Origin: Algoriphagus sp.
Lineage (GTDB): Bacteria; Bacteroidota; Bacteroidia; Cytophagales; Cyclobacteriaceae
Direction of reading: 5' to 3'
Length of the DNA: 64,000 bases
Assembly (NCBI RefSeq): GCF_013373065.1
Contig: NZ_JABXIN010000003.1
Location: forward strand, 62,001-126,000
The position numbers and the translations under genes are program-made. The first letter of the stretch is position 1. Each line of letters starts with the position of its first letter. Shown here one piece after another: positions 1 through 64,000 of this stretch. Under the pieces are notes generated by a model. That model was not told where the DNA came from. It searched no databases and worked only from the letters and a program-made list of their open reading frames with translations.

Positions 1-417
1 TCAGCACAGATGTTTGGGATAGAACCAAAAATTGCCATGCTATCTTATTCTTCAGGTTCTTCAGGTTCGGGCGAAGAAGTGGAAAAGGTACGGGCGGCTA
101 CCGAGTTGGTGAAATCAAGAAGACCGGATCTTAAAATTGAAGGGCCTATTCAATACGATGCAGCTGTAGATCCTGTGGTAGGAAAGAAAAAGCTTCCGAA
201 TTCAGAGGTAGCAGGTCAGGCAAGCGTTTTGATTTTCCCAGACTTAAATACCGGAAACAATACCTACAAAGCAGTTCAGCGAGAAACAGGAGCGATTGCA
301 ATCGGACCTATGCTACAAGGACTTAATAAACCAGTTAATGACTTGAGTCGCGGCTGTACAGTTATTGATATCTTCAATACAGTTGTTATCACCGCAATTC
401 AAGCTCAAGAATCCTAA
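1..417 (+). CDS. pta: Phosphate acetyltransferase, C-terminal part (5' truncated by window)
   Basis: The reading frame is open from base 1 and continues beyond the window, so only the last 138 residues are visible. They match the end of the PTA_PTB domain: a Ser/Gly-rich stretch ([11 protein letters not shown]), an AAVDPVV segment, [12 protein letters not shown], and the closing [17 protein letters not shown]. Pta interconverts acetyl-CoA plus phosphate and acetyl phosphate plus CoA. The stop is 4 bases before the ackA start, so the two are almost certainly co-transcribed and form the classic acetate/ATP branch. Whether the full protein has the extra N-terminal DRTGG/BioD-like domains of long Pta enzymes cannot be seen. 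Confidence 0.95.
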
Positions 418-421
418 TGCT

Positions 422-1618
422 ATGAATGTTTTTGTAATTAATTCAGGCAGTAGCTCGATCAAATATCAATTGATTAGCATGCCTGAAGAAAAAGTCATTT
501 GTTCAGGAATGGTTGACCGAATCGGACTAGAAGGATCTCGAGTGGAATATCGTTCCTTTTTGAAGGAAGAGCCAGTTGAATTTACAAGGAATATGCCTGT
601 TTCTGATCATTCAGCAGGTTTGAAGGAAGTGGCCAAATTACTAGTGGATTCTGAAATTGGGGTAATTACTAATCCGAATCAAGTGGAGGTTGTTGGGCAT
701 CGTGTGGTGCATGGAGGGGAAAAATTTGCCAGCACGCAACTCATTTCCGAAGAAATAAAGGCCAAAATCAAAGAACTCTTTCCTTTGGCACCTTTGCATA
801 ACCCAGCCAATTATTTGGGAATAGAAGTAGCGGAACATATTTTTTCTAAAGCGAAGCAGGTAGCTGTTTTTGACACGGCTTTTCATCAAACCCAGCCCCC
901 CGTTGCTTTCCGGATGGCTATCCCCAATGAATTTTATGAAAAGCACGGAATCCGTGCCTATGGATTTCATGGTACCAGCCATAAATATGTTTCAGAAAGA
1001 GCCCGCGATTATTTAGGAACGAAAGGAAATCGAATTGTCAGTATTCATCTAGGTAATGGTTGCAGCATGGCTGCTATTCGTGATGGGAAATCTATTGATA
1101 CGAGTATGGGCTTTGGTCCTATGAATGGTTTGGTGATGGGTACGCGCGCGGGAGATATAGATCAGTCGGTGATTTTCCATTTGGTTCAGGAATTAGGTTA
1201 TTCCTTGCAGGATGTTTTTCAGATTCTCAATAAAAAAAGCGGTATGTTGGGCTTGACGGGATTTAGCGATATGCGGGATATTCAGAAAAAATACAATGAG
1301 GGAGAAAAAGAAGCTAAGCTCGCATACCACCTTTATGCCTATCGAATCAAAAAATATATCGGTTCCTTTGCGGCAGTTTTGAATGGTTTGGATGCAATCA
1401 TTTTTACGGGCGGAGTGGGTGAAAATGACCGATTAACCCGTCAATTGGTTTGTCAAGGAATGGATTATTTGGGAATTGAATTGGATGAGGAAAAAAATGC
1501 TGGACCAAAGCAGCCTGTACAGGAAATACAATCAGAGAATTCAGGGGTGAAATTATTGGTCATTCCAACTAATGAAGAATTGGAAATTGCCAAGCAAAGC
1601 TTTCAATTATTGAAATGA
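422..1618 (+). CDS. ackA: Acetate kinase
   Basis: This 398-residue protein is full length for AckA. It converts acetyl phosphate and ADP to acetate and ATP in the cytoplasm. Visible family blocks in order are INSGSSSIKYQL at the N-terminus, GHRVVHGGE, VFDTAFH, YGFHGTSHKYV, HLGNGCSM, DTSMGFGPMNGLVMGTR and FTGGVGEN. An in-frame ATG at 365 lies inside pta; the start at 422 is preferred because it gives the canonical MNVFVINSGSSS terminus and leaves a 4-base gap after pta. The gene converges on ogt with only 7 bases between the stops and no hairpin in that gap. Confidence 0.98.
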   Translation: MNVFVINSGSSSIKYQLISMPEEKVICSGMVDRIGLEGSRVEYRSFLKEEPVEFTRNMPVSDHSAGLKEVAKLLVDSEIGVITNPNQVEVVGHRVVHGGEKFASTQLISEEIKAKIKELFPLAPLHNPANYLGIEVAEHIFSKAKQVAVFDTAFHQTQPPVAFRMAIPNEFYEKHGIRAYGFHGTSHKYVSERARDYLGTKGNRIVSIHLGNGCSMAAIRDGKSIDTSMGFGPMNGLVMGTRAGDIDQSVIFHLVQELGYSLQDVFQILNKKSGMLGLTGFSDMRDIQKKYNEGEKEAKLAYHLYAYRIKKYIGSFAAVLNGLDAIIFTGGVGENDRLTRQLVCQGMDYLGIELDEEKNAGPKQPVQEIQSENSGVKLLVIPTNEELEIAKQSFQLLK

Positions 1619-1625
1619 AAAGGAC

Positions 1626-2165
1626 TTAAAAGAATTTCAACTGGGCTTTGTCTGCTTGAATTTCAGCTTTCTCAAGCTTGAGAAGTTTCTTTTTCGCTTC
1701 TAAACCACCAGCATATCCGACCAATGAACCGTCTGAACCAATGATTCTGTGACAGGGAATCAGGATTGAAATGGCATTTGCACCATTAGCCGAAGCTACG
1801 GCTCGAATCGCGTCTGTATTTCCCAAATCCTTAGAAAGTTGAAGGTAGGATCGGATTTCCCCATAGGGTATTTCAGTCAGTTTTTTCCATACTTCTTTTT
1901 GAAAACTAGTTCCAACCGGTAAAAGTGGAATGTTAAATTGGGTAAGCTCTCCAGCAAAATAGGCTTCAAGTTGGCCTATAGTTTCTTTTGCTACTTTAGT
2001 CTCTTTATCTACAAATTCCGCTTCCAAGCCCTTTCGAATCCGTTCATTGATGGAAGTGCGCATTTTCCGGTATTTCCAGTCACAAAGACAAAGTTGATCT
2101 TCGAAAGTACCTAAGATCAGCTCTCCAACAGAACTTTTATAGGAAGTGGTGTAGATGAAATTCAT
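1626..2165 (-). CDS. ogt: Methylated-DNA--protein-cysteine S-methyltransferase
   Basis: This 179-residue protein repairs O6-alkylguanine by transferring the alkyl group to its own cysteine, a suicide reaction. The active-site motif IPCHRI is present with Cys138, followed by the conserved GYAGGLEAKK segment that ends the DNA-binding domain. The helix-turn-helix part (QKEVWKKLTEIPYGE) precedes it. The N-terminal about 80 residues are the variable ribonuclease-H-like domain. It has no Ada-type metal domain, so it is the stand-alone Ogt/AGT form. It is transcribed alone or ahead of nothing obvious; its stop nearly meets that of ackA. Confidence 0.95.
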   Translation of the reverse strand: MNFIYTTSYKSSVGELILGTFEDQLCLCDWKYRKMRTSINERIRKGLEAEFVDKETKVAKETIGQLEAYFAGELTQFNIPLLPVGTSFQKEVWKKLTEIPYGEIRSYLQLSKDLGNTDAIRAVASANGANAISILIPCHRIIGSDGSLVGYAGGLEAKKKLLKLEKAEIQADKAQLKFF

Positions 2166-2228
2166 GGTTGGAAATTACCTGATATAAATGGGTATTTGGT
2201 TTTTATGTCACCCAATGTCATAGAAATT

Positions 2229-3095
2229 CTAAAATGGTTCAATGTGGATCAGGATATGTCCCAATTCCGGAAGTTCCAATTTCAGGGTGTCTTTTAAGTC
2301 ATGAGCGATGTCATGGCCTTTTTTTACACTTAAATCTCCATCTACACTTGCGTGGAGGTCTACATGATATTTCATTCCTGCTTTTCGGATGTAGCATTTT
2401 TCGGTTCCCTTAATCCCGGGAACAGTAGATGCTATTTTCCGGATTTCATCGGTAAGTTCTTCATAATTATTTTCATCCATGACCTCACCCAAGGCTGGTC
2501 TGAATATCAAATAGCAATTGTAAAGGATGAATCCACTGGCAAAAAGTGCGGCGTAATCATCGGCTACCTCAAAGCCTTCTCCTCCAATCACTGCAATTAT
2601 GATTCCTATAAAAGCAGCTACTGAAGTAATTGCATCACTTCGGTGATGCCAAGCTTCGGCCTTGAGGGAAGAGGAATGAAGCTTTTTGCTTCTTGAAAGG
2701 ACTATTTGATAAGAAATTTCTTTCCAGAGAATGATAGCTCCTAGAATTCCCAAAGTCCAATTTTCAGGCGAAGGATGGGGGGTTTGGATGTTTTGGATGG
2801 CTTGAAAAGCAATGGTGGCTGCAGATACTATCAGAAAACCTACTACCATAAAGGTGATCAGTGCCTCTGCTTTTCCATGGCCATAGGGATGGTTTTCATC
2901 AGCTGGTCGCTGGGCATACTTTAGACCAAAAAGGATTAAGATACTGGAAAAAACGTCTACTAGGGATTCAATACCGTCGGCAATTAAGGCAAATGAATTC
3001 CCAAAAATTCCAGCTAGGAATTTGATCCCAGCGAGCAGGACATTTCCCAGCATGCTGAAATAAACGGTACGAATGGCCAGCTTACCTGTTGACAT
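2229..3095 (-). CDS. Cation diffusion facilitator (CDF) family transporter
   Basis: This 288-residue inner-membrane protein belongs to the CDF family of divalent metal/proton antiporters. Evidence is the N-terminal hydrophobic segments, the ALIADGIESLVDVFSS segment of transmembrane helix 2, the HPYGHGKAEA loop, and the HHRSDAITSVAA segment in helix 5 that carries metal-binding His and Asp. The C-terminal about 80 residues form the cytoplasmic domain (ending HILIHIEPF). Substrate (Zn, Fe, Mn or other) cannot be fixed from sequence alone. It lies 39 bases downstream of the APC permease on the same strand, separated by a hairpin, so it may be a separate transcript. Confidence 0.92.
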   Translation of the reverse strand: MSTGKLAIRTVYFSMLGNVLLAGIKFLAGIFGNSFALIADGIESLVDVFSSILILFGLKYAQRPADENHPYGHGKAEALITFMVVGFLIVSAATIAFQAIQNIQTPHPSPENWTLGILGAIILWKEISYQIVLSRSKKLHSSSLKAEAWHHRSDAITSVAAFIGIIIAVIGGEGFEVADDYAALFASGFILYNCYLIFRPALGEVMDENNYEELTDEIRKIASTVPGIKGTEKCYIRKAGMKYHVDLHASVDGDLSVKKGHDIAHDLKDTLKLELPELGHILIHIEPF

Positions 3096-3111
3096 CAGGT
3101 TTTTGTTTAAT

Positions 3112-3136
3112 AAGAAAAGCGGGAAAAGCTTTTCTT
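3112..3136 (-). terminator. Hairpin after the APC permease
   Basis: A 9-base stem (AAGAAAAGC / GCTTTTCTT) with a 7-base loop starts at the permease stop codon. It is AT-rich and followed on the minus strand by ATTAAACA rather than a clean T run, so termination is probably partial. Confidence 0.45.
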
Positions 3137-4442
3137 AATCTTGATTTTGTCTTTTCCCTATCCAATATAAGCCCGTTCCGATTCCTACGAAAATAGCGGT
3201 CATCCAAATAGAGTTCCAACTTACCTGAAGCATCAGCCAAAGACAGGCTAGGATACCTAAAATCGGAATGGTATAGCCTCCTTTTAAGATAAAGCGATTA
3301 GGGGCTTTGAATTTTGGTCGAAGGGCAGGAACTGCCGCGCATGTCATGATGAAAAGGAAAAGCCTTGACAAAACCGTCATAGCAGCCAATGCCCGGAAAG
3401 AACCCATGGCAGCTAGGATGAAGGCTGCAATTCCAAAGAATAAAACCGAATTGGCTGGGGTAAGGAATTTGTTGTGAACTTGACCAAACCAAGAGGGGAG
3501 AGAGTTTTCCAATGAAAGGGCATAGGTCACTCGGGTGGCAGAAAACATGGAGCTAATTAGATTGGCAATCACAGAAGTAGTAACGCCGATCATCAATATA
3601 TAGGCTCCAATTTCACCAAAAAGACTTGATGCCGCATCTAATAGTGGAGTATTGGAATCCGAAAGATCAGGTACAGCTGCCATGGTTACCAATTGGATGA
3701 GCATGTACAAAATCACGACGACAATCAAACCTAAGATTAAACCCAAAGGCATGTCTCGTTCTGGTTTTTTGGCTTCTCCTGCGGGAACAATGGCACCTTC
3801 AAACCCAACAAAAGCATAGATCAGTAATAGAGCTGCGGCCCCCAAATCTCCTGCTGGTGGAATTGCACTGTCAAAACGGGGAAGAACGGAATCTCCTAAC
3901 ACTAGAAACCCTCCAAATACCAATCCGATCAAAACCCCAAACTTAATGATAGTGAAAAAAGTCATGGAGCGGATGGATTCACTTGAACCCAAAATATTGA
4001 TGATACTCAATCCTAAAATAGTTAAGAAGACAGTCACCAATCTTCCAGCACCTTCTCCTGCCATTGGGATGAAATAGGCGATGCTATCCGTAAGCAAGAC
4101 AGTGTTTGCAGCAAAAGAAATCAACCGAGCAAGGTAATAAAGCCAACCTCCTTGAAAGCCAACAAAACCTCCAAAGGCTAGCGCACCATATCGAATGGGA
4201 CCTCCGGTACCTCGAAAATAACTTCCAATTTCTGCGAAGCTGAGGATAACGGGAAGCATAAGCAAGGCACAGAATGCATAAATCCAAACACTGTAATCTC
4301 CTGCCAAAGCTGCTGCCCCTGAGGGTAATCCAAAAATACCCGCTCCGATAAATCCGTTCACAACAAGCATCCAAACGCCCCAAAGGCCTAAGTTTCGAGG
4401 AAGTTTTTCGAGTTTTTCTTCAGTGGAAAATGGTTTTGACAC
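3135..4442 (-). CDS. APC family amino acid permease
   Basis: This 435-residue, highly hydrophobic protein shows about 12 membrane segments. It starts with the APC superfamily signature: WGVWMLVVNGFIGAGIFGLP is the helix 1 region with the unwound GAGIFG substrate-binding motif. FVGFEGAIVPAGEAKKPERD matches the conserved helix 6 to loop region of amino acid-polyamine-organocation carriers. The expected role is proton-coupled uptake of an amino acid or polyamine. No neighbouring catabolic gene gives a hint about substrate. A gap of about 100 bases separates it from the P-type ATPase upstream. Confidence 0.9.
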   Translation of the reverse strand: MSKPFSTEEKLEKLPRNLGLWGVWMLVVNGFIGAGIFGLPSGAAALAGDYSVWIYAFCALLMLPVILSFAEIGSYFRGTGGPIRYGALAFGGFVGFQGGWLYYLARLISFAANTVLLTDSIAYFIPMAGEGAGRLVTVFLTILGLSIINILGSSESIRSMTFFTIIKFGVLIGLVFGGFLVLGDSVLPRFDSAIPPAGDLGAAALLLIYAFVGFEGAIVPAGEAKKPERDMPLGLILGLIVVVILYMLIQLVTMAAVPDLSDSNTPLLDAASSLFGEIGAYILMIGVTTSVIANLISSMFSATRVTYALSLENSLPSWFGQVHNKFLTPANSVLFFGIAAFILAAMGSFRALAAMTVLSRLFLFIMTCAAVPALRPKFKAPNRFILKGGYTIPILGILACLWLMLQVSWNSIWMTAIFVGIGTGLYWIGKRQNQD

Positions 4443-4539
4443 GAGAGTAGTTTTGTATTTTCGAATGGGGGAAGATAATTAGAATGGATTAAGAATCGTA
4501 TGAAAAATCAGTAAATGGTTATCCTATTAAGTCAAGTTT

Positions 4540-7098
4540 TCATTCAGTTTTTGCCCTTCGAATATTTTTAAGCCATTTCTCAAATTCTACAGCATGGAAA
4601 ACCACCAAGCCCATTCCTAGAGTGAAAAGCAATTCGGGAAGATTCAAAGCTTCGGTATGGAAGACCTGATTGAAAAAGGGTAGGTAAATGATGAGGATTT
4701 GCAAAATCAGGGTACCAATAATGGAAAGTATCAAAGGGGTATTAGTGAATAGGCCGAGCTTAAATAGTGAGATTTGGTCACTTCTTATGGCCATGACATG
4801 GCCAAGTTGAGAAAATGCTAGGACAGAAAATACCATGGTTTGCCAATGCCAACCTTGGCGAATTGCCCAGTATTGGGTGAAAAGTGTGATTCCAGCCATT
4901 AATATGCCTACCCAAAGAATGTGTATACCCAAGCCATCCGCAAAAAAGCTCTGTTTGGGAGGTCGGGGAGGGCGCTTCATGATATTTTTTTCAGCTTTTT
5001 CTCTTGCCAAAGCTAAAGCAGGTATTCCATCTGTTACCAGATTTATCCAAAGTATATGAATTGGGAGTAATGGAATAGGGAGGCCTAATAAGGGGGCCAA
5101 TGTAATGGTCCAAATTTCTGCCCCGTTACAGGTCATGATGTATTTGATGAATTTCCGGATATTATCAAAAATCCTTCGTCCCTCGCGAATTGCTCTGACT
5201 ATAGTTGCAAAATTGTCATCCAACAAAATCATATGGGCGGCTTCCTTACTCACATCTGTTCCTGTGATTCCCATGGCAATTCCTATGGTACTAGCTCGAA
5301 GGGAAGGAGCATCATTTACCCCGTCTCCAGTCATCGCGACGAATTGGTTTCGTTGCTGTAAGATTCGGACAATCCTGAGTTTTTGGTCCGGGGAAACCCG
5401 AGCATATACCGTGATTTTCTCCACCTGATTCCCAAAATCTTCATCAGACATCTCTCGGAGTTCGGATCCACTCAATACCAAATCTCCTTCTTCAAAAATC
5501 CCTACTTCTTTAGCGATAGTTTTAGCAGTTGCAGGATGATCTCCTGTAATCATCACCGGTTGGATCCCTGCTGTTTTGCATTCTTGAATAGCCTCCTTGA
5601 CCTCTTCTCTTGGAGGATCAATCATTCCTACTAATCCCCAAAAAGAAAGTTCGCTTTCGATTTTATCCCATTCTGATTTTGGAGGGAGTTTTTTTAAAAC
5701 CTTTCCAGCAAAAGCTAAAACACGCTCGCCAGCCTCAGCCCAATCCTGGGATTCTTTCTTTATTTTTTGAATATCATTTTGGTCGTTTAAAACGGCCAAA
5801 ATACATTCAGAAGCTCCTTTGCAAATCACTAATACCTGATCTCCCATTTGATGAAAAGTACTCATGAGCTTGCGATCGGAATCAAATGGAATTTCACCAA
5901 TTCTTGGTAAGGTTTGCAGAATTTCCTGATATGCTTTTTTATCCATTTGTTCTATCAGGTGGTGAACTAAGGCTAGTTCAGTGGCTTCTCCCAGTAATTT
6001 TCCGCCTTCATCGATTTTGACATCGTTGTTCAAAGCCAAAGCAAGCTGCAGATTGTCATAGCCCGAATAAACATGATCTTTTTCTTCCGAGAAATGCCGA
6101 ACAACGGTCATTTGATTTTTGGTGAGGGTACCGGTTTTATCGGTGCAGATAAAGGTGATAGAACCCAAACTCTCTACTGCGGGGAGTTTTCGAATTAAAG
6201 CTTCCTTCTTTGCCATTCGTGCAGCACCTAGGGAAAGCGCTATTGTAATTAAGGCCGGCAAGGCTTCTGGAATGGCAGCCACTGCCAAGCTCACGGAAAT
6301 CATCATTAATTCGAGTGGTTCTTCGCCCCGGAGAAGTCCTAAGCCAAAAATGATCAAGCAGATTAATAGAATGAGGAGTGAGATTGTTTTTCCAAACTTC
6401 TTCATTCGAATCTGTAAGGGAGTTTCGGGACTTCCTTCTTGGAGCAGGTCTGCGATTTTCCCGAACTGGGTGTCCATCCCTGTTTTCAGAACAATTCCCA
6501 CACCCCTTCCATTGGTCTGAAACGTGCCTTTGAAAAGGTGATTTTCAGAATTGATATCCGGAGAGTCCAATTCCTCGATTAGAGGTTTTTTGTCTACTGG
6601 AACAGACTCTCCAGTTAAAGAGGATTCATCCATTTTGACAGCCGATCCTTCCAAAAGTTGGATATCTGCCGGGATCATATTTCCCGCTTCGCAAATCAGA
6701 ATGTCCCCTGGTACGAGTTCGCTGGAGTGGATAGTTTGGGTCTTCCCATTTCGAATGACTCGTGTGTGGGTTTCGCTCATTTTTTTCAGAGCTTCCAAAG
6801 CTTTCTCAGCTCGATATTCCTGGATGAATCCCATGATGGCATTGAGGATGACAATCACCAAAATGATGATGGTATCTGACCATTCCCCAATAATCCCCGC
6901 AATTATGGAGGCTGAGATCAGGATAGCGATCATGAAATCCTTGAACTGATCCAGAAAAAGTTGGAAAGGCGTTTTCTTCTTTTTTTCCTTGAGGGTATTA
7001 GGACCAATTTCCTCCAAGCGACTTTTTACTTCGGCTTCGGTCAGACCAGTGCCGATCAATGCTTTGAGTTCTGACTTAGAGGTTGGAAGTGAAATCAT
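4540..7098 (-). CDS. Cation-translocating P-type ATPase, calcium-pump (P2) type
   Basis: This 852-residue pump has the full P2-ATPase layout: an N-terminal cation-transporter domain, the A-domain TGES loop at residues 162-165, transmembrane helix 4 with AIPEALPA (PEGLP in classic Ca2+ pumps), the phosphorylated Asp320 in DKTGTLT, the TGDGVNDAP hinge, and a C-terminal six-helix domain. It resembles SERCA/PMCA-like bacterial pumps that export Ca2+, although some relatives move Mn2+ or Na+. The cation is inferred. The start at 7098 gives a typical short cytoplasmic N-terminus. A terminator hairpin separates it from the TonB receptor upstream. Confidence 0.93.
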   Translation of the reverse strand: MISLPTSKSELKALIGTGLTEAEVKSRLEEIGPNTLKEKKKKTPFQLFLDQFKDFMIAILISASIIAGIIGEWSDTIIILVIVILNAIMGFIQEYRAEKALEALKKMSETHTRVIRNGKTQTIHSSELVPGDILICEAGNMIPADIQLLEGSAVKMDESSLTGESVPVDKKPLIEELDSPDINSENHLFKGTFQTNGRGVGIVLKTGMDTQFGKIADLLQEGSPETPLQIRMKKFGKTISLLILLICLIIFGLGLLRGEEPLELMMISVSLAVAAIPEALPALITIALSLGAARMAKKEALIRKLPAVESLGSITFICTDKTGTLTKNQMTVVRHFSEEKDHVYSGYDNLQLALALNNDVKIDEGGKLLGEATELALVHHLIEQMDKKAYQEILQTLPRIGEIPFDSDRKLMSTFHQMGDQVLVICKGASECILAVLNDQNDIQKIKKESQDWAEAGERVLAFAGKVLKKLPPKSEWDKIESELSFWGLVGMIDPPREEVKEAIQECKTAGIQPVMITGDHPATAKTIAKEVGIFEEGDLVLSGSELREMSDEDFGNQVEKITVYARVSPDQKLRIVRILQQRNQFVAMTGDGVNDAPSLRASTIGIAMGITGTDVSKEAAHMILLDDNFATIVRAIREGRRIFDNIRKFIKYIMTCNGAEIWTITLAPLLGLPIPLLPIHILWINLVTDGIPALALAREKAEKNIMKRPPRPPKQSFFADGLGIHILWVGILMAGITLFTQYWAIRQGWHWQTMVFSVLAFSQLGHVMAIRSDQISLFKLGLFTNTPLILSIIGTLILQILIIYLPFFNQVFHTEALNLPELLFTLGMGLVVFHAVEFEKWLKNIRRAKTE

Positions 7099-7128
7099 AA
7101 AAGTTTTGCTTCAATAGCTTAAAATAAA

Positions 7129-7157
7129 AAAGTCTGGGCTAAGATGCTCCAGACTTT
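7129..7157 (-). terminator. Rho-independent terminator after the TonB receptor
   Basis: A perfect 9-base stem (AAAGTCTGG / CCAGACTTT) with an 11-base loop is followed on the minus strand by a T-rich tract. It lies 11 bases after the receptor stop codon. Confidence 0.85.
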
Positions 7158-7167
7158 TCAATTTGAT

Positions 7168-9579
7168 TTAAAAACTTGCTCTTAATGAGAAAATAAAATT
7201 TCTTCCCGGACCCGAAATCCCCGAGCTATAGGGTCTATATCGCTGATCGGTGATGTTTTCAATCCCGGCGTTTAATTGCAGAATATCCAGAATAGGATAG
7301 CTGACTTTTAGGTTGAGTGTATACCAAGCGGGTGAATAATTGTTCCCGTTTTCGTCCTTGGCATAGATTTCATCTTTCCCACGTTCTTCCTGAGCAAGCT
7401 CCTCAAAACTTCGCTCTCCTTGGAAGTTCACATAAAGCTGTGCCCGGATATGACTTGACTGATAATCCAATCGACTCACTCCAAATAGTGGAGCAGCATG
7501 CCGTGAAGGGCTGGTGCTTCCATCATCCAACTCCTCTTTTCCCTCCTGGAAATTGATGTCGGTGAAAAAAGAAAGCCTTTTGGTCAACTTGGCCTGAACT
7601 CCAATCTGGACTCCATAAACTTGCGCCTGAGCCGCATTTTGGATAGCCTGCACCTGGCTCAATTCTCCATCATAAAGAATACTGTCTTGGCCGTTCAATA
7701 GGAAATTCCTTCGCACCAAGGCATTGGCTAAATGAGTATAAAATCCTGTGATGTCCAACTTGAAAGTATCTCCCCATAGTTTGGCGAGACTCAAATCGAT
7801 ATTGGTGGCGTATTCGGGTTTTAAATTAGGATTCGGGACAGTCACGGCACCTGCCTCAGAATCGAATACCTTTCCAATATCATCCACATTCGGGGATCGG
7901 AAGGCGGTTCCTAAATTGGAACTCATAACCCAAGATTCCGCTGGTCTATACACGACTCCTATACTTCCTGTAAGGTTTCCGTTTCCCAAACTGGCTTCTT
8001 CAAAAGGAAAAGGATAGAATCGGGTGTCAAATTGACTTTCTATTCCATACCAGCTATATCGAAGTCCACTTTGCAGAGTTGCTTTTTCATGGATTTTGGA
8101 TTCCAGGTTTACATATGCACCAAAAGAATTCCAATGTGATTGTGGATAGCGAGCCGGTCCTTCTTCCCTTTCACCTCTTTCGATATCAGTCGTAAATCCG
8201 GTGGAATTCACTTTGTTTTTCACCCACTCCAATCCATAGAAAAGGAATTTTTTGGAATTGATGCTTTTGCTGAAATCCAGATTTGCGGAATAGGCAGTGA
8301 CTTCCTCAACCTGGGTGTTTCGGATGGGGTCATTTAGGCTTCGATCGATTCGACTTTCTTCAAAATTCTGAAGGGCAAAACTCAAATTTACCCGATCATA
8401 CCAGCCTGCAGATTGATTGTGTGTGACTTTCAGGTGATTCATCATCCATTTTTGCGGACCATAATTCCATTCTGCATAGCGCGGTAAGCCATTCCGAACG
8501 CGATTATGCCTATCGTAGCGTCCATAGCTCGAAGTAGCTGAATAATGGAAACCATAATTGAACTCCCAATCGTCTGATGGTTGGAATCGGATTTTTTGCA
8601 TGAAATTTTTCTGTGAATATCCTGAAGGAATCTGACGAAGGGCGGGATCCTCCAAGGTCAAAACCACATCTTCACCATCGATTCGTTCGACATAATTTCG
8701 CTTGATGTAATCTTCTGGGCCATGGGAACCCTGCCGCAAGTCATCATAATCCCAGCTGGAGAAACCAGTAGCTAAAGCCCATTTTTTCCAACCAATTTGG
8801 AGGTCCGCATGCCCTGTTTTTTCCTGATTGGCACCGGAGTAGCGAGTAACGATTGTTCCTTCGACCAGCGTTTCATCGTCGAGAGAAAATCCTGGCTTGA
8901 TCGTTTCAAAACTCATTACGCCACCAATGGCATCACTTCCATAAATCACGGAGGCGGGGCCAAGCAAAACTTCTGCATCACTGATCACAAAAGGATCCAA
9001 ATTGATGACGTTTTGGATATTTCCGCCTCGGAAAATTGCCGTATTCATCCGAACGCCATCAACAGAATAAAGCAAGCGATTCGTAGCAAATCCCCGAATC
9101 ATAGGGCTGCCTCCTCCTTGTTGACTTTTTTGAACGTAGACTTTGCCAGAAATCCCCAATAAATCAGCGGCGGTTTGTGGGTCTTGAAATTGCACTTCCG
9201 ATGGGGCAATGGTCACGATTTTTTGAGGGACATCATCGCTGTTTTGCCTCCATTTATTTGCTGCAACCACTACCTCGCCGAGGTTTAAATTGCTTTTTTC
9301 GAGATATAAGGTGGCATCAGGTAAATTTATTAGTTCCTGAAAACTCAACCTTACGGTTTGGTAGCCATAGCTACTGATTTGTATTAATTCTAAATCTGCA
9401 AAAGAGGAAATGTCTAATTGCCCCTTTCCGTTTGCATATAATACCCTTCCTGTTGATGGATCATGAGCCACTACAGTAGGAATGGGTTCATTGCTTACCT
9501 GATCTTTTACCGAGATGGTTTGACCTAAGGACACAAAAACCAAGGCGCAACAAAGAACCCAAGTCATGATGTATTTCAT
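7168..9579 (-). CDS. TonB-dependent receptor, hemoglobin/transferrin/lactoferrin-like family
   Basis: This 803-residue outer membrane receptor has a signal peptide (residues 1 to about 19, ending SLGQ), then a CarboxypepD_reg-like beta-sandwich (about 20-95) typical of Bacteroidota receptors, then the plug (about 105-225) with the block SPMIRGFATNRLL, VDGVRMN and YGSDAIGGVM, and a beta-barrel ending in aromatic Phe. The plug sequence resembles receptors of the TonB heme/lactoferrin family, suggesting uptake of heme or an iron complex, but substrate is inferred. The gene follows a small secreted protein by 54 bases and is likely co-transcribed with it. No Fur-like box was recognised with confidence. 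Confidence 0.92.
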   Translation of the reverse strand: MKYIMTWVLCCALVFVSLGQTISVKDQVSNEPIPTVVAHDPSTGRVLYANGKGQLDISSFADLELIQISSYGYQTVRLSFQELINLPDATLYLEKSNLNLGEVVVAANKWRQNSDDVPQKIVTIAPSEVQFQDPQTAADLLGISGKVYVQKSQQGGGSPMIRGFATNRLLYSVDGVRMNTAIFRGGNIQNVINLDPFVISDAEVLLGPASVIYGSDAIGGVMSFETIKPGFSLDDETLVEGTIVTRYSGANQEKTGHADLQIGWKKWALATGFSSWDYDDLRQGSHGPEDYIKRNYVERIDGEDVVLTLEDPALRQIPSGYSQKNFMQKIRFQPSDDWEFNYGFHYSATSSYGRYDRHNRVRNGLPRYAEWNYGPQKWMMNHLKVTHNQSAGWYDRVNLSFALQNFEESRIDRSLNDPIRNTQVEEVTAYSANLDFSKSINSKKFLFYGLEWVKNKVNSTGFTTDIERGEREEGPARYPQSHWNSFGAYVNLESKIHEKATLQSGLRYSWYGIESQFDTRFYPFPFEEASLGNGNLTGSIGVVYRPAESWVMSSNLGTAFRSPNVDDIGKVFDSEAGAVTVPNPNLKPEYATNIDLSLAKLWGDTFKLDITGFYTHLANALVRRNFLLNGQDSILYDGELSQVQAIQNAAQAQVYGVQIGVQAKLTKRLSFFTDINFQEGKEELDDGSTSPSRHAAPLFGVSRLDYQSSHIRAQLYVNFQGERSFEELAQEERGKDEIYAKDENGNNYSPAWYTLNLKVSYPILDILQLNAGIENITDQRYRPYSSGISGPGRNFIFSLRASF

Positions 9580-9633
9580 GTTGTATGGGTTGTAAATAAA
9601 ATACCATTTTAAAGACAGAGAGAAATAAAGAGG

Positions 9634-10155
9634 TTAGGTTTCCCTTGGTGGTGAAAAAAGTCGCTTGTGATCAGGGTTTTCCCAAATCGGATTTGGGTTT
9701 TCCTGAAAAGATACTTGCCTTGGATTGTTCCAAAAATCAATTGAAGGTATTTGCTCAAAGTAGAAAATCACATGAAAACTGTTTCGTTTCTGATTTTCAG
9801 AATGGTTTTCTCGAGTTGACTTTTCATAGTCCGACTCACTTCTTTTTAGCTCACTTTCCTCTTGGTCATGCCATACCAAATATTCGATTTGGTTGCCTTT
9901 TTCGTGGATTTCGAGCACATCATACATTTCTCCCAAGTACTCAAATTCCCGATCATGCTCCCAATTCAAGTGAGTCTGGGATTCTTCTTTGGTAAAGACT
10001 AAAGTCTTGATTCGGTCATCATTTGGATCTCTTTTGATGCGCCTTTCCATGCTTTCCTTCAGTTGAAAAAATCGAAGCTCAAAAGAAGCCAGTCCCAAAG
10101 TCATCGGACCAGCGATACTTAATGCAAGCAATATGACGATGAGAAGGTGCTTCAT
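9634..10155 (-). CDS. Small exported protein of unknown function, upstream of TonB receptor
   Basis: I do not recognise this 173-residue protein. It begins with a hydrophobic segment (MKHLLIVILLALSIAGPMT) that could be a signal peptide or membrane anchor. A highly charged domain follows, containing REFEYLGEMYDV and IEYLVWHDQEE, and then a hydrophilic tail rich in Asn, Pro and His. The start at 10155 is chosen over an in-frame ATG at 10290 because it gives the signal peptide and has GGAG five bases upstream, one of the few Shine-Dalgarno-like sites here. Its position before the receptor gene suggests a link to metal or heme uptake; that is inference only. Confidence 0.7.
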   Translation of the reverse strand: MKHLLIVILLALSIAGPMTLGLASFELRFFQLKESMERRIKRDPNDDRIKTLVFTKEESQTHLNWEHDREFEYLGEMYDVLEIHEKGNQIEYLVWHDQEESELKRSESDYEKSTRENHSENQKRNSFHVIFYFEQIPSIDFWNNPRQVSFQENPNPIWENPDHKRLFSPPRET

Positions 10156-10293
10156 AGGAACTCCAAATACGAAAATGAGAATAATTACCTCATGAACAAG
10201 TCCGGATTTTAATCTTGGAAGATTGTGATGATTGAAGGTAATAATGGTTTTTGGGAAAGGGAAAGGATGTAAGATTTTGAATTTAGACAATAC

Positions 10294-10301
10294 TATTTTT
10301 G
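10294..10301 (+). promoter_or_regulatory. Candidate Bacteroidota -7 promoter box (TATTTTTG)
   Basis: The octamer fits the Bacteroidota -7 consensus TAnnTTTG and lies about 145 bases before the GTG start of the cytochrome lipoprotein. A TTTG is found upstream but only 14 bases away, shorter than usual, so the -33 element is poor. Confidence 0.35.
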
Positions 10302-10356
10302 TTGGATTTGGTTTTTAAAGCACCTAGTGCATTTTTCATTCGTCATCCTAGCCGCT

Positions 10357-10375
10357 TACCAATATTTGTTTGGTA
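10357..10375. promoter_or_regulatory. Inverted repeat, possible operator of the sugar-acid-like operon
   Basis: TACCAA and TTGGTA flank a 7-base spacer, giving a 6+6 bp inverted repeat downstream of the candidate promoter box and upstream of the 10447 start. The position suits an operator, but no regulator gene is adjacent and the repeat could be chance in AT-rich DNA. Confidence 0.25.
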
Positions 10376-10446
10376 TTAAGGGAAATAAATTTCATTTTAG
10401 GAAAGAGAGTTTTTCTCTTGCCCAAATCAAAATAACCTCGTTAAGC

Positions 10447-12993
10447 GTGAAAAATCTTCAGGTATGGATGTTTTTTGGATTGTCTGTATTGGCGTCCTGT
10501 AAAGAGCCCGGTCCTTTGCCCGAAACGCCTGATAGCCCAGTTCGCTCTCCTGAGGAGGAATTGTTGACATTTCAGATAGATCGGGGCTTGGAAGTTCAAT
10601 TGGTTGCCCAAGAACCCTTGGTAGAAAGTCCGGTAATTATCCAATTTGATCAATGGGGGAGGTTATGGGTAGTGGAAATGCGAGGGTATATGAATGATTT
10701 GGAGGGAAGTGAAGAGCATCAACGAGTGGGCCGGATTGCAATTTTGGAAGATCAAGATGAAGATGGAGTCATGGATCATCGAATCATCTATTTAGATAGC
10801 TTGGTCATGCCCCGAGCTTTAGGTCTTTTTGGAAGTGGAGCCTTAATTGCTGAAAATAATTCCCTTTGGATTACGGAAGATTTGGATGGGGACTGGGTGG
10901 CAGATCGAAAGGTTTTACTCGATTCGACATATGCTGCAAATGGAATCCCCGAGCATTCAGATAATGGTTTTTTAAGAAATCTGGACAACTGGTATTACAG
11001 CGCCAAGTCCCGTCTTCGTTACAAATGGGTGGATGGAGAATGGATTCGCGATATTACTGAATTCCGGGGACAATGGGGTATTTCCCAAGATAATCAGGGT
11101 CGCTTGATTTACAATTACAATTGGTCCCAGCTTCATGGAGATTTGGTTCCGCCGAATTCCATCGGTAGAAATGAAAATCATCAACCGACAAGTGGCATAG
11201 ATTATGGATTGACGATAGATCGACGGGTATATCCCATTCGCTCTAATCCTGCTGTAAATCGCGGTTATATCCCTGGAACACTGGACTCCGCCAAAAGGCT
11301 GTTAGAATTTACCTCTGCTAGTGCTCCTATTGTTTATCGAAGTTCATTACTTCCTGAAGAATACCTCGGAAATATGTTCGTGATGGAGAATGCAGGGAAT
11401 TTGATCAAGCGGAATGTGGTGGCCGAAAATGGAATTTATCTGGAAGCCAAAGATCCCAATCCCGGAAGGGAATTTATGGCTTCTACTGATGAGCGTTTCC
11501 GACCTGTTTTTGCTACAGTGGGACCAGATGGAGGTCTGTATATAGCTGACATGTATCAGGGAATTGTGCAGCACGGTTCTTATATGACCGATTATTTGAA
11601 AGAACAAACTTTAAATCGAAAATTGGATCATCCCGGTCATATGGGGAGAATTTGGCGAATTGTGCCGAAAAGAAATTCCTACAAAGCTCCTGAAAAACTT
11701 GGCGATCTTTCTGTCGAAGAATTGATTCCCTATTTAGACCACTCAGACGGTTGGTATAGAGATATGACCCAACGACTCTTGGTCGAATCTGCTCAAAAAA
11801 ATCTAGCTCCTCAATTAGAAAATTTCTTCACCAATCAGGCAAAAACTGATTTAGGAAAGATCCATGCTCTGTGGACTTTGGAAGGTCTTCAGGCTTTAAA
11901 CCCAGATTTTATGTTGGGGATATTGGATAAAGCTGAGTATGGGGTAAAAATTCATACCCTTCGTTTATTGGAGCCTTTTGCAAAGGAAGATTCTGAGATT
12001 TCCGCAGCTTTGGCAGAAGTAGTCCAAAAACATCTAAGTCAAGGTACTCCGCGGTTTAAGTTGCAGGTAGCTTTGAGTTCTTATGTTTTTGACCCTAGTG
12101 ATCGAATGAAAATTATGTCTTCGATTTTAGCTGACTTTGGTGAGGATCCAGTCTTTCGGGATGCCCTATTGAGTAGTCTTCAAGGATATGAATATGAGTT
12201 TCTTACCTTTTTGGAAGACTCAAAGTGGAGGGAGATGGAAACACAGGGAAAAGCCATTTTCTTGGAAATGCTGACTTCTGCCATTATTCAAGGAGGAGAT
12301 TTGCAAGAAGTTCGGCAGCTGATTTCACAGATTGAAAGCGACCCAATGCATTGGACTTCCCTAGCATTACTTTCTGGTTTGGCTACCCAAGGAGGAAACC
12401 CGGATAATTTGGGCAAATTCTCATTAGGTGAGCAGCCCATACTTTTTGGAGAGAGCAGCCCTATTTCTGAAAATTCTGCTCTTGCACGGGCAAAGAATCT
12501 CTTTAGATGGAATGGGTTTTCTCCTGAAAAAAGTAAGGAAGGAGGGTTGGCCTTGGATGAAAGTTCCCAGAAATTATTCACTGAAGGAAGACAAAAATAC
12601 CTAGCCTCCTGTGCGGGATGCCATGGAGGAAATGGGGCAGGAGTAAACAGAATGGGACCTCCATTGGACGGTTCCGAATGGGTAATTGGTGATGAAAGAA
12701 GGTTAGCTTTAATTCTTCTACATGGGATAGAAGGTCCAATTGCAGTAAAAGGTAAGCTATATGATGCTCCTGAGATTTTACCCGTGATGCCCTCTCATTC
12801 TACTATGGATGATCGAAGTATAGCAGCTATTTTGACCTATATTCGAAATGAATGGGGGAATCATGCAGGTCCTATCGCTCCAAGATTAGTTGGGGGAACT
12901 CGCCATACGTCCCAGGGAAGAGTATATCCTTGGTCCGAATCGGAATTAAATGCGCATATCGAAAAATTAAATCAAACCGACTCCAACCCTTAG
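10447..12993 (+). CDS. Membrane-bound dehydrogenase-type lipoprotein with C-terminal cytochrome c domain
   Basis: This 848-residue lipoprotein resembles the 'membrane-bound dehydrogenase domain / heme-binding CxxCH' family common in Planctomycetes and Bacteroidota. The GTG at 10447 is chosen because it gives a lipoprotein signal with lipobox LASC; an ATG at 10327 would place a non-secretory extension in front. Residues about 45-430 form an NHL/glucose-dehydrogenase-like beta-propeller (for example DQWGRLWVVEMRGY and DGGLYIADMYQG). About 440-700 is helical (HEAT-like) and the C-terminus holds a class I cytochrome c with CAGCH at 722-726 and a probable axial Met in PVMPSH near 781. It likely oxidises a sugar-like substrate in the periplasm and passes electrons to heme. 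It leads a three-gene operon. Confidence 0.85.
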   Translation: MKNLQVWMFFGLSVLASCKEPGPLPETPDSPVRSPEEELLTFQIDRGLEVQLVAQEPLVESPVIIQFDQWGRLWVVEMRGYMNDLEGSEEHQRVGRIAILEDQDEDGVMDHRIIYLDSLVMPRALGLFGSGALIAENNSLWITEDLDGDWVADRKVLLDSTYAANGIPEHSDNGFLRNLDNWYYSAKSRLRYKWVDGEWIRDITEFRGQWGISQDNQGRLIYNYNWSQLHGDLVPPNSIGRNENHQPTSGIDYGLTIDRRVYPIRSNPAVNRGYIPGTLDSAKRLLEFTSASAPIVYRSSLLPEEYLGNMFVMENAGNLIKRNVVAENGIYLEAKDPNPGREFMASTDERFRPVFATVGPDGGLYIADMYQGIVQHGSYMTDYLKEQTLNRKLDHPGHMGRIWRIVPKRNSYKAPEKLGDLSVEELIPYLDHSDGWYRDMTQRLLVESAQKNLAPQLENFFTNQAKTDLGKIHALWTLEGLQALNPDFMLGILDKAEYGVKIHTLRLLEPFAKEDSEISAALAEVVQKHLSQGTPRFKLQVALSSYVFDPSDRMKIMSSILADFGEDPVFRDALLSSLQGYEYEFLTFLEDSKWREMETQGKAIFLEMLTSAIIQGGDLQEVRQLISQIESDPMHWTSLALLSGLATQGGNPDNLGKFSLGEQPILFGESSPISENSALARAKNLFRWNGFSPEKSKEGGLALDESSQKLFTEGRQKYLASCAGCHGGNGAGVNRMGPPLDGSEWVIGDERRLALILLHGIEGPIAVKGKLYDAPEILPVMPSHSTMDDRSIAAILTYIRNEWGNHAGPIAPRLVGGTRHTSQGRVYPWSESELNAHIEKLNQTDSNP

Positions 12994-12997
12994 CCCT

Positions 12998-14071
12998 GTG
13001 AAGAATCAAATTACTAGAAGAGATTTTATCCAAAAATCCAGTTTGGCAACGCTCGCCTTTTCTATTCCCTTTCCCTCCATTCCGGAATTTTTGAAAGATT
13101 ATTCAATGGGAGTGGTCGTACATTCTTACGGGATGCGTTATGGAGGGAGGATTAAAAGCGAAAAATATCCTCCTTTTTTGGATGCGTTGAACTTGATGAA
13201 GCATTGTCATACGCTTGGGGCGGGAGGAGTTCAAACTATGGTCGGAGGTTGGGATGAGGATTTTGGGAAAAAACTCCGAACGGAATCTGATCAATCAGGA
13301 ATGTATTTGGAAGGAAGCATAGGGCTTCCTAAGGATGAAGCAGATTTAGAACGATTTGAACGTGAAATCAGAATTGCGAAAGAGGGGGGAGTATTTATTT
13401 TTCGAACGGTATGCTTGAACGGTAGGAGGTATGAAAATTTTGATTCGAAGAACCAATTTGACAAGTTTAAATCCAATGCCATCCATTCTTTGGAATTGGC
13501 GGAGGGTGTGGTTCGGAAGCATCAGGTTAAGTTGGCAGTTGAAAACCACAAAGATTGGAAAGCAGCCGAATTAGTTGAGATTTTAATAAACTTGGGTTCG
13601 GAATGGGTCGGAGCAACTGTTGACTTTGGAAATAATGTATCACTGCTTGAAGATCCGAATCAGGTCATTGAAACTTTAGCTCCATATGCCTTTTCTACCC
13701 ATATCAAAGACATGGGAGTGAAAGAATATGAAGATGGATTTCTCCTTTCAGAAGTTCCCTTGGGGGAAGGGATTGTAGATCTTAAAAAAGGAATGGATCT
13801 ATGTAAAAAGTATAATCCGGCAATTCGGTTTTCTTTGGAAATGATTACGCGGGATCCCCTTCAAATTCCTTGTTTGACAGAACACTATTGGTCCACCTTT
13901 GATAATCCCTCCGCAGTTGAATTTGCTCGGAATTTGGCTATGGTTCGTCAGCATGAGTTTAACGGAAAACTTCCTGAAACGAGTTCTTTATCGCCTGATG
14001 AAAAGTTAGCTTTGGAGGAAGAACATGTTCAAAAATGCCTTTATTATTCAAAAATTAACCTATTGACATAA
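12998..14071 (+). CDS. Tat-exported sugar phosphate isomerase/epimerase-like TIM-barrel protein
   Basis: This 357-residue protein has a twin-arginine signal (TRRDFIQKSS, then a hydrophobic stretch to about residue 27), so it is probably exported folded. The mature part is a xylose-isomerase-like TIM barrel with candidate metal ligands in AVENHKDW, TVDFGN, STHIKDMG and FSLEM (Glu, Asp, His, Glu). Such enzymes isomerise or epimerise sugars, or act on inositol-type substrates. The GTG start at 12998 lies 4 bases after the preceding stop, a strong sign of co-transcription. Its likely role is to act in the periplasm on the same substrate as the cytochrome lipoprotein. Confidence 0.85.
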   Translation: MKNQITRRDFIQKSSLATLAFSIPFPSIPEFLKDYSMGVVVHSYGMRYGGRIKSEKYPPFLDALNLMKHCHTLGAGGVQTMVGGWDEDFGKKLRTESDQSGMYLEGSIGLPKDEADLERFEREIRIAKEGGVFIFRTVCLNGRRYENFDSKNQFDKFKSNAIHSLELAEGVVRKHQVKLAVENHKDWKAAELVEILINLGSEWVGATVDFGNNVSLLEDPNQVIETLAPYAFSTHIKDMGVKEYEDGFLLSEVPLGEGIVDLKKGMDLCKKYNPAIRFSLEMITRDPLQIPCLTEHYWSTFDNPSAVEFARNLAMVRQHEFNGKLPETSSLSPDEKLALEEEHVQKCLYYSKINLLT

Positions 14072-14076
14072 ATAAG

Positions 14077-14865
14077 ATGACAGACTTCAGTAAACTTCCA
14101 GGTATAGAACTTTTTTCACAAAAAGGCAAAGCAGCCATAATAACAGGCGGTTCCAAAGGATTGGGATTTGCCATGGCAGCTGGATTGGCATCTGCAGGTT
14201 CAAATGTAATGTTGGTGAGCCGAAATCAAGCTGAATGCGATGCTGCTGCTTCTGAGATTGCAGAACAGTATGGAGTTAAAACTTTGGGATATGCCGCAGA
14301 CGTTACAAAAGCTGCTGAGATGGAGGCCATGGCTCAGGCAGCTTTGCGGGCATTTGGAAAGATTGATACATTGATTAATTCTGCCGGAATCAATATCCGA
14401 GGTGCGATTGATGAACTTTCTGAAGAAGATTTTAAAAAAGTAATGGACATCAATGTCAATGGGACTTGGTTGGCTTCAAAAGCAGTCATTCCTAATATGA
14501 AGTCAAATAAGCGGGGTGCTATTATCAATCTAGCGAGCACGCTTGGATTGGTGGGCTTGGCCAACCGAACCCCCTACACAGCAAGCAAAGGGGCTGTTGT
14601 AAATATGACAAAGGCTTTGGCATTAGAGTTGGCTCCATGGAATATTACGGTAAATGCCATTTGTCCTGGTCCTTTTTTGACTGAAATGAATGAGCCGATT
14701 GCTCACACTGAAGAGGGTAAAAAATTCATCGTTGGGGCGACTGCATTAGCAAGATGGGGAGAGCTAAAAGAGATTCAGGGGGCTGCGATTTTCCTTGCTT
14801 CAGATGCGGGGACCTACATGGTTGGTTCCATGGTAACTGTGGATGGAGGCTGGACAGCGCGTTGA
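14077..14865 (+). CDS. SDR family oxidoreductase (gluconate 5-dehydrogenase-like)
   Basis: This 262-residue cytoplasmic enzyme is a classical short-chain dehydrogenase. Visible features are the nucleotide-binding TGGSKGLG (GxxxGxG type), the N-A-G structural motif (NSAGINIRG), the catalytic Ser in NLAST, YTASK with catalytic Tyr and Lys, and the closing VTVDGGW. Relatives include gluconate 5-dehydrogenase and 3-oxoacyl-ACP reductase; the facing GntP permease favours a sugar-acid substrate. It follows the TIM-barrel gene by 5 bases. Its stop is 4 bases from the convergent gntP-like stop. Confidence 0.88.
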   Translation: MTDFSKLPGIELFSQKGKAAIITGGSKGLGFAMAAGLASAGSNVMLVSRNQAECDAAASEIAEQYGVKTLGYAADVTKAAEMEAMAQAALRAFGKIDTLINSAGINIRGAIDELSEEDFKKVMDINVNGTWLASKAVIPNMKSNKRGAIINLASTLGLVGLANRTPYTASKGAVVNMTKALALELAPWNITVNAICPGPFLTEMNEPIAHTEEGKKFIVGATALARWGELKEIQGAAIFLASDAGTYMVGSMVTVDGGWTAR

Positions 14866-14869
14866 TCGC

Positions 14870-16201
14870 TTAACCTACAAAAAGGCTAATCAGATAGATG
14901 ATAATAATAGCCGACATTCCCATGATAAGCGTACCAAGACTGTGGGATTGATTCCCTTGCTTGACCGTCATTCCTGAAAGTTGGGTCACTACCCAAAAGC
15001 CGCTGTCATTTGCGTGGGATATGGCTATGGCTCCTGCACCTACAGAAAGTGCGGTCAAAACTTTCATCGTTTCAGTGTCCAACCCTAAAGGTCCCATCAA
15101 AGGAGCAATAATTGATGCCGTAGTAATCATGGCTACGGTCGTAGATCCTTGAGCTGTTTTAAGAGCAAATGCAATTAAAAATGGTAGAAAAATCCCCCAG
15201 TTTGCATCTTTCATACTTTCACTGACTAAGGTTCCGATACCGGAATTTTGAAGCATTTTTCCAAATACTCCCCCTGCACCAGTAATAAAGATGACTGGAG
15301 CTGCGATCAGCAATGCTTTTCCAACCCAACCGCTAGAAGACAGCATTTTCTTGTCTAGTTTTTTGGGAAGGGTAAACGAAAGTAGTGCTCCTATAAGCAG
15401 GGCTATTACTGGGGAACCCAAGAATTTAATCAAATTTAAAAGGCTTCCTTCTCCAAATGGCTTTGTTGGATAATTTGCAATAGAAGCTAAAATGATCAAG
15501 ACAAGTGGAATAATGATAGGTAGAAAGGACTTGAAAGCCGAAGGGAATTCCTTACGGGAAATGGCTTCCTCGTCAGTTTCTATGCTTGCCTCCAAAGGTA
15601 TTTTTGAAACAAACTTGTTGACGAAAATATATCCTGGAATCAAGGTAAGAAGCGATACTAGAACGCCCCAAAAGATCATTTGCCCCAAATCTGCCTGCAA
15701 AATTCCAGCTGTAGCAATGGGGCCAGGAGTAGGCGGTACAAGGGAGTGGCTACACATTGCTCCAAGGGAAAGCGCGATCATAGTGCCTGCATAGGATCGG
15801 TTGCTTTTTACGGCTAATGACTTGGCAATGGGGTTCATCATGATAATTGTGGAGTCTCCAAAAACTGGAATAGAAAGAACGTATCCCCCCAGCATCATGG
15901 TAAGGTTCACTGATTTTTTACCGATCCAGCTAAGAATTTTTTCTGCGATTACCAGTGCTCCACCTGTTTTTTCCAAAAAAGTACCCAAAATCACTCCCAA
16001 AAGAATCAACAAGCCGACAGAGCCCAAAACACCTCCAAATCCCTCTGAAATGGATTGAATGATTAAATCCATGGACATTCCGGCTAATAACCCATAAATC
16101 AAGGCTGCTGCGAATAGTACTAAGAAAGGATGAATGTCAAATTGGACAATGGCAATTAAAATAAAAGCCAAAACCAAAAGAATGGAAATAATGAGGATCA
16201 T
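14870..16201 (-). CDS. GntP family gluconate:H+ symporter-like permease
   Basis: This 443-residue protein is almost entirely hydrophobic, with about 12 to 14 membrane segments, and matches GntP/GntT-type permeases. Diagnostic stretches are GGYVLSIPVFGDSTIIMMNPIA, CSHSLVPPTPGPIA and ISHANDSGFWVV. The family imports gluconate and related sugar acids with protons. It faces the dehydrogenase/isomerase/SDR operon tail to tail with a 4-base gap, so it has its own promoter. The functional association with those genes is inferred from adjacency and substrate class. Confidence 0.9.
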   Translation of the reverse strand: MILIISILLVLAFILIAIVQFDIHPFLVLFAAALIYGLLAGMSMDLIIQSISEGFGGVLGSVGLLILLGVILGTFLEKTGGALVIAEKILSWIGKKSVNLTMMLGGYVLSIPVFGDSTIIMMNPIAKSLAVKSNRSYAGTMIALSLGAMCSHSLVPPTPGPIATAGILQADLGQMIFWGVLVSLLTLIPGYIFVNKFVSKIPLEASIETDEEAISRKEFPSAFKSFLPIIIPLVLIILASIANYPTKPFGEGSLLNLIKFLGSPVIALLIGALLSFTLPKKLDKKMLSSSGWVGKALLIAAPVIFITGAGGVFGKMLQNSGIGTLVSESMKDANWGIFLPFLIAFALKTAQGSTTVAMITTASIIAPLMGPLGLDTETMKVLTALSVGAGAIAISHANDSGFWVVTQLSGMTVKQGNQSHSLGTLIMGMSAIIIIYLISLFVG

Positions 16202-16348
16202 GTCAGGTCTATTTTGAAAAAGAATCTTTGGATATTCTTTCTTTTAGCCTTAAAAAAAGCCAAAAAGAGGAATAAAAAAAGGTTTTTTATTTCGGGTTTG
16301 AACATTCGAAGCTGAATCTTGAATAAAATTCCTCGCTTTTAAAAAAAT

Positions 16349-16373
16349 CCCCTTCGATTTAATTCCGAAGGGG
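16349..16373 (-). terminator. Rho-independent terminator after the porin-like gene
   Basis: A perfect 8-base GC-rich stem (CCCCTTCG / CGAAGGGG) with a 9-base loop is followed on the minus strand by ATTTTTTT. It lies about 50 bases past the stop of the 16425-17225 gene. The rest of the 16202-16424 intergenic region shows nothing recognisable. Confidence 0.88.
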
Positions 16374-16424
16374 AGTTTGAAAACGACTTTAAACAAGTGG
16401 TTTTAGGGTTTTCTTTTTGGAATT

Positions 16425-17225
16425 TTATTTAGGGAAAAGAAGTACAAAAATGGCTCGTATACCCCAACTGGCAGAGTTTCCGTTTCCATAATGAATTCGG
16501 GGGCCTATGGCGATTTGGGAAGCTTGTTTTCCAATGGTCAATACCTTAGAACCAACCAAATTGATGGTTCCTGAGGTAGTATTCGCTTCCCAGTTTTGGG
16601 TCATTTCAGTATTGATGGTAATTGCTTTTCCTCCCGGAAAATTTTTTGCAATAAATGGTTGGATAAAGGTGGAGTTTACATTTGCTCTATCTTCGTTTCC
16701 CGCGACTGTGAAAATATGATTGACTAATCCACCTATAGTGAAGCTGCCTGCCTGTGTCAGGGCTACGGCTGTTGGCCCTAATCCAAATTTTTCTGTGCCT
16801 AGAGTGTTGTTGGTAGCAGTTGGTAACAAAAGCGCCGGTCCAACTCCCCAAATCAAACCTCCACTGGTTGGTTCTTTCGGAGAAAAGAATCCACTTACCA
16901 GCACATCACTTAGTCCGGATTGCTTTCCACTTTCGCCAAAAACATTGTTCTGAGAAATAACAGGCACAATTACACGTGCAATCAAATTCCAATCCTCACC
17001 AATGCTTAAGGGGATTACAGGTTGAAAATTCAAAGTATAACGGGAGCCATTGTCAGGTCCAATTCCAAAGTCAAAATTGTTTTGAAAAGGAACGCTAATT
17101 AGGCTTGCAACAGGGTTTTGAAGCTGTTTAGCAAGATCGTCGGCAGAGCTTCCAGAGTTTTCCTGAGCGTATGACTGGAATGTAAAAAGGATTGCTACAA
17201 TAAGAGCAGAAAGTGATTTTTTCAT
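16425..17225 (-). CDS. Outer membrane beta-barrel protein, MetA-pathway/transporter-like (PF13557 type)
   Basis: This 266-residue protein has a signal peptide (residues 1 to about 20, ending SYAQ) and then alternating beta-strand sequence through to a terminal FVLLFPK. The region LQNPVASLISVPFQNNFDFGIGP is typical of a protein group often labelled 'transporter' or, misleadingly, 'neuromedin U', related to the MetA-pathway phenol-degradation-like beta-barrels. It probably forms an outer membrane channel, but this is not shown by the sequence. It starts 1 base after the stop of the amidohydrolase gene, so the two are translationally linked and may import and process the same compound. Confidence 0.75.
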   Translation of the reverse strand: MKKSLSALIVAILFTFQSYAQENSGSSADDLAKQLQNPVASLISVPFQNNFDFGIGPDNGSRYTLNFQPVIPLSIGEDWNLIARVIVPVISQNNVFGESGKQSGLSDVLVSGFFSPKEPTSGGLIWGVGPALLLPTATNNTLGTEKFGLGPTAVALTQAGSFTIGGLVNHIFTVAGNEDRANVNSTFIQPFIAKNFPGGKAITINTEMTQNWEANTTSGTINLVGSKVLTIGKQASQIAIGPRIHYGNGNSASWGIRAIFVLLFPK

Positions 17226-17226
17226 T

Positions 17227-18942
17227 TTAATTTTTTCTAAATACAGTTTGGCCTTCCTTTATAGTCTCTACTACCTGAATGTCTTTTATTCCATCAGGCT
17301 CGACCTTCAGGGGATTATTGTCAAGGATCACCAAATCAGCAAGTTTCCCAGCTTTTAAACTACCTTTTTTATCATCTTCAAAATGCTGGTAAGCAGACCA
17401 AATCGTAATGGCCTGGAGGGCTTCATAAGGAGTTAGTCTTTCACCTTCTCCAATGATGGCTCCTGATCGAGAGGTCCTATTGACGGCTGTCCACAAGACA
17501 CGCATTAAGTTGGGAAGTGCTACCGGAGCATCGGTGTGAATCGTGACTTTTACACCTTTGTTTAATGCTGTTCGGACTGGACTGATTTTATTCCCTAGTT
17601 CATCTCCGATAATTTGCTTATGCCAGTCACCCCAATAAAATGTATGCAAGGGGAAAAGTGAAGCGATTACATCTAAAGCTTTTAAAGAGTCCAGTTGATC
17701 CTCTCGGATATATTGCCCGTGGATGAGGGTATTCCTCCTGTCTCTGATGCCATATTTATAGACATTGGGTCGAAGGGTACGAATCATTTGATCGACGGCG
17801 GCATCCCCATTAGCATGGATAAGAATCTGCCAGTTGTTTTGGAAGCCTTTTTCCATGATAGCTTGCACCGTTGAGTCATCGGGGATTGCGGGATAGCCAG
17901 CGTAATCAGCTTCCATTCCATCAGGAGGGAGTAAGTATGGTTGTGTACGCCAGGCAGTTCGGCCCTGTGGAGAGCCATCAAGCGTAAGTTTCATCCCTCC
18001 GATACGGTATTTATTAAGATAGTCTTTGCGGTTCCATTTGGAGTTCATGTATTGATCTGTAAAGGTATAATCTATGTAGCTGACCACATCCAGTTTTAGC
18101 TCTCCTCTTTCTGCATTTGCGGCGAGTAGCTCGTGATTTTGCATGGCTCTGCCTTCTTGGGCAGTTGTATATCCGAATGAAAGTGCCATATCCTGACCTG
18201 CCTGAAAAAATCGATCCGCGCCGGCTTGATCTTTAGGCATGAGTGCTTTTAGCATGTATGGGATTGCGGCGAGTTCTTCAAGTACACCATTCGGAGTCTT
18301 TCCGTCTGCTTCTCTTCGGATAATTCCGCCTTCTGGGTCAGGTGTGTTTTCATTAATTCCTAAGAGTTCGAGTCCTTTGGAGTTGACTACAGCAAAATGA
18401 CCTGAAATATGGGTAATCAAGATCGGGAGTTCGGTGCTGACTTGATCTAAGTCATGTTTAGTCGGGAAGCGCTTTTCCTCCAAAACGGAATCGTCAAAGC
18501 CTGTTCCAAAGATCCATCCTGTAAGCGCCAGGTTTTCCGGGGTATTCCATTCTTTCAGCAATTGGATTAGTGTAGGGATATCCTTACACGTAGCGTCTGG
18601 TGGGGCTAGCAACTGCGCTCCGACTGCCTGTAATCCAAAATACCCGAAGTGAGCATGTCCATCGATAAATCCCGGAAGCAATGTTTTTCCTTCCAAATTG
18701 ACCATTTTATGGCCTTTTCCAGCAATTTTCATTGCTTCTCCTGATTCTCCTAAATATTCAATCAATCCATCTCGGACAACCAGAGCCTCTTCATAAGTTG
18801 GTTGATCTCCTTCCATGGTCAGGATATCACCTCCAAAATATACGGTAGCGTTAGAGGTTGTTTCTTCTTGTTGCTGACATGAAAACACAAGAAAAGAAAG
18901 TAAAAGAAGGGGTAGTTGGATTATTCGAAAAAAAACTTTCAT
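17227..18942 (-). CDS. Amidohydrolase family lipoprotein (YtcJ-like)
   Basis: This 571-residue protein has a lipoprotein signal (LLSFLVFSCQQQ, lipobox Cys at about 22) and an amidohydrolase-3/YtcJ-type metal-dependent hydrolase domain. The metal motif HxH is visible in FIDGHAHFG, with further ligands probably in LITHISGHF, HANGDAA and HTDAPV, and the C-terminal composite domain ends with ADLVILDNNPL. It would hydrolyse an amide or imine bond at the cell surface or in the periplasm; the substrate is unknown. It forms a two-gene operon with the porin-like protein. Confidence 0.88.
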   Translation of the reverse strand: MKVFFRIIQLPLLLLSFLVFSCQQQEETTSNATVYFGGDILTMEGDQPTYEEALVVRDGLIEYLGESGEAMKIAGKGHKMVNLEGKTLLPGFIDGHAHFGYFGLQAVGAQLLAPPDATCKDIPTLIQLLKEWNTPENLALTGWIFGTGFDDSVLEEKRFPTKHDLDQVSTELPILITHISGHFAVVNSKGLELLGINENTPDPEGGIIRREADGKTPNGVLEELAAIPYMLKALMPKDQAGADRFFQAGQDMALSFGYTTAQEGRAMQNHELLAANAERGELKLDVVSYIDYTFTDQYMNSKWNRKDYLNKYRIGGMKLTLDGSPQGRTAWRTQPYLLPPDGMEADYAGYPAIPDDSTVQAIMEKGFQNNWQILIHANGDAAVDQMIRTLRPNVYKYGIRDRRNTLIHGQYIREDQLDSLKALDVIASLFPLHTFYWGDWHKQIIGDELGNKISPVRTALNKGVKVTIHTDAPVALPNLMRVLWTAVNRTSRSGAIIGEGERLTPYEALQAITIWSAYQHFEDDKKGSLKAGKLADLVILDNNPLKVEPDGIKDIQVVETIKEGQTVFRKN

Positions 18943-19034
18943 AGTATCAAACGTTAAAAGTTATAGCTTTTAAATTGTCTTTTAATTCCAAAAGATAAGT
19001 TTTTTTGATTTTTCCTTTACTAGGTATAAATAAA

Positions 19035-19064
19035 AACTCCCTCAAAAATTATTTCGAGGGAGTT
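19035..19064 (-). terminator. Rho-independent terminator after purL
   Basis: A 9-base stem (AACTCCCTC / GAGGGAGTT) with a 12-base loop is followed on the minus strand by TTTTATTTAT. It lies 5 bases beyond the purL stop codon. Confidence 0.85.
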
Positions 19065-19068
19065 AAAA

Positions 19069-22000
19069 TTAGTGATGGGATTCAACCCATTTTTTAGCAT
19101 TTATAAATGCTTCCAACCAAGGAGTGTAATCATCCTCCCGATTCATCAGGTAGAATGGCCAGTTCCAAGGTTTTAAACTACGTTCTATGTGTGGCATGAT
19201 TGCCAAATGTCGACCGTCTTTGGATGCGATACCTGCTACTGCATAATCCGATCCATTAGGATTTCCAGGATAGGCTTCGTAGCTATATTTCATGCCAACA
19301 TGGTAGTTGGATTCTGACTCAGGAAGCTGGAATTTTCCTTCTCCATGTGCTACCCAAACACCTAATCGTTGTCCTGCCAGACTTTTTAGCATGACAGTAT
19401 CATTTTCAGGAATACTCACATTGACAAAAGCCGATTCAAACTTATGGCTTTCATTATGTAGCATCTTGGCGCGGCTATTTCCGGTATTACCTACAAGGCC
19501 TAACTCTACCATTAACTGACAGCCATTACATACGCCGAGACTTAAGGTGTCAGGTCTTGCATAGAAGTTGTCCAAAGCCTGCTTTGCCTTTTCATTATAA
19601 AGGAAGGCACCAGCCCAACCTTTGGCAGAACCCAAAACGTCAGAATTGGAGAATCCACCAACAAAGACAATCATCTGAACATCGCTGAGGTCTTCTCTTC
19701 CCGCAATCAAATCTGTCATATGCACGTCTTTCACTTCAAAGCCCGCAAGCCAAAGTGAATAGGCCATTTCCCGGTCTCCATTGACTCCTTTTTCTCGAAT
19801 TATGGCTGCTTTCGCTTTACCTTTTTCTTTTCGATAAGGGTCAATTCCTGCCTTTTTAAAGTTTCCAGACCAACCCTCTGCAAACTGATAACGAAGTGGT
19901 TGGTTTTTATAATTTTCAAATCGGTCTTTTGCTAACTTTTCTCCACTTTGTTTTCTGTCAAGAAGGTAAGAGGATTTATACCAGCTGTCACGTAGCTCTT
20001 CAATTCCAAGATTCAATCCGATTTCTTGGATGGAAAGTGTTGGTTCTGAGGTCACGTCGGCTATGGAAATGTAGTCAATTCCATAATTGTCAAGCAGATT
20101 TCTAACCTTTTCGATTTCCTTAATTTGAATCAACACCCCCGGTTTCTCGGCAAAAAGAGCTTTGATAATGTCTTTTTCTTTCAGTCGATCTGTTTTGACT
20201 TTAATTCCTGTTCCTTGATTTGGGAAACACATTTCAAGTAGGGCGATAATCAAGCCTCCAGCAGAAACATCATGTCCAGCTAAAACCAAATCTTGTTCGA
20301 TTAATTTTTGAACGGCCATAAAGGCATGACTGAAGTAATCTGCATCCTTTACATCAGGCGATTCACTACCAATTTTATTCAAGACTTGGTAGAAACTTGA
20401 ACCCCCAAGCTTGGACTCATCCTTGGAAAAATCTAGGTAATAAATTTTACTTTCTTCTTCTGCTTTTAGCGCAGTTTGAACAGTTTTTTTGATGTTTGAA
20501 CATTCTCCAACTGTGGAAATGATAACCGTTCCTGGCGCATAAACCACTTTCCCGTCTGGGTATTTTTGGGTCATGGAGAGCGAGTCTTTACCAGTAGGGA
20601 TGTTGATTCCCAAGGCTATTGCAAAATCGGAACAAGCTTGAACTGCTCGATAAAGTCGGTCATTTTCGCCTTGATTTTTGGCTGGCCACATCCAGTTGGC
20701 AGAAAGTGATACTCCCTGTAGGCCTCCTTCGATAGGTGCAAAAACCAGGTTTGTCAAAGCTTCTGCAATTGCCAGACGGCTACCAACCTCAGGATCAGTT
20801 AAAGCTGCCACTGGAGCATGCCCAATTGAAGTAGCGATTCCTTTATTTCCATTGAAATCCAGAGCCATAACAGCCACGTCGTTGAGTGGAAGTTGGATTT
20901 CACCTGCTGTCTGCTGCGTAGCTACCCGACCTGTAACAGAACGATCCACTTTGTTGGTCAACCAGTCCTTACAGGCCACCGCTTCCAATTGCAATACTTC
21001 ACGGATGTACCCTGCGATTTGGTCTGCGCTATAGGTTGGTTCGGAGAATTGGAAATTTGCTTTTTTATCTTCCAAAATAGTTTTGGGAGAGGAGCCAAAC
21101 ATATAGGCCAAATCCCAATCCACTGGTTTTTCTCCGGTTTTTTGGTTCTCGAATTTGAAGTGCATATCGCCGGTGGTTTCACCGACTACATAAAATGGTG
21201 CTCTCTCCCGAGCCGCCAATTGGGATAGGGTAGGGATGTCTTTTGGAGCAACGACTAATCCCATTCGTTCTTGGGATTCATTTCCGATGATTTCTTTAGC
21301 GGAAAGCGTTGGGTCACCAACTGGAAGTTTGTCCATGTGAATGGTACCCCCGGTAGATTCCACCAATTCAGAAAGACAATTCAAGTGCCCACCAGCTCCA
21401 TGATCGTGGATAGAGATTATTGGATTATCATCACTTTCAGCCATGGCTCGGATCACATTGGAAACCCGCTTTTGCATCTCGGGATTGGATCTTTGAACGG
21501 CATTGAGTTCAAGTGAACTGGAAACTTCTCCTGTATTCAAGGATGAAACGGCAGAACCTCCCATACCAATCCGGTAATTGTCGCCACCCATGACGATGAT
21601 TTGATCTCCCTTACCGGGTTCGTCTTTTTTGGCGTATCGAGCATTCGTAAATCCAATTCCTCCAGCCAACATGATGACTTTGTCAAAGCCAAAGTGCTTT
21701 TCTCCTTCATCATGTTCAAAAGTCAAAAGAGAACCTGAAATCAACGGCTGACCGAATTTGTTTCCGAAATCAGAAGCCCCATTAGATGCTTTGATTAGTA
21801 TATCCATCGGGGTCTGGTAAAGCCAAGGGCGTTCAGGTAAATTCTTTTCCCAGCTTCTTCCTTTTTCGGAGCGTGGATAGGAAGTCATGTAAACTGCCGT
21901 TCCGGCCAAAGGAATAGAGGCAGTACCACCAGCAAGTCGGTCTCTAATTTCACCTCCCGAACCGGTAGCAGCACCATTAAAAGGCTCAACGGTGGTAGGA

Positions 22001-22749
22001 AAATTGTGAGTTTCTGCCTTTAGAGAAATGACCGTGTCAATTTCCCTTGTCTCGAAGAAATCAGGTTGATGCTGGGTTTTGGGAGCAAATTGCTGAGCTT
22101 TTGGTCCCTGAATGAAGGCAACATTGTCTTTATAAGCGGAAACAATCCGATTAGGATGCTGCTTTGAAGTTTCTTTGATCAGTTGAAAAAGTGTCTTCGG
22201 TTTTTCTTCTCCGTCGATAATAAAGGTGCCGTTGAAAATTTTATGTCGGCAATGCTCCGAGTTAACTTGGGAAAATCCGAAAACTTCAGAATCAGTAAGT
22301 GGACGGTCCAGTTGCTTGGACACCTTTTCTAGATAGGTGATTTCTTCCTCGCTTAAGGCTAGGCCCTCTTGCTCATTGTAAGCAGCGATATCGGTAATAT
22401 TTTCAATAGGAGCTGGGTCCAAATGGATATCGAAAATCTCCTGATCTAGCCCATGGTAAGAATGCTGGAGCATGGGGTCAATGGAATTCTCGTCTTCAAG
22501 TGGGAAAAATTCCTCAATTCGTTGAATTCCTGGAATTCCCATATTAGCAGTGATTTCCACTGCATTGGTTGACCAAGGAGTGATCATTTCTTTGCGTGGG
22601 CCCGCATAATTACCACTGAGCGAAGCTTGCTCAATTTGTTGAGCTTCACCAAAAAGCCACTTGAGTTTTTCGATGTCTTCTGGTGCGAAAGGTTGGGGGG
22701 TCTGTACGGCGTAGACTACTTTTTGGGGTGATTCGAAGAAGAAAATCAT
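19069..22749 (-). CDS. purL: Phosphoribosylformylglycinamidine synthase, large single-chain form
   Basis: This 1226-residue enzyme carries out the fourth step of purine synthesis, converting FGAR, glutamine and ATP to FGAM. It is the fused type in which the synthetase and the glutaminase are one chain. Visible parts are an N-terminal PurS-like region, the linker with FSQVNSEHCRHK, the AIRS-type ATP-binding halves (KAETHNFPT and GGSAVSS), and a C-terminal class I glutaminase with the nucleophile in GVCNGCQLM and the His in MPHIERS. Length is somewhat below the about 1300 residues of the gammaproteobacterial enzyme. No other pur gene is adjacent. Confidence 0.97.
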   Translation of the reverse strand: MIFFFESPQKVVYAVQTPQPFAPEDIEKLKWLFGEAQQIEQASLSGNYAGPRKEMITPWSTNAVEITANMGIPGIQRIEEFFPLEDENSIDPMLQHSYHGLDQEIFDIHLDPAPIENITDIAAYNEQEGLALSEEEITYLEKVSKQLDRPLTDSEVFGFSQVNSEHCRHKIFNGTFIIDGEEKPKTLFQLIKETSKQHPNRIVSAYKDNVAFIQGPKAQQFAPKTQHQPDFFETREIDTVISLKAETHNFPTTVEPFNGAATGSGGEIRDRLAGGTASIPLAGTAVYMTSYPRSEKGRSWEKNLPERPWLYQTPMDILIKASNGASDFGNKFGQPLISGSLLTFEHDEGEKHFGFDKVIMLAGGIGFTNARYAKKDEPGKGDQIIVMGGDNYRIGMGGSAVSSLNTGEVSSSLELNAVQRSNPEMQKRVSNVIRAMAESDDNPIISIHDHGAGGHLNCLSELVESTGGTIHMDKLPVGDPTLSAKEIIGNESQERMGLVVAPKDIPTLSQLAARERAPFYVVGETTGDMHFKFENQKTGEKPVDWDLAYMFGSSPKTILEDKKANFQFSEPTYSADQIAGYIREVLQLEAVACKDWLTNKVDRSVTGRVATQQTAGEIQLPLNDVAVMALDFNGNKGIATSIGHAPVAALTDPEVGSRLAIAEALTNLVFAPIEGGLQGVSLSANWMWPAKNQGENDRLYRAVQACSDFAIALGINIPTGKDSLSMTQKYPDGKVVYAPGTVIISTVGECSNIKKTVQTALKAEEESKIYYLDFSKDESKLGGSSFYQVLNKIGSESPDVKDADYFSHAFMAVQKLIEQDLVLAGHDVSAGGLIIALLEMCFPNQGTGIKVKTDRLKEKDIIKALFAEKPGVLIQIKEIEKVRNLLDNYGIDYISIADVTSEPTLSIQEIGLNLGIEELRDSWYKSSYLLDRKQSGEKLAKDRFENYKNQPLRYQFAEGWSGNFKKAGIDPYRKEKGKAKAAIIREKGVNGDREMAYSLWLAGFEVKDVHMTDLIAGREDLSDVQMIVFVGGFSNSDVLGSAKGWAGAFLYNEKAKQALDNFYARPDTLSLGVCNGCQLMVELGLVGNTGNSRAKMLHNESHKFESAFVNVSIPENDTVMLKSLAGQRLGVWVAHGEGKFQLPESESNYHVGMKYSYEAYPGNPNGSDYAVAGIASKDGRHLAIMPHIERSLKPWNWPFYLMNREDDYTPWLEAFINAKKWVESHH

Positions 22750-22769
22750 GTCCTTAAGCTGGTAAGATG

Positions 22770-22777
22770 CAAAGGTA
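22770..22777 (-). promoter_or_regulatory. Candidate -7 promoter box of purL (TACCTTTG on minus strand)
   Basis: The octamer fits TAnnTTTG and ends about 20 bases upstream of the purL ATG, giving a short leader. No clear TTG was found at the usual -33 distance, so the call rests on the -7 box alone. Confidence 0.4.
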
Positions 22778-22955
22778 AGGAATTGAGAGAAGCTTTGGAA
22801 TAGAAAATTGAAACTGTGTTTTTTATCCCAAAAGTTTAAAATTCCATCCTAGTCGGTTTAGGGTACAAAAGTGATTTTGCCTATCTTTCCTTGATGACGT
22901 CCTTTTTAGGATGTGAGAAAAATAAATTGTGAAATTCATAAAAATAGATCTCACT

Positions 22956-24473
22956 ATGAAAAAATTTACATTGACCATGAGTCTAGTCTGGATGCTTTTG
23001 ATTCCGATTATGGCTCAAGAGACGACAGCCTCAGAAGAAACTCACTCCGATCCCAAGGCGGAAGTTTTCGAGTCCGATATTTCAGTAACCATTGACGGAA
23101 AGTCAATCGATCTAAAGGCTCATGCTGGGACGATGGAACTTAAAGATGAAAACAATAAGCCCATTGCTCTTTTTGGCTTTACTGCTTACTTCAAGAAAAA
23201 CCCTGAGAAAAACCGTCCTATTGTTTTTGCTTACAACGGAGGTCCAGGTTCCTCTTCCTATTGGTTGCATTTGGGTATTATGGGCCCTAGAAGAGTGGTC
23301 GTAGACGATCCCAATTACAATCAAGCAGCGCCTTATCAATTGGTGAATAATGAATTTTCCATTTTGGATGTAGCTGATGTGGTGATGATGGATCCTGTCG
23401 GGACTGGCTTATCAGTTCCTATTGGTGAGGCAACTGGAAAAGATTTCTGGGGTGTTGATCAGGATATTCGAAGTGTGAGTTTGTTCATCATGCAGTTTTT
23501 GAAAGAGCATAACAGACTCAACTCGCCAAAATATATTCTGGGAGAGAGCTATGGGACTTTTAGGAATGCAGGTGTGATGAATTATCTACTAGGTAGAGGC
23601 TATGCTCTTAATGGAGTGATTATGGTTTCTGCTGTTTTTGACCTTCGGACTTTATTTTTTGCGCCCAATGAAGATATTTCACATATAGTTTATCTACCTA
23701 CCATGGCTGCTACTTCTTGGTATCATGACCGGGTAGCTAATAAAGGAGGGAGTTTGCCTGATTTCGTTCAGGAGGTACGGGAATTTACTGAGGAAGAATA
23801 TGCTCCAGCCTTATTCAAAGGAAATCGTATCAGCACTTCAGAAAAATCTCAAATCGCCCAAAAGTTGGAGGCCTATACAGGGATTTCATCCACTATTTGG
23901 GAGCGCGCAGATCTAAAAATTACTGCTTCTGAATACTTCCAGGAATTGTTGCGGGATGAAGAAAATACAGTAGGTCGATTAGATTCCCGATACAAAGGCA
24001 TCAATATCGACCCTATGTCCATGGATGCGTTTACGGATCCTCAAAGTGATGCGATTTCTCCGGCCTATACCATGGCTTTCTTAGATTATTTTCATGGTCA
24101 ATTAGGGGTGAGCAAAGATTGGTTGTATTCAACATCAGCTTATTCCAAGGAAGGTTTTCGCTGGGATTGGAAGCACCAAGGAAATAATTTTTGGGGAGCA
24201 GATGCGGCTGTGACTACCTTACCGGATATGGCTGAAGCATTGAGTAAAGATCCTCATGTGAAAGTTTTGATCATGAACGGCTACTATGACTTGGCGACTG
24301 TTTTCTATGGTGTTGAACATTCGATTTCTCATTTGGATTTACCAAAAGAAGCCACCGATCGAATTATCATGACATATTATGAGGCGGGACACATGATGTA
24401 TACCCATTTGCCATCTGCCAAACTTTTCAGAGATGATTTGAAAAAGTTCATCGAAGACACCCTACGTAAATAA
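22956..24473 (+). CDS. Secreted S10 family serine carboxypeptidase
   Basis: This 505-residue protein starts with a signal peptide (MKKFTLTMSLVWMLLIPIMAQ); the ATG at 22956 is preferred over 22929 for that reason. The S10 fold is shown by NGGPGSSSYW (oxyanion region), the nucleophile motif GESYG, YYDLAT with the probable catalytic Asp, and EAGHMMY with the catalytic His. S10 carboxypeptidases remove C-terminal residues from peptides, often at acidic pH. It is exported to the periplasm or beyond. The next gene, another secreted serine hydrolase, begins 17 bases later, so they are probably co-transcribed. Confidence 0.93.
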   Translation: MKKFTLTMSLVWMLLIPIMAQETTASEETHSDPKAEVFESDISVTIDGKSIDLKAHAGTMELKDENNKPIALFGFTAYFKKNPEKNRPIVFAYNGGPGSSSYWLHLGIMGPRRVVVDDPNYNQAAPYQLVNNEFSILDVADVVMMDPVGTGLSVPIGEATGKDFWGVDQDIRSVSLFIMQFLKEHNRLNSPKYILGESYGTFRNAGVMNYLLGRGYALNGVIMVSAVFDLRTLFFAPNEDISHIVYLPTMAATSWYHDRVANKGGSLPDFVQEVREFTEEEYAPALFKGNRISTSEKSQIAQKLEAYTGISSTIWERADLKITASEYFQELLRDEENTVGRLDSRYKGINIDPMSMDAFTDPQSDAISPAYTMAFLDYFHGQLGVSKDWLYSTSAYSKEGFRWDWKHQGNNFWGADAAVTTLPDMAEALSKDPHVKVLIMNGYYDLATVFYGVEHSISHLDLPKEATDRIIMTYYEAGHMMYTHLPSAKLFRDDLKKFIEDTLRK

Positions 24474-24490
24474 AAACTCTTTTTCGATTT

Positions 24491-25594
24491 ATGAAAAAAC
24501 TCCAAAACCTAGCTTCCCTTGGAATTATTCTGATAGGGTTTTTGACGCTTTCAAATTTGACTGCTCAAACCACATCGTCTTCCTCTTTGTATTTTCCTCC
24601 AATTGGAGAAGAAAACTGGGAGAAGATGCCGGTGAATCAAACCGGTTGGGACCAAGGGAAGCTAGGAGAGTTTTTGGCCTGGATGGAAACCACCAATACT
24701 CGGGCTTTCATCATTCTGAAAGACGGGAAAATTGTCGTCGAAGAGTATAGCGGAAATCGATTGACTGGCTTAGGGCCGATGAACGAAAGTTCGCTATGGT
24801 ATTGGGCTTCTGCAGGGAAAACATTAACAGCAACATTGATTGGTATTGCGGAGGAAGAGAAACTACTAAAACGAAATGATCGAACCCAAAAATACCTAGG
24901 AAAAGGATGGACTGCTATGAGTTCAAAGCAAGAAAAGGCTATCCGGCTTATTCATCATTTGACAATGACAACAGGATTGAATGATCAAGGGGTTGATTTG
25001 GATGATCCAGATCCTTCCAGTCTGACCTTCTTGGCTAAACCTGGAAGCCGTTGGAGTTATCATAATGCTCCATATACACTGTTGAAAAATGTTTTGGAGG
25101 TAGCAAGCGGTCAATCATTTGAAACTTATTTCAAGGAAAAAATCGGTGATCCAATCGGCATGGGAGGATTTTGGCAGCGAACTGGTAAGAATCATGTCTT
25201 TTATTCCAATGCCCGAAGTATGGCTAGATTCGGATTGCTTCTTTTGGCTCAGGGGCAATGGGAAGGAAAGCAGCTTGTCAATAGAAGCTTTATCCGTGAG
25301 ATGACCTCAAGTTCGCAGGGATTGAATCCGAGTTATGGTTTTCTAACTTGGCTGAATGGACAAAGTTTTTTTAAGCTTCCCGCCGTTCAACGGCAAATTG
25401 AGGGAGCTTTAGTCCCCTCAGCTCCCAAGGATATGTTTCAAGCTATGGGAAGAAATGGTCAATTTTTGATGGTAGTTCCTTCTGAGAATTTGGTAATTGT
25501 CCGGATGGGAGCTCATTCTGATACTTCCTTGATTCCTTACCTTTTGATTCGGGATATTTGGGATCGCTTTGCTCCAGTCATCCAAAAGGACTAA
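24491..25594 (+). CDS. Secreted serine hydrolase, beta-lactamase (class C) fold
   Basis: This 367-residue protein has an N-terminal signal sequence (ending SNLTAQ) and belongs to the beta-lactamase/transpeptidase-like fold, Pfam Beta-lactamase type. The SxxK motif is SAGK in WYWASAGKTL, and the Tyr motif is likely WSYHNAPY (YxN-like). Relatives include esterases, D-aminopeptidases and penicillin-binding proteins, and true AmpC activity should not be assumed. It follows the S10 peptidase and may act on peptides or peptidoglycan fragments together with it. Substrate is unknown. Confidence 0.88.
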   Translation: MKKLQNLASLGIILIGFLTLSNLTAQTTSSSSLYFPPIGEENWEKMPVNQTGWDQGKLGEFLAWMETTNTRAFIILKDGKIVVEEYSGNRLTGLGPMNESSLWYWASAGKTLTATLIGIAEEEKLLKRNDRTQKYLGKGWTAMSSKQEKAIRLIHHLTMTTGLNDQGVDLDDPDPSSLTFLAKPGSRWSYHNAPYTLLKNVLEVASGQSFETYFKEKIGDPIGMGGFWQRTGKNHVFYSNARSMARFGLLLLAQGQWEGKQLVNRSFIREMTSSSQGLNPSYGFLTWLNGQSFFKLPAVQRQIEGALVPSAPKDMFQAMGRNGQFLMVVPSENLVIVRMGAHSDTSLIPYLLIRDIWDRFAPVIQKD

Positions 25595-25630
25595 AAATTC
25601 ATTTTTAGAATAATAAAGAATAAGAATTGT

Positions 25631-26017
25631 TTATTGGTATTTACCCAATTGATAATGGATTTTGTCCAGGGAAAGTGGTTTTTCTAAAAATCCAGAAACG
25701 ATTTCATATTCCATCGCCTTTTTCCGATCCTGAAAATCAATAGAGCTTGAAAGGATTACAATTTTATCCTTCCTATCTGGGAATTTCACCTGATATTCAT
25801 CAAGGAATTCCCACCCATTCATGACGGGCATGTTGATATCTAAAAAAATCAAAAGACTCTTCTCAATCGCAATTTCTTCTAGGTTTTTTAATGCCTGATC
25901 TGCTGCTAAAAACTCTAAAATATTTTCAGAAATTTCGGTTTTCCCTAGAAGCCGTTTATTGATGAGATTATTTATTGGGTCGTCATCTACAAGAAAAATG
26001 GCATCAAATTGAATCAT
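25631..26017 (-). CDS. Stand-alone response regulator receiver protein
   Basis: This 128-residue protein is a receiver domain with no output domain. It carries the acidic pocket (FLVDDDPINN), the phospho-acceptor Asp in LIFLDINMP, the conserved Ser in VILSSS and the Lys in LEKPL. In Bacteroidota such DDDxxN receivers usually pair with hybrid kinases or act through protein contacts. No histidine kinase lies nearby. The start at 26017 is preferred over 26050 because it places the receiver fold at residue 3. It is transcribed away from groEL's terminator region. Confidence 0.9.
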   Translation of the reverse strand: MIQFDAIFLVDDDPINNLINKRLLGKTEISENILEFLAADQALKNLEEIAIEKSLLIFLDINMPVMNGWEFLDEYQVKFPDRKDKIVILSSSIDFQDRKKAMEYEIVSGFLEKPLSLDKIHYQLGKYQ

Positions 26018-26132
26018 GCAATGTGTATGGATCAGGCTGTATACTGCCAAAATACAATTATTCCAATTGTCAGAAAAAGTTTGTGAGTATTTTTTAAATC
26101 TCGATAAAAAAATATTTTTCTAGAAAACAAAA

Positions 26133-26152
26133 AAGGAGGCCGAAGCCTCCTT
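26133..26152 (-). terminator. Rho-independent terminator after groEL
   Basis: An 8-base perfect stem (AAGGAGGC / GCCTCCTT) with a tetraloop CGAA (TTCG on the transcribed strand) is followed on the minus strand by a T run. It lies 20 bases past the groEL stop. Confidence 0.92.
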
Positions 26153-26171
26153 GTAATTGATTGGGGGTGAA

Positions 26172-27824
<1,653 letters not shown>

Positions 27825-27832
27825 TTAATCAA

Positions 27833-28111
27833 TTAAAGGATTGCGAAAATGTCAGACTCACGCATGATTAGATAGTCTGTGCCATCCACGTTTAGCTCGG
27901 TACCGGAGTATTTTCCGTACAAAACAGTGTCTCCAACTTTCACAGTCAATGGTTCATCTTTTTTACCAGTCCCGATAGCCACTACCGTACCTCTTTGAGG
28001 CTTTTCTTTTGCGGTATCCGGAATGTAAAGACCGGAAGCGGTTTTTTCTTCGGCTGCAGCAGGTTGTACCAACACCCTATCTGCAAGTGGTTTGATGTTC
28101 ACGTTTGACAT
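27833..28111 (-). CDS. groES: Co-chaperonin GroES (Hsp10)
   Basis: This 92-residue protein caps the GroEL ring. It starts [15 protein letters not shown] and contains the mobile loop ([18 protein letters not shown]) and the roof region. The ATG at 28111 is chosen because it gives the usual GroES length and N-terminus; the upstream in-frame ATG at 28180 would run through the probable promoter. groES and groEL form one operon. Confidence 0.98.
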
Positions 28112-28158
28112 AATATGAGATTGTTTAAAGGTTAGATTAAAATTCCTATTCCCCTTTG

Positions 28159-28174
28159 AGCGATTCCTATGCCA
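28159..28174 (-). promoter_or_regulatory. -24/-12 (sigma-54-like) promoter sequence upstream of groES
   Basis: On the minus strand TGGCATAGGAATCGCT matches the sigma-54 consensus TGGCACGNNNNTTGCW at the invariant GG and GC, with exactly 10 bases between them. It would give a leader of about 40 bases before the groES ATG. No TAnnTTTG box was found in the same place. A sigma-54 activator gene is encoded about 4 kb away. This is a by-eye match with mismatches at three positions. Confidence 0.4.
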
Positions 28175-28195
28175 AGCCAATTTTTCTAAAAAACC

Positions 28196-28222
28196 CTGAC
28201 AAATCGGCTACAATTGTGTCAG
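28196..28222. promoter_or_regulatory. Palindrome CTGACA-N15-TGTCAG upstream of groES
   Basis: A perfect 6+6 bp inverted repeat with a 15-base spacer sits just upstream of the sigma-54-like element. Further TGTCA pentamers occur on the plus strand at 28260-28264 and 28291-28295. It is not a CIRCE element (TTAGCACTC-N9-GAGTGCTAA). It may bind a regulator of groES, or of the divergent gene at 28329. Confidence 0.5.
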
Positions 28223-28328
28223 TGTTTTCAATTTTTATTTTTCCCTTCATTTTAAATCCTGTCAAAATTTCGCTGAGCTCTGGAAAAAAATGTCAGAATT
28301 CCTTATTTTTTAATAAGCATTGAAACCT

Positions 28329-29039
28329 ATGAGTACACTTTCTAAAAACTGGATTACTGAAGGCTTGATTGATTTTGAGTATAAAAAGTACCAATTGCTA
28401 GCCTATCTTCAAGAAACTGACAAACGATTTAAGGCTATCCAATTGTACCCTTATTTGGGTGAGTTGATTGAACATCATCGGAATTTGGCAGCACTCCAAT
28501 CGGGAAAGAAAAATCTTGCAGAGTTTTTCCCAAAAGCATTGGATAGTATTGATTTCAAAGAGAAAAAACTCAATTACGAGCCTCGCTCCGAAGATCATGA
28601 AGTGTTGAAGGAGATTAGCCAGATTACTGAATTTGCCCTACCCAAAATCGAAGGTCAAATCAAGGAAGGAAAGACCATTTATGATTTTGTAGAGGATCAA
28701 GTGGAGTTTGAACCAGTCGGTATTCTTCCCATTTATAATCGGGAAGGCTTCGTGCTGATGACCCGGGAGAAGAAATCAGAAATTCACGCATTCCGCTACA
28801 AGTCAAGCTTGTTGCAAATTGCCGGGGAGCGTTTTCGAAGTATATCCGTTTGGTTGATTGGTGTTTTTCAAAAAACATTTGTCAACACATTGGAGGCTTT
28901 GAAATTGGAGTTAATCCGGGAGATCAAAGAATTGCCAAATCCTGCTACGTATAGACTGCATTCTAAACAAGAATTCCCCATTGAGGAGACCTTGCTTCCG
29001 ATCGGCAAGCGGTTGCTACTTCAGCATGTTAAAGCATAA
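28329..29039 (+). CDS. Conserved hypothetical protein divergent from groES
   Basis: I do not recognise a named family in this 236-residue protein. It has no signal peptide or membrane segment and is rich in Lys, Glu and Leu, consistent with a mixed helical soluble protein. The ATG at 28329 is preferred to a TTG at 28320. It shares the 217-base intergenic region with groES, including the TGTCA repeats, so it may be co-regulated with the chaperonins. Its 3' end overlaps nothing, and a hairpin follows the stop. Confidence 0.7.
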   Translation: MSTLSKNWITEGLIDFEYKKYQLLAYLQETDKRFKAIQLYPYLGELIEHHRNLAALQSGKKNLAEFFPKALDSIDFKEKKLNYEPRSEDHEVLKEISQITEFALPKIEGQIKEGKTIYDFVEDQVEFEPVGILPIYNREGFVLMTREKKSEIHAFRYKSSLLQIAGERFRSISVWLIGVFQKTFVNTLEALKLELIREIKELPNPATYRLHSKQEFPIEETLLPIGKRLLLQHVKA

Positions 29040-29040
29040 G

Positions 29041-29066
29041 GGAACTAGCTTGCTTCTGCTAGTTCC
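29041..29066 (+). terminator. Hairpin terminator inside the 3' end of the convergent hydroxylase gene
   Basis: A perfect 9-base stem (GGAACTAGC / GCTAGTTCC) with an 8-base loop begins 2 bases after the stop at 29039 and is followed by TTCTTT on the plus strand. It overlaps the last codons of the gene on the other strand. Confidence 0.6.
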
Positions 29067-29977
29067 TTCTTTGGATTGCTGATTTCTTTTTCCTTTTTCA
29101 TTTGCAGTTCCTGACGCTTTTTGATGATTTCTGCCCCAGGTTTATCAAAAAGTATCAGCCAGATTTCTTTCAGATTTTGAGCCTTTCGAATATCACGGAA
29201 AATATCTCGCCATTCATGAAATACGAGATAGATGGGATTGTAGGAAGTGACAGGTTTGGTAATTCCATAGACCGGTCTTTCCTTTTCTTCCATGAATGTT
29301 CCAAACATCCGATCCCAAATAATAAAGGTTGAGCCGTAATTTTTATCTAAATAATGCTCATCACTAGCATGGTGAACGCGATGATGGGAGGGAGTCGTGA
29401 AAATATATTCGATGACCGGATGGAGTTTGGTAATGTACTCCGTATGAATCCAAAATTGGTATAGCACAGCAATCTGGTGACAGATAAAGAAGACAAACGG
29501 ATCAAAACCCATCAACATTACCGGGATGAAAAATACAATTTTAATATGCTGGGTCCATCCTAAACGGAAGGAAACAGAAAGGTTGTATTTGGAGCTGTTA
29601 TGATGGGTGATGTGCGTAGCCCACCAAAAGCGCTGTTCATGAGCTACTCGATGTGCCCAATATCTTGCAAAATCAATGGCTATAAAACATATAATAAATG
29701 ACCACCAAGTGGCCGGGATTTTAAAAGGAGCGAGATTGTAAAAGAACAAGGCTGTACCAAAGGTTGCCAATTTGATCATGGCGCTAATTCCCACATTGAC
29801 TAAGCCAATAGATGCAGCGGCTAGAAAATCTTTGGTATCATAGGCGTCTCTTTTTTGGTACCAACTGATTCCCCATTCGAGGAATACTAATAAAAACATA
29901 ATTGGAGCTGCCCATAAAATTAAATTTGGCCAGTTTTCAAACTGTAGATCCTCCAGGCGGAGTGATTGATTATTCAT
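29045..29977 (-). CDS. Sterol desaturase / fatty acid hydroxylase family membrane enzyme
   Basis: This 310-residue protein has several membrane segments and the His-rich di-iron motifs of the fatty acid hydroxylase superfamily: HRVAHE, THITHHNS and HRVHHA. Members hydroxylate or desaturate lipids, sterols or carotenoids with O2. The Bacteroidota proteins of this type are not well characterised, so substrate is open. It is a single gene between a convergent hypothetical gene and the secG terminator. Confidence 0.9.
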   Translation of the reverse strand: MNNQSLRLEDLQFENWPNLILWAAPIMFLLVFLEWGISWYQKRDAYDTKDFLAAASIGLVNVGISAMIKLATFGTALFFYNLAPFKIPATWWSFIICFIAIDFARYWAHRVAHEQRFWWATHITHHNSSKYNLSVSFRLGWTQHIKIVFFIPVMLMGFDPFVFFICHQIAVLYQFWIHTEYITKLHPVIEYIFTTPSHHRVHHASDEHYLDKNYGSTFIIWDRMFGTFMEEKERPVYGITKPVTSYNPIYLVFHEWRDIFRDIRKAQNLKEIWLILFDKPGAEIIKKRQELQMKKEKEISNPKKELAEAS

Positions 29978-30062
29978 AAATAGGATTTGAATTTGTATTA
30001 GCAGATTTCAAAAACGGGTGATTTTAATCCGCAAAAAACGGTTTTGATGAAAGTACAAAAAA

Positions 30063-30088
30063 AAGTCCGCCTTTTGAAAGACGGACTT
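30063..30088 (-). terminator. Rho-independent terminator after secG
   Basis: A long near-perfect hairpin (AAGTCCG ... CGGACTT, continuing inward after one mismatch) is followed on the minus strand by a T-rich run. It lies 25 bases after the secG stop and ends the miaB-to-secG operon. Confidence 0.88.
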
Positions 30089-30113
30089 CAATTTTTATTG
30101 GTTTTAACTTTTA

Positions 30114-30473
30114 TTATTGATTCTCTGTCGAATCAGGAGTTGTCTCTTCTGTAGGAAGAATGCTTTGAGACTCTTGGTCACCAAAGGCAGGAGCTACTAC
30201 TTGTTGTTTAGCACTTTCAATATTTGGAGACTGGAATTGATTCGCTTCTGGACTGCTATAGAATGCGGAAGAGGCCAAAGACAACACCAAAATGGAGATT
30301 GCTAAAATCCAAGTTGCCTTTTCTAAAACATTGCCGGTTCGAGTTACTCCCATGATTTGAGAAGCACTACCTCCGAAAGCAGCACCAACGCCACCTTTAG
30401 AATTTTGTCCCAAAATGACCAAGATTAATAAAACGGCCAAAATTAGAATGACGGAAATCAGGAAAGTGAACAT
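30114..30473 (-). CDS. secG: Preprotein translocase subunit SecG
   Basis: This 119-residue inner-membrane protein is a non-essential partner of SecYE. It has two hydrophobic segments separated by the signature loop (QNSKGGVGAAFGG followed by SQIMGVTRTGNVLEKAT). The C-terminal tail of about 40 residues is hydrophilic, acidic and longer than in proteobacterial SecG, as in other Bacteroidota. It is the last gene of the operon with miaB, the sigma-54 activator and lptE; the preceding gene ends 4 bases upstream. Confidence 0.93.
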   Translation of the reverse strand: MFTFLISVILILAVLLILVILGQNSKGGVGAAFGGSASQIMGVTRTGNVLEKATWILAISILVLSLASSAFYSSPEANQFQSPNIESAKQQVVAPAFGDQESQSILPTEETTPDSTENQ

Positions 30474-30477
30474 ATAA

Positions 30478-31227
30478 TTATTTGGAGTTTTTCAGTTTTT
30501 CAATTAAGTCCGCAAAGTAAGTTGATTTCTCTGGAAACTTCAAACTCAAGCTCTCATAAATTTGGAGGGCTTTTTCTTTTTTACCTTGTTTGATCAGAAG
30601 CTTCGCAAATGATTCGGTGATCAATTCTTCTTTGATTTTAGTACTGCTTTCTGCAAGGTTTTCATTGTTTTGATTGGCTTCGATTTCCCGGATGGTTGCC
30701 AATTTGATATCCTTTTTGCTGAATGCTTTAATCAAATCGATTTGCTCCTTTTTTTTGGAGTCAAGAATTTTCTTTTTTTCTTTTTTCTTGATTGATTCAA
30801 TTAGATCATCGGGGTTTGATTTCCGTTTGCGGGCCTTTTGTTTAGGTTTTTCTTCTTTCGGACTTGATTCCTCAGATTTCTTTTTGAGTTTTTCATCCAG
30901 TTGAACCAGGCTTGCAGTGCGATCAGCAAGGTCTAGTTTTTCTTTTGGTTTCTCTGGAAGAATATCAACGCTAGGCCTTGTTTCCTGAATGGGAACTTCA
31001 TTTTCAAGTAAAGCCTTAAGCCAAATACGGTCTGGACTAGTAATAGCTGCCCAGCTCAAGGAATCAGAATGTTTTCTAGGGGACTTTTGGATTTCATATC
31101 TAGAAATCAATACATGCGGAATCTGAAAATAGGGGAAATTCTCCTGTATTTTCCGTAGCAATAGCACATCCGATTTCTCTAGCTTATCGGCCCTTTTTAG
31201 TATTTCTTTGAATTGATTGGCGTTCAC
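30478..31227 (-). CDS. Lys/Glu-rich hypothetical protein with TPR-like C-terminus
   Basis: This 249-residue protein has no assigned function. Residues 1-80 form a mixed domain; about 110-175 is a highly charged segment of repeated Lys, Glu and Ser (EKPKQKARKRK, KKKEKKK), probably disordered; the C-terminus (AKLLIKQGKKEKALQIYESL) resembles a single TPR-like helix pair. No signal peptide is visible. It sits between lptE and secG with 27- and 4-base gaps, so it is co-expressed with envelope biogenesis genes. Confidence 0.75.
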   Translation of the reverse strand: MNANQFKEILKRADKLEKSDVLLLRKIQENFPYFQIPHVLISRYEIQKSPRKHSDSLSWAAITSPDRIWLKALLENEVPIQETRPSVDILPEKPKEKLDLADRTASLVQLDEKLKKKSEESSPKEEKPKQKARKRKSNPDDLIESIKKKEKKKILDSKKKEQIDLIKAFSKKDIKLATIREIEANQNNENLAESSTKIKEELITESFAKLLIKQGKKEKALQIYESLSLKFPEKSTYFADLIEKLKNSK

Positions 31228-31254
31228 TTCAAGTTTTTTTTCAATATAGGGATT

Positions 31255-31797
31255 TTACCAATTTGCCACGGTTGCAGTGAAAATATCTTGGATGATATTC
31301 TTGAAAATTTCCTCGATCAATCGATCTTCCACATCCAAAAGGGTTGTGGTCCTTGGGTCATAATCCTGGAAAAAGGAGAAGTTTTGCTTCAAGTTTTCTT
31401 CCTCGTTCGTTTGATTGATATATTCTACTTCTACTGAAATAGTCAATCGCATTTGACCTGCTCGATCGGGTAAGTTTGGGTTTCCGCTGGACACCACTGC
31501 CTGTGGCGTCAAGGTATAGCGCTTGATCGCTCCCGAAAATTGCAAGTCCCCGTTGGTGCGGACTAATTCCAATTGGGTGTTCCGTTGGTAAAACTCTTTT
31601 AGGGATTCGGTGAAACGCTGTTCCATATTTGCAGGGCCTCCTCCTGAATCATTGAAAAAATTATCCACTGAAAAGGTCTGTACCTCTTCATAATTGATAT
31701 TGGTTCCCGTAAAGCTGTAACTAACAGAACATCCGTTAATTCCAACTCCAAGAACAATTATAGAAAGCAATACTAAAAATCTATTGATCAATTTCAT
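31255..31797 (-). CDS. lptE: LptE-like LPS assembly lipoprotein
   Basis: This 180-residue protein has a lipoprotein signal ([23 protein letters not shown]; lipobox ING-Cys23) and the features of Bacteroidota LptE: YSFTGTNINYEEVQTFSVDNF and the later Phe/Tyr strands. LptE is the outer membrane lipoprotein that plugs LptD and helps insert lipopolysaccharide. The start at 31797 is chosen over 31854 because it gives the signal peptide. It overlaps the 3' end of the sigma-54 activator gene by 17 bases, so they are translationally coupled. Confidence 0.87.
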   Translation of the reverse strand: MKLINRFLVLLSIIVLGVGINGCSVSYSFTGTNINYEEVQTFSVDNFFNDSGGGPANMEQRFTESLKEFYQRNTQLELVRTNGDLQFSGAIKRYTLTPQAVVSSGNPNLPDRAGQMRLTISVEVEYINQTNEEENLKQNFSFFQDYDPRTTTLLDVEDRLIEEIFKNIIQDIFTATVANW

Positions 31798-33073
31798 ATT
31801 GTTTGATCTTTCTGTAAAGGGTCCTCTCCGAAATTCCCAAATCATTCGCGGCATATTTTCGCTTGTTATTATGCTTTCGAAGCGCTTTGATGATCATTTC
31901 TTTTTCTTTTTTCTCCAAAGAAAGTGAATTATCATCTTCTTCGTGAAGTATATCCTCAATGGCTTCTTCCTCATATTCCTCCGAATTTCCATTGCTTGGT
32001 TTTTGAGCTTCCAAAACCAAGGGGAGTGGATAATTAGGGCTGGTTTCTTTCGGTTCCTTGACAGGTATGCCGGTGTCCAGATCCTCAAAAAGCTCACTAT
32101 GCTTTTGGATAATACTTTGACTCAGTCCTCCGCTTTTATAGGTGTCCAATACCAATTTTTTCAACTCGTTCATGTCCTTTTTCATATCAAAAAGGACCTT
32201 ATACAGCAGATCTCGTTCAGAAAAATCCATGGATTCTCCTCCTGAACTTCCGGCAGGAATTGGCATGGGAAGCCTGCTGTTATCAGTTGGTAAATACTTG
32301 GAAAGAGTCTGTGCATCGACCTCCCTGTTTTGTTCTAGAAGAGATGCCTGCTCAGCAATATTTTTCAATTGACGAATGTTGCCCGGAAATGGATAGCGCA
32401 TCAGTAAAGCCTGTGCATTGGTATCCAGGCTAATAGGCTTCACACGATATTTTTCCGAGAAGTCGGAGGTGAATTTTCGAAATAATAGTACTACATCTTC
32501 TCCTCTTTCTCGTAGAGGGGGTACGAAAATGGGAACGGTATTCAATCTGTAATACAAATCTTCCCGGAATTTCCCTTTTTCAACAGCCCGCATCAAATTG
32601 ACATTGGTAGCAGCAATGACACGAACATTGGTTTTCTGAACTTTGGAGGAACCGACTTTGATGAATTCGCCATTTTCTAACACCCGTAGAAGTCGGGCTT
32701 GCGTTCCCAAAGGCATTTCTCCAATTTCATCTAAGAAAATGGATCCTCCATCTGTTACTTCAAAATATCCTTTTCGAGCTTCGTGGGCACCAGTAAAAGA
32801 ACCCTTTTCGTGGCCAAAAAGCTCGGAATCTATAGTTCCTTCGGGAATGGCTCCACAGTTGATAGCAATAAATTTTCCGTGTTTTCTAAGGGAGAGGGAA
32901 TGAATGATTTTCGAAAAACTTTCCTTTCCACTTCCACTTTCCCCAGTAATCAAAACAGTCATATCTGTAGGAGCAGCCTGCATCGCGACCTGAATGGCGT
33001 GATTCAAAAGCGGGCTATTGCCAATGATGCCAAATCGCTGTTTGACACTTTGTATTTCTGCAGGAGTGATCAT
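31781..33073 (-). CDS. Sigma-54-dependent transcriptional activator without receiver domain
   Basis: This 430-residue protein consists of an AAA+ sigma-54 activator domain and a Fis-type DNA-binding end, with no N-terminal sensory domain. Walker A is GESGSGKE (44-51), the sigma-54-contact loop is GSFTGA (91-96; the usual form is GAFTGA), and Walker B is SIFLDEIGE (111-119). Residues about 250-370 are low-complexity and acidic, and the Fis HTH is at the end ([18 protein letters not shown]). It should hydrolyse ATP to open sigma-54 promoters. It overlaps miaB by 4 bases (ATGA) and lptE by 17. Signal input is unknown. Confidence 0.93.
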
Positions 33074-34548
33074 GCTACGGCTGGATTTATCTCAATGACT
33101 TCCCCAAATAGGGTAGCTGCAGTGCAATCCTTGATTTTTACTTTTACATAATCTCCTAACTTCAGTCCTTCTGAAGGGACGATGACGACCTTATTGGCTG
33201 AGTTACGTCCTTTCAATTCGAATTCTGATTTTTTGGATGTTCCTTCAATCAAGATAATTTGCTCTTTTCCGATATCCAGTTTATTACGCTCTAATGAAAG
33301 TTGGGTTTGCTTCTCGATGATTTCGTTCAGTCTGCGTTTTTTTACATCTAAAGGAATATCATCGGTATATTTCTTGGCAGCCAAAGTTCCCGGACGTTCA
33401 GAATAGTAGAACATGTAGGAGAAATCATACTTGACGATATCCATCAATGTCAAGGTGTCTTTGTGCTCTTCTTCTGTTTCAGTACAGAATCCGGCGATCA
33501 TATCAGAGGAAATCCCACATTCATCCCCTAATATTTCACGGATCGCCTTGACCCGATCGAGATACCATTCCCGATCATAGGTACGGTTCATCAATTCCAA
33601 AACCCGGCTGTTTCCGGATTGAACTGGGAGGTGAATGTATTTACAAATGTTGTCGTACTTTTTCATAGTGTAAAGTACCTCATCTGTAATATCCTTAGGA
33701 TGAGAGGTAGAGAATCTTACACGAAGTAAAGGATTCACCTGGGCAACCATTTCCAGGAGGTTGGCGAAGTTTACAACTTGGCTGACTTCTTCTTCCTTTT
33801 TATTTAATCGTGCTTTGTTGTTTTCTTCAGGAGACCATTTGTAGGAATCTACATTTTGTCCCAATAAAGTCACTTCACGATATCCTCTTTCAAATAAATC
33901 GCGAGCTTCGGCCACAATGGAATGTGGATCCCGGCTTCTTTCTCGGCCTCTTGTAAAAGGCACCACGCAGAAAGAGCACATGTTATCACAACCACGCATG
34001 ATTGAAATAAATGCGGTTACTCCATTTGAATTGAGACGGACCGGGGCAATATCTGCGTAGGTTTCTTCTCTTGAAAGAAACGTATTAACTCCTTTTCGGC
34101 CATCCTCTGCAGCATTTACGAGATTGGGTAGATCTCGGTATGCGTCAGGACCTACGACCACGTCAACAATTTTTTCCTCTTCCAGCAATTTGTCCTTCAA
34201 TCGCTCTGCCATACAGCCCAAGACGCCGATCGTCATGTCTGGTTTAGTTTTCTTAACTGCATTGAAATGATTGAGGCGATTGCGAACCGTTTGTTCAGCT
34301 TTCTCTCGGATTGAACAAGTGTTCAAAAAAACCACGTCAGCTTGCTGAAAGTCGGCAGTGGTATCGTAGCCGTTCTCTTTCATGATAGAAGCTACAATTT
34401 CAGAATCAGAAAAATTCATCTGGCAACCGTAGCTTTCGATGTAGATTTTTTTGGTTTTTCCGGTATTCTCTTCTGGGGTGGTTTTATAATCCACTGCTTG
34501 CGCTTCCTCTCCGGAGATAATATCAATGTCTTTGATCAGTTGATCCAT
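33070..34548 (-). CDS. miaB: tRNA-2-methylthio-N6-dimethylallyladenosine synthase
   Basis: This 492-residue radical SAM enzyme methylthiolates i6A37 in tRNA anticodon loops. The N-terminal UPF0004 domain holds Cys42 in ESYGCQMN and two further cysteines for the second Fe-S cluster. The radical SAM cluster motif CxxxCxxC is in [10 protein letters not shown], and a TRAM domain ends the protein. The N-terminal about 30 residues extend beyond the usual start. It is the first gene of the operon ending at secG. A TAATTTCG-like sequence upstream resembles a -7 box only weakly. Confidence 0.97.
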
Positions 34549-34629
34549 TCAATTCTCAATTTTGAAGATGCGAAATTACTAAAAATCGGACAAAATGGCA
34601 GAGAAGTATCCATTTATTCTAACCGCAAT

Positions 34630-35733
34630 TCAAGATTTTTCAAATTGAATCTTTAATTGCTCCCCAAAATGAATTTGTTCTTCGGTAATGTTTAAGTTGG
34701 AAAGGCCTAATCCAAGTAATCGTATTGGTTTTAGGATTTCTTCTTGTCGGAGAAGTTTCAATCCCACTTCCCAGATGGTTTTTTCATCAGGGTATTGTTC
34801 TAAAGTTTTGCTGCGAGTTTGGATGGTGAAATCAGAAAATTTGATTTTTAGGGTAATGGTTCGTCCTTTTATGCCACTTTTCTTGATCCTGCGAATGACT
34901 TCTTCAAAAATTGGTTGAAGACCCTCTTCCATTTCTCCTGGAGTAATAAGGTCTTTTTCGAAGGTGTTTTCGGCACTTAAGGATTTCCGAATCCGATTAG
35001 GTTGGACTTCTGAAAGATGAATTCCTCTCACGATATTGTAGTAATGAAGTCCTGATTTCCCGAATTTTTTGGTTAGAAATTGAAGTGAGTATTCTTTTAG
35101 ATCCTTTCCATTAAAAATACCCAGCTTCTCCATTTTCTGAGCAGTTACTTTTCCAATACCAAAAAACTTATGGATGGGTAATTTTTCTAGGAATGCCTCT
35201 GCCTCCTCAGGAAGAATAACCGCTTGGCCATTGGGTTTATTCAGATCTGAGGCTGTTTTTGCTAAAAATTTATTATATGAAACCCCTGCAGAGGCATTGA
35301 GTCCTGTTTTTTCTTTGATCTTTTCTCGGATTTGCCTGGCAATCAGGATGGCGGATTTGAGCCCTTTTTTATTTTCAGTCACATCCAAAAACGCCTCATC
35401 CAAAGATAGTGGCTCAACCAAATCGGTGTATTCGTAGAAAATTTCACGGATCTGACCTGATAATTCTTTGTATCGCTCGAATCTAGCTTTTGCGAAAATC
35501 AAATGTGGGCATTTTCGGGCAGCCAAAACCGATGACATGGCAGAATGAATCCCGTATTTTCGTGCCTCATAATTTGCAGCAGCTACAACTCCTCTAGCTG
35601 CATTTCCACCAACCACAAGGGGTTTTCCTCGCCATTCCGGGTGATCTAATTGCTCCACGGAAGCATAGAAGGCATCCATGTCCACATGAATGATTTTTCG
35701 GAGTTTGGTTTCGGAATGCGGAATGGAATCCAT
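34630..35733 (-). CDS. dinB: DNA polymerase IV (Y family)
   Basis: This 367-residue translesion polymerase has the catalytic carboxylates in HVDMDAFYASVEQ and SLDEAFLDVTE, the palm and thumb regions (GIGKVTAQKMEKLGIF, helix-hairpin-helix) and the little-finger domain at the C-terminus. The start at 35733 is chosen because the frame extends further upstream into the yceI hairpin, but only this ATG gives the usual N-terminus. The last residues lack an obvious beta-clamp motif that I can place with confidence. LexA-type control was not seen. Confidence 0.95.
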   Translation of the reverse strand: MDSIPHSETKLRKIIHVDMDAFYASVEQLDHPEWRGKPLVVGGNAARGVVAAANYEARKYGIHSAMSSVLAARKCPHLIFAKARFERYKELSGQIREIFYEYTDLVEPLSLDEAFLDVTENKKGLKSAILIARQIREKIKEKTGLNASAGVSYNKFLAKTASDLNKPNGQAVILPEEAEAFLEKLPIHKFFGIGKVTAQKMEKLGIFNGKDLKEYSLQFLTKKFGKSGLHYYNIVRGIHLSEVQPNRIRKSLSAENTFEKDLITPGEMEEGLQPIFEEVIRRIKKSGIKGRTITLKIKFSDFTIQTRSKTLEQYPDEKTIWEVGLKLLRQEEILKPIRLLGLGLSNLNITEEQIHFGEQLKIQFEKS

Positions 35734-35753
35734 GATCAACCAATATAAACAGA

Positions 35754-35779
35754 AAAGGGAATTCCGAAGAATTCCCTTT
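35754..35779 (-). terminator. Hairpin terminator after yceI-like gene
   Basis: A perfect 11-base stem (AAAGGGAATTC / GAATTCCCTTT) with a 4-base loop follows the stop at 35802 by 22 bases; on the minus strand it leads into TTCTGTTTATAT. Confidence 0.75.
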
Positions 35780-35801
35780 CTATTCGTTGGTTTAGTAAGT
35801 C

Positions 35802-36524
35802 TTAGTTTGCTTTTACATCCAACTGCAAAGAAACCGTGTTGTAGATGAATTGGTCTTTTGCTTTGTCCACCGCATTTGCCTCGTCTCCATAGGAAAGGCC
35901 CCATGCAGTCCGGTCGATGTTGAATCCTGCTTTAGCAGTCACGATCCCGTTTTCAATAGAAACTGCTGCAGGGAATTTGATGTTTTTAGAAGTTCCTCTC
36001 ATGGTCAAGTTTCCGCTGATCCAATGAGTAGGAGCCTCAGGTGAAAGTTCGCTATTAGAAGCAGGGGTGAATTCAGTAACGAATTCTTCCTTGTCAGTAA
36101 TTACATCCTCTGCATTGAAAACTTCCACACCAGTGATTTCAAAAGTAGCGGTAGGGTGATTTTCTGCATCAAAGAAATCAGCAGATTGCAAGTGACCCCA
36201 CAACTTTCCATAGTTTTCAGATCCTTCTTCCAAATCTTCAATCTTCAAACCAGTGATATCAAAGGTGAATGAACCACCAGTGATTTCTTCTCCATTTACA
36301 GAAAGAGTTCCGGTTGTTGCTGGGATTTTACCGAAATGCTTTCCTGCTGGCTTGTATCCTGCCCAAGAGATTGTTGTGGCATTTGGATCCAAGGTTAAAG
36401 TTTGACCAGTTGCTTCAGCTACTTCTTGTGCTTCAGAAGTTTCTACAGTTTCACTTGGTCCACCACAAGCCACCATCAATAGGGTTGCGGCTACAAATAG
36501 GCCTGATTTAGCGATCAATTTCAT
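35802..36524 (-). CDS. YceI family lipoprotein
   Basis: This 240-residue protein has a lipoprotein signal (FVAATLLMVACGG) followed by an acidic linker and a YceI lipocalin-like beta-barrel from about residue 42 (TLDPNATTISWAGYK). Conserved pieces are GSFTFDITGLKIEDL, FDAENHPTATFEI, GNLTMRGTSKNIKFP and FNIDRTAWGLSYG. YceI proteins bind isoprenoid or other long hydrophobic ligands in the periplasm; ligand here is unknown. It is monocistronic, with a terminator after it. Confidence 0.92.
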   Translation of the reverse strand: MKLIAKSGLFVAATLLMVACGGPSETVETSEAQEVAEATGQTLTLDPNATTISWAGYKPAGKHFGKIPATTGTLSVNGEEITGGSFTFDITGLKIEDLEEGSENYGKLWGHLQSADFFDAENHPTATFEITGVEVFNAEDVITDKEEFVTEFTPASNSELSPEAPTHWISGNLTMRGTSKNIKFPAAVSIENGIVTAKAGFNIDRTAWGLSYGDEANAVDKAKDQFIYNTVSLQLDVKAN

Positions 36525-36639
36525 AGTTGTTTTAGATTTAGTTTCCTAATTAATGTATAGACACAGAACGCAAATTTCTAGAAAAAGTTTATAAGTCCGA
36601 AAAAAAATTAAAATTTGTTTTTCACTAATTATGCGAATT

Positions 36640-37161
36640 ATGAAAGAGGCCTTAATCATGGAAATAAATGGTAAAAAGCCAGTTTTTGGAGAGTCTTGCT
36701 GGCTAGCTCCCAATGCCACCGTTGTTGGAGATGTAGTCATGGGAGATGAGTGTACCGTTTGGTTCAATGCAGTAATTCGAGGAGATGTTCATGAAATACG
36801 AATTGGGAATCAAACCAATATTCAAGATGGTGCCGTGATTCATTGTACTTATCAAAAGGCAGGAACGTATATTGGGAATCAAGTATCCATCGCCCACAAT
36901 GCAATCGTTCATGGATGTACAATTCATGATCGGGTTTTGATAGGGATGGGAGCAATTGTAATGGACGGGGCAGTGGTCCATTCCGGGGCTGTAATTGCCG
37001 CAGGAGCAGTTGTACTAGCTAATACAATCGTGGAACCAAATTCAATTTACGCTGGGATGCCTGCCAAAAAAGTGAAAGCTATAGGTCCAGAAATGGAACA
37101 GGTAATACTACGCACCGCAAGAAATTATCCCATGTATTCAAAATGGTTTGAAGAAAAGTAG
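36640..37161 (+). CDS. Gamma-class carbonic anhydrase family protein
   Basis: This protein of about 173 residues forms a left-handed beta-helix of hexapeptide repeats. Metal-binding His residues are visible in IHCTYQ, SIAHNAIVHG. It resembles the YrdA/PaaY group, some of which hydrate CO2 when bound to a metal and others of which have no known activity. ATGs at 36631, 36640 and 36658 are all possible; 36640 gives the N-terminus closest to relatives (MKEALIMEINGK). It is a single gene, divergent from yceI. Confidence 0.9.
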   Translation: MKEALIMEINGKKPVFGESCWLAPNATVVGDVVMGDECTVWFNAVIRGDVHEIRIGNQTNIQDGAVIHCTYQKAGTYIGNQVSIAHNAIVHGCTIHDRVLIGMGAIVMDGAVVHSGAVIAAGAVVLANTIVEPNSIYAGMPAKKVKAIGPEMEQVILRTARNYPMYSKWFEEK

Positions 37162-37234
37162 ATTTCATGAAACTTTAGCTTTCTTAAGCCGTTGATTTTT
37201 AGTAATTTCAGATCGTTTTTCAACTCATTTTTTT

Positions 37235-37744
37235 ATGAAAACCTCATTAAATTTTGTTTGTAAAGGGAAAATATTGGCTTTGCTATTTTTTCTGATGTTA
37301 TCGCTAAATCTATCACTTTCATTCTTCATGCCGAAGGATTATGCCTTGGATCTGAAATTTGCCTATACATTTTCAGAGGCCTATCAAGCTCTTTCGGCGA
37401 TGGATTTGGATACTCGAAAATTTTACCGATTTGGAATTTGGGCATTGGATTTCCCATATATGATTGTTTACAGTCTGTTTTTTGGAGGGGTTTTGTATCG
37501 ATTATGGAGTTCAAGAAATCTACTTTTGCTCCCTTTTTTGGTAGCTGTTTTCGATTTTTTTGAAAATCTAATGGTATTGCGTTTATTGAAAATTTTCCCA
37601 GAGCCGAACCGCATGATGACACTAATTGCTTCCGCCTTTACCACTTTGAAATGGCTGTCGGTTGGTGTAATGGTTTTGACGATATTGTGGGGGATTTGGC
37701 GCTACGATTTTTCTGAAAAATTTTCCACCTCATCCACATCTTAA
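37235..37744 (+). CDS. Small integral membrane protein of unknown function
   Basis: This 169-residue protein has about four hydrophobic segments: near residues 10-28, 68-85, 90-112 and 130-155, by inspection. I do not recognise a family. It ends with a Ser/Thr-rich tail. It has no tight neighbours: 73 bases from the carbonic anhydrase gene and 111 bases before the esterase gene, so it is probably a separate transcript, though read-through into the amidoligase cluster is possible. Confidence 0.7.
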   Translation: MKTSLNFVCKGKILALLFFLMLSLNLSLSFFMPKDYALDLKFAYTFSEAYQALSAMDLDTRKFYRFGIWALDFPYMIVYSLFFGGVLYRLWSSRNLLLLPFLVAVFDFFENLMVLRLLKIFPEPNRMMTLIASAFTTLKWLSVGVMVLTILWGIWRYDFSEKFSTSSTS

Positions 37745-37855
37745 ATTAACATTGGGTTTAATTTCTTATCTGAAAATGTAGTTGCTTTGCATTTCCAGAT
37801 ATTTTGAATAGTTTTTCCTTTAGTTTCCGACTCGGGAGGCGATTTCAATCACTTT

Positions 37856-38569
37856 ATGAAAGAAGAATATTTTAAATGGTACTCCCCCCATCTTCAAAGG
37901 GAAGTGCAGATGTTAGTTTTTGGGCATGCGGGGTATCCCGTAGTAGTCTTTCCAACTTCCAAAGGATCATTTCACGAAAACAAGGATATGGGGCTAATTG
38001 GCTCTGCTCAATGGTTTATTGAACAGGGATTGATCCAAATTTATTGCCCGGAAAGTAACGACGCTCAAAGTTTTTACAATAAAAATGTCCACCCTCATCA
38101 ACGGATCCAAAATCATGTAGCGTATGACAAAATGATTTGCCATGAACTGGTGGAGCGGATCCGACTTAACACCGGTACAGCAAAAGTGGTGGTGGCAGGT
38201 TGCAGCTTTGGAGGGTATCATGCCGCTAATTTTGCCTTCCGGCATCCAGGCTATGTGAGCCATATGTTTAGTATGTCCGGTGCCTTCCATATCCGTAATT
38301 TCATGGATGGCTACAATCATGACGATATTTACTACAACAGTCCGCTAGAATACCTGCCTGGATTGAATGATCATGAGCTTTGGAATATGGATATCGTATT
38401 GGGAACTTCCAATTGGGATATTTGCTTTGATGCCAATTTAAAGTTGGCAGATGTACTTAATAAGAAGCAAGTTCCACACTGGCTGGATATCCGCCAAGAC
38501 AGAGTTCATGATTGGGACGTTTGGAAAGAAATGTTTCCACATTATTTGAGTAGAATTAAGTTTGATTAG
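37856..38569 (+). CDS. Esterase (COG4947-type alpha/beta hydrolase)
   Basis: This 237-residue cytoplasmic protein is a single alpha/beta-hydrolase domain. The nucleophile elbow is GCSFGGYHA with Ser117; the probable catalytic Asp and His are in NWDICF (Asp188) and RVHDWDVW (His219). No signal peptide is seen. It is related to the esterase D/COG4947 group. Being the first gene of a five-gene cluster (20-base gap to the next), it may hydrolyse or acylate a product or precursor of the amidoligase pathway. A promoter was not identified with confidence. Confidence 0.88.
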   Translation: MKEEYFKWYSPHLQREVQMLVFGHAGYPVVVFPTSKGSFHENKDMGLIGSAQWFIEQGLIQIYCPESNDAQSFYNKNVHPHQRIQNHVAYDKMICHELVERIRLNTGTAKVVVAGCSFGGYHAANFAFRHPGYVSHMFSMSGAFHIRNFMDGYNHDDIYYNSPLEYLPGLNDHELWNMDIVLGTSNWDICFDANLKLADVLNKKQVPHWLDIRQDRVHDWDVWKEMFPHYLSRIKFD

Positions 38570-38589
38570 AAATTTTATATCAAGGAATT

Positions 38590-39546
38590 ATGAAAAAGAT
38601 CGGAATACTTTTCGGAATGGAAGACACCTTTCCGCAAGCCTTTATCGACAGGGTAAATCAAAAGGCGGAAAAGGGAATTGTAGCGGAGGCTGTCAAAATT
38701 GATAAAGTGATTCAGAATGAACTGACCGAATATGCAGTAATCATTGACCGGATTTCACAAGATGTTCCATTTTACCGTGCTTATTTGAAAAATGCGGCCT
38801 TGACAGGTACCGCCGTAATCAATAACCCTTTTTGGTGGAGCGCTGATGATAAGTTTTTCAATAATTGCCTAGCTGATCAATTGGGTGTACCTCTTCCAAA
38901 AACAGTGATTCTACCATCAGCGGAGCATCCTACTGATACAACGGCCAAATCATTTCGAAATCTTGTTGCCCCTTTGGATTGGGAAGGGATTTTCAATTAC
39001 ATAGGATTTCCTGCCTACATGAAGCCCTATGCGGGAGGCGGTTGGAAAAATGTCTATCGGCTTGAAAATAAGGAGGAGTTTTTCCAAAAACATCCAGAAA
39101 CAGGTCAATTGGTCATGTTACTTCAGGAAGAAATTGTCTTTGATGAATATTTCAGGGTGTATTGCCTAGGAGGAAAGGCAGTAAGAATCATGGAATACGA
39201 GCCTAGAAACCCTCATCATCTCCGCTATGTGGTCGATCGTGCGCCTGCTTCGAAGAAGCTTTTGGCGAAAGTGAAAGAATATACGCTCACTCTTTGCAAA
39301 GGCTTGGGGTATGATTTCAATACTGTCGAGTTTGCTGTGCGGGATGGGATTCCGTATGCAATTGATTTTGGAAATCCTGCACCAGATGCTGATGTAAATT
39401 CTGTAGGTCAGGAAAATTTTGAATGGGTGGTTGAAGAAGCTGCGAATATGGCCATTCGTTATGCTAAAGCTCAGAAGCCGGGGAAAATGAATTTGACCTG
39501 GGGAACTTTCATGAGAAATGCTGTGGAGGCAACCAAACGTTTTTAG
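38590..39546 (+). CDS. ATP-grasp domain ligase (amidoligase cluster, first ATP-grasp)
   Basis: This 318-residue protein has an ATP-grasp fold. The N-terminal about 110 residues are a pre-ATP-grasp domain; the core includes FPAYMKPYAGGGWKNVYRL, the Lys and Gly-rich ATP-binding loop, and the metal-binding end IDFGNPAPDAD (D-x-x-N type). ATP-grasp enzymes join a carboxylate, activated as acyl phosphate, to an amine or thiol. In the cluster context it likely forms an amide bond in a small peptide-like compound. It is 18 bases before the GCS2 gene. Exact substrates are unknown. Confidence 0.87.
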   Translation: MKKIGILFGMEDTFPQAFIDRVNQKAEKGIVAEAVKIDKVIQNELTEYAVIIDRISQDVPFYRAYLKNAALTGTAVINNPFWWSADDKFFNNCLADQLGVPLPKTVILPSAEHPTDTTAKSFRNLVAPLDWEGIFNYIGFPAYMKPYAGGGWKNVYRLENKEEFFQKHPETGQLVMLLQEEIVFDEYFRVYCLGGKAVRIMEYEPRNPHHLRYVVDRAPASKKLLAKVKEYTLTLCKGLGYDFNTVEFAVRDGIPYAIDFGNPAPDADVNSVGQENFEWVVEEAANMAIRYAKAQKPGKMNLTWGTFMRNAVEATKRF

Positions 39547-39564
39547 AATTAAAACTCACTTTTT

Positions 39565-40683
39565 ATGTGTGCAGTAATCAAGAAATTACCTCAGTTTACA
39601 ATTGGGGTAGAAGAAGAATATCAGATCATTGACCCGACGACAAGGGATCTGCGGTCTCATATGTCCAAAATAGTGGATGGAGGAAAGATTCAGCTACGCG
39701 AACAAGTAAAAGCGGAGATGCATCAATCCGTTGTGGAAGTTGGAACAAATATTTGTCAAAATGTCCAAGAGGCCCGAAAAGAAGTAGCCTTTTTGAGAAA
39801 TAAAATTTCCGAACTCGCTGCTCAACAAGGTTTAATTGTAGGAGCCTCCAGTACCCATCCTTTTTCAAAATGGCAAGACCAAGAGATAACTGATGATCCC
39901 CGATATCATACGATAGTAGACGAGCTAAAGGATATTGCACGATCAAACTTGATTTTTGGTCTTCATGTGCATGTTGGTATCGAAAGTCGGGAAGTGGCTC
40001 TCCAAGTCATGAATCAGGCTTGTTATTTTCTGCCACATATTTATGCCCTGACCACCAATTCCCCTTTTTGGGAAGGAAGAAATACTGGTTTTAAAGCATT
40101 TAGAGCTAAGGTTTTTGCCAAATTTCCGAGGACAGGATTGCCGGAATACTTTGATTCCGTACAGTCTTACGACAATTTTTTGGAAACTTTGGTAAAGACG
40201 AACTGCATAGACAATCCCAAAAAAATCTGGTGGGACCTTCGAATGCATCCCTTCTTTAGTACCATTGAATTCCGAATTTGCGATATGTGCCTGACAGTTG
40301 AGGAAACCACTTGTATTGTGGCGCTAATTCAGGCTGTAGTCGCCAAATTGTACAAATTGATCATGAGCAACATTTCGTACAATGTCTACAGAATTGCGCT
40401 GATTCGGGAAAATAAATTCCGTGCTGCGCGAAACGGTATTGAGGGAAAGTTGATCGATTTTGGCAAGAAACAGGAAGTGCCAACCGTAGATTTAATTATG
40501 GAGCTGTTGGATTTTATCGATGATGTAGTTGATGAACTTGGCAGTAGAGAAGAGGTGAATTATGTTCACCAAATCCTAAAAAATGGAACGGGAGCAGATC
40601 AACAGCTGAAGGTATATGAAGAAACCCAGGATTTGACGAAAGTGGTTGATTTTATCACTGGTAAATTTACCGAAGGGATTTAA
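39565..40683 (+). CDS. Carboxylate-amine ligase, GCS2/YbdK (COG2170) family
   Basis: This 372-residue protein belongs to the glutamate-cysteine ligase 2 family (glutamine-synthetase-like fold). It begins with FTIGVEEEYQIID, containing the acidic metal ligands, and carries FGLHVHVGIES and the RICDMCLTVEE region. E. coli YbdK has weak gamma-glutamyl-cysteine ligase activity in vitro. Here it is placed with two ATP-grasp enzymes and a glutaminase, so it probably makes a gamma-glutamyl or other amide linkage in an unknown metabolite. The reaction is inferred. Confidence 0.92.
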   Translation: MCAVIKKLPQFTIGVEEEYQIIDPTTRDLRSHMSKIVDGGKIQLREQVKAEMHQSVVEVGTNICQNVQEARKEVAFLRNKISELAAQQGLIVGASSTHPFSKWQDQEITDDPRYHTIVDELKDIARSNLIFGLHVHVGIESREVALQVMNQACYFLPHIYALTTNSPFWEGRNTGFKAFRAKVFAKFPRTGLPEYFDSVQSYDNFLETLVKTNCIDNPKKIWWDLRMHPFFSTIEFRICDMCLTVEETTCIVALIQAVVAKLYKLIMSNISYNVYRIALIRENKFRAARNGIEGKLIDFGKKQEVPTVDLIMELLDFIDDVVDELGSREEVNYVHQILKNGTGADQQLKVYEETQDLTKVVDFITGKFTEGI

Positions 40684-40721
40684 GGAATTCCAGTACCTTT
40701 GAGGCCTAAAAAGTAGACGTT

Positions 40722-41555
40722 GTGGGAAAATCAAAAATTCATTTGGCCATTTTGGATATGTATGATGGGGAGCCAAACCAGGGGATGCGATGCATTCAGG
40801 ATATTCTGGGGAGGTTTCACCAAGATATTACATTCAAGATTTTTGATGTGAGAGGAAAGGCTGAGCTTCCAGAGATTACTGATTTTGATCTTTTCATTTC
40901 CACAGGAGGCCCGGGGAATCCATTGGAAGGAAATGGGGATTGGGAAATCAAATACTATGATTTCTTAGATCAAGTTTGGATTTGGAATCAAAATCATACT
41001 GCTAAAAAATACCTGCTCCTGATCTGTCATTCATTCCAAATGGCTTGTAAGCATTTTGGTTTGGGAGAGATCACCAAACGGAAATCTACTTCTTTCGGAG
41101 TAATGACTATTCATAAAACTCAGGAGGGATTGACGGACCCCTTATTCAATAATTTGGAAAATCCTTTTTGGGCTGTGGATAGTAGAGATTATCAAGTTGT
41201 TCAACCTCATAAACGGAAGTTTACTCATTTGGGAGCGAAAATTATAGCTCTTGAAAAAATCCGGAATCACGTGGAATATGAGCGTGCAATAATGGGGATT
41301 CGATTTACAGATGAAATCGTAGGAACTCAATTTCACCCGGAAGCCGATCCTGTTTCTTTCTTGGAGCATTTGAAAAAACCAGAAGTCCGAGAAAAAATTA
41401 TTGATTTGAAAGGAAAGGCCAAATTCCGAGACATGATCGAGCACTTGGTGGATGAAGATAAGATTTACCGTACCAATGAGGAGTTAATTCCAAATTTTTT
41501 GAGGCAAAGTGTCCATCAAATACGAAATCAAAAAAAATCGAAAGCCTTGATTTAA
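40722..41555 (+). CDS. Class I glutamine amidotransferase-like protein
   Basis: This 277-residue protein has a class I glutaminase domain over about 200 residues: the oxyanion region STGGPGNP, the nucleophile Cys in LLICHSFQMA (GxCxGxQ in classic members), and the His-Glu pair in TQFHPEAD. It starts with GTG at 40722. A C-terminal helical extension of about 50 residues (DMIEHLVDEDK to the end) is unlike typical members. It probably supplies ammonia to one of the ligases, or hydrolyses a gamma-glutamyl bond. It lies 38 bases after the GCS2 gene and 5 bases before the last gene. Confidence 0.9.
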   Translation: MGKSKIHLAILDMYDGEPNQGMRCIQDILGRFHQDITFKIFDVRGKAELPEITDFDLFISTGGPGNPLEGNGDWEIKYYDFLDQVWIWNQNHTAKKYLLLICHSFQMACKHFGLGEITKRKSTSFGVMTIHKTQEGLTDPLFNNLENPFWAVDSRDYQVVQPHKRKFTHLGAKIIALEKIRNHVEYERAIMGIRFTDEIVGTQFHPEADPVSFLEHLKKPEVREKIIDLKGKAKFRDMIEHLVDEDKIYRTNEELIPNFLRQSVHQIRNQKKSKALI

Positions 41556-41560
41556 CCCAT

Positions 41561-42751
41561 ATGATCTCATCAAGTCGTCAGCAATTTAATGCTGCTTTTT
41601 CGCAAGAAAAGTACCAGGAGCTTCTGAAAAGTATACAAAAAGATTTCGATTTTCTTCCAGCATTTAGAGTTGCAGAGACTCCCTTTTTTATTTCAGAAAA
41701 ACTGAAAGAGCAACTTCTGGAAGCATGCCAGGAACTTATTTCTTTTCTTAAACGATCCGATTTTAAAAAATTAACTCAACAGGCATTGGACCTAAATACC
41801 GAGGTTCCCAATGAAGATGCTCATACCCAATTTTTGGCAATTGACTTTGGGATTTGCGAGGAAAACGGGGAGATTTTACCCAAACTAATTGAAGTTCAAG
41901 GTTTTCCTACCGTTTTTAATTTTCAGTATAATCTATTCCAAAAACTCCGATCCGTTTATCCTTTTCTACAAAATTACACTCCCTACCTAAGTGGGTTGAA
42001 TGAGACAACTTATCTGGATCTACTTCGAAAAACCATCTTGGGAAAATTTGATCCAAAAGAAGTGGTGTTGTTGGAAATTGAACCGGAAAATCAAAATACC
42101 AAGATTGACTTCTATTATTGTCGAAGAGATTTGGGTATTCCTGTTTGTTGCGTGACAGAAATAGAGAAAGAGGGTAGAAAATTGTATTACAAGGATGCGG
42201 AAGGAAATAAAATCCAGATTAAACGAATTTATAATCGGGTCATTTTTGATGAATTAAATTCTCGTCTAGACCTGAAAATGAATTTTAGTTTTTTGGATGA
42301 TTTGGACGTCGAATGGGCCGGACACCCAAATTGGTACACTCGGATTTCGAAGTTTATTTTGCCACACTTGGAGGGGCCTTATTTCATTGACAGTACACTC
42401 ATGAGTGAACTGAAAGAAATCCCTGAAGATTTGGATAATTATGTGCTGAAATCCCTTTTTTCATTTTCGGGTACAGGAGTGATTTTTCATGTTAAACCTT
42501 CAGATATCACCAATTTAAAATATCCGGATCAGTTTATGTTTCAGAAAAAAGTGACCTATTCACCGGTCATTCAAGCTCCAAACGGTAATGTGAAGGTGGA
42601 AATCCGGATTTTGGCGATATGGCCTGAAGAAGATGAATCTCCTACTTTGGTTGGGAATTTGGCTAGATTGAGTCGTGGTGAAATGATTGGAGTGAAGTAT
42701 AATAAAGACAAAGATTGGGTGGGAGCCTCTATTGGTTTGTTTCAAAAATAA
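41561..42751 (+). CDS. ATP-grasp-like protein (second ligase of the amidoligase cluster)
   Basis: This 396-residue protein resembles glutathionylspermidine-synthase-like or circularly arranged ATP-grasp proteins rather than the first ligase. The C-terminal half has YVLKSLFSFSGTGVIF (Lys and Gly-rich loop), VKVEIRILAIWP and LARLSRGEMIGVKYNKDKDWVGAS, typical of ATP-grasp cores. The N-terminal half (LAIDFGICEENGEILPKLIEVQGFPT) contains an acidic E-x-Q type motif. It is the last gene of the cluster, ends before a bidirectional terminator, and starts 5 bases after the amidotransferase gene. Assignment is by motif only. Confidence 0.75.
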   Translation: MISSSRQQFNAAFSQEKYQELLKSIQKDFDFLPAFRVAETPFFISEKLKEQLLEACQELISFLKRSDFKKLTQQALDLNTEVPNEDAHTQFLAIDFGICEENGEILPKLIEVQGFPTVFNFQYNLFQKLRSVYPFLQNYTPYLSGLNETTYLDLLRKTILGKFDPKEVVLLEIEPENQNTKIDFYYCRRDLGIPVCCVTEIEKEGRKLYYKDAEGNKIQIKRIYNRVIFDELNSRLDLKMNFSFLDDLDVEWAGHPNWYTRISKFILPHLEGPYFIDSTLMSELKEIPEDLDNYVLKSLFSFSGTGVIFHVKPSDITNLKYPDQFMFQKKVTYSPVIQAPNGNVKVEIRILAIWPEEDESPTLVGNLARLSRGEMIGVKYNKDKDWVGASIGLFQK

Positions 42752-42780
42752 TTCTACTACCCAATAAAATAATGCATAAA

Positions 42781-42803
42781 AAAAGCCGATTAATTCGGCT
42801 TTT
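42781..42803. terminator. Bidirectional terminator between the ligase cluster and pyrE
   Basis: A 9-base stem (AAAAGCCGA / TCGGCTTTT) with a 5-base loop has T runs on both strands: TTTTGTTTTTT on the plus strand and TTTTTTTAT on the minus strand. It serves the cluster and pyrE, whose stops are about 30 and 6 bases away. Confidence 0.9.
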
Positions 42804-42808
42804 GTTTT

Positions 42809-43453
42809 TTAAGGAGTCCATTGAGATGGGTTTTCTCTCCAGACTTTAAGGGACTTTAGTGCTTCGTCATCGATATATTTTTTCTGAACAGCTCGGGGAA
42901 GTAAGGCCTCGTAATGAGAAAGAACAGCCAATCGAACCCCAGCCTTTTCGAAATTCTCAGAAGCAACCGGGAATCCGTAGCTAAAAATGGCTACCATTCC
43001 CAATACTTCGAATCCAGCCTTCCGAAGATCCTCTACTGCTTTTAACGAACTTCCGCCAGTGGAAACCAAGTCCTCAACTACCACCACTTTTTGTCCTTTC
43101 ACTACTTTCCCTTCGATCATATTCTCCATACCATGTCCTTTTGGTTTGGAGCGCACATAAAGAAAAGGTAACTCTAATTCATTTGCCAATAGGGCTCCTT
43201 GGGGGATTCCTGCGGTCGCTACACCTGCAATTGACTCGACTTCAGGAAAGCAATGTTGAATTGCTCGGGTGAGTGAGTCGCGGATTAGATTTCTAACTTT
43301 CGGGAAAGAAAGAGATAATCGATTATCGCAATAAATGGGGGATTTCCATCCGGAAGCCCATGTAAAAGGTTGCTTGGGTTGAAGTTTGATGGCTTCGATC
43401 TGCAGTAATTGATCGGCGACTTCTGCGGCTATTTCTTGGGATATGATTTCCAT
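42809..43453 (-). CDS. pyrE: Orotate phosphoribosyltransferase
   Basis: This 214-residue enzyme makes orotidine 5'-monophosphate from orotate and PRPP in pyrimidine synthesis. Visible motifs are the KSPIYCDNR orotate-binding region and the PRPP loop VVVVEDLVSTGGSS. It runs divergently from the Nudix gene at 43558; such pyrE/Nudix/coaD gene neighbourhoods are common in Bacteroidota. Confidence 0.97.
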   Translation of the reverse strand: MEIISQEIAAEVADQLLQIEAIKLQPKQPFTWASGWKSPIYCDNRLSLSFPKVRNLIRDSLTRAIQHCFPEVESIAGVATAGIPQGALLANELELPFLYVRSKPKGHGMENMIEGKVVKGQKVVVVEDLVSTGGSSLKAVEDLRKAGFEVLGMVAIFSYGFPVASENFEKAGVRLAVLSHYEALLPRAVQKKYIDDEALKSLKVWRENPSQWTP

Positions 43454-43557
43454 ATTTCAAAAATAAGGGAAAGCATCAGCTTCTAATTGGACTCGGGAAA
43501 AATTTTATGCATTTTTGATCCATTGCATACCAAACAAACGAATTGATTTAGCTCTTC

Positions 43558-44262
43558 ATGCGAATTTTTATCAACGATAAGCCTTTGGATTTGATCAGCT
43601 ACTCCGAACTGCCAAAGACCAAAAAGTTTGATGGGATTTTTACCGATCCAGAGGAATTACCTCCAGCTTCTGAGTGGCAGGATGATTTATTATTTCATGA
43701 GCCCTCCTTTGATTTGGTGATCCGTATTTTGTATCAATTGAGGACCCGAAAGCTTCGGGAATTGGATTCGATTACTTTGGTAACCAAGTCCAAAAAACAG
43801 CTTCGTGATTTTGTGAAAAGCCGCTTTTTCATTGTGAAGGCTGCAGGTGGGGTTGTGATGAAACAAGAGCAGGTTTTACTAATCCATCGCTTAGGGAAAT
43901 GGGATTTTCCCAAAGGGAAGTTTGACAAAGGGGAAACTCCAGAGGCTTGCGCAGTCCGAGAAGTAGAAGAAGAATGTGCTATTTCAGTCCGATTGGGAAA
44001 GCCTATTTGTAATACTTGGCATACCTACATGCAGGATCGAAAAAGTATTTTGAAAAAGACTTATTGGTATGCAATGGACTGTGTAGACGATCGTAAAATG
44101 ACTCCACAAAAGGAAGAAGGCATCGAAGATATACGGTGGTTTAGAGTCCCTGAAGCAAAGACTGCCTTAATTAATTCTTACCCTTCCATGAGGTGGCTGT
44201 TTAAGCAGGTTTTAAAGTCATATTTTATTTCTCCGGAAGGGAAAAAAACTTCTAAAACTTGA
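43558..44262 (+). CDS. Nudix hydrolase with N-terminal extension
   Basis: This 234-residue protein has a Nudix domain from about residue 95. The Nudix box is GKFDKGETPEACAVREVEEEC, matching GX5EX7REUXEEXGU except that the penultimate Gly is replaced. Residues 1-90 (MRIFINDKPLDLISY onward) form an additional domain of unknown role that is not part of the core Nudix fold. Nudix enzymes hydrolyse nucleoside diphosphate-linked compounds. The gene is divergent from pyrE and converges on coaD with 3 bases between the stops. Confidence 0.88.
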   Translation: MRIFINDKPLDLISYSELPKTKKFDGIFTDPEELPPASEWQDDLLFHEPSFDLVIRILYQLRTRKLRELDSITLVTKSKKQLRDFVKSRFFIVKAAGGVVMKQEQVLLIHRLGKWDFPKGKFDKGETPEACAVREVEEECAISVRLGKPICNTWHTYMQDRKSILKKTYWYAMDCVDDRKMTPQKEEGIEDIRWFRVPEAKTALINSYPSMRWLFKQVLKSYFISPEGKKTSKT

Positions 44263-44265
44263 TCC

Positions 44266-44721
44266 TTATATAGGATAAGGCAGGAATTCATTCACTTCAC
44301 CCCCATAGCGGTGAACTTCCCGGATTACCGTCGAGCTGATTGCTGCAAATTCGGGAGAAGTGATTAAGAATACTGTTTCCAATTCCTCATTTAAATACCG
44401 GTTCATTTGAGAAATGGTGTTTTCATATTCGAAATCGGTTGTATTTCTCAAGCCTCGAATCAAAAATTTCGCGCCATGTTTTTTGGCCAACGTGGAGGTG
44501 AGTTCGTTATATACGATCACTTTCACTTTGGAGTCGTCAGCATAAACCGATTCGATCTTTTCCACCATCATATCAATATCAAAATACCGGTTCTTTTTGG
44601 TCGAATTGTAGCCGATTCCGATGATGACCTCATCAAATAAGTTTAGACTTCGTTGGACGATGTCATGATGTCCCATTGTGAAGGGGTCAAAAGTTCCGGG
44701 AAAGATGGCTACTTTTTTCAT
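44266..44721 (-). CDS. coaD: Phosphopantetheine adenylyltransferase
   Basis: This 151-residue enzyme performs the penultimate step of coenzyme A synthesis. It starts MKKVAIFPGTFDPFTMGHHDI, with the nucleotidyltransferase T/H-x-G-H motif (TMGHHD), and later has LIRGLRNTTDFEYE and ISSTVIREV. The ATG at 44721 gives the standard start; an ATG at 44739 would overlap the DUF3822 gene by 16 bases and is less likely. It is the last gene of an operon behind DUF3822. Confidence 0.96.
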   Translation of the reverse strand: MKKVAIFPGTFDPFTMGHHDIVQRSLNLFDEVIIGIGYNSTKKNRYFDIDMMVEKIESVYADDSKVKVIVYNELTSTLAKKHGAKFLIRGLRNTTDFEYENTISQMNRYLNEELETVFLITSPEFAAISSTVIREVHRYGGEVNEFLPYPI

Positions 44722-44723
44722 AC

Positions 44724-45542
44724 TTACAGGTGTTGCCATGAAACTTCAAACAAACCAAGATCTTTGATTCTTTTGAATCCATGTGAGTAATTTTGATTGG
44801 CATGTGGAGTCAAGATCCGCACATGATGGAAGTACTGCTTTGCCCATTCCTCTGTAATAGAGGATTTTTGGGGTAATCCATAAATTGTGATTCTAACGTG
44901 CTTCGGGGAGTATTTCAGTTGTTTGATTAGGATGAGAATATATTTCAAAAAATCCTCATCTGTGGGTATATCAAACATATTGAAAGTACTTAATTCTTGA
45001 TCCGTAAATGCCGCTAGGTACATTTTTCGACCAAATAAATTGACTAATATTTCTTGGCCAATCAAATTGAACCGCTCCTTGAATAGATAAGAAAGGAAGG
45101 AACAGGCCCCGTGAGAAAATGTGATTTCTGTGAATCGTGCCTGCAGTGATTTTTTTAATTTTTCATCGACAAAAGAGACGATTTGCAGATTGTTGCTATC
45201 GAGCGGGGTGTGAAAGAAATGAGCCTGTGGGGGCAATTCTTGAATAAATTCTAAATATTTCTCGTCATTTTCAGGGGCGTATAGGACTCCAGGGACTAGA
45301 CTAAAACCAGGTTGATGAACATAAACCTGAAGCGGTAGATCATTTTTAAGCAAAGGATCTGAGATGATCAGCTTTTCGAGTCTATCCCATTCAAAATCAG
45401 GATAAAAGTGTATCCCAGTATTCGCTTGGTTTTGATCCTTGGCGAATATTGCTAAAAAATCAGGGTATAAAAAAAGTGATAAGCTCGCCGTGTCTTCCAC
45501 ATCAAACTTATCACTCTTAAAAACTTTCAAAGTGGTTTCCAA
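44724..45542 (-). CDS. DUF3822 family protein
   Basis: This 272-residue protein matches the DUF3822 family of Bacteroidota, which is normally encoded directly before coaD. The fold is predicted to be related to actin-like ATPases, but function is unknown. Visible sequence: NTGIHFYPDFEWDRL, HFFHTPLDSNNLQIV, and ANQNYSHGFKRI near the end. No signal peptide. It ends 2 bases before coaD begins, and starts 11 bases after the stop of the next upstream gene. Confidence 0.85.
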   Translation of the reverse strand: METTLKVFKSDKFDVEDTASLSLFLYPDFLAIFAKDQNQANTGIHFYPDFEWDRLEKLIISDPLLKNDLPLQVYVHQPGFSLVPGVLYAPENDEKYLEFIQELPPQAHFFHTPLDSNNLQIVSFVDEKLKKSLQARFTEITFSHGACSFLSYLFKERFNLIGQEILVNLFGRKMYLAAFTDQELSTFNMFDIPTDEDFLKYILILIKQLKYSPKHVRITIYGLPQKSSITEEWAKQYFHHVRILTPHANQNYSHGFKRIKDLGLFEVSWQHL

Positions 45543-45553
45543 AATCGCTGGGA

Positions 45554-46135
45554 TTATTTCCAGTTACCTTCAGTAGAAGCGTCAGTTCTGGATCCTACGC
45601 GTAAAGCTTTTTCGTTATTGTTTAATCTTCGCTCTGGGTTGATCGGAGCTGGATCACGAATTTCGAATACGTTGATCTGATAATTGTTTCGCTCGATTTT
45701 GTCTGCGAAGAATTCGAACACTTTTCCTCCTGAACCTGGAACTACTGCCAAAGCTTCTAAATTAAAGTCAGGATATTTCCGCTCGTTGAATAGGGAATCA
45801 ATTACAGGTACAGATCCCAAGGTATCGAAAGTAACGGTAGTTTCTTCCTTACCATAATCCAACAATTTGGTAGTTTCAGTTCGCTGGATCAACCAGATTT
45901 CACCTTCAGTGATAAAGGTTTTTAAACTATCCCAAGTTGAGGCATATTTTCCGTTGGAAGCTTCATAAGCTAGTTGGGCGTCTCGAAGCATTTGAAGTTT
46001 TTCGATAATAGCTGCTTCTACAAGCGCGATTCTTTTTTCTTCTTCAACGACGTCATCGACTCCTTTCCATAGGAGATATCCGAGACCTAAGGCTGCCAGC
46101 AAGAAGACGAAGGAAAGTACTTTGGTTAGATTCAT
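45554..46135 (-). CDS. Membrane-anchored hypothetical protein upstream of DUF3822/coaD
   Basis: This 193-residue protein starts with one hydrophobic helix (about residues 5-24) followed by a long alpha-helix ending in MLRDAQLAYEASNGKYASTWDSL. A single N-terminal helix followed by A-x-x-x-Y-x-x-x-x-G-x-Y is reminiscent of pseudopilins, but there is no clear prepilin peptidase site, so this may be coincidence. The rest is a soluble, probably periplasmic domain. I do not recognise a function. It is the first gene of the operon with DUF3822 and coaD. Confidence 0.75.
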   Translation of the reverse strand: MNLTKVLSFVFLLAALGLGYLLWKGVDDVVEEEKRIALVEAAIIEKLQMLRDAQLAYEASNGKYASTWDSLKTFITEGEIWLIQRTETTKLLDYGKEETTVTFDTLGSVPVIDSLFNERKYPDFNLEALAVVPGSGGKVFEFFADKIERNNYQINVFEIRDPAPINPERRLNNNEKALRVGSRTDASTEGNWK

Positions 46136-46187
46136 TTTAGTTAGAATTTTAAAATCTAGGTAAGGTTGATGGTGTTTTTAAACCGTG

Positions 46188-46697
46188 CTATTTTAGGTAT
46201 TTATTTTCAAAATTAAAATATCCTTTCCACAATCCTATATCTTCAAGGGATTTAATTCCCCAAAATACCTGATGGAGGGATTTTTTAGGGATTTTTTGGA
46301 TTTCGGATAGGCTTAACCATTCTATTGCTGTCAAGATTTGCTGCAGTCCTTCAAGTTCAGGATCCTTCCCTAATTGCATTTCTCCACCTAAATGTTTGAC
46401 CTCAAAAAACAATTCAATTGCATGAAGAGGTGGTTGAAGAAACTCGTGGACAAACAAAAATTTTTCTGCCTGCACTTCTAAGCCTGTTTCTTCTAAAAAT
46501 TCTCGCTGAAGATTCGTGGATGCATCAGATCCGAAGCGCATGCCTCCTCCTGGTACCGACCAGAATTCCTGCTGATCACCCATTTGGTGGCGAACCATAA
46601 GTATTTTTTCATCCTTGATAAGGATTCCATTTACCCGAGTCCGGAGACGGTTTCCGAATTTTGATTCGATTTGCTTCCCGATTTTGTCTGTTGTCAT
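46188..46697 (-). CDS. Nudix hydrolase (ADP-ribose pyrophosphatase-like)
   Basis: This 169-residue protein is a single Nudix domain. The Nudix box is GGGMRFGSDASTNLQREFLEETG: the glycine and REFLEETG parts match, while the first Glu of GX5E is replaced by Asp or is shifted, so catalysis should not be taken for granted. The N-terminal LRTRVNGILIKDEKILMVRHQ is typical of the family. Its start is 14 bases from the start of the divergent helicase gene. Confidence 0.85.
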   Translation of the reverse strand: MTTDKIGKQIESKFGNRLRTRVNGILIKDEKILMVRHQMGDQQEFWSVPGGGMRFGSDASTNLQREFLEETGLEVQAEKFLFVHEFLQPPLHAIELFFEVKHLGGEMQLGKDPELEGLQQILTAIEWLSLSEIQKIPKKSLHQVFWGIKSLEDIGLWKGYFNFENKYLK

Positions 46698-46711
46698 GTA
46701 CCTTCGTCTCT

Positions 46712-48136
46712 ATGGGTAAAGATAGGCAGGCTGAGGTAAAGCCATCCCGGTTTTTTTCAAAATATTTTCCCTTTGAGCCCACTCAAGGTCAGCATCAGTT
46801 TTTTTTAAAGATGGATGAATTCCTAATGATGGATTCAAAGGACAAGCCCACATTTGTCTTGAAAGGTTATGCGGGTACTGGTAAAACGAGTTTGATTTCC
46901 GCTTTGGTTAAAGTACTTCCCCACTTTTCCATGCGCTCCCTTTTATTAGCTCCTACTGGTCGAGCAGCGAAAGTCATGAGCAATTACAGTGGAAGAGCAG
47001 CATTTACCATTCATAAAATCATTTATAAGCCAAAAGGGGAGGTTTCCGGTCTTGGTTTGGGATTTGTCTTACAGAAAAACTATTTCAAGGATACCTTATT
47101 TATTGTGGATGAATCATCCATGTTGGCGGATGATGGGGGAATGTCAGGCAATTTGCTGGGTGACTTGATTCAATTTGTGTTCAGTGGAACGGGAAATCGC
47201 TTAATGTTGGTTGGCGATACCGCGCAGCTCCCTCCGGTAGGCAGTAATTACAGTCCTGCCTTGGAATCAGGTTATTTATTAAGACAATTCCGACTTTCTT
47301 CGGACCAGGTAGAATTGGTGGAGGTCATGCGTCAACGGACAGAGTCGGGAATATTGATAAATGCAACGAACCTTAGACAGCTTCTACAAACCGATAAACC
47401 CACAATTCAATTACGAACTTCCGGTTTTCCGGATATCTACCGAATGACAGGAGAGCGTTTGGAAGATGGGCTTCGCTATGCTTATGATAAGTATGGAACC
47501 GAAAATACAGTCATTGTAACCCGATCTAATAAGAATGCTGTTCAATACAATCAATATATCCGAAGAATCATCCATTTTTTCGAAAATGAAATCGATACAG
47601 GTGATCTCTTAATGATTGTAAAGAATAATTATACCTACATGGCGGAATCAGATCGGGTGAGTTTTTTGGCAAATGGTGATATGGTAGAGATCATGAAAAT
47701 CCGGAATTTTGAAGAGCTTTATGGATTTCGATTTGCCACTTTAGAGTTGCGCTTATTGGATTATGAGGAGGAGCCTCCTTTTGAGGCCAAAGTCCTGTTG
47801 GATACCCTGTATTCACCAGCTCCGTCCTTGACCCGAGAGCAATATCGAAGTTTATATGATCAGGTCGCTGAAGATTATCAAGATGTAGCATCCAAAAATG
47901 AGCGAATGGAATTGATTCGAAAAGACCCATATTTGAATGCTTTGCAAATCAAGTTTGCGTATGCCTTAACTTGCCATAAAGCCCAAGGGGGGCAATGGGA
48001 TGCGGTTTTTGTAGATCAAGGATACCTACCCGAAGAGCAAATAGATCGCGATTACATTCGATGGTTGTATACGGCAGTCACCCGGGCAAAGGAAGAATTG
48101 TACCTTTTAAATTTCCAGCCTGCATTTTTTGCTTAA
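46712..48136 (+). CDS. RecD-like ATP-dependent DNA helicase (UvrD/PIF1-type AAA)
   Basis: This 474-residue SF1 helicase has Walker A in LKGYAGTGKTS, motif II in TLFIVDESSMLAD, motif III LMLVGDTAQLPPVG, and the C-terminal UvrD_C_2-like ALTCHKAQGGQWDAV and YTAVTRAKEELYLL. It is shorter than RecD2 and lacks the N-terminal helical domains; it resembles a stand-alone family common in Bacteroidota. The start at 46712 (MGKDRQAEV) is preferred over 46661 because the latter lies within the divergent Nudix gene. Exact role (repair or replication) is not determined. Confidence 0.92.
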   Translation: MGKDRQAEVKPSRFFSKYFPFEPTQGQHQFFLKMDEFLMMDSKDKPTFVLKGYAGTGKTSLISALVKVLPHFSMRSLLLAPTGRAAKVMSNYSGRAAFTIHKIIYKPKGEVSGLGLGFVLQKNYFKDTLFIVDESSMLADDGGMSGNLLGDLIQFVFSGTGNRLMLVGDTAQLPPVGSNYSPALESGYLLRQFRLSSDQVELVEVMRQRTESGILINATNLRQLLQTDKPTIQLRTSGFPDIYRMTGERLEDGLRYAYDKYGTENTVIVTRSNKNAVQYNQYIRRIIHFFENEIDTGDLLMIVKNNYTYMAESDRVSFLANGDMVEIMKIRNFEELYGFRFATLELRLLDYEEEPPFEAKVLLDTLYSPAPSLTREQYRSLYDQVAEDYQDVASKNERMELIRKDPYLNALQIKFAYALTCHKAQGGQWDAVFVDQGYLPEEQIDRDYIRWLYTAVTRAKEELYLLNFQPAFFA

Positions 48137-48224
48137 GCATCTTTCCGCGGAGAAAAGAACCTTGGTCTGAATTTTGAATAACCTATGTAAAGTTGAATAT
48201 TTGAGAAATTAAACCAGGAAAGCC

Positions 48225-48620
48225 ATGAAAAAATTAGGATTATTATTTAGCGCACTTCTAATGGTAGTAGCATTTCAGATGCAGGCACAAGCTCAATCTG
48301 GTGCGGTTATTAGCTTCAAAGAAAAATCAGTGGACTTCGGTGATATTGTACAAGGTGCAAAAGTCTCCCATACCTTCGAATTGACAAATACAGGAGATGC
48401 CCCATTGGTTATTTCCAATGTTGCTGCTACTTGCGGTTGTACAGTGCCAAGTTGGCCAAAGGAACCTGTTGCTCCTGGATCAACTGCTAAAATTGAAGTT
48501 TCTTTCAATTCAGCAGGCAAAATGGGAAAACAAAATTCGATCGTTCGAATTTATTCAAATGCTTCCGAGCCGATTGAAAAAGTTTCTTTGATCTCGAATG
48601 TTTTGCCAAGAACCAAATAA
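48225..48620 (+). CDS. DUF1573 domain exported protein
   Basis: This 131-residue protein has a signal peptide (to about residue 24, MQAQAQS) and a DUF1573 Ig-like domain with the characteristic VAATCGCTVPSWP Cys pair and IVRIYSNA. Such proteins are abundant in Bacteroidota and thought to be periplasmic or secreted beta-sandwich modules; function is unknown. It is a single gene with a terminator downstream. Confidence 0.92.
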   Translation: MKKLGLLFSALLMVVAFQMQAQAQSGAVISFKEKSVDFGDIVQGAKVSHTFELTNTGDAPLVISNVAATCGCTVPSWPKEPVAPGSTAKIEVSFNSAGKMGKQNSIVRIYSNASEPIEKVSLISNVLPRTK

Positions 48621-48644
48621 TCATAAGATCACTTAATTATCTTG

Positions 48645-48676
48645 AAAAGCTGTTTCCATGAGAAGCAGCTTTTTTT
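48645..48676 (+). terminator. Rho-independent terminator after the DUF1573 gene
   Basis: A stem AAAAGCTG / CAGCTTTT extended inward by UUUC/GAAG with one G-U pair is followed by TTTTTTATTT. It lies about 25 bases after the stop. Confidence 0.88.
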
Positions 48677-48787
48677 ATTTCTACCAAATCAAAGAAAGGA
48701 TTGAGAAAAATGGATCAGTTTTCAATTCTTAAGAATTTGTAGAAATCTGAACTAGAAGAAGGAAATACAAGTTACTTTTCATCTCCT

Positions 48788-50533
48788 ATGAAAAATCAAA
48801 AAGAAAAAAAGGTAAGTATCCGAAAGGTATTTGCCACGATTGTCTGGCCTCGCAGGAAGCAGCTTTTTATTGGTTTAGTCTTGATCTTGATTAGCCGATT
48901 GTCGGGTTTGGTTCTCCCCGGGGCCAGTAAATACCTTATTGATGATGTTATTCCTTCCACTGACTTGAATCTTCTCAAATGGTTAATTCTGGTTGTGGTA
49001 GCCGCCATTGTGATCCAGTCCATTACTTCTTATGCTTTGACACAAATTCTCTCTGTTGAGGCTCAAAATCTGATTGCCAAACTTCGGTCTCAGGTTCAAA
49101 GTCATATCATTCGACTTCCGATTCGATTTTTTGACAATACAAAAACCGGGGAGTTGGTATCGAGAATTATGAGTGATGTTGAAGGGGTCCGAAATCTGGT
49201 GGGAACGGGGTTTGCCCAAATGATAGGAGGTGTTTTGACCGCTGTAATTTCCTTGGTCTTATTGATCAGTATTTCTCCTCTGATGACCTTGTATGTACTG
49301 GTTCCTGTTGCTGTTTTTGGATTAGTTTCCTTGAAAGCTTTTGGGAAAATCCGGCCTATTTTCCGGGAAAGGGGTAAAATCAATGCGCAAGTGACGGGAA
49401 GATTGACCGAAACCTTAGGAGGAATCCGAGTAATTAAGGGATTTAATGCAGAAAGTCAGGAAATAAAGACTTTTGAAAAGGGAGTTGATCAGCTCTTTCA
49501 AAATGTGAAAGCCAGCTTAACTGCTACTTCCTTTGTTACGTCGGCGGGTACACTTTTATTGGGTTTGGCCTCCGCAGGGATCATGGGAATTGGAGGATGG
49601 ATGATTATGGAAGGTAAAATGACTTTTGGGGACTTTTTGGCTTTTACCTTGTATTTAGGCTTTATGATCGCGCCGATTGTACAAATGTCCAATATAGGTT
49701 CACAGCTTACAGAAGCCTTCGCTGGTTTGGATCGGACAGAGGAAATCATGAACACGCCACTTGAATTTGAGGATACTCAGCGAACCATCGTTTTGGATAA
49801 ATTCCGGGGAGATATCCAATTTGAAAAGGTGTCCTTCGCCTATGAAGAAGGTAAAGAAGTTGTTCATGGAGTGAGTTTTGATGCACCTTCCGGTTCCGTT
49901 ACGGCACTGGTTGGAACCTCTGGTTCCGGGAAAACTACTATTGCTGGATTAGCAGCGAGTTTTTTAACTCCTGATTCCGGAAAAATCACCTTGGATGGTT
50001 TTGATTTAAATGAAATTACTCTTGAATCTTATCGATCCCGTTTAGGAGTGGTTTTGCAGGATGATTTTCTTTTTGAAGGTACGATACGGGAAAACATTCT
50101 TTTTCCAAGACCCGAAGCTTCTGAGGAACAGCTTCAGGCTGCTGTGAAAGCGGCTCATGTTTCAGAATTCACAGATCGATTTGAAGATGGCTTGGATACC
50201 TTGATAGGGGAGCGAGGAGTGAAACTTTCAGGCGGACAACGCCAGCGTATTGCTATTGCAAGGGCGATTTTGGCTGATCCAAGGATTTTGATACTGGATG
50301 AAGCTACCTCCAATTTGGATACAGAATCCGAGACCCTCATTCAAGCTAGTTTAAAAGAATTGATGAAGGGAAGAACCACCTTTGTAATTGCCCACCGCTT
50401 GAGTACGATTCGGCAGGCAGATCAGATTTTGGTAATCGAGCAAGGAAGGATAGTGGAGAGCGGAAAGCATGAGGAATTGATCGCGTTGGAAGGAAGATAT
50501 TATCAATTGTATACCTATCAGGCTCGGATTTAA
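48788..50533 (+). CDS. MsbA-like ABC transporter, fused permease and ATPase
   Basis: This 581-residue protein is a half-transporter: a six-helix type IV exporter membrane domain (about residues 25-310) and a nucleotide-binding domain (about 340-575). The NBD has Walker A GTSGSGKTT, signature LSGGQRQR, Walker B ILILDEATS and switch His in VIAHRLS. Families of this kind export lipids, peptides or drugs, and MsbA flips lipid A; which applies here is unknown. The gene is alone. Confidence 0.93.
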   Translation: MKNQKEKKVSIRKVFATIVWPRRKQLFIGLVLILISRLSGLVLPGASKYLIDDVIPSTDLNLLKWLILVVVAAIVIQSITSYALTQILSVEAQNLIAKLRSQVQSHIIRLPIRFFDNTKTGELVSRIMSDVEGVRNLVGTGFAQMIGGVLTAVISLVLLISISPLMTLYVLVPVAVFGLVSLKAFGKIRPIFRERGKINAQVTGRLTETLGGIRVIKGFNAESQEIKTFEKGVDQLFQNVKASLTATSFVTSAGTLLLGLASAGIMGIGGWMIMEGKMTFGDFLAFTLYLGFMIAPIVQMSNIGSQLTEAFAGLDRTEEIMNTPLEFEDTQRTIVLDKFRGDIQFEKVSFAYEEGKEVVHGVSFDAPSGSVTALVGTSGSGKTTIAGLAASFLTPDSGKITLDGFDLNEITLESYRSRLGVVLQDDFLFEGTIRENILFPRPEASEEQLQAAVKAAHVSEFTDRFEDGLDTLIGERGVKLSGGQRQRIAIARAILADPRILILDEATSNLDTESETLIQASLKELMKGRTTFVIAHRLSTIRQADQILVIEQGRIVESGKHEELIALEGRYYQLYTYQARI

Positions 50534-50591
50534 TTACAAGTCTTTCAGCTGATGTTGATACTTTATCCTTCGAATGGGAGAGAGGATTTTG

Positions 50592-50599
50592 TATTTTTG
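50592..50599 (+). promoter_or_regulatory. Candidate -7 promoter box of the UpxY-like gene (TATTTTTG)
   Basis: TATTTTTG fits TAnnTTTG and lies 24 bases before the ATG at 50624. No TTG is found at the usual -33 spacing. It supports starting translation at 50624 rather than at the ATG at 50609. Confidence 0.4.
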
Positions 50600-50623
50600 T
50601 AAACCCAAATGAAAACGGAAGAG

Positions 50624-51142
50624 ATGAACGAATTGAAATGGTACGTGATGTACACGGCATCACGATCTGAGAAAAAAGTAGCTAACAGATTAAGAGAGAA
50701 AGGGTGGGAGGTTTATCTGCCTTTGGTTACTGAACTTCGACAATGGTCAGATCGGAAGAAGAAAGTGGAACGACCCCTTTTCAATGGATATGTTTTTGTA
50801 AAAACTAGTCGAAATCAGCTCTGGGAATGTTTGCAGGTTCCTGGTTCGGTCAAGTTTGTTCATTTTTCAGGAAATCATGCAACGGTCCGGGAAGAAGACT
50901 TGGACAAAATTCGCCGTGTGGTGGAGACTGGAGTTGCTGTTGAAACAGATGGTGGAGATATCGAGCCGGGAGAACAAGTACAGGTTATGGGAGGACCTCT
51001 TCAAAATATGGTTGGAGAATGTATTGAAAAGGGGAATAAGGATTATTTTGTTATTCGGATTCCTGGAATTTATCAGAACATGCTGATCAATGTTCCTCGA
51101 AAATTTTTACAAGTCCTTCCGAAAAAAGAAACCGCAGGTTAA
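50624..51142 (+). CDS. UpxY-type NusG-like transcription antiterminator
   Basis: This 172-residue protein is a specialised NusG paralogue of the UpxY/RfaH-like group. The NGN domain covers the first about 105 residues (WYVMYTASRSEKKVANRL and FNGYVFVK) and a KOW domain ends it (EPGEQVQVMGGPLQNMVGECIEKG). UpxY proteins normally open capsule or exopolysaccharide operons and prevent premature termination. Here the next gene is on the other strand and no glycosyltransferase is visible, so it is an orphan with an unknown target. Confidence 0.9.
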   Translation: MNELKWYVMYTASRSEKKVANRLREKGWEVYLPLVTELRQWSDRKKKVERPLFNGYVFVKTSRNQLWECLQVPGSVKFVHFSGNHATVREEDLDKIRRVVETGVAVETDGGDIEPGEQVQVMGGPLQNMVGECIEKGNKDYFVIRIPGIYQNMLINVPRKFLQVLPKKETAG

Positions 51143-51174
51143 GTTCTTCTTTCACCTGTGATTCCGGAAAATTA

Positions 51175-51879
51175 TTACTCCAAGCCTTTAGGACGGAAGT
51201 ATCGTCTGTAAACGATTTGGGCTTGAAAAAGATGGTCCCCAAAACGGTTGAATCCTACGTTTCCATCAAGGTTGTCCGAAAAAGTCCAAAGCATGGTTCC
51301 TTCTCCGGCGATATCGGAGTAGGGGCCTATACTATAACTTAATCCAGCTCTTACGGGAACATAGCCTGTCGTTACTTGGTGCTTGGTAGGAGTCTCCTCA
51401 GGGCTAAAAGATTTGGTTTGCTCTGTCATGATATGCATAATCCCTAAGCCAACCCCACCGTACAAATTCACTCGGGTACGGTGCATATGATTGGAAAATG
51501 GAATTAAGTTCAGGTTGGGCATGATGTCAAAGAAAAAAGCAGGACCTTTTGCGGTAAAGGAGGCGAAATCTGCAAACCAAGCATCCCGAATAGGTGTACT
51601 TGGATTGCCCCCACTGCTAATGAATTGTACTCCTAGAGTCGATCGCAGATCAAAGGCTGCACTTAATTTTTTACTTAAAGCAACTGATATAGCTGGTTTA
51701 ATTTCAAAATTAAAATCCCGGTATTGACCACCATTATCCAAATAGGCAAAAGAGGGCCCTACGCCGACGGTGAGAATATTATTTCTTGATATACGCTCCT
51801 TATAAAAATTTTGAGCTTTTGCCAAAAATGGAAAAGTTATAAAAAAGATGAGAAAGGAAAATTTGATCAATGAACTCAT
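51175..51879 (-). CDS. Outer membrane beta-barrel protein, hypothetical
   Basis: This 234-residue protein has a signal peptide (FFITFPFLAKAQ) and alternating polar/hydrophobic strands ending in a terminal aromatic-rich segment (FQAQIVYRRYFRPKGLE). It is probably an outer membrane barrel of the porin-like or PorT-like size class, but I do not assign a family. The ATG at 51879 is chosen over 51939 because it gives the signal peptide. It is transcribed alone. Confidence 0.75.
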   Translation of the reverse strand: MSSLIKFSFLIFFITFPFLAKAQNFYKERISRNNILTVGVGPSFAYLDNGGQYRDFNFEIKPAISVALSKKLSAAFDLRSTLGVQFISSGGNPSTPIRDAWFADFASFTAKGPAFFFDIMPNLNLIPFSNHMHRTRVNLYGGVGLGIMHIMTEQTKSFSPEETPTKHQVTTGYVPVRAGLSYSIGPYSDIAGEGTMLWTFSDNLDGNVGFNRFGDHLFQAQIVYRRYFRPKGLE

Positions 51880-52010
51880 GAAAATCAGTCCGTTACGTAA
51901 GGTTTTTAACAGATTCGAAAGTGACAACAAATATGCCAAGACTAGATTTGTTTGAAGTAAAAACTTCAGGAATTGCGAATTATTGCCCTCGATTTAAAAG
52001 AAATTTGATC

Positions 52011-52190
52011 TTATTCTTCTTCGAAGGCTTTTTGAATTTCTTCCTCAGTTTCTTTCAGTTTTTCTTTGCAGAATTTTACCAAATCGGCAGCTTCCTTCAC
52101 CAAATCGGAAAGTTCATCAACACTTTTTTTGCCTTCTTCCAATTGACTGAGAATGAGTTCCAGTCGTTCAATAGCTTCATTGTACTTCAT
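52011..52190 (-). CDS. xseB: Exodeoxyribonuclease VII small subunit
   Basis: This 59-residue helical protein begins MKYNEAIERLELILSQLEEGK, the XseB signature, followed by DELSDLVKEAADLVKFCKEKL. Several XseB subunits bind one XseA to form exonuclease VII, which degrades single-stranded DNA. The start at 52190 lies inside the last codons of xseA, so the genes overlap by 14 bases and are translationally coupled. Confidence 0.93.
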   Translation of the reverse strand: MKYNEAIERLELILSQLEEGKKSVDELSDLVKEAADLVKFCKEKLKETEEEIQKAFEEE

Positions 52191-53505
52191 GATTGCTTTT
52201 ATTTTGGATCTTGTCGATCGTACTCTGTATGATAGTTTTGGCACTGATGGTAGTAAGGTGGTCACCCACTTTTGGGTCTGCTAAATGAATGGGCATGCCC
52301 TCTAGTTCTGTTCGTGTATATCCTCGATTTAGAATGGCTTGTGGGTCCAGCTGATGCAGCATTTTTTCCATACTGGAAAGTTGTTGATCATGATATCGCA
52401 ATAGTTGGGAAGAATAGGATTGAATGTCTTTTTGGAATTTGGACACTTCCTCCTTTTGCTTCTCAAGTTGGGCTATGGTGGTTCGCTCAAGTCTTGTTTT
52501 TTGATGGTTGATCTTTTCCTTTTCCAATCGTATCTGTCCCGTCACGACTCCTTTCAGGCGTTGTGAAAATACCTCAACTTGGTTATGTGCAAATTTGAGG
52601 TATTGGTTGGTGATTCGATCTATTTTGGAAGCTAATAGGAGTAAGTTTTCCTCAAAAATCCGGAAGCTGGATAATATGAACTCTGCTACAGCTGTGGGGG
52701 TTTTGAGTTTCGAATGGGCAACCAAATCAGCGATAGTTTCATCCCGTTCGTGGCCAATCCCTGTTAGCACTGGAAGCTTGCAATTTGCAATTTTTACAGC
52801 CAGGTAATAGTCGTCAAAGCAATCGAGGTCGAGTTGTGCACCCCCTCCCCGGATAATTATCAAAGCCTCTAATCCAAGTTTTTCTGCTTTTTTTTCAGCC
52901 TTTTCGATTGCAGTGATTAAGCTGCCAACAGCCTCATTTCCTTGCATCAGGGAAGGGAAAAGGCGATGGTATACCTGATATCCGTATGGGTTTTGCTCCA
53001 ACTGATTTACAAAATCTCCATAACCCGCGGCTGTTGCACTTGAAATGATCCCGATTCGTTGAATTACCTTCGGAAGAGGACGGGTTGCATTGAGTCGTAG
53101 AATGCCTTCTTTGGTTAATCGCTCAATTGTTTCCTGACGGATTCTGGCACGTTCCCCGAGTGAAAATGAAGCGTCAATGTCTTTGATGTTTAGACTGAAG
53201 CCATAGACCGGGTGAAAGGTGACCTGTACTTGAGCGAGAATTTTCATCCCATTTTTGAGGCCAGAACCAGTCAAGCTTTCAAATCTCGCTGCAATGCTTC
53301 TGTAGGTAAATTGCCAACAGTTGCTTCGCATTTTCGCTAGAACCTGCGAACCTTGCTTTTCCGCCAACTCAAAATAGGCATGGCCTTGGGCGGCTACTCG
53401 GAAGTCTGCAATCTCTCCAATGACCCAGTAGGATGGGCTCAATTCATTTTCCAAGGTGGATTTGATGAGCTGACCTAACTCAGAAATGGAAAGGGCATTC
53501 TGCAT
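52177..53505 (-). CDS. xseA: Exodeoxyribonuclease VII large subunit
   Basis: This 442-residue subunit has an N-terminal OB-fold (SYWVIGEIADFRVAAQGHAYFEL), a catalytic domain with GIGHERDETIADLVA, LIIIRGGGAQLDLDCFDD and GIISSATAAGYGDF, and a long coiled-coil tail that binds XseB. Together they process single-stranded DNA ends in repair. It follows dapA by 6 bases and overlaps xseB by 14, forming the operon dapA-xseA-xseB. Confidence 0.96.
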   Translation of the reverse strand: MQNALSISELGQLIKSTLENELSPSYWVIGEIADFRVAAQGHAYFELAEKQGSQVLAKMRSNCWQFTYRSIAARFESLTGSGLKNGMKILAQVQVTFHPVYGFSLNIKDIDASFSLGERARIRQETIERLTKEGILRLNATRPLPKVIQRIGIISSATAAGYGDFVNQLEQNPYGYQVYHRLFPSLMQGNEAVGSLITAIEKAEKKAEKLGLEALIIIRGGGAQLDLDCFDDYYLAVKIANCKLPVLTGIGHERDETIADLVAHSKLKTPTAVAEFILSSFRIFEENLLLLASKIDRITNQYLKFAHNQVEVFSQRLKGVVTGQIRLEKEKINHQKTRLERTTIAQLEKQKEEVSKFQKDIQSYSSQLLRYHDQQLSSMEKMLHQLDPQAILNRGYTRTELEGMPIHLADPKVGDHLTTISAKTIIQSTIDKIQNKSNHEVQ

Positions 53506-53511
53506 GGTTTT

Positions 53512-54372
53512 TTAGATCGATTGATGAGCTTTTTTGATTTTTTGGCGGAGCTCCAAACTCGCCTTTACCAAAGGTAAACGGACTTGATCACCACAAATAC
53601 CAATTTCTTTCAAAAGAAATTTTAGACCCACAGGATTTCCTTCTGCATACATCAGTGGGTTGATTTCCAATAAAGAAAGGGTTGCGTTTTTCTTTTCTAC
53701 AGGAGTTCCTTGGGTAATTTTTTTGAAAATTTGGGGATAAGCATTTGCCAGCACTGAAATCACGCCCACTCCCCCGATGCTTTCCATAGACGCTGTTAAC
53801 ATATCGTCACCTGAAATCAACAAGAAATCATGAGGCTTTTTAGATGCGATTTCCATGCATTGAGTTAAATCGCCTGAAGCTTCTTTTATCCCGATGATAT
53901 TGGAATGTTGAGCTAAGGTGAGGGTAGTAGTAGCAGAAAGATTAGATCCAGTTCTACCCGGTACATTGTATAGTATTACAGGAACCGGACAGGCATCAGC
54001 TAGCGCTTGGTAGTGTGCGATAATTCCTGCTTGAGAGGGCCTGTTGTAATAAGGACTTACTGATAAAATTGCATCAATTCCTTCAAAATCGGTTTCATTG
54101 ATTTCATCTACCAGGGCTTGGGTATTATTTCCCCCAAGTCCGTAAACGATAGGAACTCGCCCTTTATTTATTGAAATTGCCTCTTGAAGAACTTGCTTTT
54201 TCTCTTCCTTGGAAAGGGTAGCTACTTCCCCGGTGGTTCCCAGTACAACCAAATAATCAACCCCTCCTTCAAGGCAATGCTCAATCAATTTGGCAAAGGC
54301 TTGAAAATCAACATTTCCATCCTCCAAAAAAGGAGTTATTAAAGCAACACCCGTTCCGTGAAAATTCTTCAT
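53512..54372 (-). CDS. dapA: 4-hydroxy-tetrahydrodipicolinate synthase
   Basis: This protein of about 286 residues catalyses the first committed step of lysine and diaminopimelate synthesis from pyruvate and aspartate semialdehyde. Visible motifs are GVALITPF, VVLGTTGEVATL, LYNVPGRTG with the catalytic Tyr, and IIGIKEASGD with the Schiff-base Lys. ATGs at 54381 and 54372 are both possible; 54372 is preferred because a -7 box lies only 15 bases above the first. It heads the operon with xseA and xseB. Confidence 0.96.
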   Translation of the reverse strand: MKNFHGTGVALITPFLEDGNVDFQAFAKLIEHCLEGGVDYLVVLGTTGEVATLSKEEKKQVLQEAISINKGRVPIVYGLGGNNTQALVDEINETDFEGIDAILSVSPYYNRPSQAGIIAHYQALADACPVPVILYNVPGRTGSNLSATTTLTLAQHSNIIGIKEASGDLTQCMEIASKKPHDFLLISGDDMLTASMESIGGVGVISVLANAYPQIFKKITQGTPVEKKNATLSLLEINPLMYAEGNPVGLKFLLKEIGICGDQVRLPLVKASLELRQKIKKAHQSI

Positions 54373-54395
54373 TGTTCGCATTTAAATTCGAGCTG

Positions 54396-54403
54396 CAAAG
54401 ATA
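54396..54403 (-). promoter_or_regulatory. Candidate -7 promoter box of dapA (TATCTTTG on minus strand)
   Basis: TATCTTTG is a perfect match to the TAnnTTTG form. A TTG occurs further upstream at a spacing of about 24 bases, slightly long. The leader to the ATG at 54372 would be about 18 bases. Confidence 0.5.
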
Positions 54404-54472
54404 AGGTCTTCTACACTTTTGAAAGACCAATCGTCAAAAAAGGAACGGAGCTGGTAGAATTTCTGAGTGAAA

Positions 54473-57004
<2,532 letters not shown>

Positions 57005-57039
57005 TTACCTTTGTGATGTTTCGCTGCCAGAATTTTCAA

Positions 57040-57672
57040 ATGACTCAAAAATCAAATCAGGAAGCCAAGATTATTGATACGGCCTACAAGCTTTTTTTGG
57101 AAAAAGGCTATCGCCATACTACGGTGGATGATATTGCGCATGCTTTGGGGATGAGCAAGAAGACTTTGTACAAATTTTTTTCATCCAAATCAGATTTATT
57201 GTCTGCCGCTTTTGAAAAGCTTAAGCTTCGTATAACTGCAAAAGTGGAAGCAATTTTGGACAATAGATACATCGCTTTTCCTCTAAAACTCAAGTCCAGT
57301 TTGGCTGTGGTGGCCAATTATTTGGCTCCTATCAATCCAGAGCTTTTCGAAGATCTCCGAGAACATGCCCCTGAAGTTTGGGAAGACTTGATGGAGTACA
57401 TCAATGAGTCAGCATTTATGCGGTTTCAGCGCTTAATTCAAGAAGGACGAGATCAAGGTTTGGTGAAGTCTAATCTAAACGTAGGTTTAGTCGTGATGCT
57501 GTATGCCAGTGCCGTTCGATCCCTTTTGGACCCTAAATTTCGAAGTGGATTTCCTGAATCCATCCAGAAGAATATGCGAATTCCGGCAGCTGATATTTTC
57601 GATCAGGCCATCACCATAATTTACAATGGAATAATGACCGAGGAGGCAAGAGCTGAATTTGAGAATGCCTGA
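57040..57672 (+). CDS. TetR/AcrR family transcriptional regulator
   Basis: This 210-residue protein has an N-terminal TetR helix-turn-helix (AYKLFLEKGYRHTTVDDIAHALGMSKKTLYKFF) and a helical ligand-binding C-terminal domain. The start at 57040 is preferred over 56983 because it lies in the normal position relative to the HTH. It is divergent from ligA (113 bases between starts) and no target gene is obvious. Ligand unknown. Confidence 0.92.
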   Translation: MTQKSNQEAKIIDTAYKLFLEKGYRHTTVDDIAHALGMSKKTLYKFFSSKSDLLSAAFEKLKLRITAKVEAILDNRYIAFPLKLKSSLAVVANYLAPINPELFEDLREHAPEVWEDLMEYINESAFMRFQRLIQEGRDQGLVKSNLNVGLVVMLYASAVRSLLDPKFRSGFPESIQKNMRIPAADIFDQAITIIYNGIMTEEARAEFENA

Positions 57673-57691
57673 TTTGCTAGGATGATTTCCC

Positions 57692-57699
57692 TATCTTTG
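57692..57699 (+). promoter_or_regulatory. Candidate -7 promoter box of metG (TATCTTTG)
   Basis: TATCTTTG fits TAnnTTTG perfectly. A TTG lies 15 bases upstream, closer than usual. If used, the metG leader is about 150 bases and holds a palindrome and a 31-codon open frame. Confidence 0.45.
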
Positions 57700-57854
57700 C
57701 GACTTCATTTCAACGACATTAAAAGCTCATTTCATGAAATCGAGCCTTCCTGAGGTAGAGGGAACTTCCGAAATTCGACACAATAAGGGATGGGTTGATA
57801 AATCGGGATATCCTCGAGATTCCATGTGACGGCTCAAAAACAAAATATATACAC

Positions 57855-59912
57855 ATGAAAAAATCGTTTAAACGACATACGATTACGGCAGCATTGCCCT
57901 ATGCCAATGGTCCCTTGCATATTGGACATTTGGCAGGTTGCTATGTTCCTTCTGATATCTATGCCCGCTTTTTGCGATCCCAGGGAAAGGATGTCCTTTT
58001 TGTAGGTGGATCTGATGAACATGGAGTTGCTATTACCATCAAGGCAAGAAAGGAAGGAAAGACTCCCCAAGAGATCGTCGATTATTTTCATGGGTTGATG
58101 AAAAAAAGTTTTGCGGAATTTGGGATTTCCTTTGATCACTATTCGCGGACTTCTGCTCCGATTCATCATGAGACTGCACAAGGATTCTTTAAGGATTTGT
58201 ATGAAAAAGGTGAGTTTTTGGAGCAAAGTACGGAGCAGTATTACGATGAAGAAGCAGGTCAGTTTTTGGCCGACCGCTATATCGAGGGTACCTGCCCGAA
58301 ATGTGGTTTTGAAAATGCTTATGGGGATCAATGTGAAAAATGTGGGTCCTCGCTTAGTCCAACAGAACTGATCAATCCACGATCGAAATTGAGTGGAAGC
58401 AAGCCTGTGCTGAAAGAAACCAAACATTGGTTTTTGGACTTGGCCCGATATGCTGATTTTTTAAAAAAATGGATTTTGGAGGAACATGCTGAGGATTGGA
58501 AAAACAATGTACTCGGACAATGCCGGTCTTGGTTGGAAGCAGGGGATGGCCTTCAGGCACGATCCATGACTCGGGATATGGATTGGGGAATCAAAGTTCC
58601 GTTACCCGACGCAGAAGGAAAAGTACTGTATGTTTGGTTTGATGCACCCATTGGATACATTTCTTCCACCAAAGAATGGGCGGCAGAGCAAGGAAAAGAC
58701 TGGAAACCGTATTGGAAGGATGAAGATACGCAGTTGGTTCATTTTATTGGAAAGGACAATATTGTATTCCACTGCATCATTTTTCCAGCTATCCTAAAAA
58801 CCCATGGGGATTATATTTTACCTGATAATGTCCCTGCCAATGAATTCCTAAACTTGGAAGGGGATAAAATATCTACCTCTCGAAATTGGGCAGTTTGGCT
58901 GCATGAATATTTGGAAGAGTTTCCGGGAAAGCAGGATGTGTTGCGCTATGTGTTGACTGCAAACGCCCCTGAGACCAAGGATAATGATTTCACTTGGAGG
59001 GATTTTCAGTCGCGAAACAATTCAGAATTGGTGGCGATTTATGGGAATTTTGTGAATCGAGCGGCGGTGTTAACCCATAAATACTATCAAGGAGTTATCC
59101 CATTGAGAGGTCCATTGACAGGATATGATGAAGAAGTCTTGCAAGCTTTGTCGGAGTTTCCCGCGAAAATTGCTTCCTCTGTAGAAAGGTACCGCTTCCG
59201 AGAAGCGCTTGGATTGATGATGGATTTGGCACGATTGGGAAATAAATACCTTGCTGATACTGAGCCTTGGAAAACCATCAAAACTGATGAAAAGCGGACT
59301 GAAACGATACTAAATATTGCCTTGAACATCGCTGCAAATCTGGCGATTGTTTCCGAACCGTTCTTGCCGTTCACTGCGGCCAAACTCTACAATTTATTTG
59401 GGATGAGTGATGCCAATTGGGGGCAAGCTGGAAATTCAGATTTGCTTTCTGCTGGTCAGGTGATAGGGAAGGCTGAATTGTTGTTTGAAAAGATTGAAGA
59501 CGAAACCGTAGAAAAACAAGTTCAAAAACTACTAGACGCTAAAAAAATGAATGAAGCTGCGAATGCCCCAGTGACACCCATGAAAGAAATCATCACCTAT
59601 GATGACTTTGCAAAATTGGATATGCGAGTGGTAACTGTTTTGGAAGCCGAAAAAATGCCGAAATCCAAAAAATTGATCAAGTTGAAAGTTGATACTGGAT
59701 TAGGTCAGCGAACTGTCTTGAGTGGAGTTGCAGAGCATTTTGAGCCTGAGTTTTTGGTTGGAAAGCAAGTCGTGATGTTGATCAATTTAGCACCTAGAAA
59801 AATGATGGGTATTGAGTCAGAAGGAATGATTTTGATGGCTGAAGACAAAGATGGGAAATTGAAGTTGTTGATGCCGCATGAAGCGACTGCTAGCGGATCG
59901 ACGATCTCCTAA
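57855..59912 (+). CDS. metG: Methionine--tRNA ligase with C-terminal tRNA-binding domain
   Basis: This 685-residue class I synthetase charges tRNA-Met. It has the HIGH motif (PLHIGHLAG), a zinc-knuckle pair ([18 protein letters not shown]), the KISTS motif (DKISTSRNW, the KMSKS equivalent), an anticodon-binding domain, and a C-terminal EMAPII-like tRNA-binding domain (about 585-685, [16 protein letters not shown]). The ATG at 57855 is used; an upstream in-frame ATG at 57795 lies in the leader. The long leader may carry regulation. Confidence 0.97.
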
Positions 59913-59940
59913 GTAGCAAGGATCTAGTATCAATAATTAT

Positions 59941-59975
59941 AAAGCCAAGAATAATTTTCTTGGCTTTTATTTTTA
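59941..59975 (+). terminator. Rho-independent terminator after metG
   Basis: A perfect 10-base stem (AAAGCCAAGA / TCTTGGCTTT) with a 7-base loop is followed by TATTTTTA. It lies 28 bases after the metG stop. Confidence 0.9.
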
Positions 59976-60009
59976 AAACATACAAAGTCTAATGCCTTGA
60001 TTCAAATGA

Positions 60010-60912
60010 TCAATGTAGCGGCCTTTTCTTTATCATCCCGCCTTTCGTATCCTTGATCGGATATTGAATCACAAATGCCTTAGGATCGATTTTTTCAATT
60101 TCGGTTTGGACTCGGGTAACCTCCAATCGCGTAACGACTGTAAACAGAACGTTTCGATCTGGATTTTTAGCTTTTTCGCCAAATCCCCCATCTGCTTTAA
60201 AAGCAGTAACGCCGCGCCCCAAATCATAAGTCACTTTCTTTTTGATTTCGTCTGAAAAGTCAGAAATAATCATCACCCCGATGTATTCTTCAACCCCATT
60301 GATCAAGAAATCTACTGTTCGGGAAGCAGAAAAGTAGGTCAACATGGAATACATGGCTGTTTCCAATCCAACCAGAAAGGCTGCCACAATAAAAAGGAAG
60401 ACATTGAATACGGTAATAAAGTCTCCAACGGTCAAACTCGAACGACGGGAGACCTGGATGGCCAACACTTCCGTACCATCGATTACCGCTCCCCCTCGAA
60501 TAGCAAATCCGATCCCGCTTCCCAAAAAGAACCCTCCAAAAACAGCAATCAGCAATTTATCGGCAGTAATGACTGGGAGTTCGATGTAATGCACTAATAA
60601 GGCCAGCGCAAAAATTGCCAGCGTACTCTTTATCGCAAATCGGATAGAAAGCTGTTTATAACCCAGATAGATAAATGGCAAATTCACCAGGATAATCAAA
60701 AAGGAAAGGTCGATAGGAGTTAGAATTTCCAACAAAAGGGAAACTCCCATAGCACCTCCATCAAAAAATCCATTTGGCAACAGGAATCCTTTAAGTCCAA
60801 TACTTGCCATAACGACTCCAATACCAATAAAAAGGACGTCTTTGATTTGACGCCATAGCATTACCCGCTTGGCCCAAGTGCTCTCTTGAATATTCAGGAT
60901 TTGTTTTACCAT
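60010..60912 (-). CDS. YitT family membrane protein
   Basis: This 300-residue protein has an N-terminal membrane region with about five or six helices (DUF161/YitT_membrane) from residue 28 to about 190, including PNGFFDGGAMGVSLL and GGFFLGSGIGFAIRGGAVIDG. A soluble DUF2179 domain occupies the C-terminus (VMIISDFSDEIKKKVTYDLGRGVTAFKADGGF). Function is unknown, though a transporter role is often assumed. It is divergent from the Anbu operon. Confidence 0.92.
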   Translation of the reverse strand: MVKQILNIQESTWAKRVMLWRQIKDVLFIGIGVVMASIGLKGFLLPNGFFDGGAMGVSLLLEILTPIDLSFLIILVNLPFIYLGYKQLSIRFAIKSTLAIFALALLVHYIELPVITADKLLIAVFGGFFLGSGIGFAIRGGAVIDGTEVLAIQVSRRSSLTVGDFITVFNVFLFIVAAFLVGLETAMYSMLTYFSASRTVDFLINGVEEYIGVMIISDFSDEIKKKVTYDLGRGVTAFKADGGFGEKAKNPDRNVLFTVVTRLEVTRVQTEIEKIDPKAFVIQYPIKDTKGGMIKKRPLH

Positions 60913-61093
60913 AGTCGAAAATAGTGGAAAAATAAGAATTTGTACTTTTTTAAAAATTTCAATAAAAACACTATGAGGTTAGAATTGAGTTTTCAAATGC
61001 CTGGTTTTTTTGTCGATTTGTTAATTATTTAAAGTTTATTGGAATTTTCCGTATTTGTTTTAATTTAAATTCCATTAAAAATTTTTGATCTGT

Positions 61094-62524
61094 ATGAAAA
61101 TAGATGGATATCAATCTGGGGAACATTACGATGAAATGTTTACTCCAGAAGGAGAGGTTAGATCGCATTATGAGGAATTCTCTCAGAATCTTAAAAAGAC
61201 TCCTCAAAAGAAGATGAATCATCTTCAGTTTTCTGCCAATCAGACCCAGCGAGCAATGGGGATGACATTTAATGTTTATCATGACAATCAGGGACTCGAA
61301 AAAATATTGCATTTGGATATTGTCCCAAGGATTATTCCCAATGCAGAATGGAAAAAACTGGAGGCTGGCTTAAAACAACGAACCTATGCCTTAAACCTGT
61401 TTTTGCAGGATATTTATAATGATCAAAAAATCTTGAAAGATGGGATTGTTCCTTCTGATTTGATTTTGGGGTCAAAGGATTATTTGAAGCCTTGTATAGG
61501 CCTGACGCCACCCAAGGGAATTTGGTGCCATATTACAGGCACAGATTTGATAAAAAATAAGGATGGGGAATACTATATTTTGGAGGATAATCTCCGATGT
61601 CCATCTGGAGTGTCCTACATGCTCGAAAGTAGGGAAATTATCAAACGCGCTTTTCCTAATCTCTTTAATAAGGGAGGAGTGATGCCAGTTTCTGATTATC
61701 CAGCCAAGCTGTTGCGGATGCTTCAGTTTTTAAGTAACAAAGCAAAACCAGTGGTGGGGGTTTTGACGCCTGGGATTTATAACTCCGCATACTATGAGCA
61801 TTCTTATTTGGCTTTGCAAATGGGTGTTGAGTTGGTAAATGGAGTGGATCTTCTTGTTGAAGACAAAAAAGTATTCATGCAGACGACCAAAGGATTGCAA
61901 CAGATTGATGTGCTTTATCGGCGAATAGATGATGTATTTATGGATCCGTTGACCTTTAGGCCTGATTCTATGCTGGGTGTTCCAGGTATATTTGAAGCAT
62001 ATAAGGCTGGGAATATCGCTCTTGCAAATGCTCCAGGAACAGGTGTGGCTGATGATAAAGCAGTTTATGCTTATGTTCCGAAAATCATTAAGTATTACAT
62101 GGATGAAGATCCGATTTTGAACAATGTTCCTACCTATCTCTGCCGAGAAGAGAAAGACCGGCAATATGTATTGGATCATATCGAAGAATTGGTTGTTAAA
62201 GAAACCAATGCAGCAGGAGGATACGGGATGCTTATTGGTCCTAAAGCTACCCAAGAGGAACATGCGAAGTTTAAAGAACTAATCAAATCAAACCCTACCA
62301 ATTACATCGCTCAACCTACACTTTCTCTTTCCACAGTTCCGACCTTATGCGATGATGGAACTTTGGAAGGACGACATGTGGATCTCAGACCTTACATCCT
62401 TTATGGGAATGAGATCGAAGTGATTCCTGGAGCTTTGACACGTGTGGCACTACGAAAAGGCTCCTTAGTCGTCAATAGCTCTCAAGGTGGAGGAAGTAAG
62501 GATACTTGGGTTTTATACAATTAA
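61094..62524 (+). CDS. Circularly permuted ATP-grasp type 2 protein (DUF404/DUF407)
   Basis: This 476-residue protein belongs to COG2308, which contains a circularly permuted ATP-grasp fold. Recognisable stretches are KPCIGLTPPKGIWCHITGTDLIKN, the nucleotide-binding EDNLRCPSGVSYMLESRE, ANAPGTGVADDKAVYAYVP, AAGGYGMLIGP and RHVDLRPYILYG. It probably ligates amide bonds, but substrates are unknown. The ATG at 61094 is used instead of a TTG at 61085. It is the first gene of an operon with the alpha-E protein and Anbu; the next start is 11 bases downstream. Confidence 0.93.
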   Translation: MKIDGYQSGEHYDEMFTPEGEVRSHYEEFSQNLKKTPQKKMNHLQFSANQTQRAMGMTFNVYHDNQGLEKILHLDIVPRIIPNAEWKKLEAGLKQRTYALNLFLQDIYNDQKILKDGIVPSDLILGSKDYLKPCIGLTPPKGIWCHITGTDLIKNKDGEYYILEDNLRCPSGVSYMLESREIIKRAFPNLFNKGGVMPVSDYPAKLLRMLQFLSNKAKPVVGVLTPGIYNSAYYEHSYLALQMGVELVNGVDLLVEDKKVFMQTTKGLQQIDVLYRRIDDVFMDPLTFRPDSMLGVPGIFEAYKAGNIALANAPGTGVADDKAVYAYVPKIIKYYMDEDPILNNVPTYLCREEKDRQYVLDHIEELVVKETNAAGGYGMLIGPKATQEEHAKFKELIKSNPTNYIAQPTLSLSTVPTLCDDGTLEGRHVDLRPYILYGNEIEVIPGALTRVALRKGSLVVNSSQGGGSKDTWVLYN

Positions 62525-62535
62525 AAAATGAAAAC

Positions 62536-63513
62536 ATGCTAAGTCGCGTAGCAAACCATATTTATTGGCTGGGTAGATACCTAGAGCGAGCCGAAAATTA
62601 CGCTCGATTTATCGATGTCAATTTTAATTTGATGCAGGATCTTCCGGTTGATCTCAAAGAGCAATGGCAGCCCTTAGTTGCTGCAACGGGTGATTGGCAC
62701 CTTTACACTACCAAATATTCGGAGTTTGAAAAAAATCAGGTGCTCTATTTCTTGGCCTTTGATCAGGATAATCCCAATTCCATGCTTTCAGCCATTTCCA
62801 AGGCTCGGGAGAATGCCCGGATTATTCGGGAGAATTTAAGCAAGGAAACCTGGGAGAAAACCAATCAGCTCTACATGATGATGCAAGAAGGCTGCGATCG
62901 AAAAGTTTGGAAAAAGGCAGATCCTCGTTCTTTTTTTGAAAAAATCAAAAACCAGATTCTTCTCATCTACGGTATTGCTGATAGTAGTGTGGCTCGGGTG
63001 GAGGGCTGGTATTTTCGGCAGTTGGGTCAATTCTTAGAAAGGGCTGATAAAACGTCTCGGATTCTCGATGTGAAATACCATATTTTGCTGCCTTCCGGTC
63101 AGGATGTAGGGACTCCTTTGGATTTCTTGCATTGGATGGCTCTATTGAAGTCCGTAACTGGTTTTAATACGTATCGCCGGGTCTATGGAAATATTGACCC
63201 CTTGAATGTGGTTGAATTTTTAGTTCTAAACCGCTATTTCCCAAGATCAATTTATTACTGTTTGAAGGAAGCAGAATCCTGTTTGCATCACATTTCGGGG
63301 AATTTGGATGGTGGGTTTGGAAACCCTGCCGAAAAAGCAGCTGGTGAACTCCGATCCCATTTGGAATTTGCAGAGGTAAGGGAGATTATCGACTTCGGGT
63401 TGCATGAATATTTGGATAATCTTCAAATAAAATTGAATAAGCTATCAGATCTGATTGACAGTACGTACTTTCGGCTTCGGGATAATTATATTTCTCAAAA
63501 TCAAGATCAATAA
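62536..63513 (+). CDS. Alpha-E domain protein (DUF403, COG2307)
   Basis: This 325-residue helical protein matches the alpha-E family, which nearly always occurs beside permuted ATP-grasp proteins. Its N-terminus, LSRVANHIYWLGRYLERAENYARF, is diagnostic. The family is proposed to partner the ATP-grasp ligase but has no demonstrated activity. The ATG at 62536 is preferred to 62506, which lies inside the preceding gene. Its stop codon TAA shares its last base with the ATG of the Anbu gene. Confidence 0.93.
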   Translation: MLSRVANHIYWLGRYLERAENYARFIDVNFNLMQDLPVDLKEQWQPLVAATGDWHLYTTKYSEFEKNQVLYFLAFDQDNPNSMLSAISKARENARIIRENLSKETWEKTNQLYMMMQEGCDRKVWKKADPRSFFEKIKNQILLIYGIADSSVARVEGWYFRQLGQFLERADKTSRILDVKYHILLPSGQDVGTPLDFLHWMALLKSVTGFNTYRRVYGNIDPLNVVEFLVLNRYFPRSIYYCLKEAESCLHHISGNLDGGFGNPAEKAAGELRSHLEFAEVREIIDFGLHEYLDNLQIKLNKLSDLIDSTYFRLRDNYISQNQDQ

Positions 63514-64000
63514 TGACTTTCTGCCTCGGCATCAAAACCAAGCAAGGCTTGGTAGGGCTCTCAGATACCCGGATAACCTCTGGAAATGAGACTACCTCTT
63601 CCAAAAAGGTTTTTACAGTTAATCGGGAAAAACACTCCTTTTTTATCATGACGAGCGGGCTGCGGTCTGTTCGGGATAAAGCGATAACTTATTTCTCGGA
63701 AGTGATCGAGCAGCAGGATGAATCCTTTACAAAGCTCTACCATGCCGTCAATGAATTTGGCAATCAGGTCAAAATAGTAGCCAAGGAGGACAAGGAATTC
63801 TTAGAAGAAGCAGGATTGAGTTTTAATTTGTTTTCCATCATTGGAGGACAATTAGAACATGATCATGAGCCAAAGCTTTATTTGTTGTATCCTCAAGGAA
63901 ATTGGATTGAAATAAGGAAAGGAACTCCTTTTGTGATTATTGGAAATACTGGTTTTGGAAACCCTGTATTAAAGCGTTCATTCCATTATGAAGATTCTTT
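63513..64000 (+). CDS. Anbu (ancestral beta-subunit) proteasome-like peptidase, 3' truncated by window
   Basis: The first 162 residues of this gene are in the window and the frame is open at the edge. It begins MTFCLGIKTKQGLVGLSDTR, the Ntn-hydrolase start of Anbu/HslV-like peptidases. After Met removal the N-terminal residue is Thr1, with Asp17 and Lys30/31 in the expected places for a proteasome-type catalytic set, followed by FFIMTSGLRSVRDKA. Anbu is an HslV-like self-compartmentalised protein of unknown cell role, typically encoded with permuted ATP-grasp, alpha-E and transglutaminase genes; the latter may lie beyond the window. Its ATG overlaps the previous stop by one base, so they are translationally coupled. 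Confidence 0.9.
   Translation, partial: MTFCLGIKTKQGLVGLSDTRITSGNETTSSKKVFTVNREKHSFFIMTSGLRSVRDKAITYFSEVIEQQDESFTKLYHAVNEFGNQVKIVAKEDKEFLEEAGLSFNLFSIIGGQLEHDHEPKLYLLYPQGNWIEIRKGTPFVIIGNTGFGNPVLKRSFHYEDS

Follow-up and report, generated by a model that had tools for sequence, protein, structure and literature searches.

The closest described counterparts of the locus presented here are the pathways for glutathione (glutamate-cysteine ligase with a eukaryotic-type glutathione synthetase) and glutathionylspermidine (glutathionylspermidine synthetase; Gsp, GspS), together with the peptide-spermidine ligases YgiC and YjfC. The GCS2 enzymes are known to act on free amino acids; among the YbdK-type ligases (COG2170), YbdK of Escherichia coli stands, to our knowledge, without partners equivalent to genes B and E described below. 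YbdK-like, GspS/YgiC-like and RimK-like ligases are already known kinds, and amidoligase neighbourhoods have been predicted earlier: Iyer et al. in 2009 (Mol Biosyst 5:1636) reportedly described gene neighbourhoods in which ligases of ATP-grasp and GCS-like type lie beside peptidases or hydrolases, and predicted that they synthesize peptides. That study is cited in PMC4431377 and PMC8939145. PMC6282198 gives the distribution of gshA-B as cyanobacteria, proteobacteria, eukarya and one actinobacterium. The fungal E-64 pathway, with its Cp1B ligase, differs from the present locus in that its partners are an oxygenase, a decarboxylase and an ANL-family enzyme.

The window, that is, the whole 64,000-nucleotide stretch of Algoriphagus sp. 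DNA that was analysed, carries five open reading frames on the plus strand, separated by 20, 18, 38 and 5 bases as originally predicted. They encode an alpha/beta hydrolase of 237 aa (A, 37856..38569), an ATP-grasp ligase of 318 aa (B, 38590..39546), a GCS2/YbdK-type carboxylate-amine ligase of 372 aa (C, 39565..40683), a class I glutamine-amidotransferase (GATase)-fold protein of 277 aa with a GTG start (D, 40722..41555) and a ligase of 396 aa (E, 41561..42751). The broad classes proposed for these genes were borne out by Pfam and NCBIfam matches for A, C and D and by predicted fold for E. As in glutathione and glutathionylspermidine synthesis, a probable gamma-glutamate ligase (C) is paired with a ligase of glutathione synthetase/GspS/YgiC fold (E); what sets the locus apart is that it also holds an esterase, a GATase-fold protein of class I and, in B, a further ligase. 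With about even confidence, we read A to E as a single NRPS-independent route to a small (pseudo)peptide resembling glutathione or glutathionylspermidine; amino acids would probably be joined non-ribosomally into a small glutathione-like compound. This reading draws on gene order in near relatives, co-occurrence, families or predicted folds and conserved residues, from which we infer substrates, step order and product.

Scans with Pfam (E up to 0.001) and NCBIfam, covering A to E and five flanking genes, agreed with the original prediction in finding no NRPS, transporter or regulator among the five: these encode a YceI-like protein, a pyrE-like phosphoribosyltransferase, a NUDIX protein, one 169-aa protein that matches no family, and a hexapeptide protein similar to gamma carbonic anhydrase, though below the cut-off of that model. 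ARAGORN and Rfam (at gathering scores) gave no match within the window, and the gaps of 5-38 bases between A and E are too small to house a graspetide RiPP precursor gene. Downstream of E, on the plus strand, a hairpin of 9 pairs followed by a T run (42781..42803) resembles an intrinsic terminator by consensus match only; such sites number 11 in the region against 6.4 +/- 3.2 in shuffles, mildly above chance. Being near-symmetric, the hairpin may act for the convergent gene at 42809-43453 as well.

The five genes are kept together in near relatives. Among the best 80 of 420 relatives of C confirmed in one-genome-per-species data, A-E order and strand are the same at 78 loci; the two exceptions sit at contig ends, L014 beginning within B and L078 stopping before E is complete. 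Median gaps from A to E are 27, 17, 45 and 6 bases (76-79 loci, with start codons chosen by script), and the nearest named relatives are Algoriphagus L001 and L002, whose C proteins are 99 and 98% identical. At 22 loci, some of them short and mostly from Flavobacterium with some from Belliella and other genera, A to E are matched yet none of nine other window genes searched, which argues that the conserved unit is A-E itself and not a longer syntenic block. This conservation of order is beyond chance. The unit holds, as the original prediction had it, three probable amide-forming ligases with their conserved residues intact.

By curated cut-offs and residues, gene C is a clear member of the GCS2/YbdK group, passing PF04107 (189.4 against a cut-off of 21), NF010039 (523.5 against 371) and TIGR02050 (288.3 against 176.4) and aligning with YbdK (1r8g) across residues 10-347; it is also a distant relative of plant GCL. 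E16, E18, H134, H136, R226 and R237 are invariant in 125 sequences, and these conserved acidic, His and Arg residues, shared with YbdK-type ligases, presumably form the active site. (The conservation counts given for A, C and D refer to sequences past a length filter, with survey loci also filtered by score.) Gene C probably encodes a ligase that forms gamma-glutamyl bonds, and in the proposed route it would use ATP to join the gamma-carboxyl of glutamate to an amine or amino acid as a gamma-glutamyl amide.

Gene E is, by its predicted model, an ATP-grasp protein of the glutathione synthetase/glutathionylspermidine synthetase/YgiC fold. Neither Pfam (E up to 0.001) nor NCBIfam assigns it a family; the window protein has no match to GSP_synth (PF03738), a model weakly matched by 41 of 60 members of the E alignment (best E 0.0061), and profile comparison with YgiC, YjfC and Gsp is weak (28.5%, 88 columns). 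Compared with Gsp, YgiC and YjfC, E therefore stands apart in lacking a family-level sequence match and, when aligned by hand, the Arg that all three share (YgiC R100), which is Ala93 here. In the same alignment Asp95 and Glu111 are retained and the Asn becomes Gln113; we take the aligned Arg, Asp, Glu and Asn of this fold group to be the Mg/acyl-phosphate site. Owing to the two replacements, the chemistry of E may differ. In the proposed route, E would activate a carboxylate of C's product and attach an amino acid or amine, as glutathione synthetase and GspS do. The fold cannot by itself tell the substrate, since YgiC is without Gsp activity according to PMC12506659.

The third ligase, B, has no Pfam match at E up to 0.001. 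Membership of the RimK family is not supported by its TIGR00768 (rimK_fam) score, 29.2 against a curated cut-off of 143.4. Ranked by Z, the solved structures closest to its predicted model, which is of low confidence, are RimK and LysX/ArgX; B would form a third bond. Gene A matches PF00756 (Esterase) at 29.4 bits against a cut-off of 22, has no NCBIfam match and carries a GCSFGG nucleophile motif. Its triad is probably Ser117/Asp/His218: in 114 full-length sequences D188 is invariant, and S117, D211 and H218 each show conservation of 97% or more. A would cleave an ester or thioester during trimming, release or turnover.

The original prediction named D a glutaminase and took it for an ammonia donor or a gamma-glutamyl hydrolase. 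As a true glutaminase it would feed ammonia to a ligase and yield a primary amide, an outcome we regard as unlikely. D matches PF00117 (35.9 against a cut-off of 22.8), its Cys-His-Glu triad (C102, H205, E207) is invariant in 115 sequences, and its gene sits between those of C and E, ending 5 bases before the latter, all of which would suit ammonia supply. Yet some class I GATase-fold proteins that stand alone are gamma-glutamyl hydrolases, for example PuuD and GGP1, and Pfam finds no synthase domain fused to the window protein. Amidotransferase chemistry is moreover not assured, as the D profile weakly matches homoserine O-succinyltransferase (2vdj, E 0.0029), and D is absent from 25 of the 83 Bacteroidota genomes carrying B considered below. 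In the preferred reading, D would be a cysteine hydrolase acting on a gamma-glutamyl bond, with supply of ammonia from glutamine the less likely role.

The wider distribution was surveyed in 247 Bacteroidota genomes, each at least 90% complete, at E thresholds of 1e-20 for A, C and D, 1e-3 for B and 1e-10 for E. Matches were found in 98 (A), 87 (B), 79 (C), 59 (D) and 73 (E) genomes. Setting aside a marginal B in G251 (E 9e-4), all five genes occur in 41 genomes, all but D in 23, A alone in 15, A, B and D in 8, C alone in 6, A to D without E in 5, all but C in 4, other combinations in eight and none in 137. Many of the unlinked A matches, at about 27-35% identity, may be paralogues. B and E occur together in 70 genomes, under 20 family labels; B only is found in 16, E only in three (G180, G190, G255) and neither in 158 (Fisher p 9e-42, ignoring kinship). 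Neither B nor E was found in the plasmid collection.

These genes are often not linked. Around B, 84 loci were fetched, 19 with the complete A-E order and 23 with B lacking the other four; 30 genomes with no C at the B locus were searched, and 20 of them encode it elsewhere, and D or E frequently lies on a different contig from B. Homologues scattered without shared order, the outcome that would have spoken against the original prediction, are thus absent among near relatives and common among distant ones, where the genes still co-occur. Scatter with co-occurrence leaves the pathway standing and weakens solely the word cluster; unlinked co-occurrence is better evidence of a single pathway than linkage alone. 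Some lineages have extra neighbours, namely a second PF00756 esterase (c5, 25 placings), an ATP-grasp_4 protein (c8, 8 placings), an M17 aminopeptidase (c35, 4 placings), an M29-type peptidase (c97, in L143 and L174) and isoaspartyl-peptidase-like genes, which fit the making and breaking of peptides. In 53 stretches near unlinked C, D and E, recurring neighbours looked restricted to close lineages.

Across genomes, a close C is tied to E. All 68 close C matches (at least 52% identity) fall in genomes with E, although this 68/68 figure rests on an identity split chosen after seeing the data, whereas the other 11 of the 79, at 33-48% identity, all fall in genomes without E and are probably paralogues. 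Five genomes with E have no C match. A close C accompanying E is a difference from YbdK of E. coli as we know it. The relation of C to D is of another kind. It was counted in 83 genomes with B, the 87 minus G251, G044, G123 and G196 (the latter three at 34, 35 and 46% identity). C is absent from 13 of these (18 if only close C is counted). Both C and D are present in 46, C only in 24, D only in 12 and neither in 1 (p 0.10, ignoring kinship); with close C the counts are 41, 24, 17 and 1, and the two genes are negatively associated (p 0.009, also ignoring kinship). One or both of C and D are thus present in 82/83. A strict cycle in which C adds and D removes gamma-glutamate is disfavoured, as C and D do not pair.

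Exactly the 13 genomes that have B at 50% identity or more and no E carry another protein, c6, which sits between B and D in 13/13, without a close C. The core of B plus either E or c6 is thereby present in 83/83 B genomes, and B is the best marker gene of the proposed pathway. Elsewhere among the 247 genomes c6 occurs only in G173 (37% identity). The c6 protein of L188 passes the cut-off of PF14403, a circularly permuted ATP-grasp type 2 family. Homology of c6 to E was rejected, profile comparison giving a probability of 0.4% and no detectable sequence relation. Some E members weakly match permuted ATP-grasp families, and taken with the PF14403 match this suggests that the swap may involve distant relatives or analogues. 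From its gene position, c6 may stand in for E in some genomes.

Modification of a protein or peptide, with B and E attaching amino acids or polyamines and C, D and A acting as editors, is quite improbable in our estimate. Among the closest folds of B, one RimK entry is complexed with RpsF and one LysX/ArgX entry with LysW. GCS2 enzymes, on the other hand, are known for free amino acids, as noted above, and no recurring target-like gene was seen in the gene strings flanking B, C, D and E, a search confined to the survey genomes and to ORFs of at least 60-70 aa. PMC12568646, which gives peptides as substrates of YgiC and YjfC, counts in favour of modification. A part in cyanophycin or storage-polymer metabolism is very improbable, for the link comes from three genomes of one flavobacterial genus (L159, L161, L163), where glgA/glgB-like genes are found on one side of the set and a cyanophycin synthetase (CphA) gene on the other, and the survey shows none for B, C and E: B occurs in 13/27 genomes with CphA over its cut-off against 73/220 without (p 0.14), C and E give p 0.08 each among the 247, and at E 1e-60 CphA is missing from the genome to which the window belongs. 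A Peptidase_S51 (cyanophycinase-like) gene is next in L159 and L163, with an isoaspartyl-peptidase-like gene in L159, and L152 has genes of both kinds. CphA genomes are somewhat enriched in D (p 0.0035) and A (p 0.04); all these p values ignore kinship, and the last two also ignore multiple tests.

Within the preferred reading of a small peptide-like product, classical glutathione is disfavoured as the exact compound and its logic kept. The host genome encodes BshC (413.6 against 265.8 bits), a further difference from glutathione systems; another thiol is thus available, and the product is unlikely to be just the general thiol of the cell. PMC6282198 also places gshA-B in other groups.

The five-gene set is undescribed in the literature searched, which lay outside most subscription journals. 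As far as could be checked, the fold of E, the C-E tie and the exchange of E for c6 are new. More tentatively, about one third of the sampled Bacteroidota (83/247) may carry an unrecognised glutathione-like pathway, mostly consisting of C, E, a third ligase and dedicated hydrolases and leading to a new gamma-glutamyl, cofactor-like (pseudo)peptide, with c6 doing the job of E in some lineages. If this is true, many Bacteroidota, among them Algoriphagus, Belliella and Flavobacterium, would produce a conserved low-molecular-weight peptide-like compound, for which the constant core of B with E or c6 makes a metabolomics search possible. The pathway would, in addition, offer a setting in which to understand the uses of YbdK-type and YgiC-type ligases.

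In three loci of a flavobacterial genus, g20 (the fetched related loci L159, L161 and L163), the five-gene set A-E lies with glgA/glgB-like genes on one side and a cyanophycin synthetase gene on the other. The synthetase gene is then followed by a Peptidase_S51 (cyanophycinase-like) gene in L159 and L163, and in L159 an isoaspartyl-peptidase-like gene follows as well. In front, these g20 loci carry three further genes, whose products are an M17 peptidase, an additional esterase and a protein of the ATP-grasp_4 family. Across the Bacteroidota genome survey, cyanophycin synthetase showed no general association with B, C or E.

Genomes of the c6 type, in which a permuted ATP-grasp gene lies between B and D and E is missing, contain probable GCS2 paralogues with 46-48% identity to C (L250-L254). 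These have recurring neighbours of their own, gene clusters k34, k55 and k56, together with which they perhaps constitute a separate amidoligase pathway. In one survey genome (G190, contig C60), C, D and E were matched and A and B were not found; a stop was flagged within the C match. The set may be decaying here, or it may be cut by the end of the contig or affected by an error in the assembly.

The place that D occupies in the window, between C and E, is taken by an M29-type metallopeptidase gene in two loci (L143:10096-11124 and L174:5848-6867), a type assigned by a scan of the L143 copy. In family f28, at loci where D stands alone, a recurring gene of about 500 amino acids, k14, is found no more than a few genes away in five cases (L257-L260 and L262).

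Among the 83 survey genomes with B, all but one (82/83) have C, D or both. Within these 83, the presence of a close C (at least 52% identity) is negatively associated with that of D (p 0.009, uncorrected), as if C and D were able to partly replace each other.
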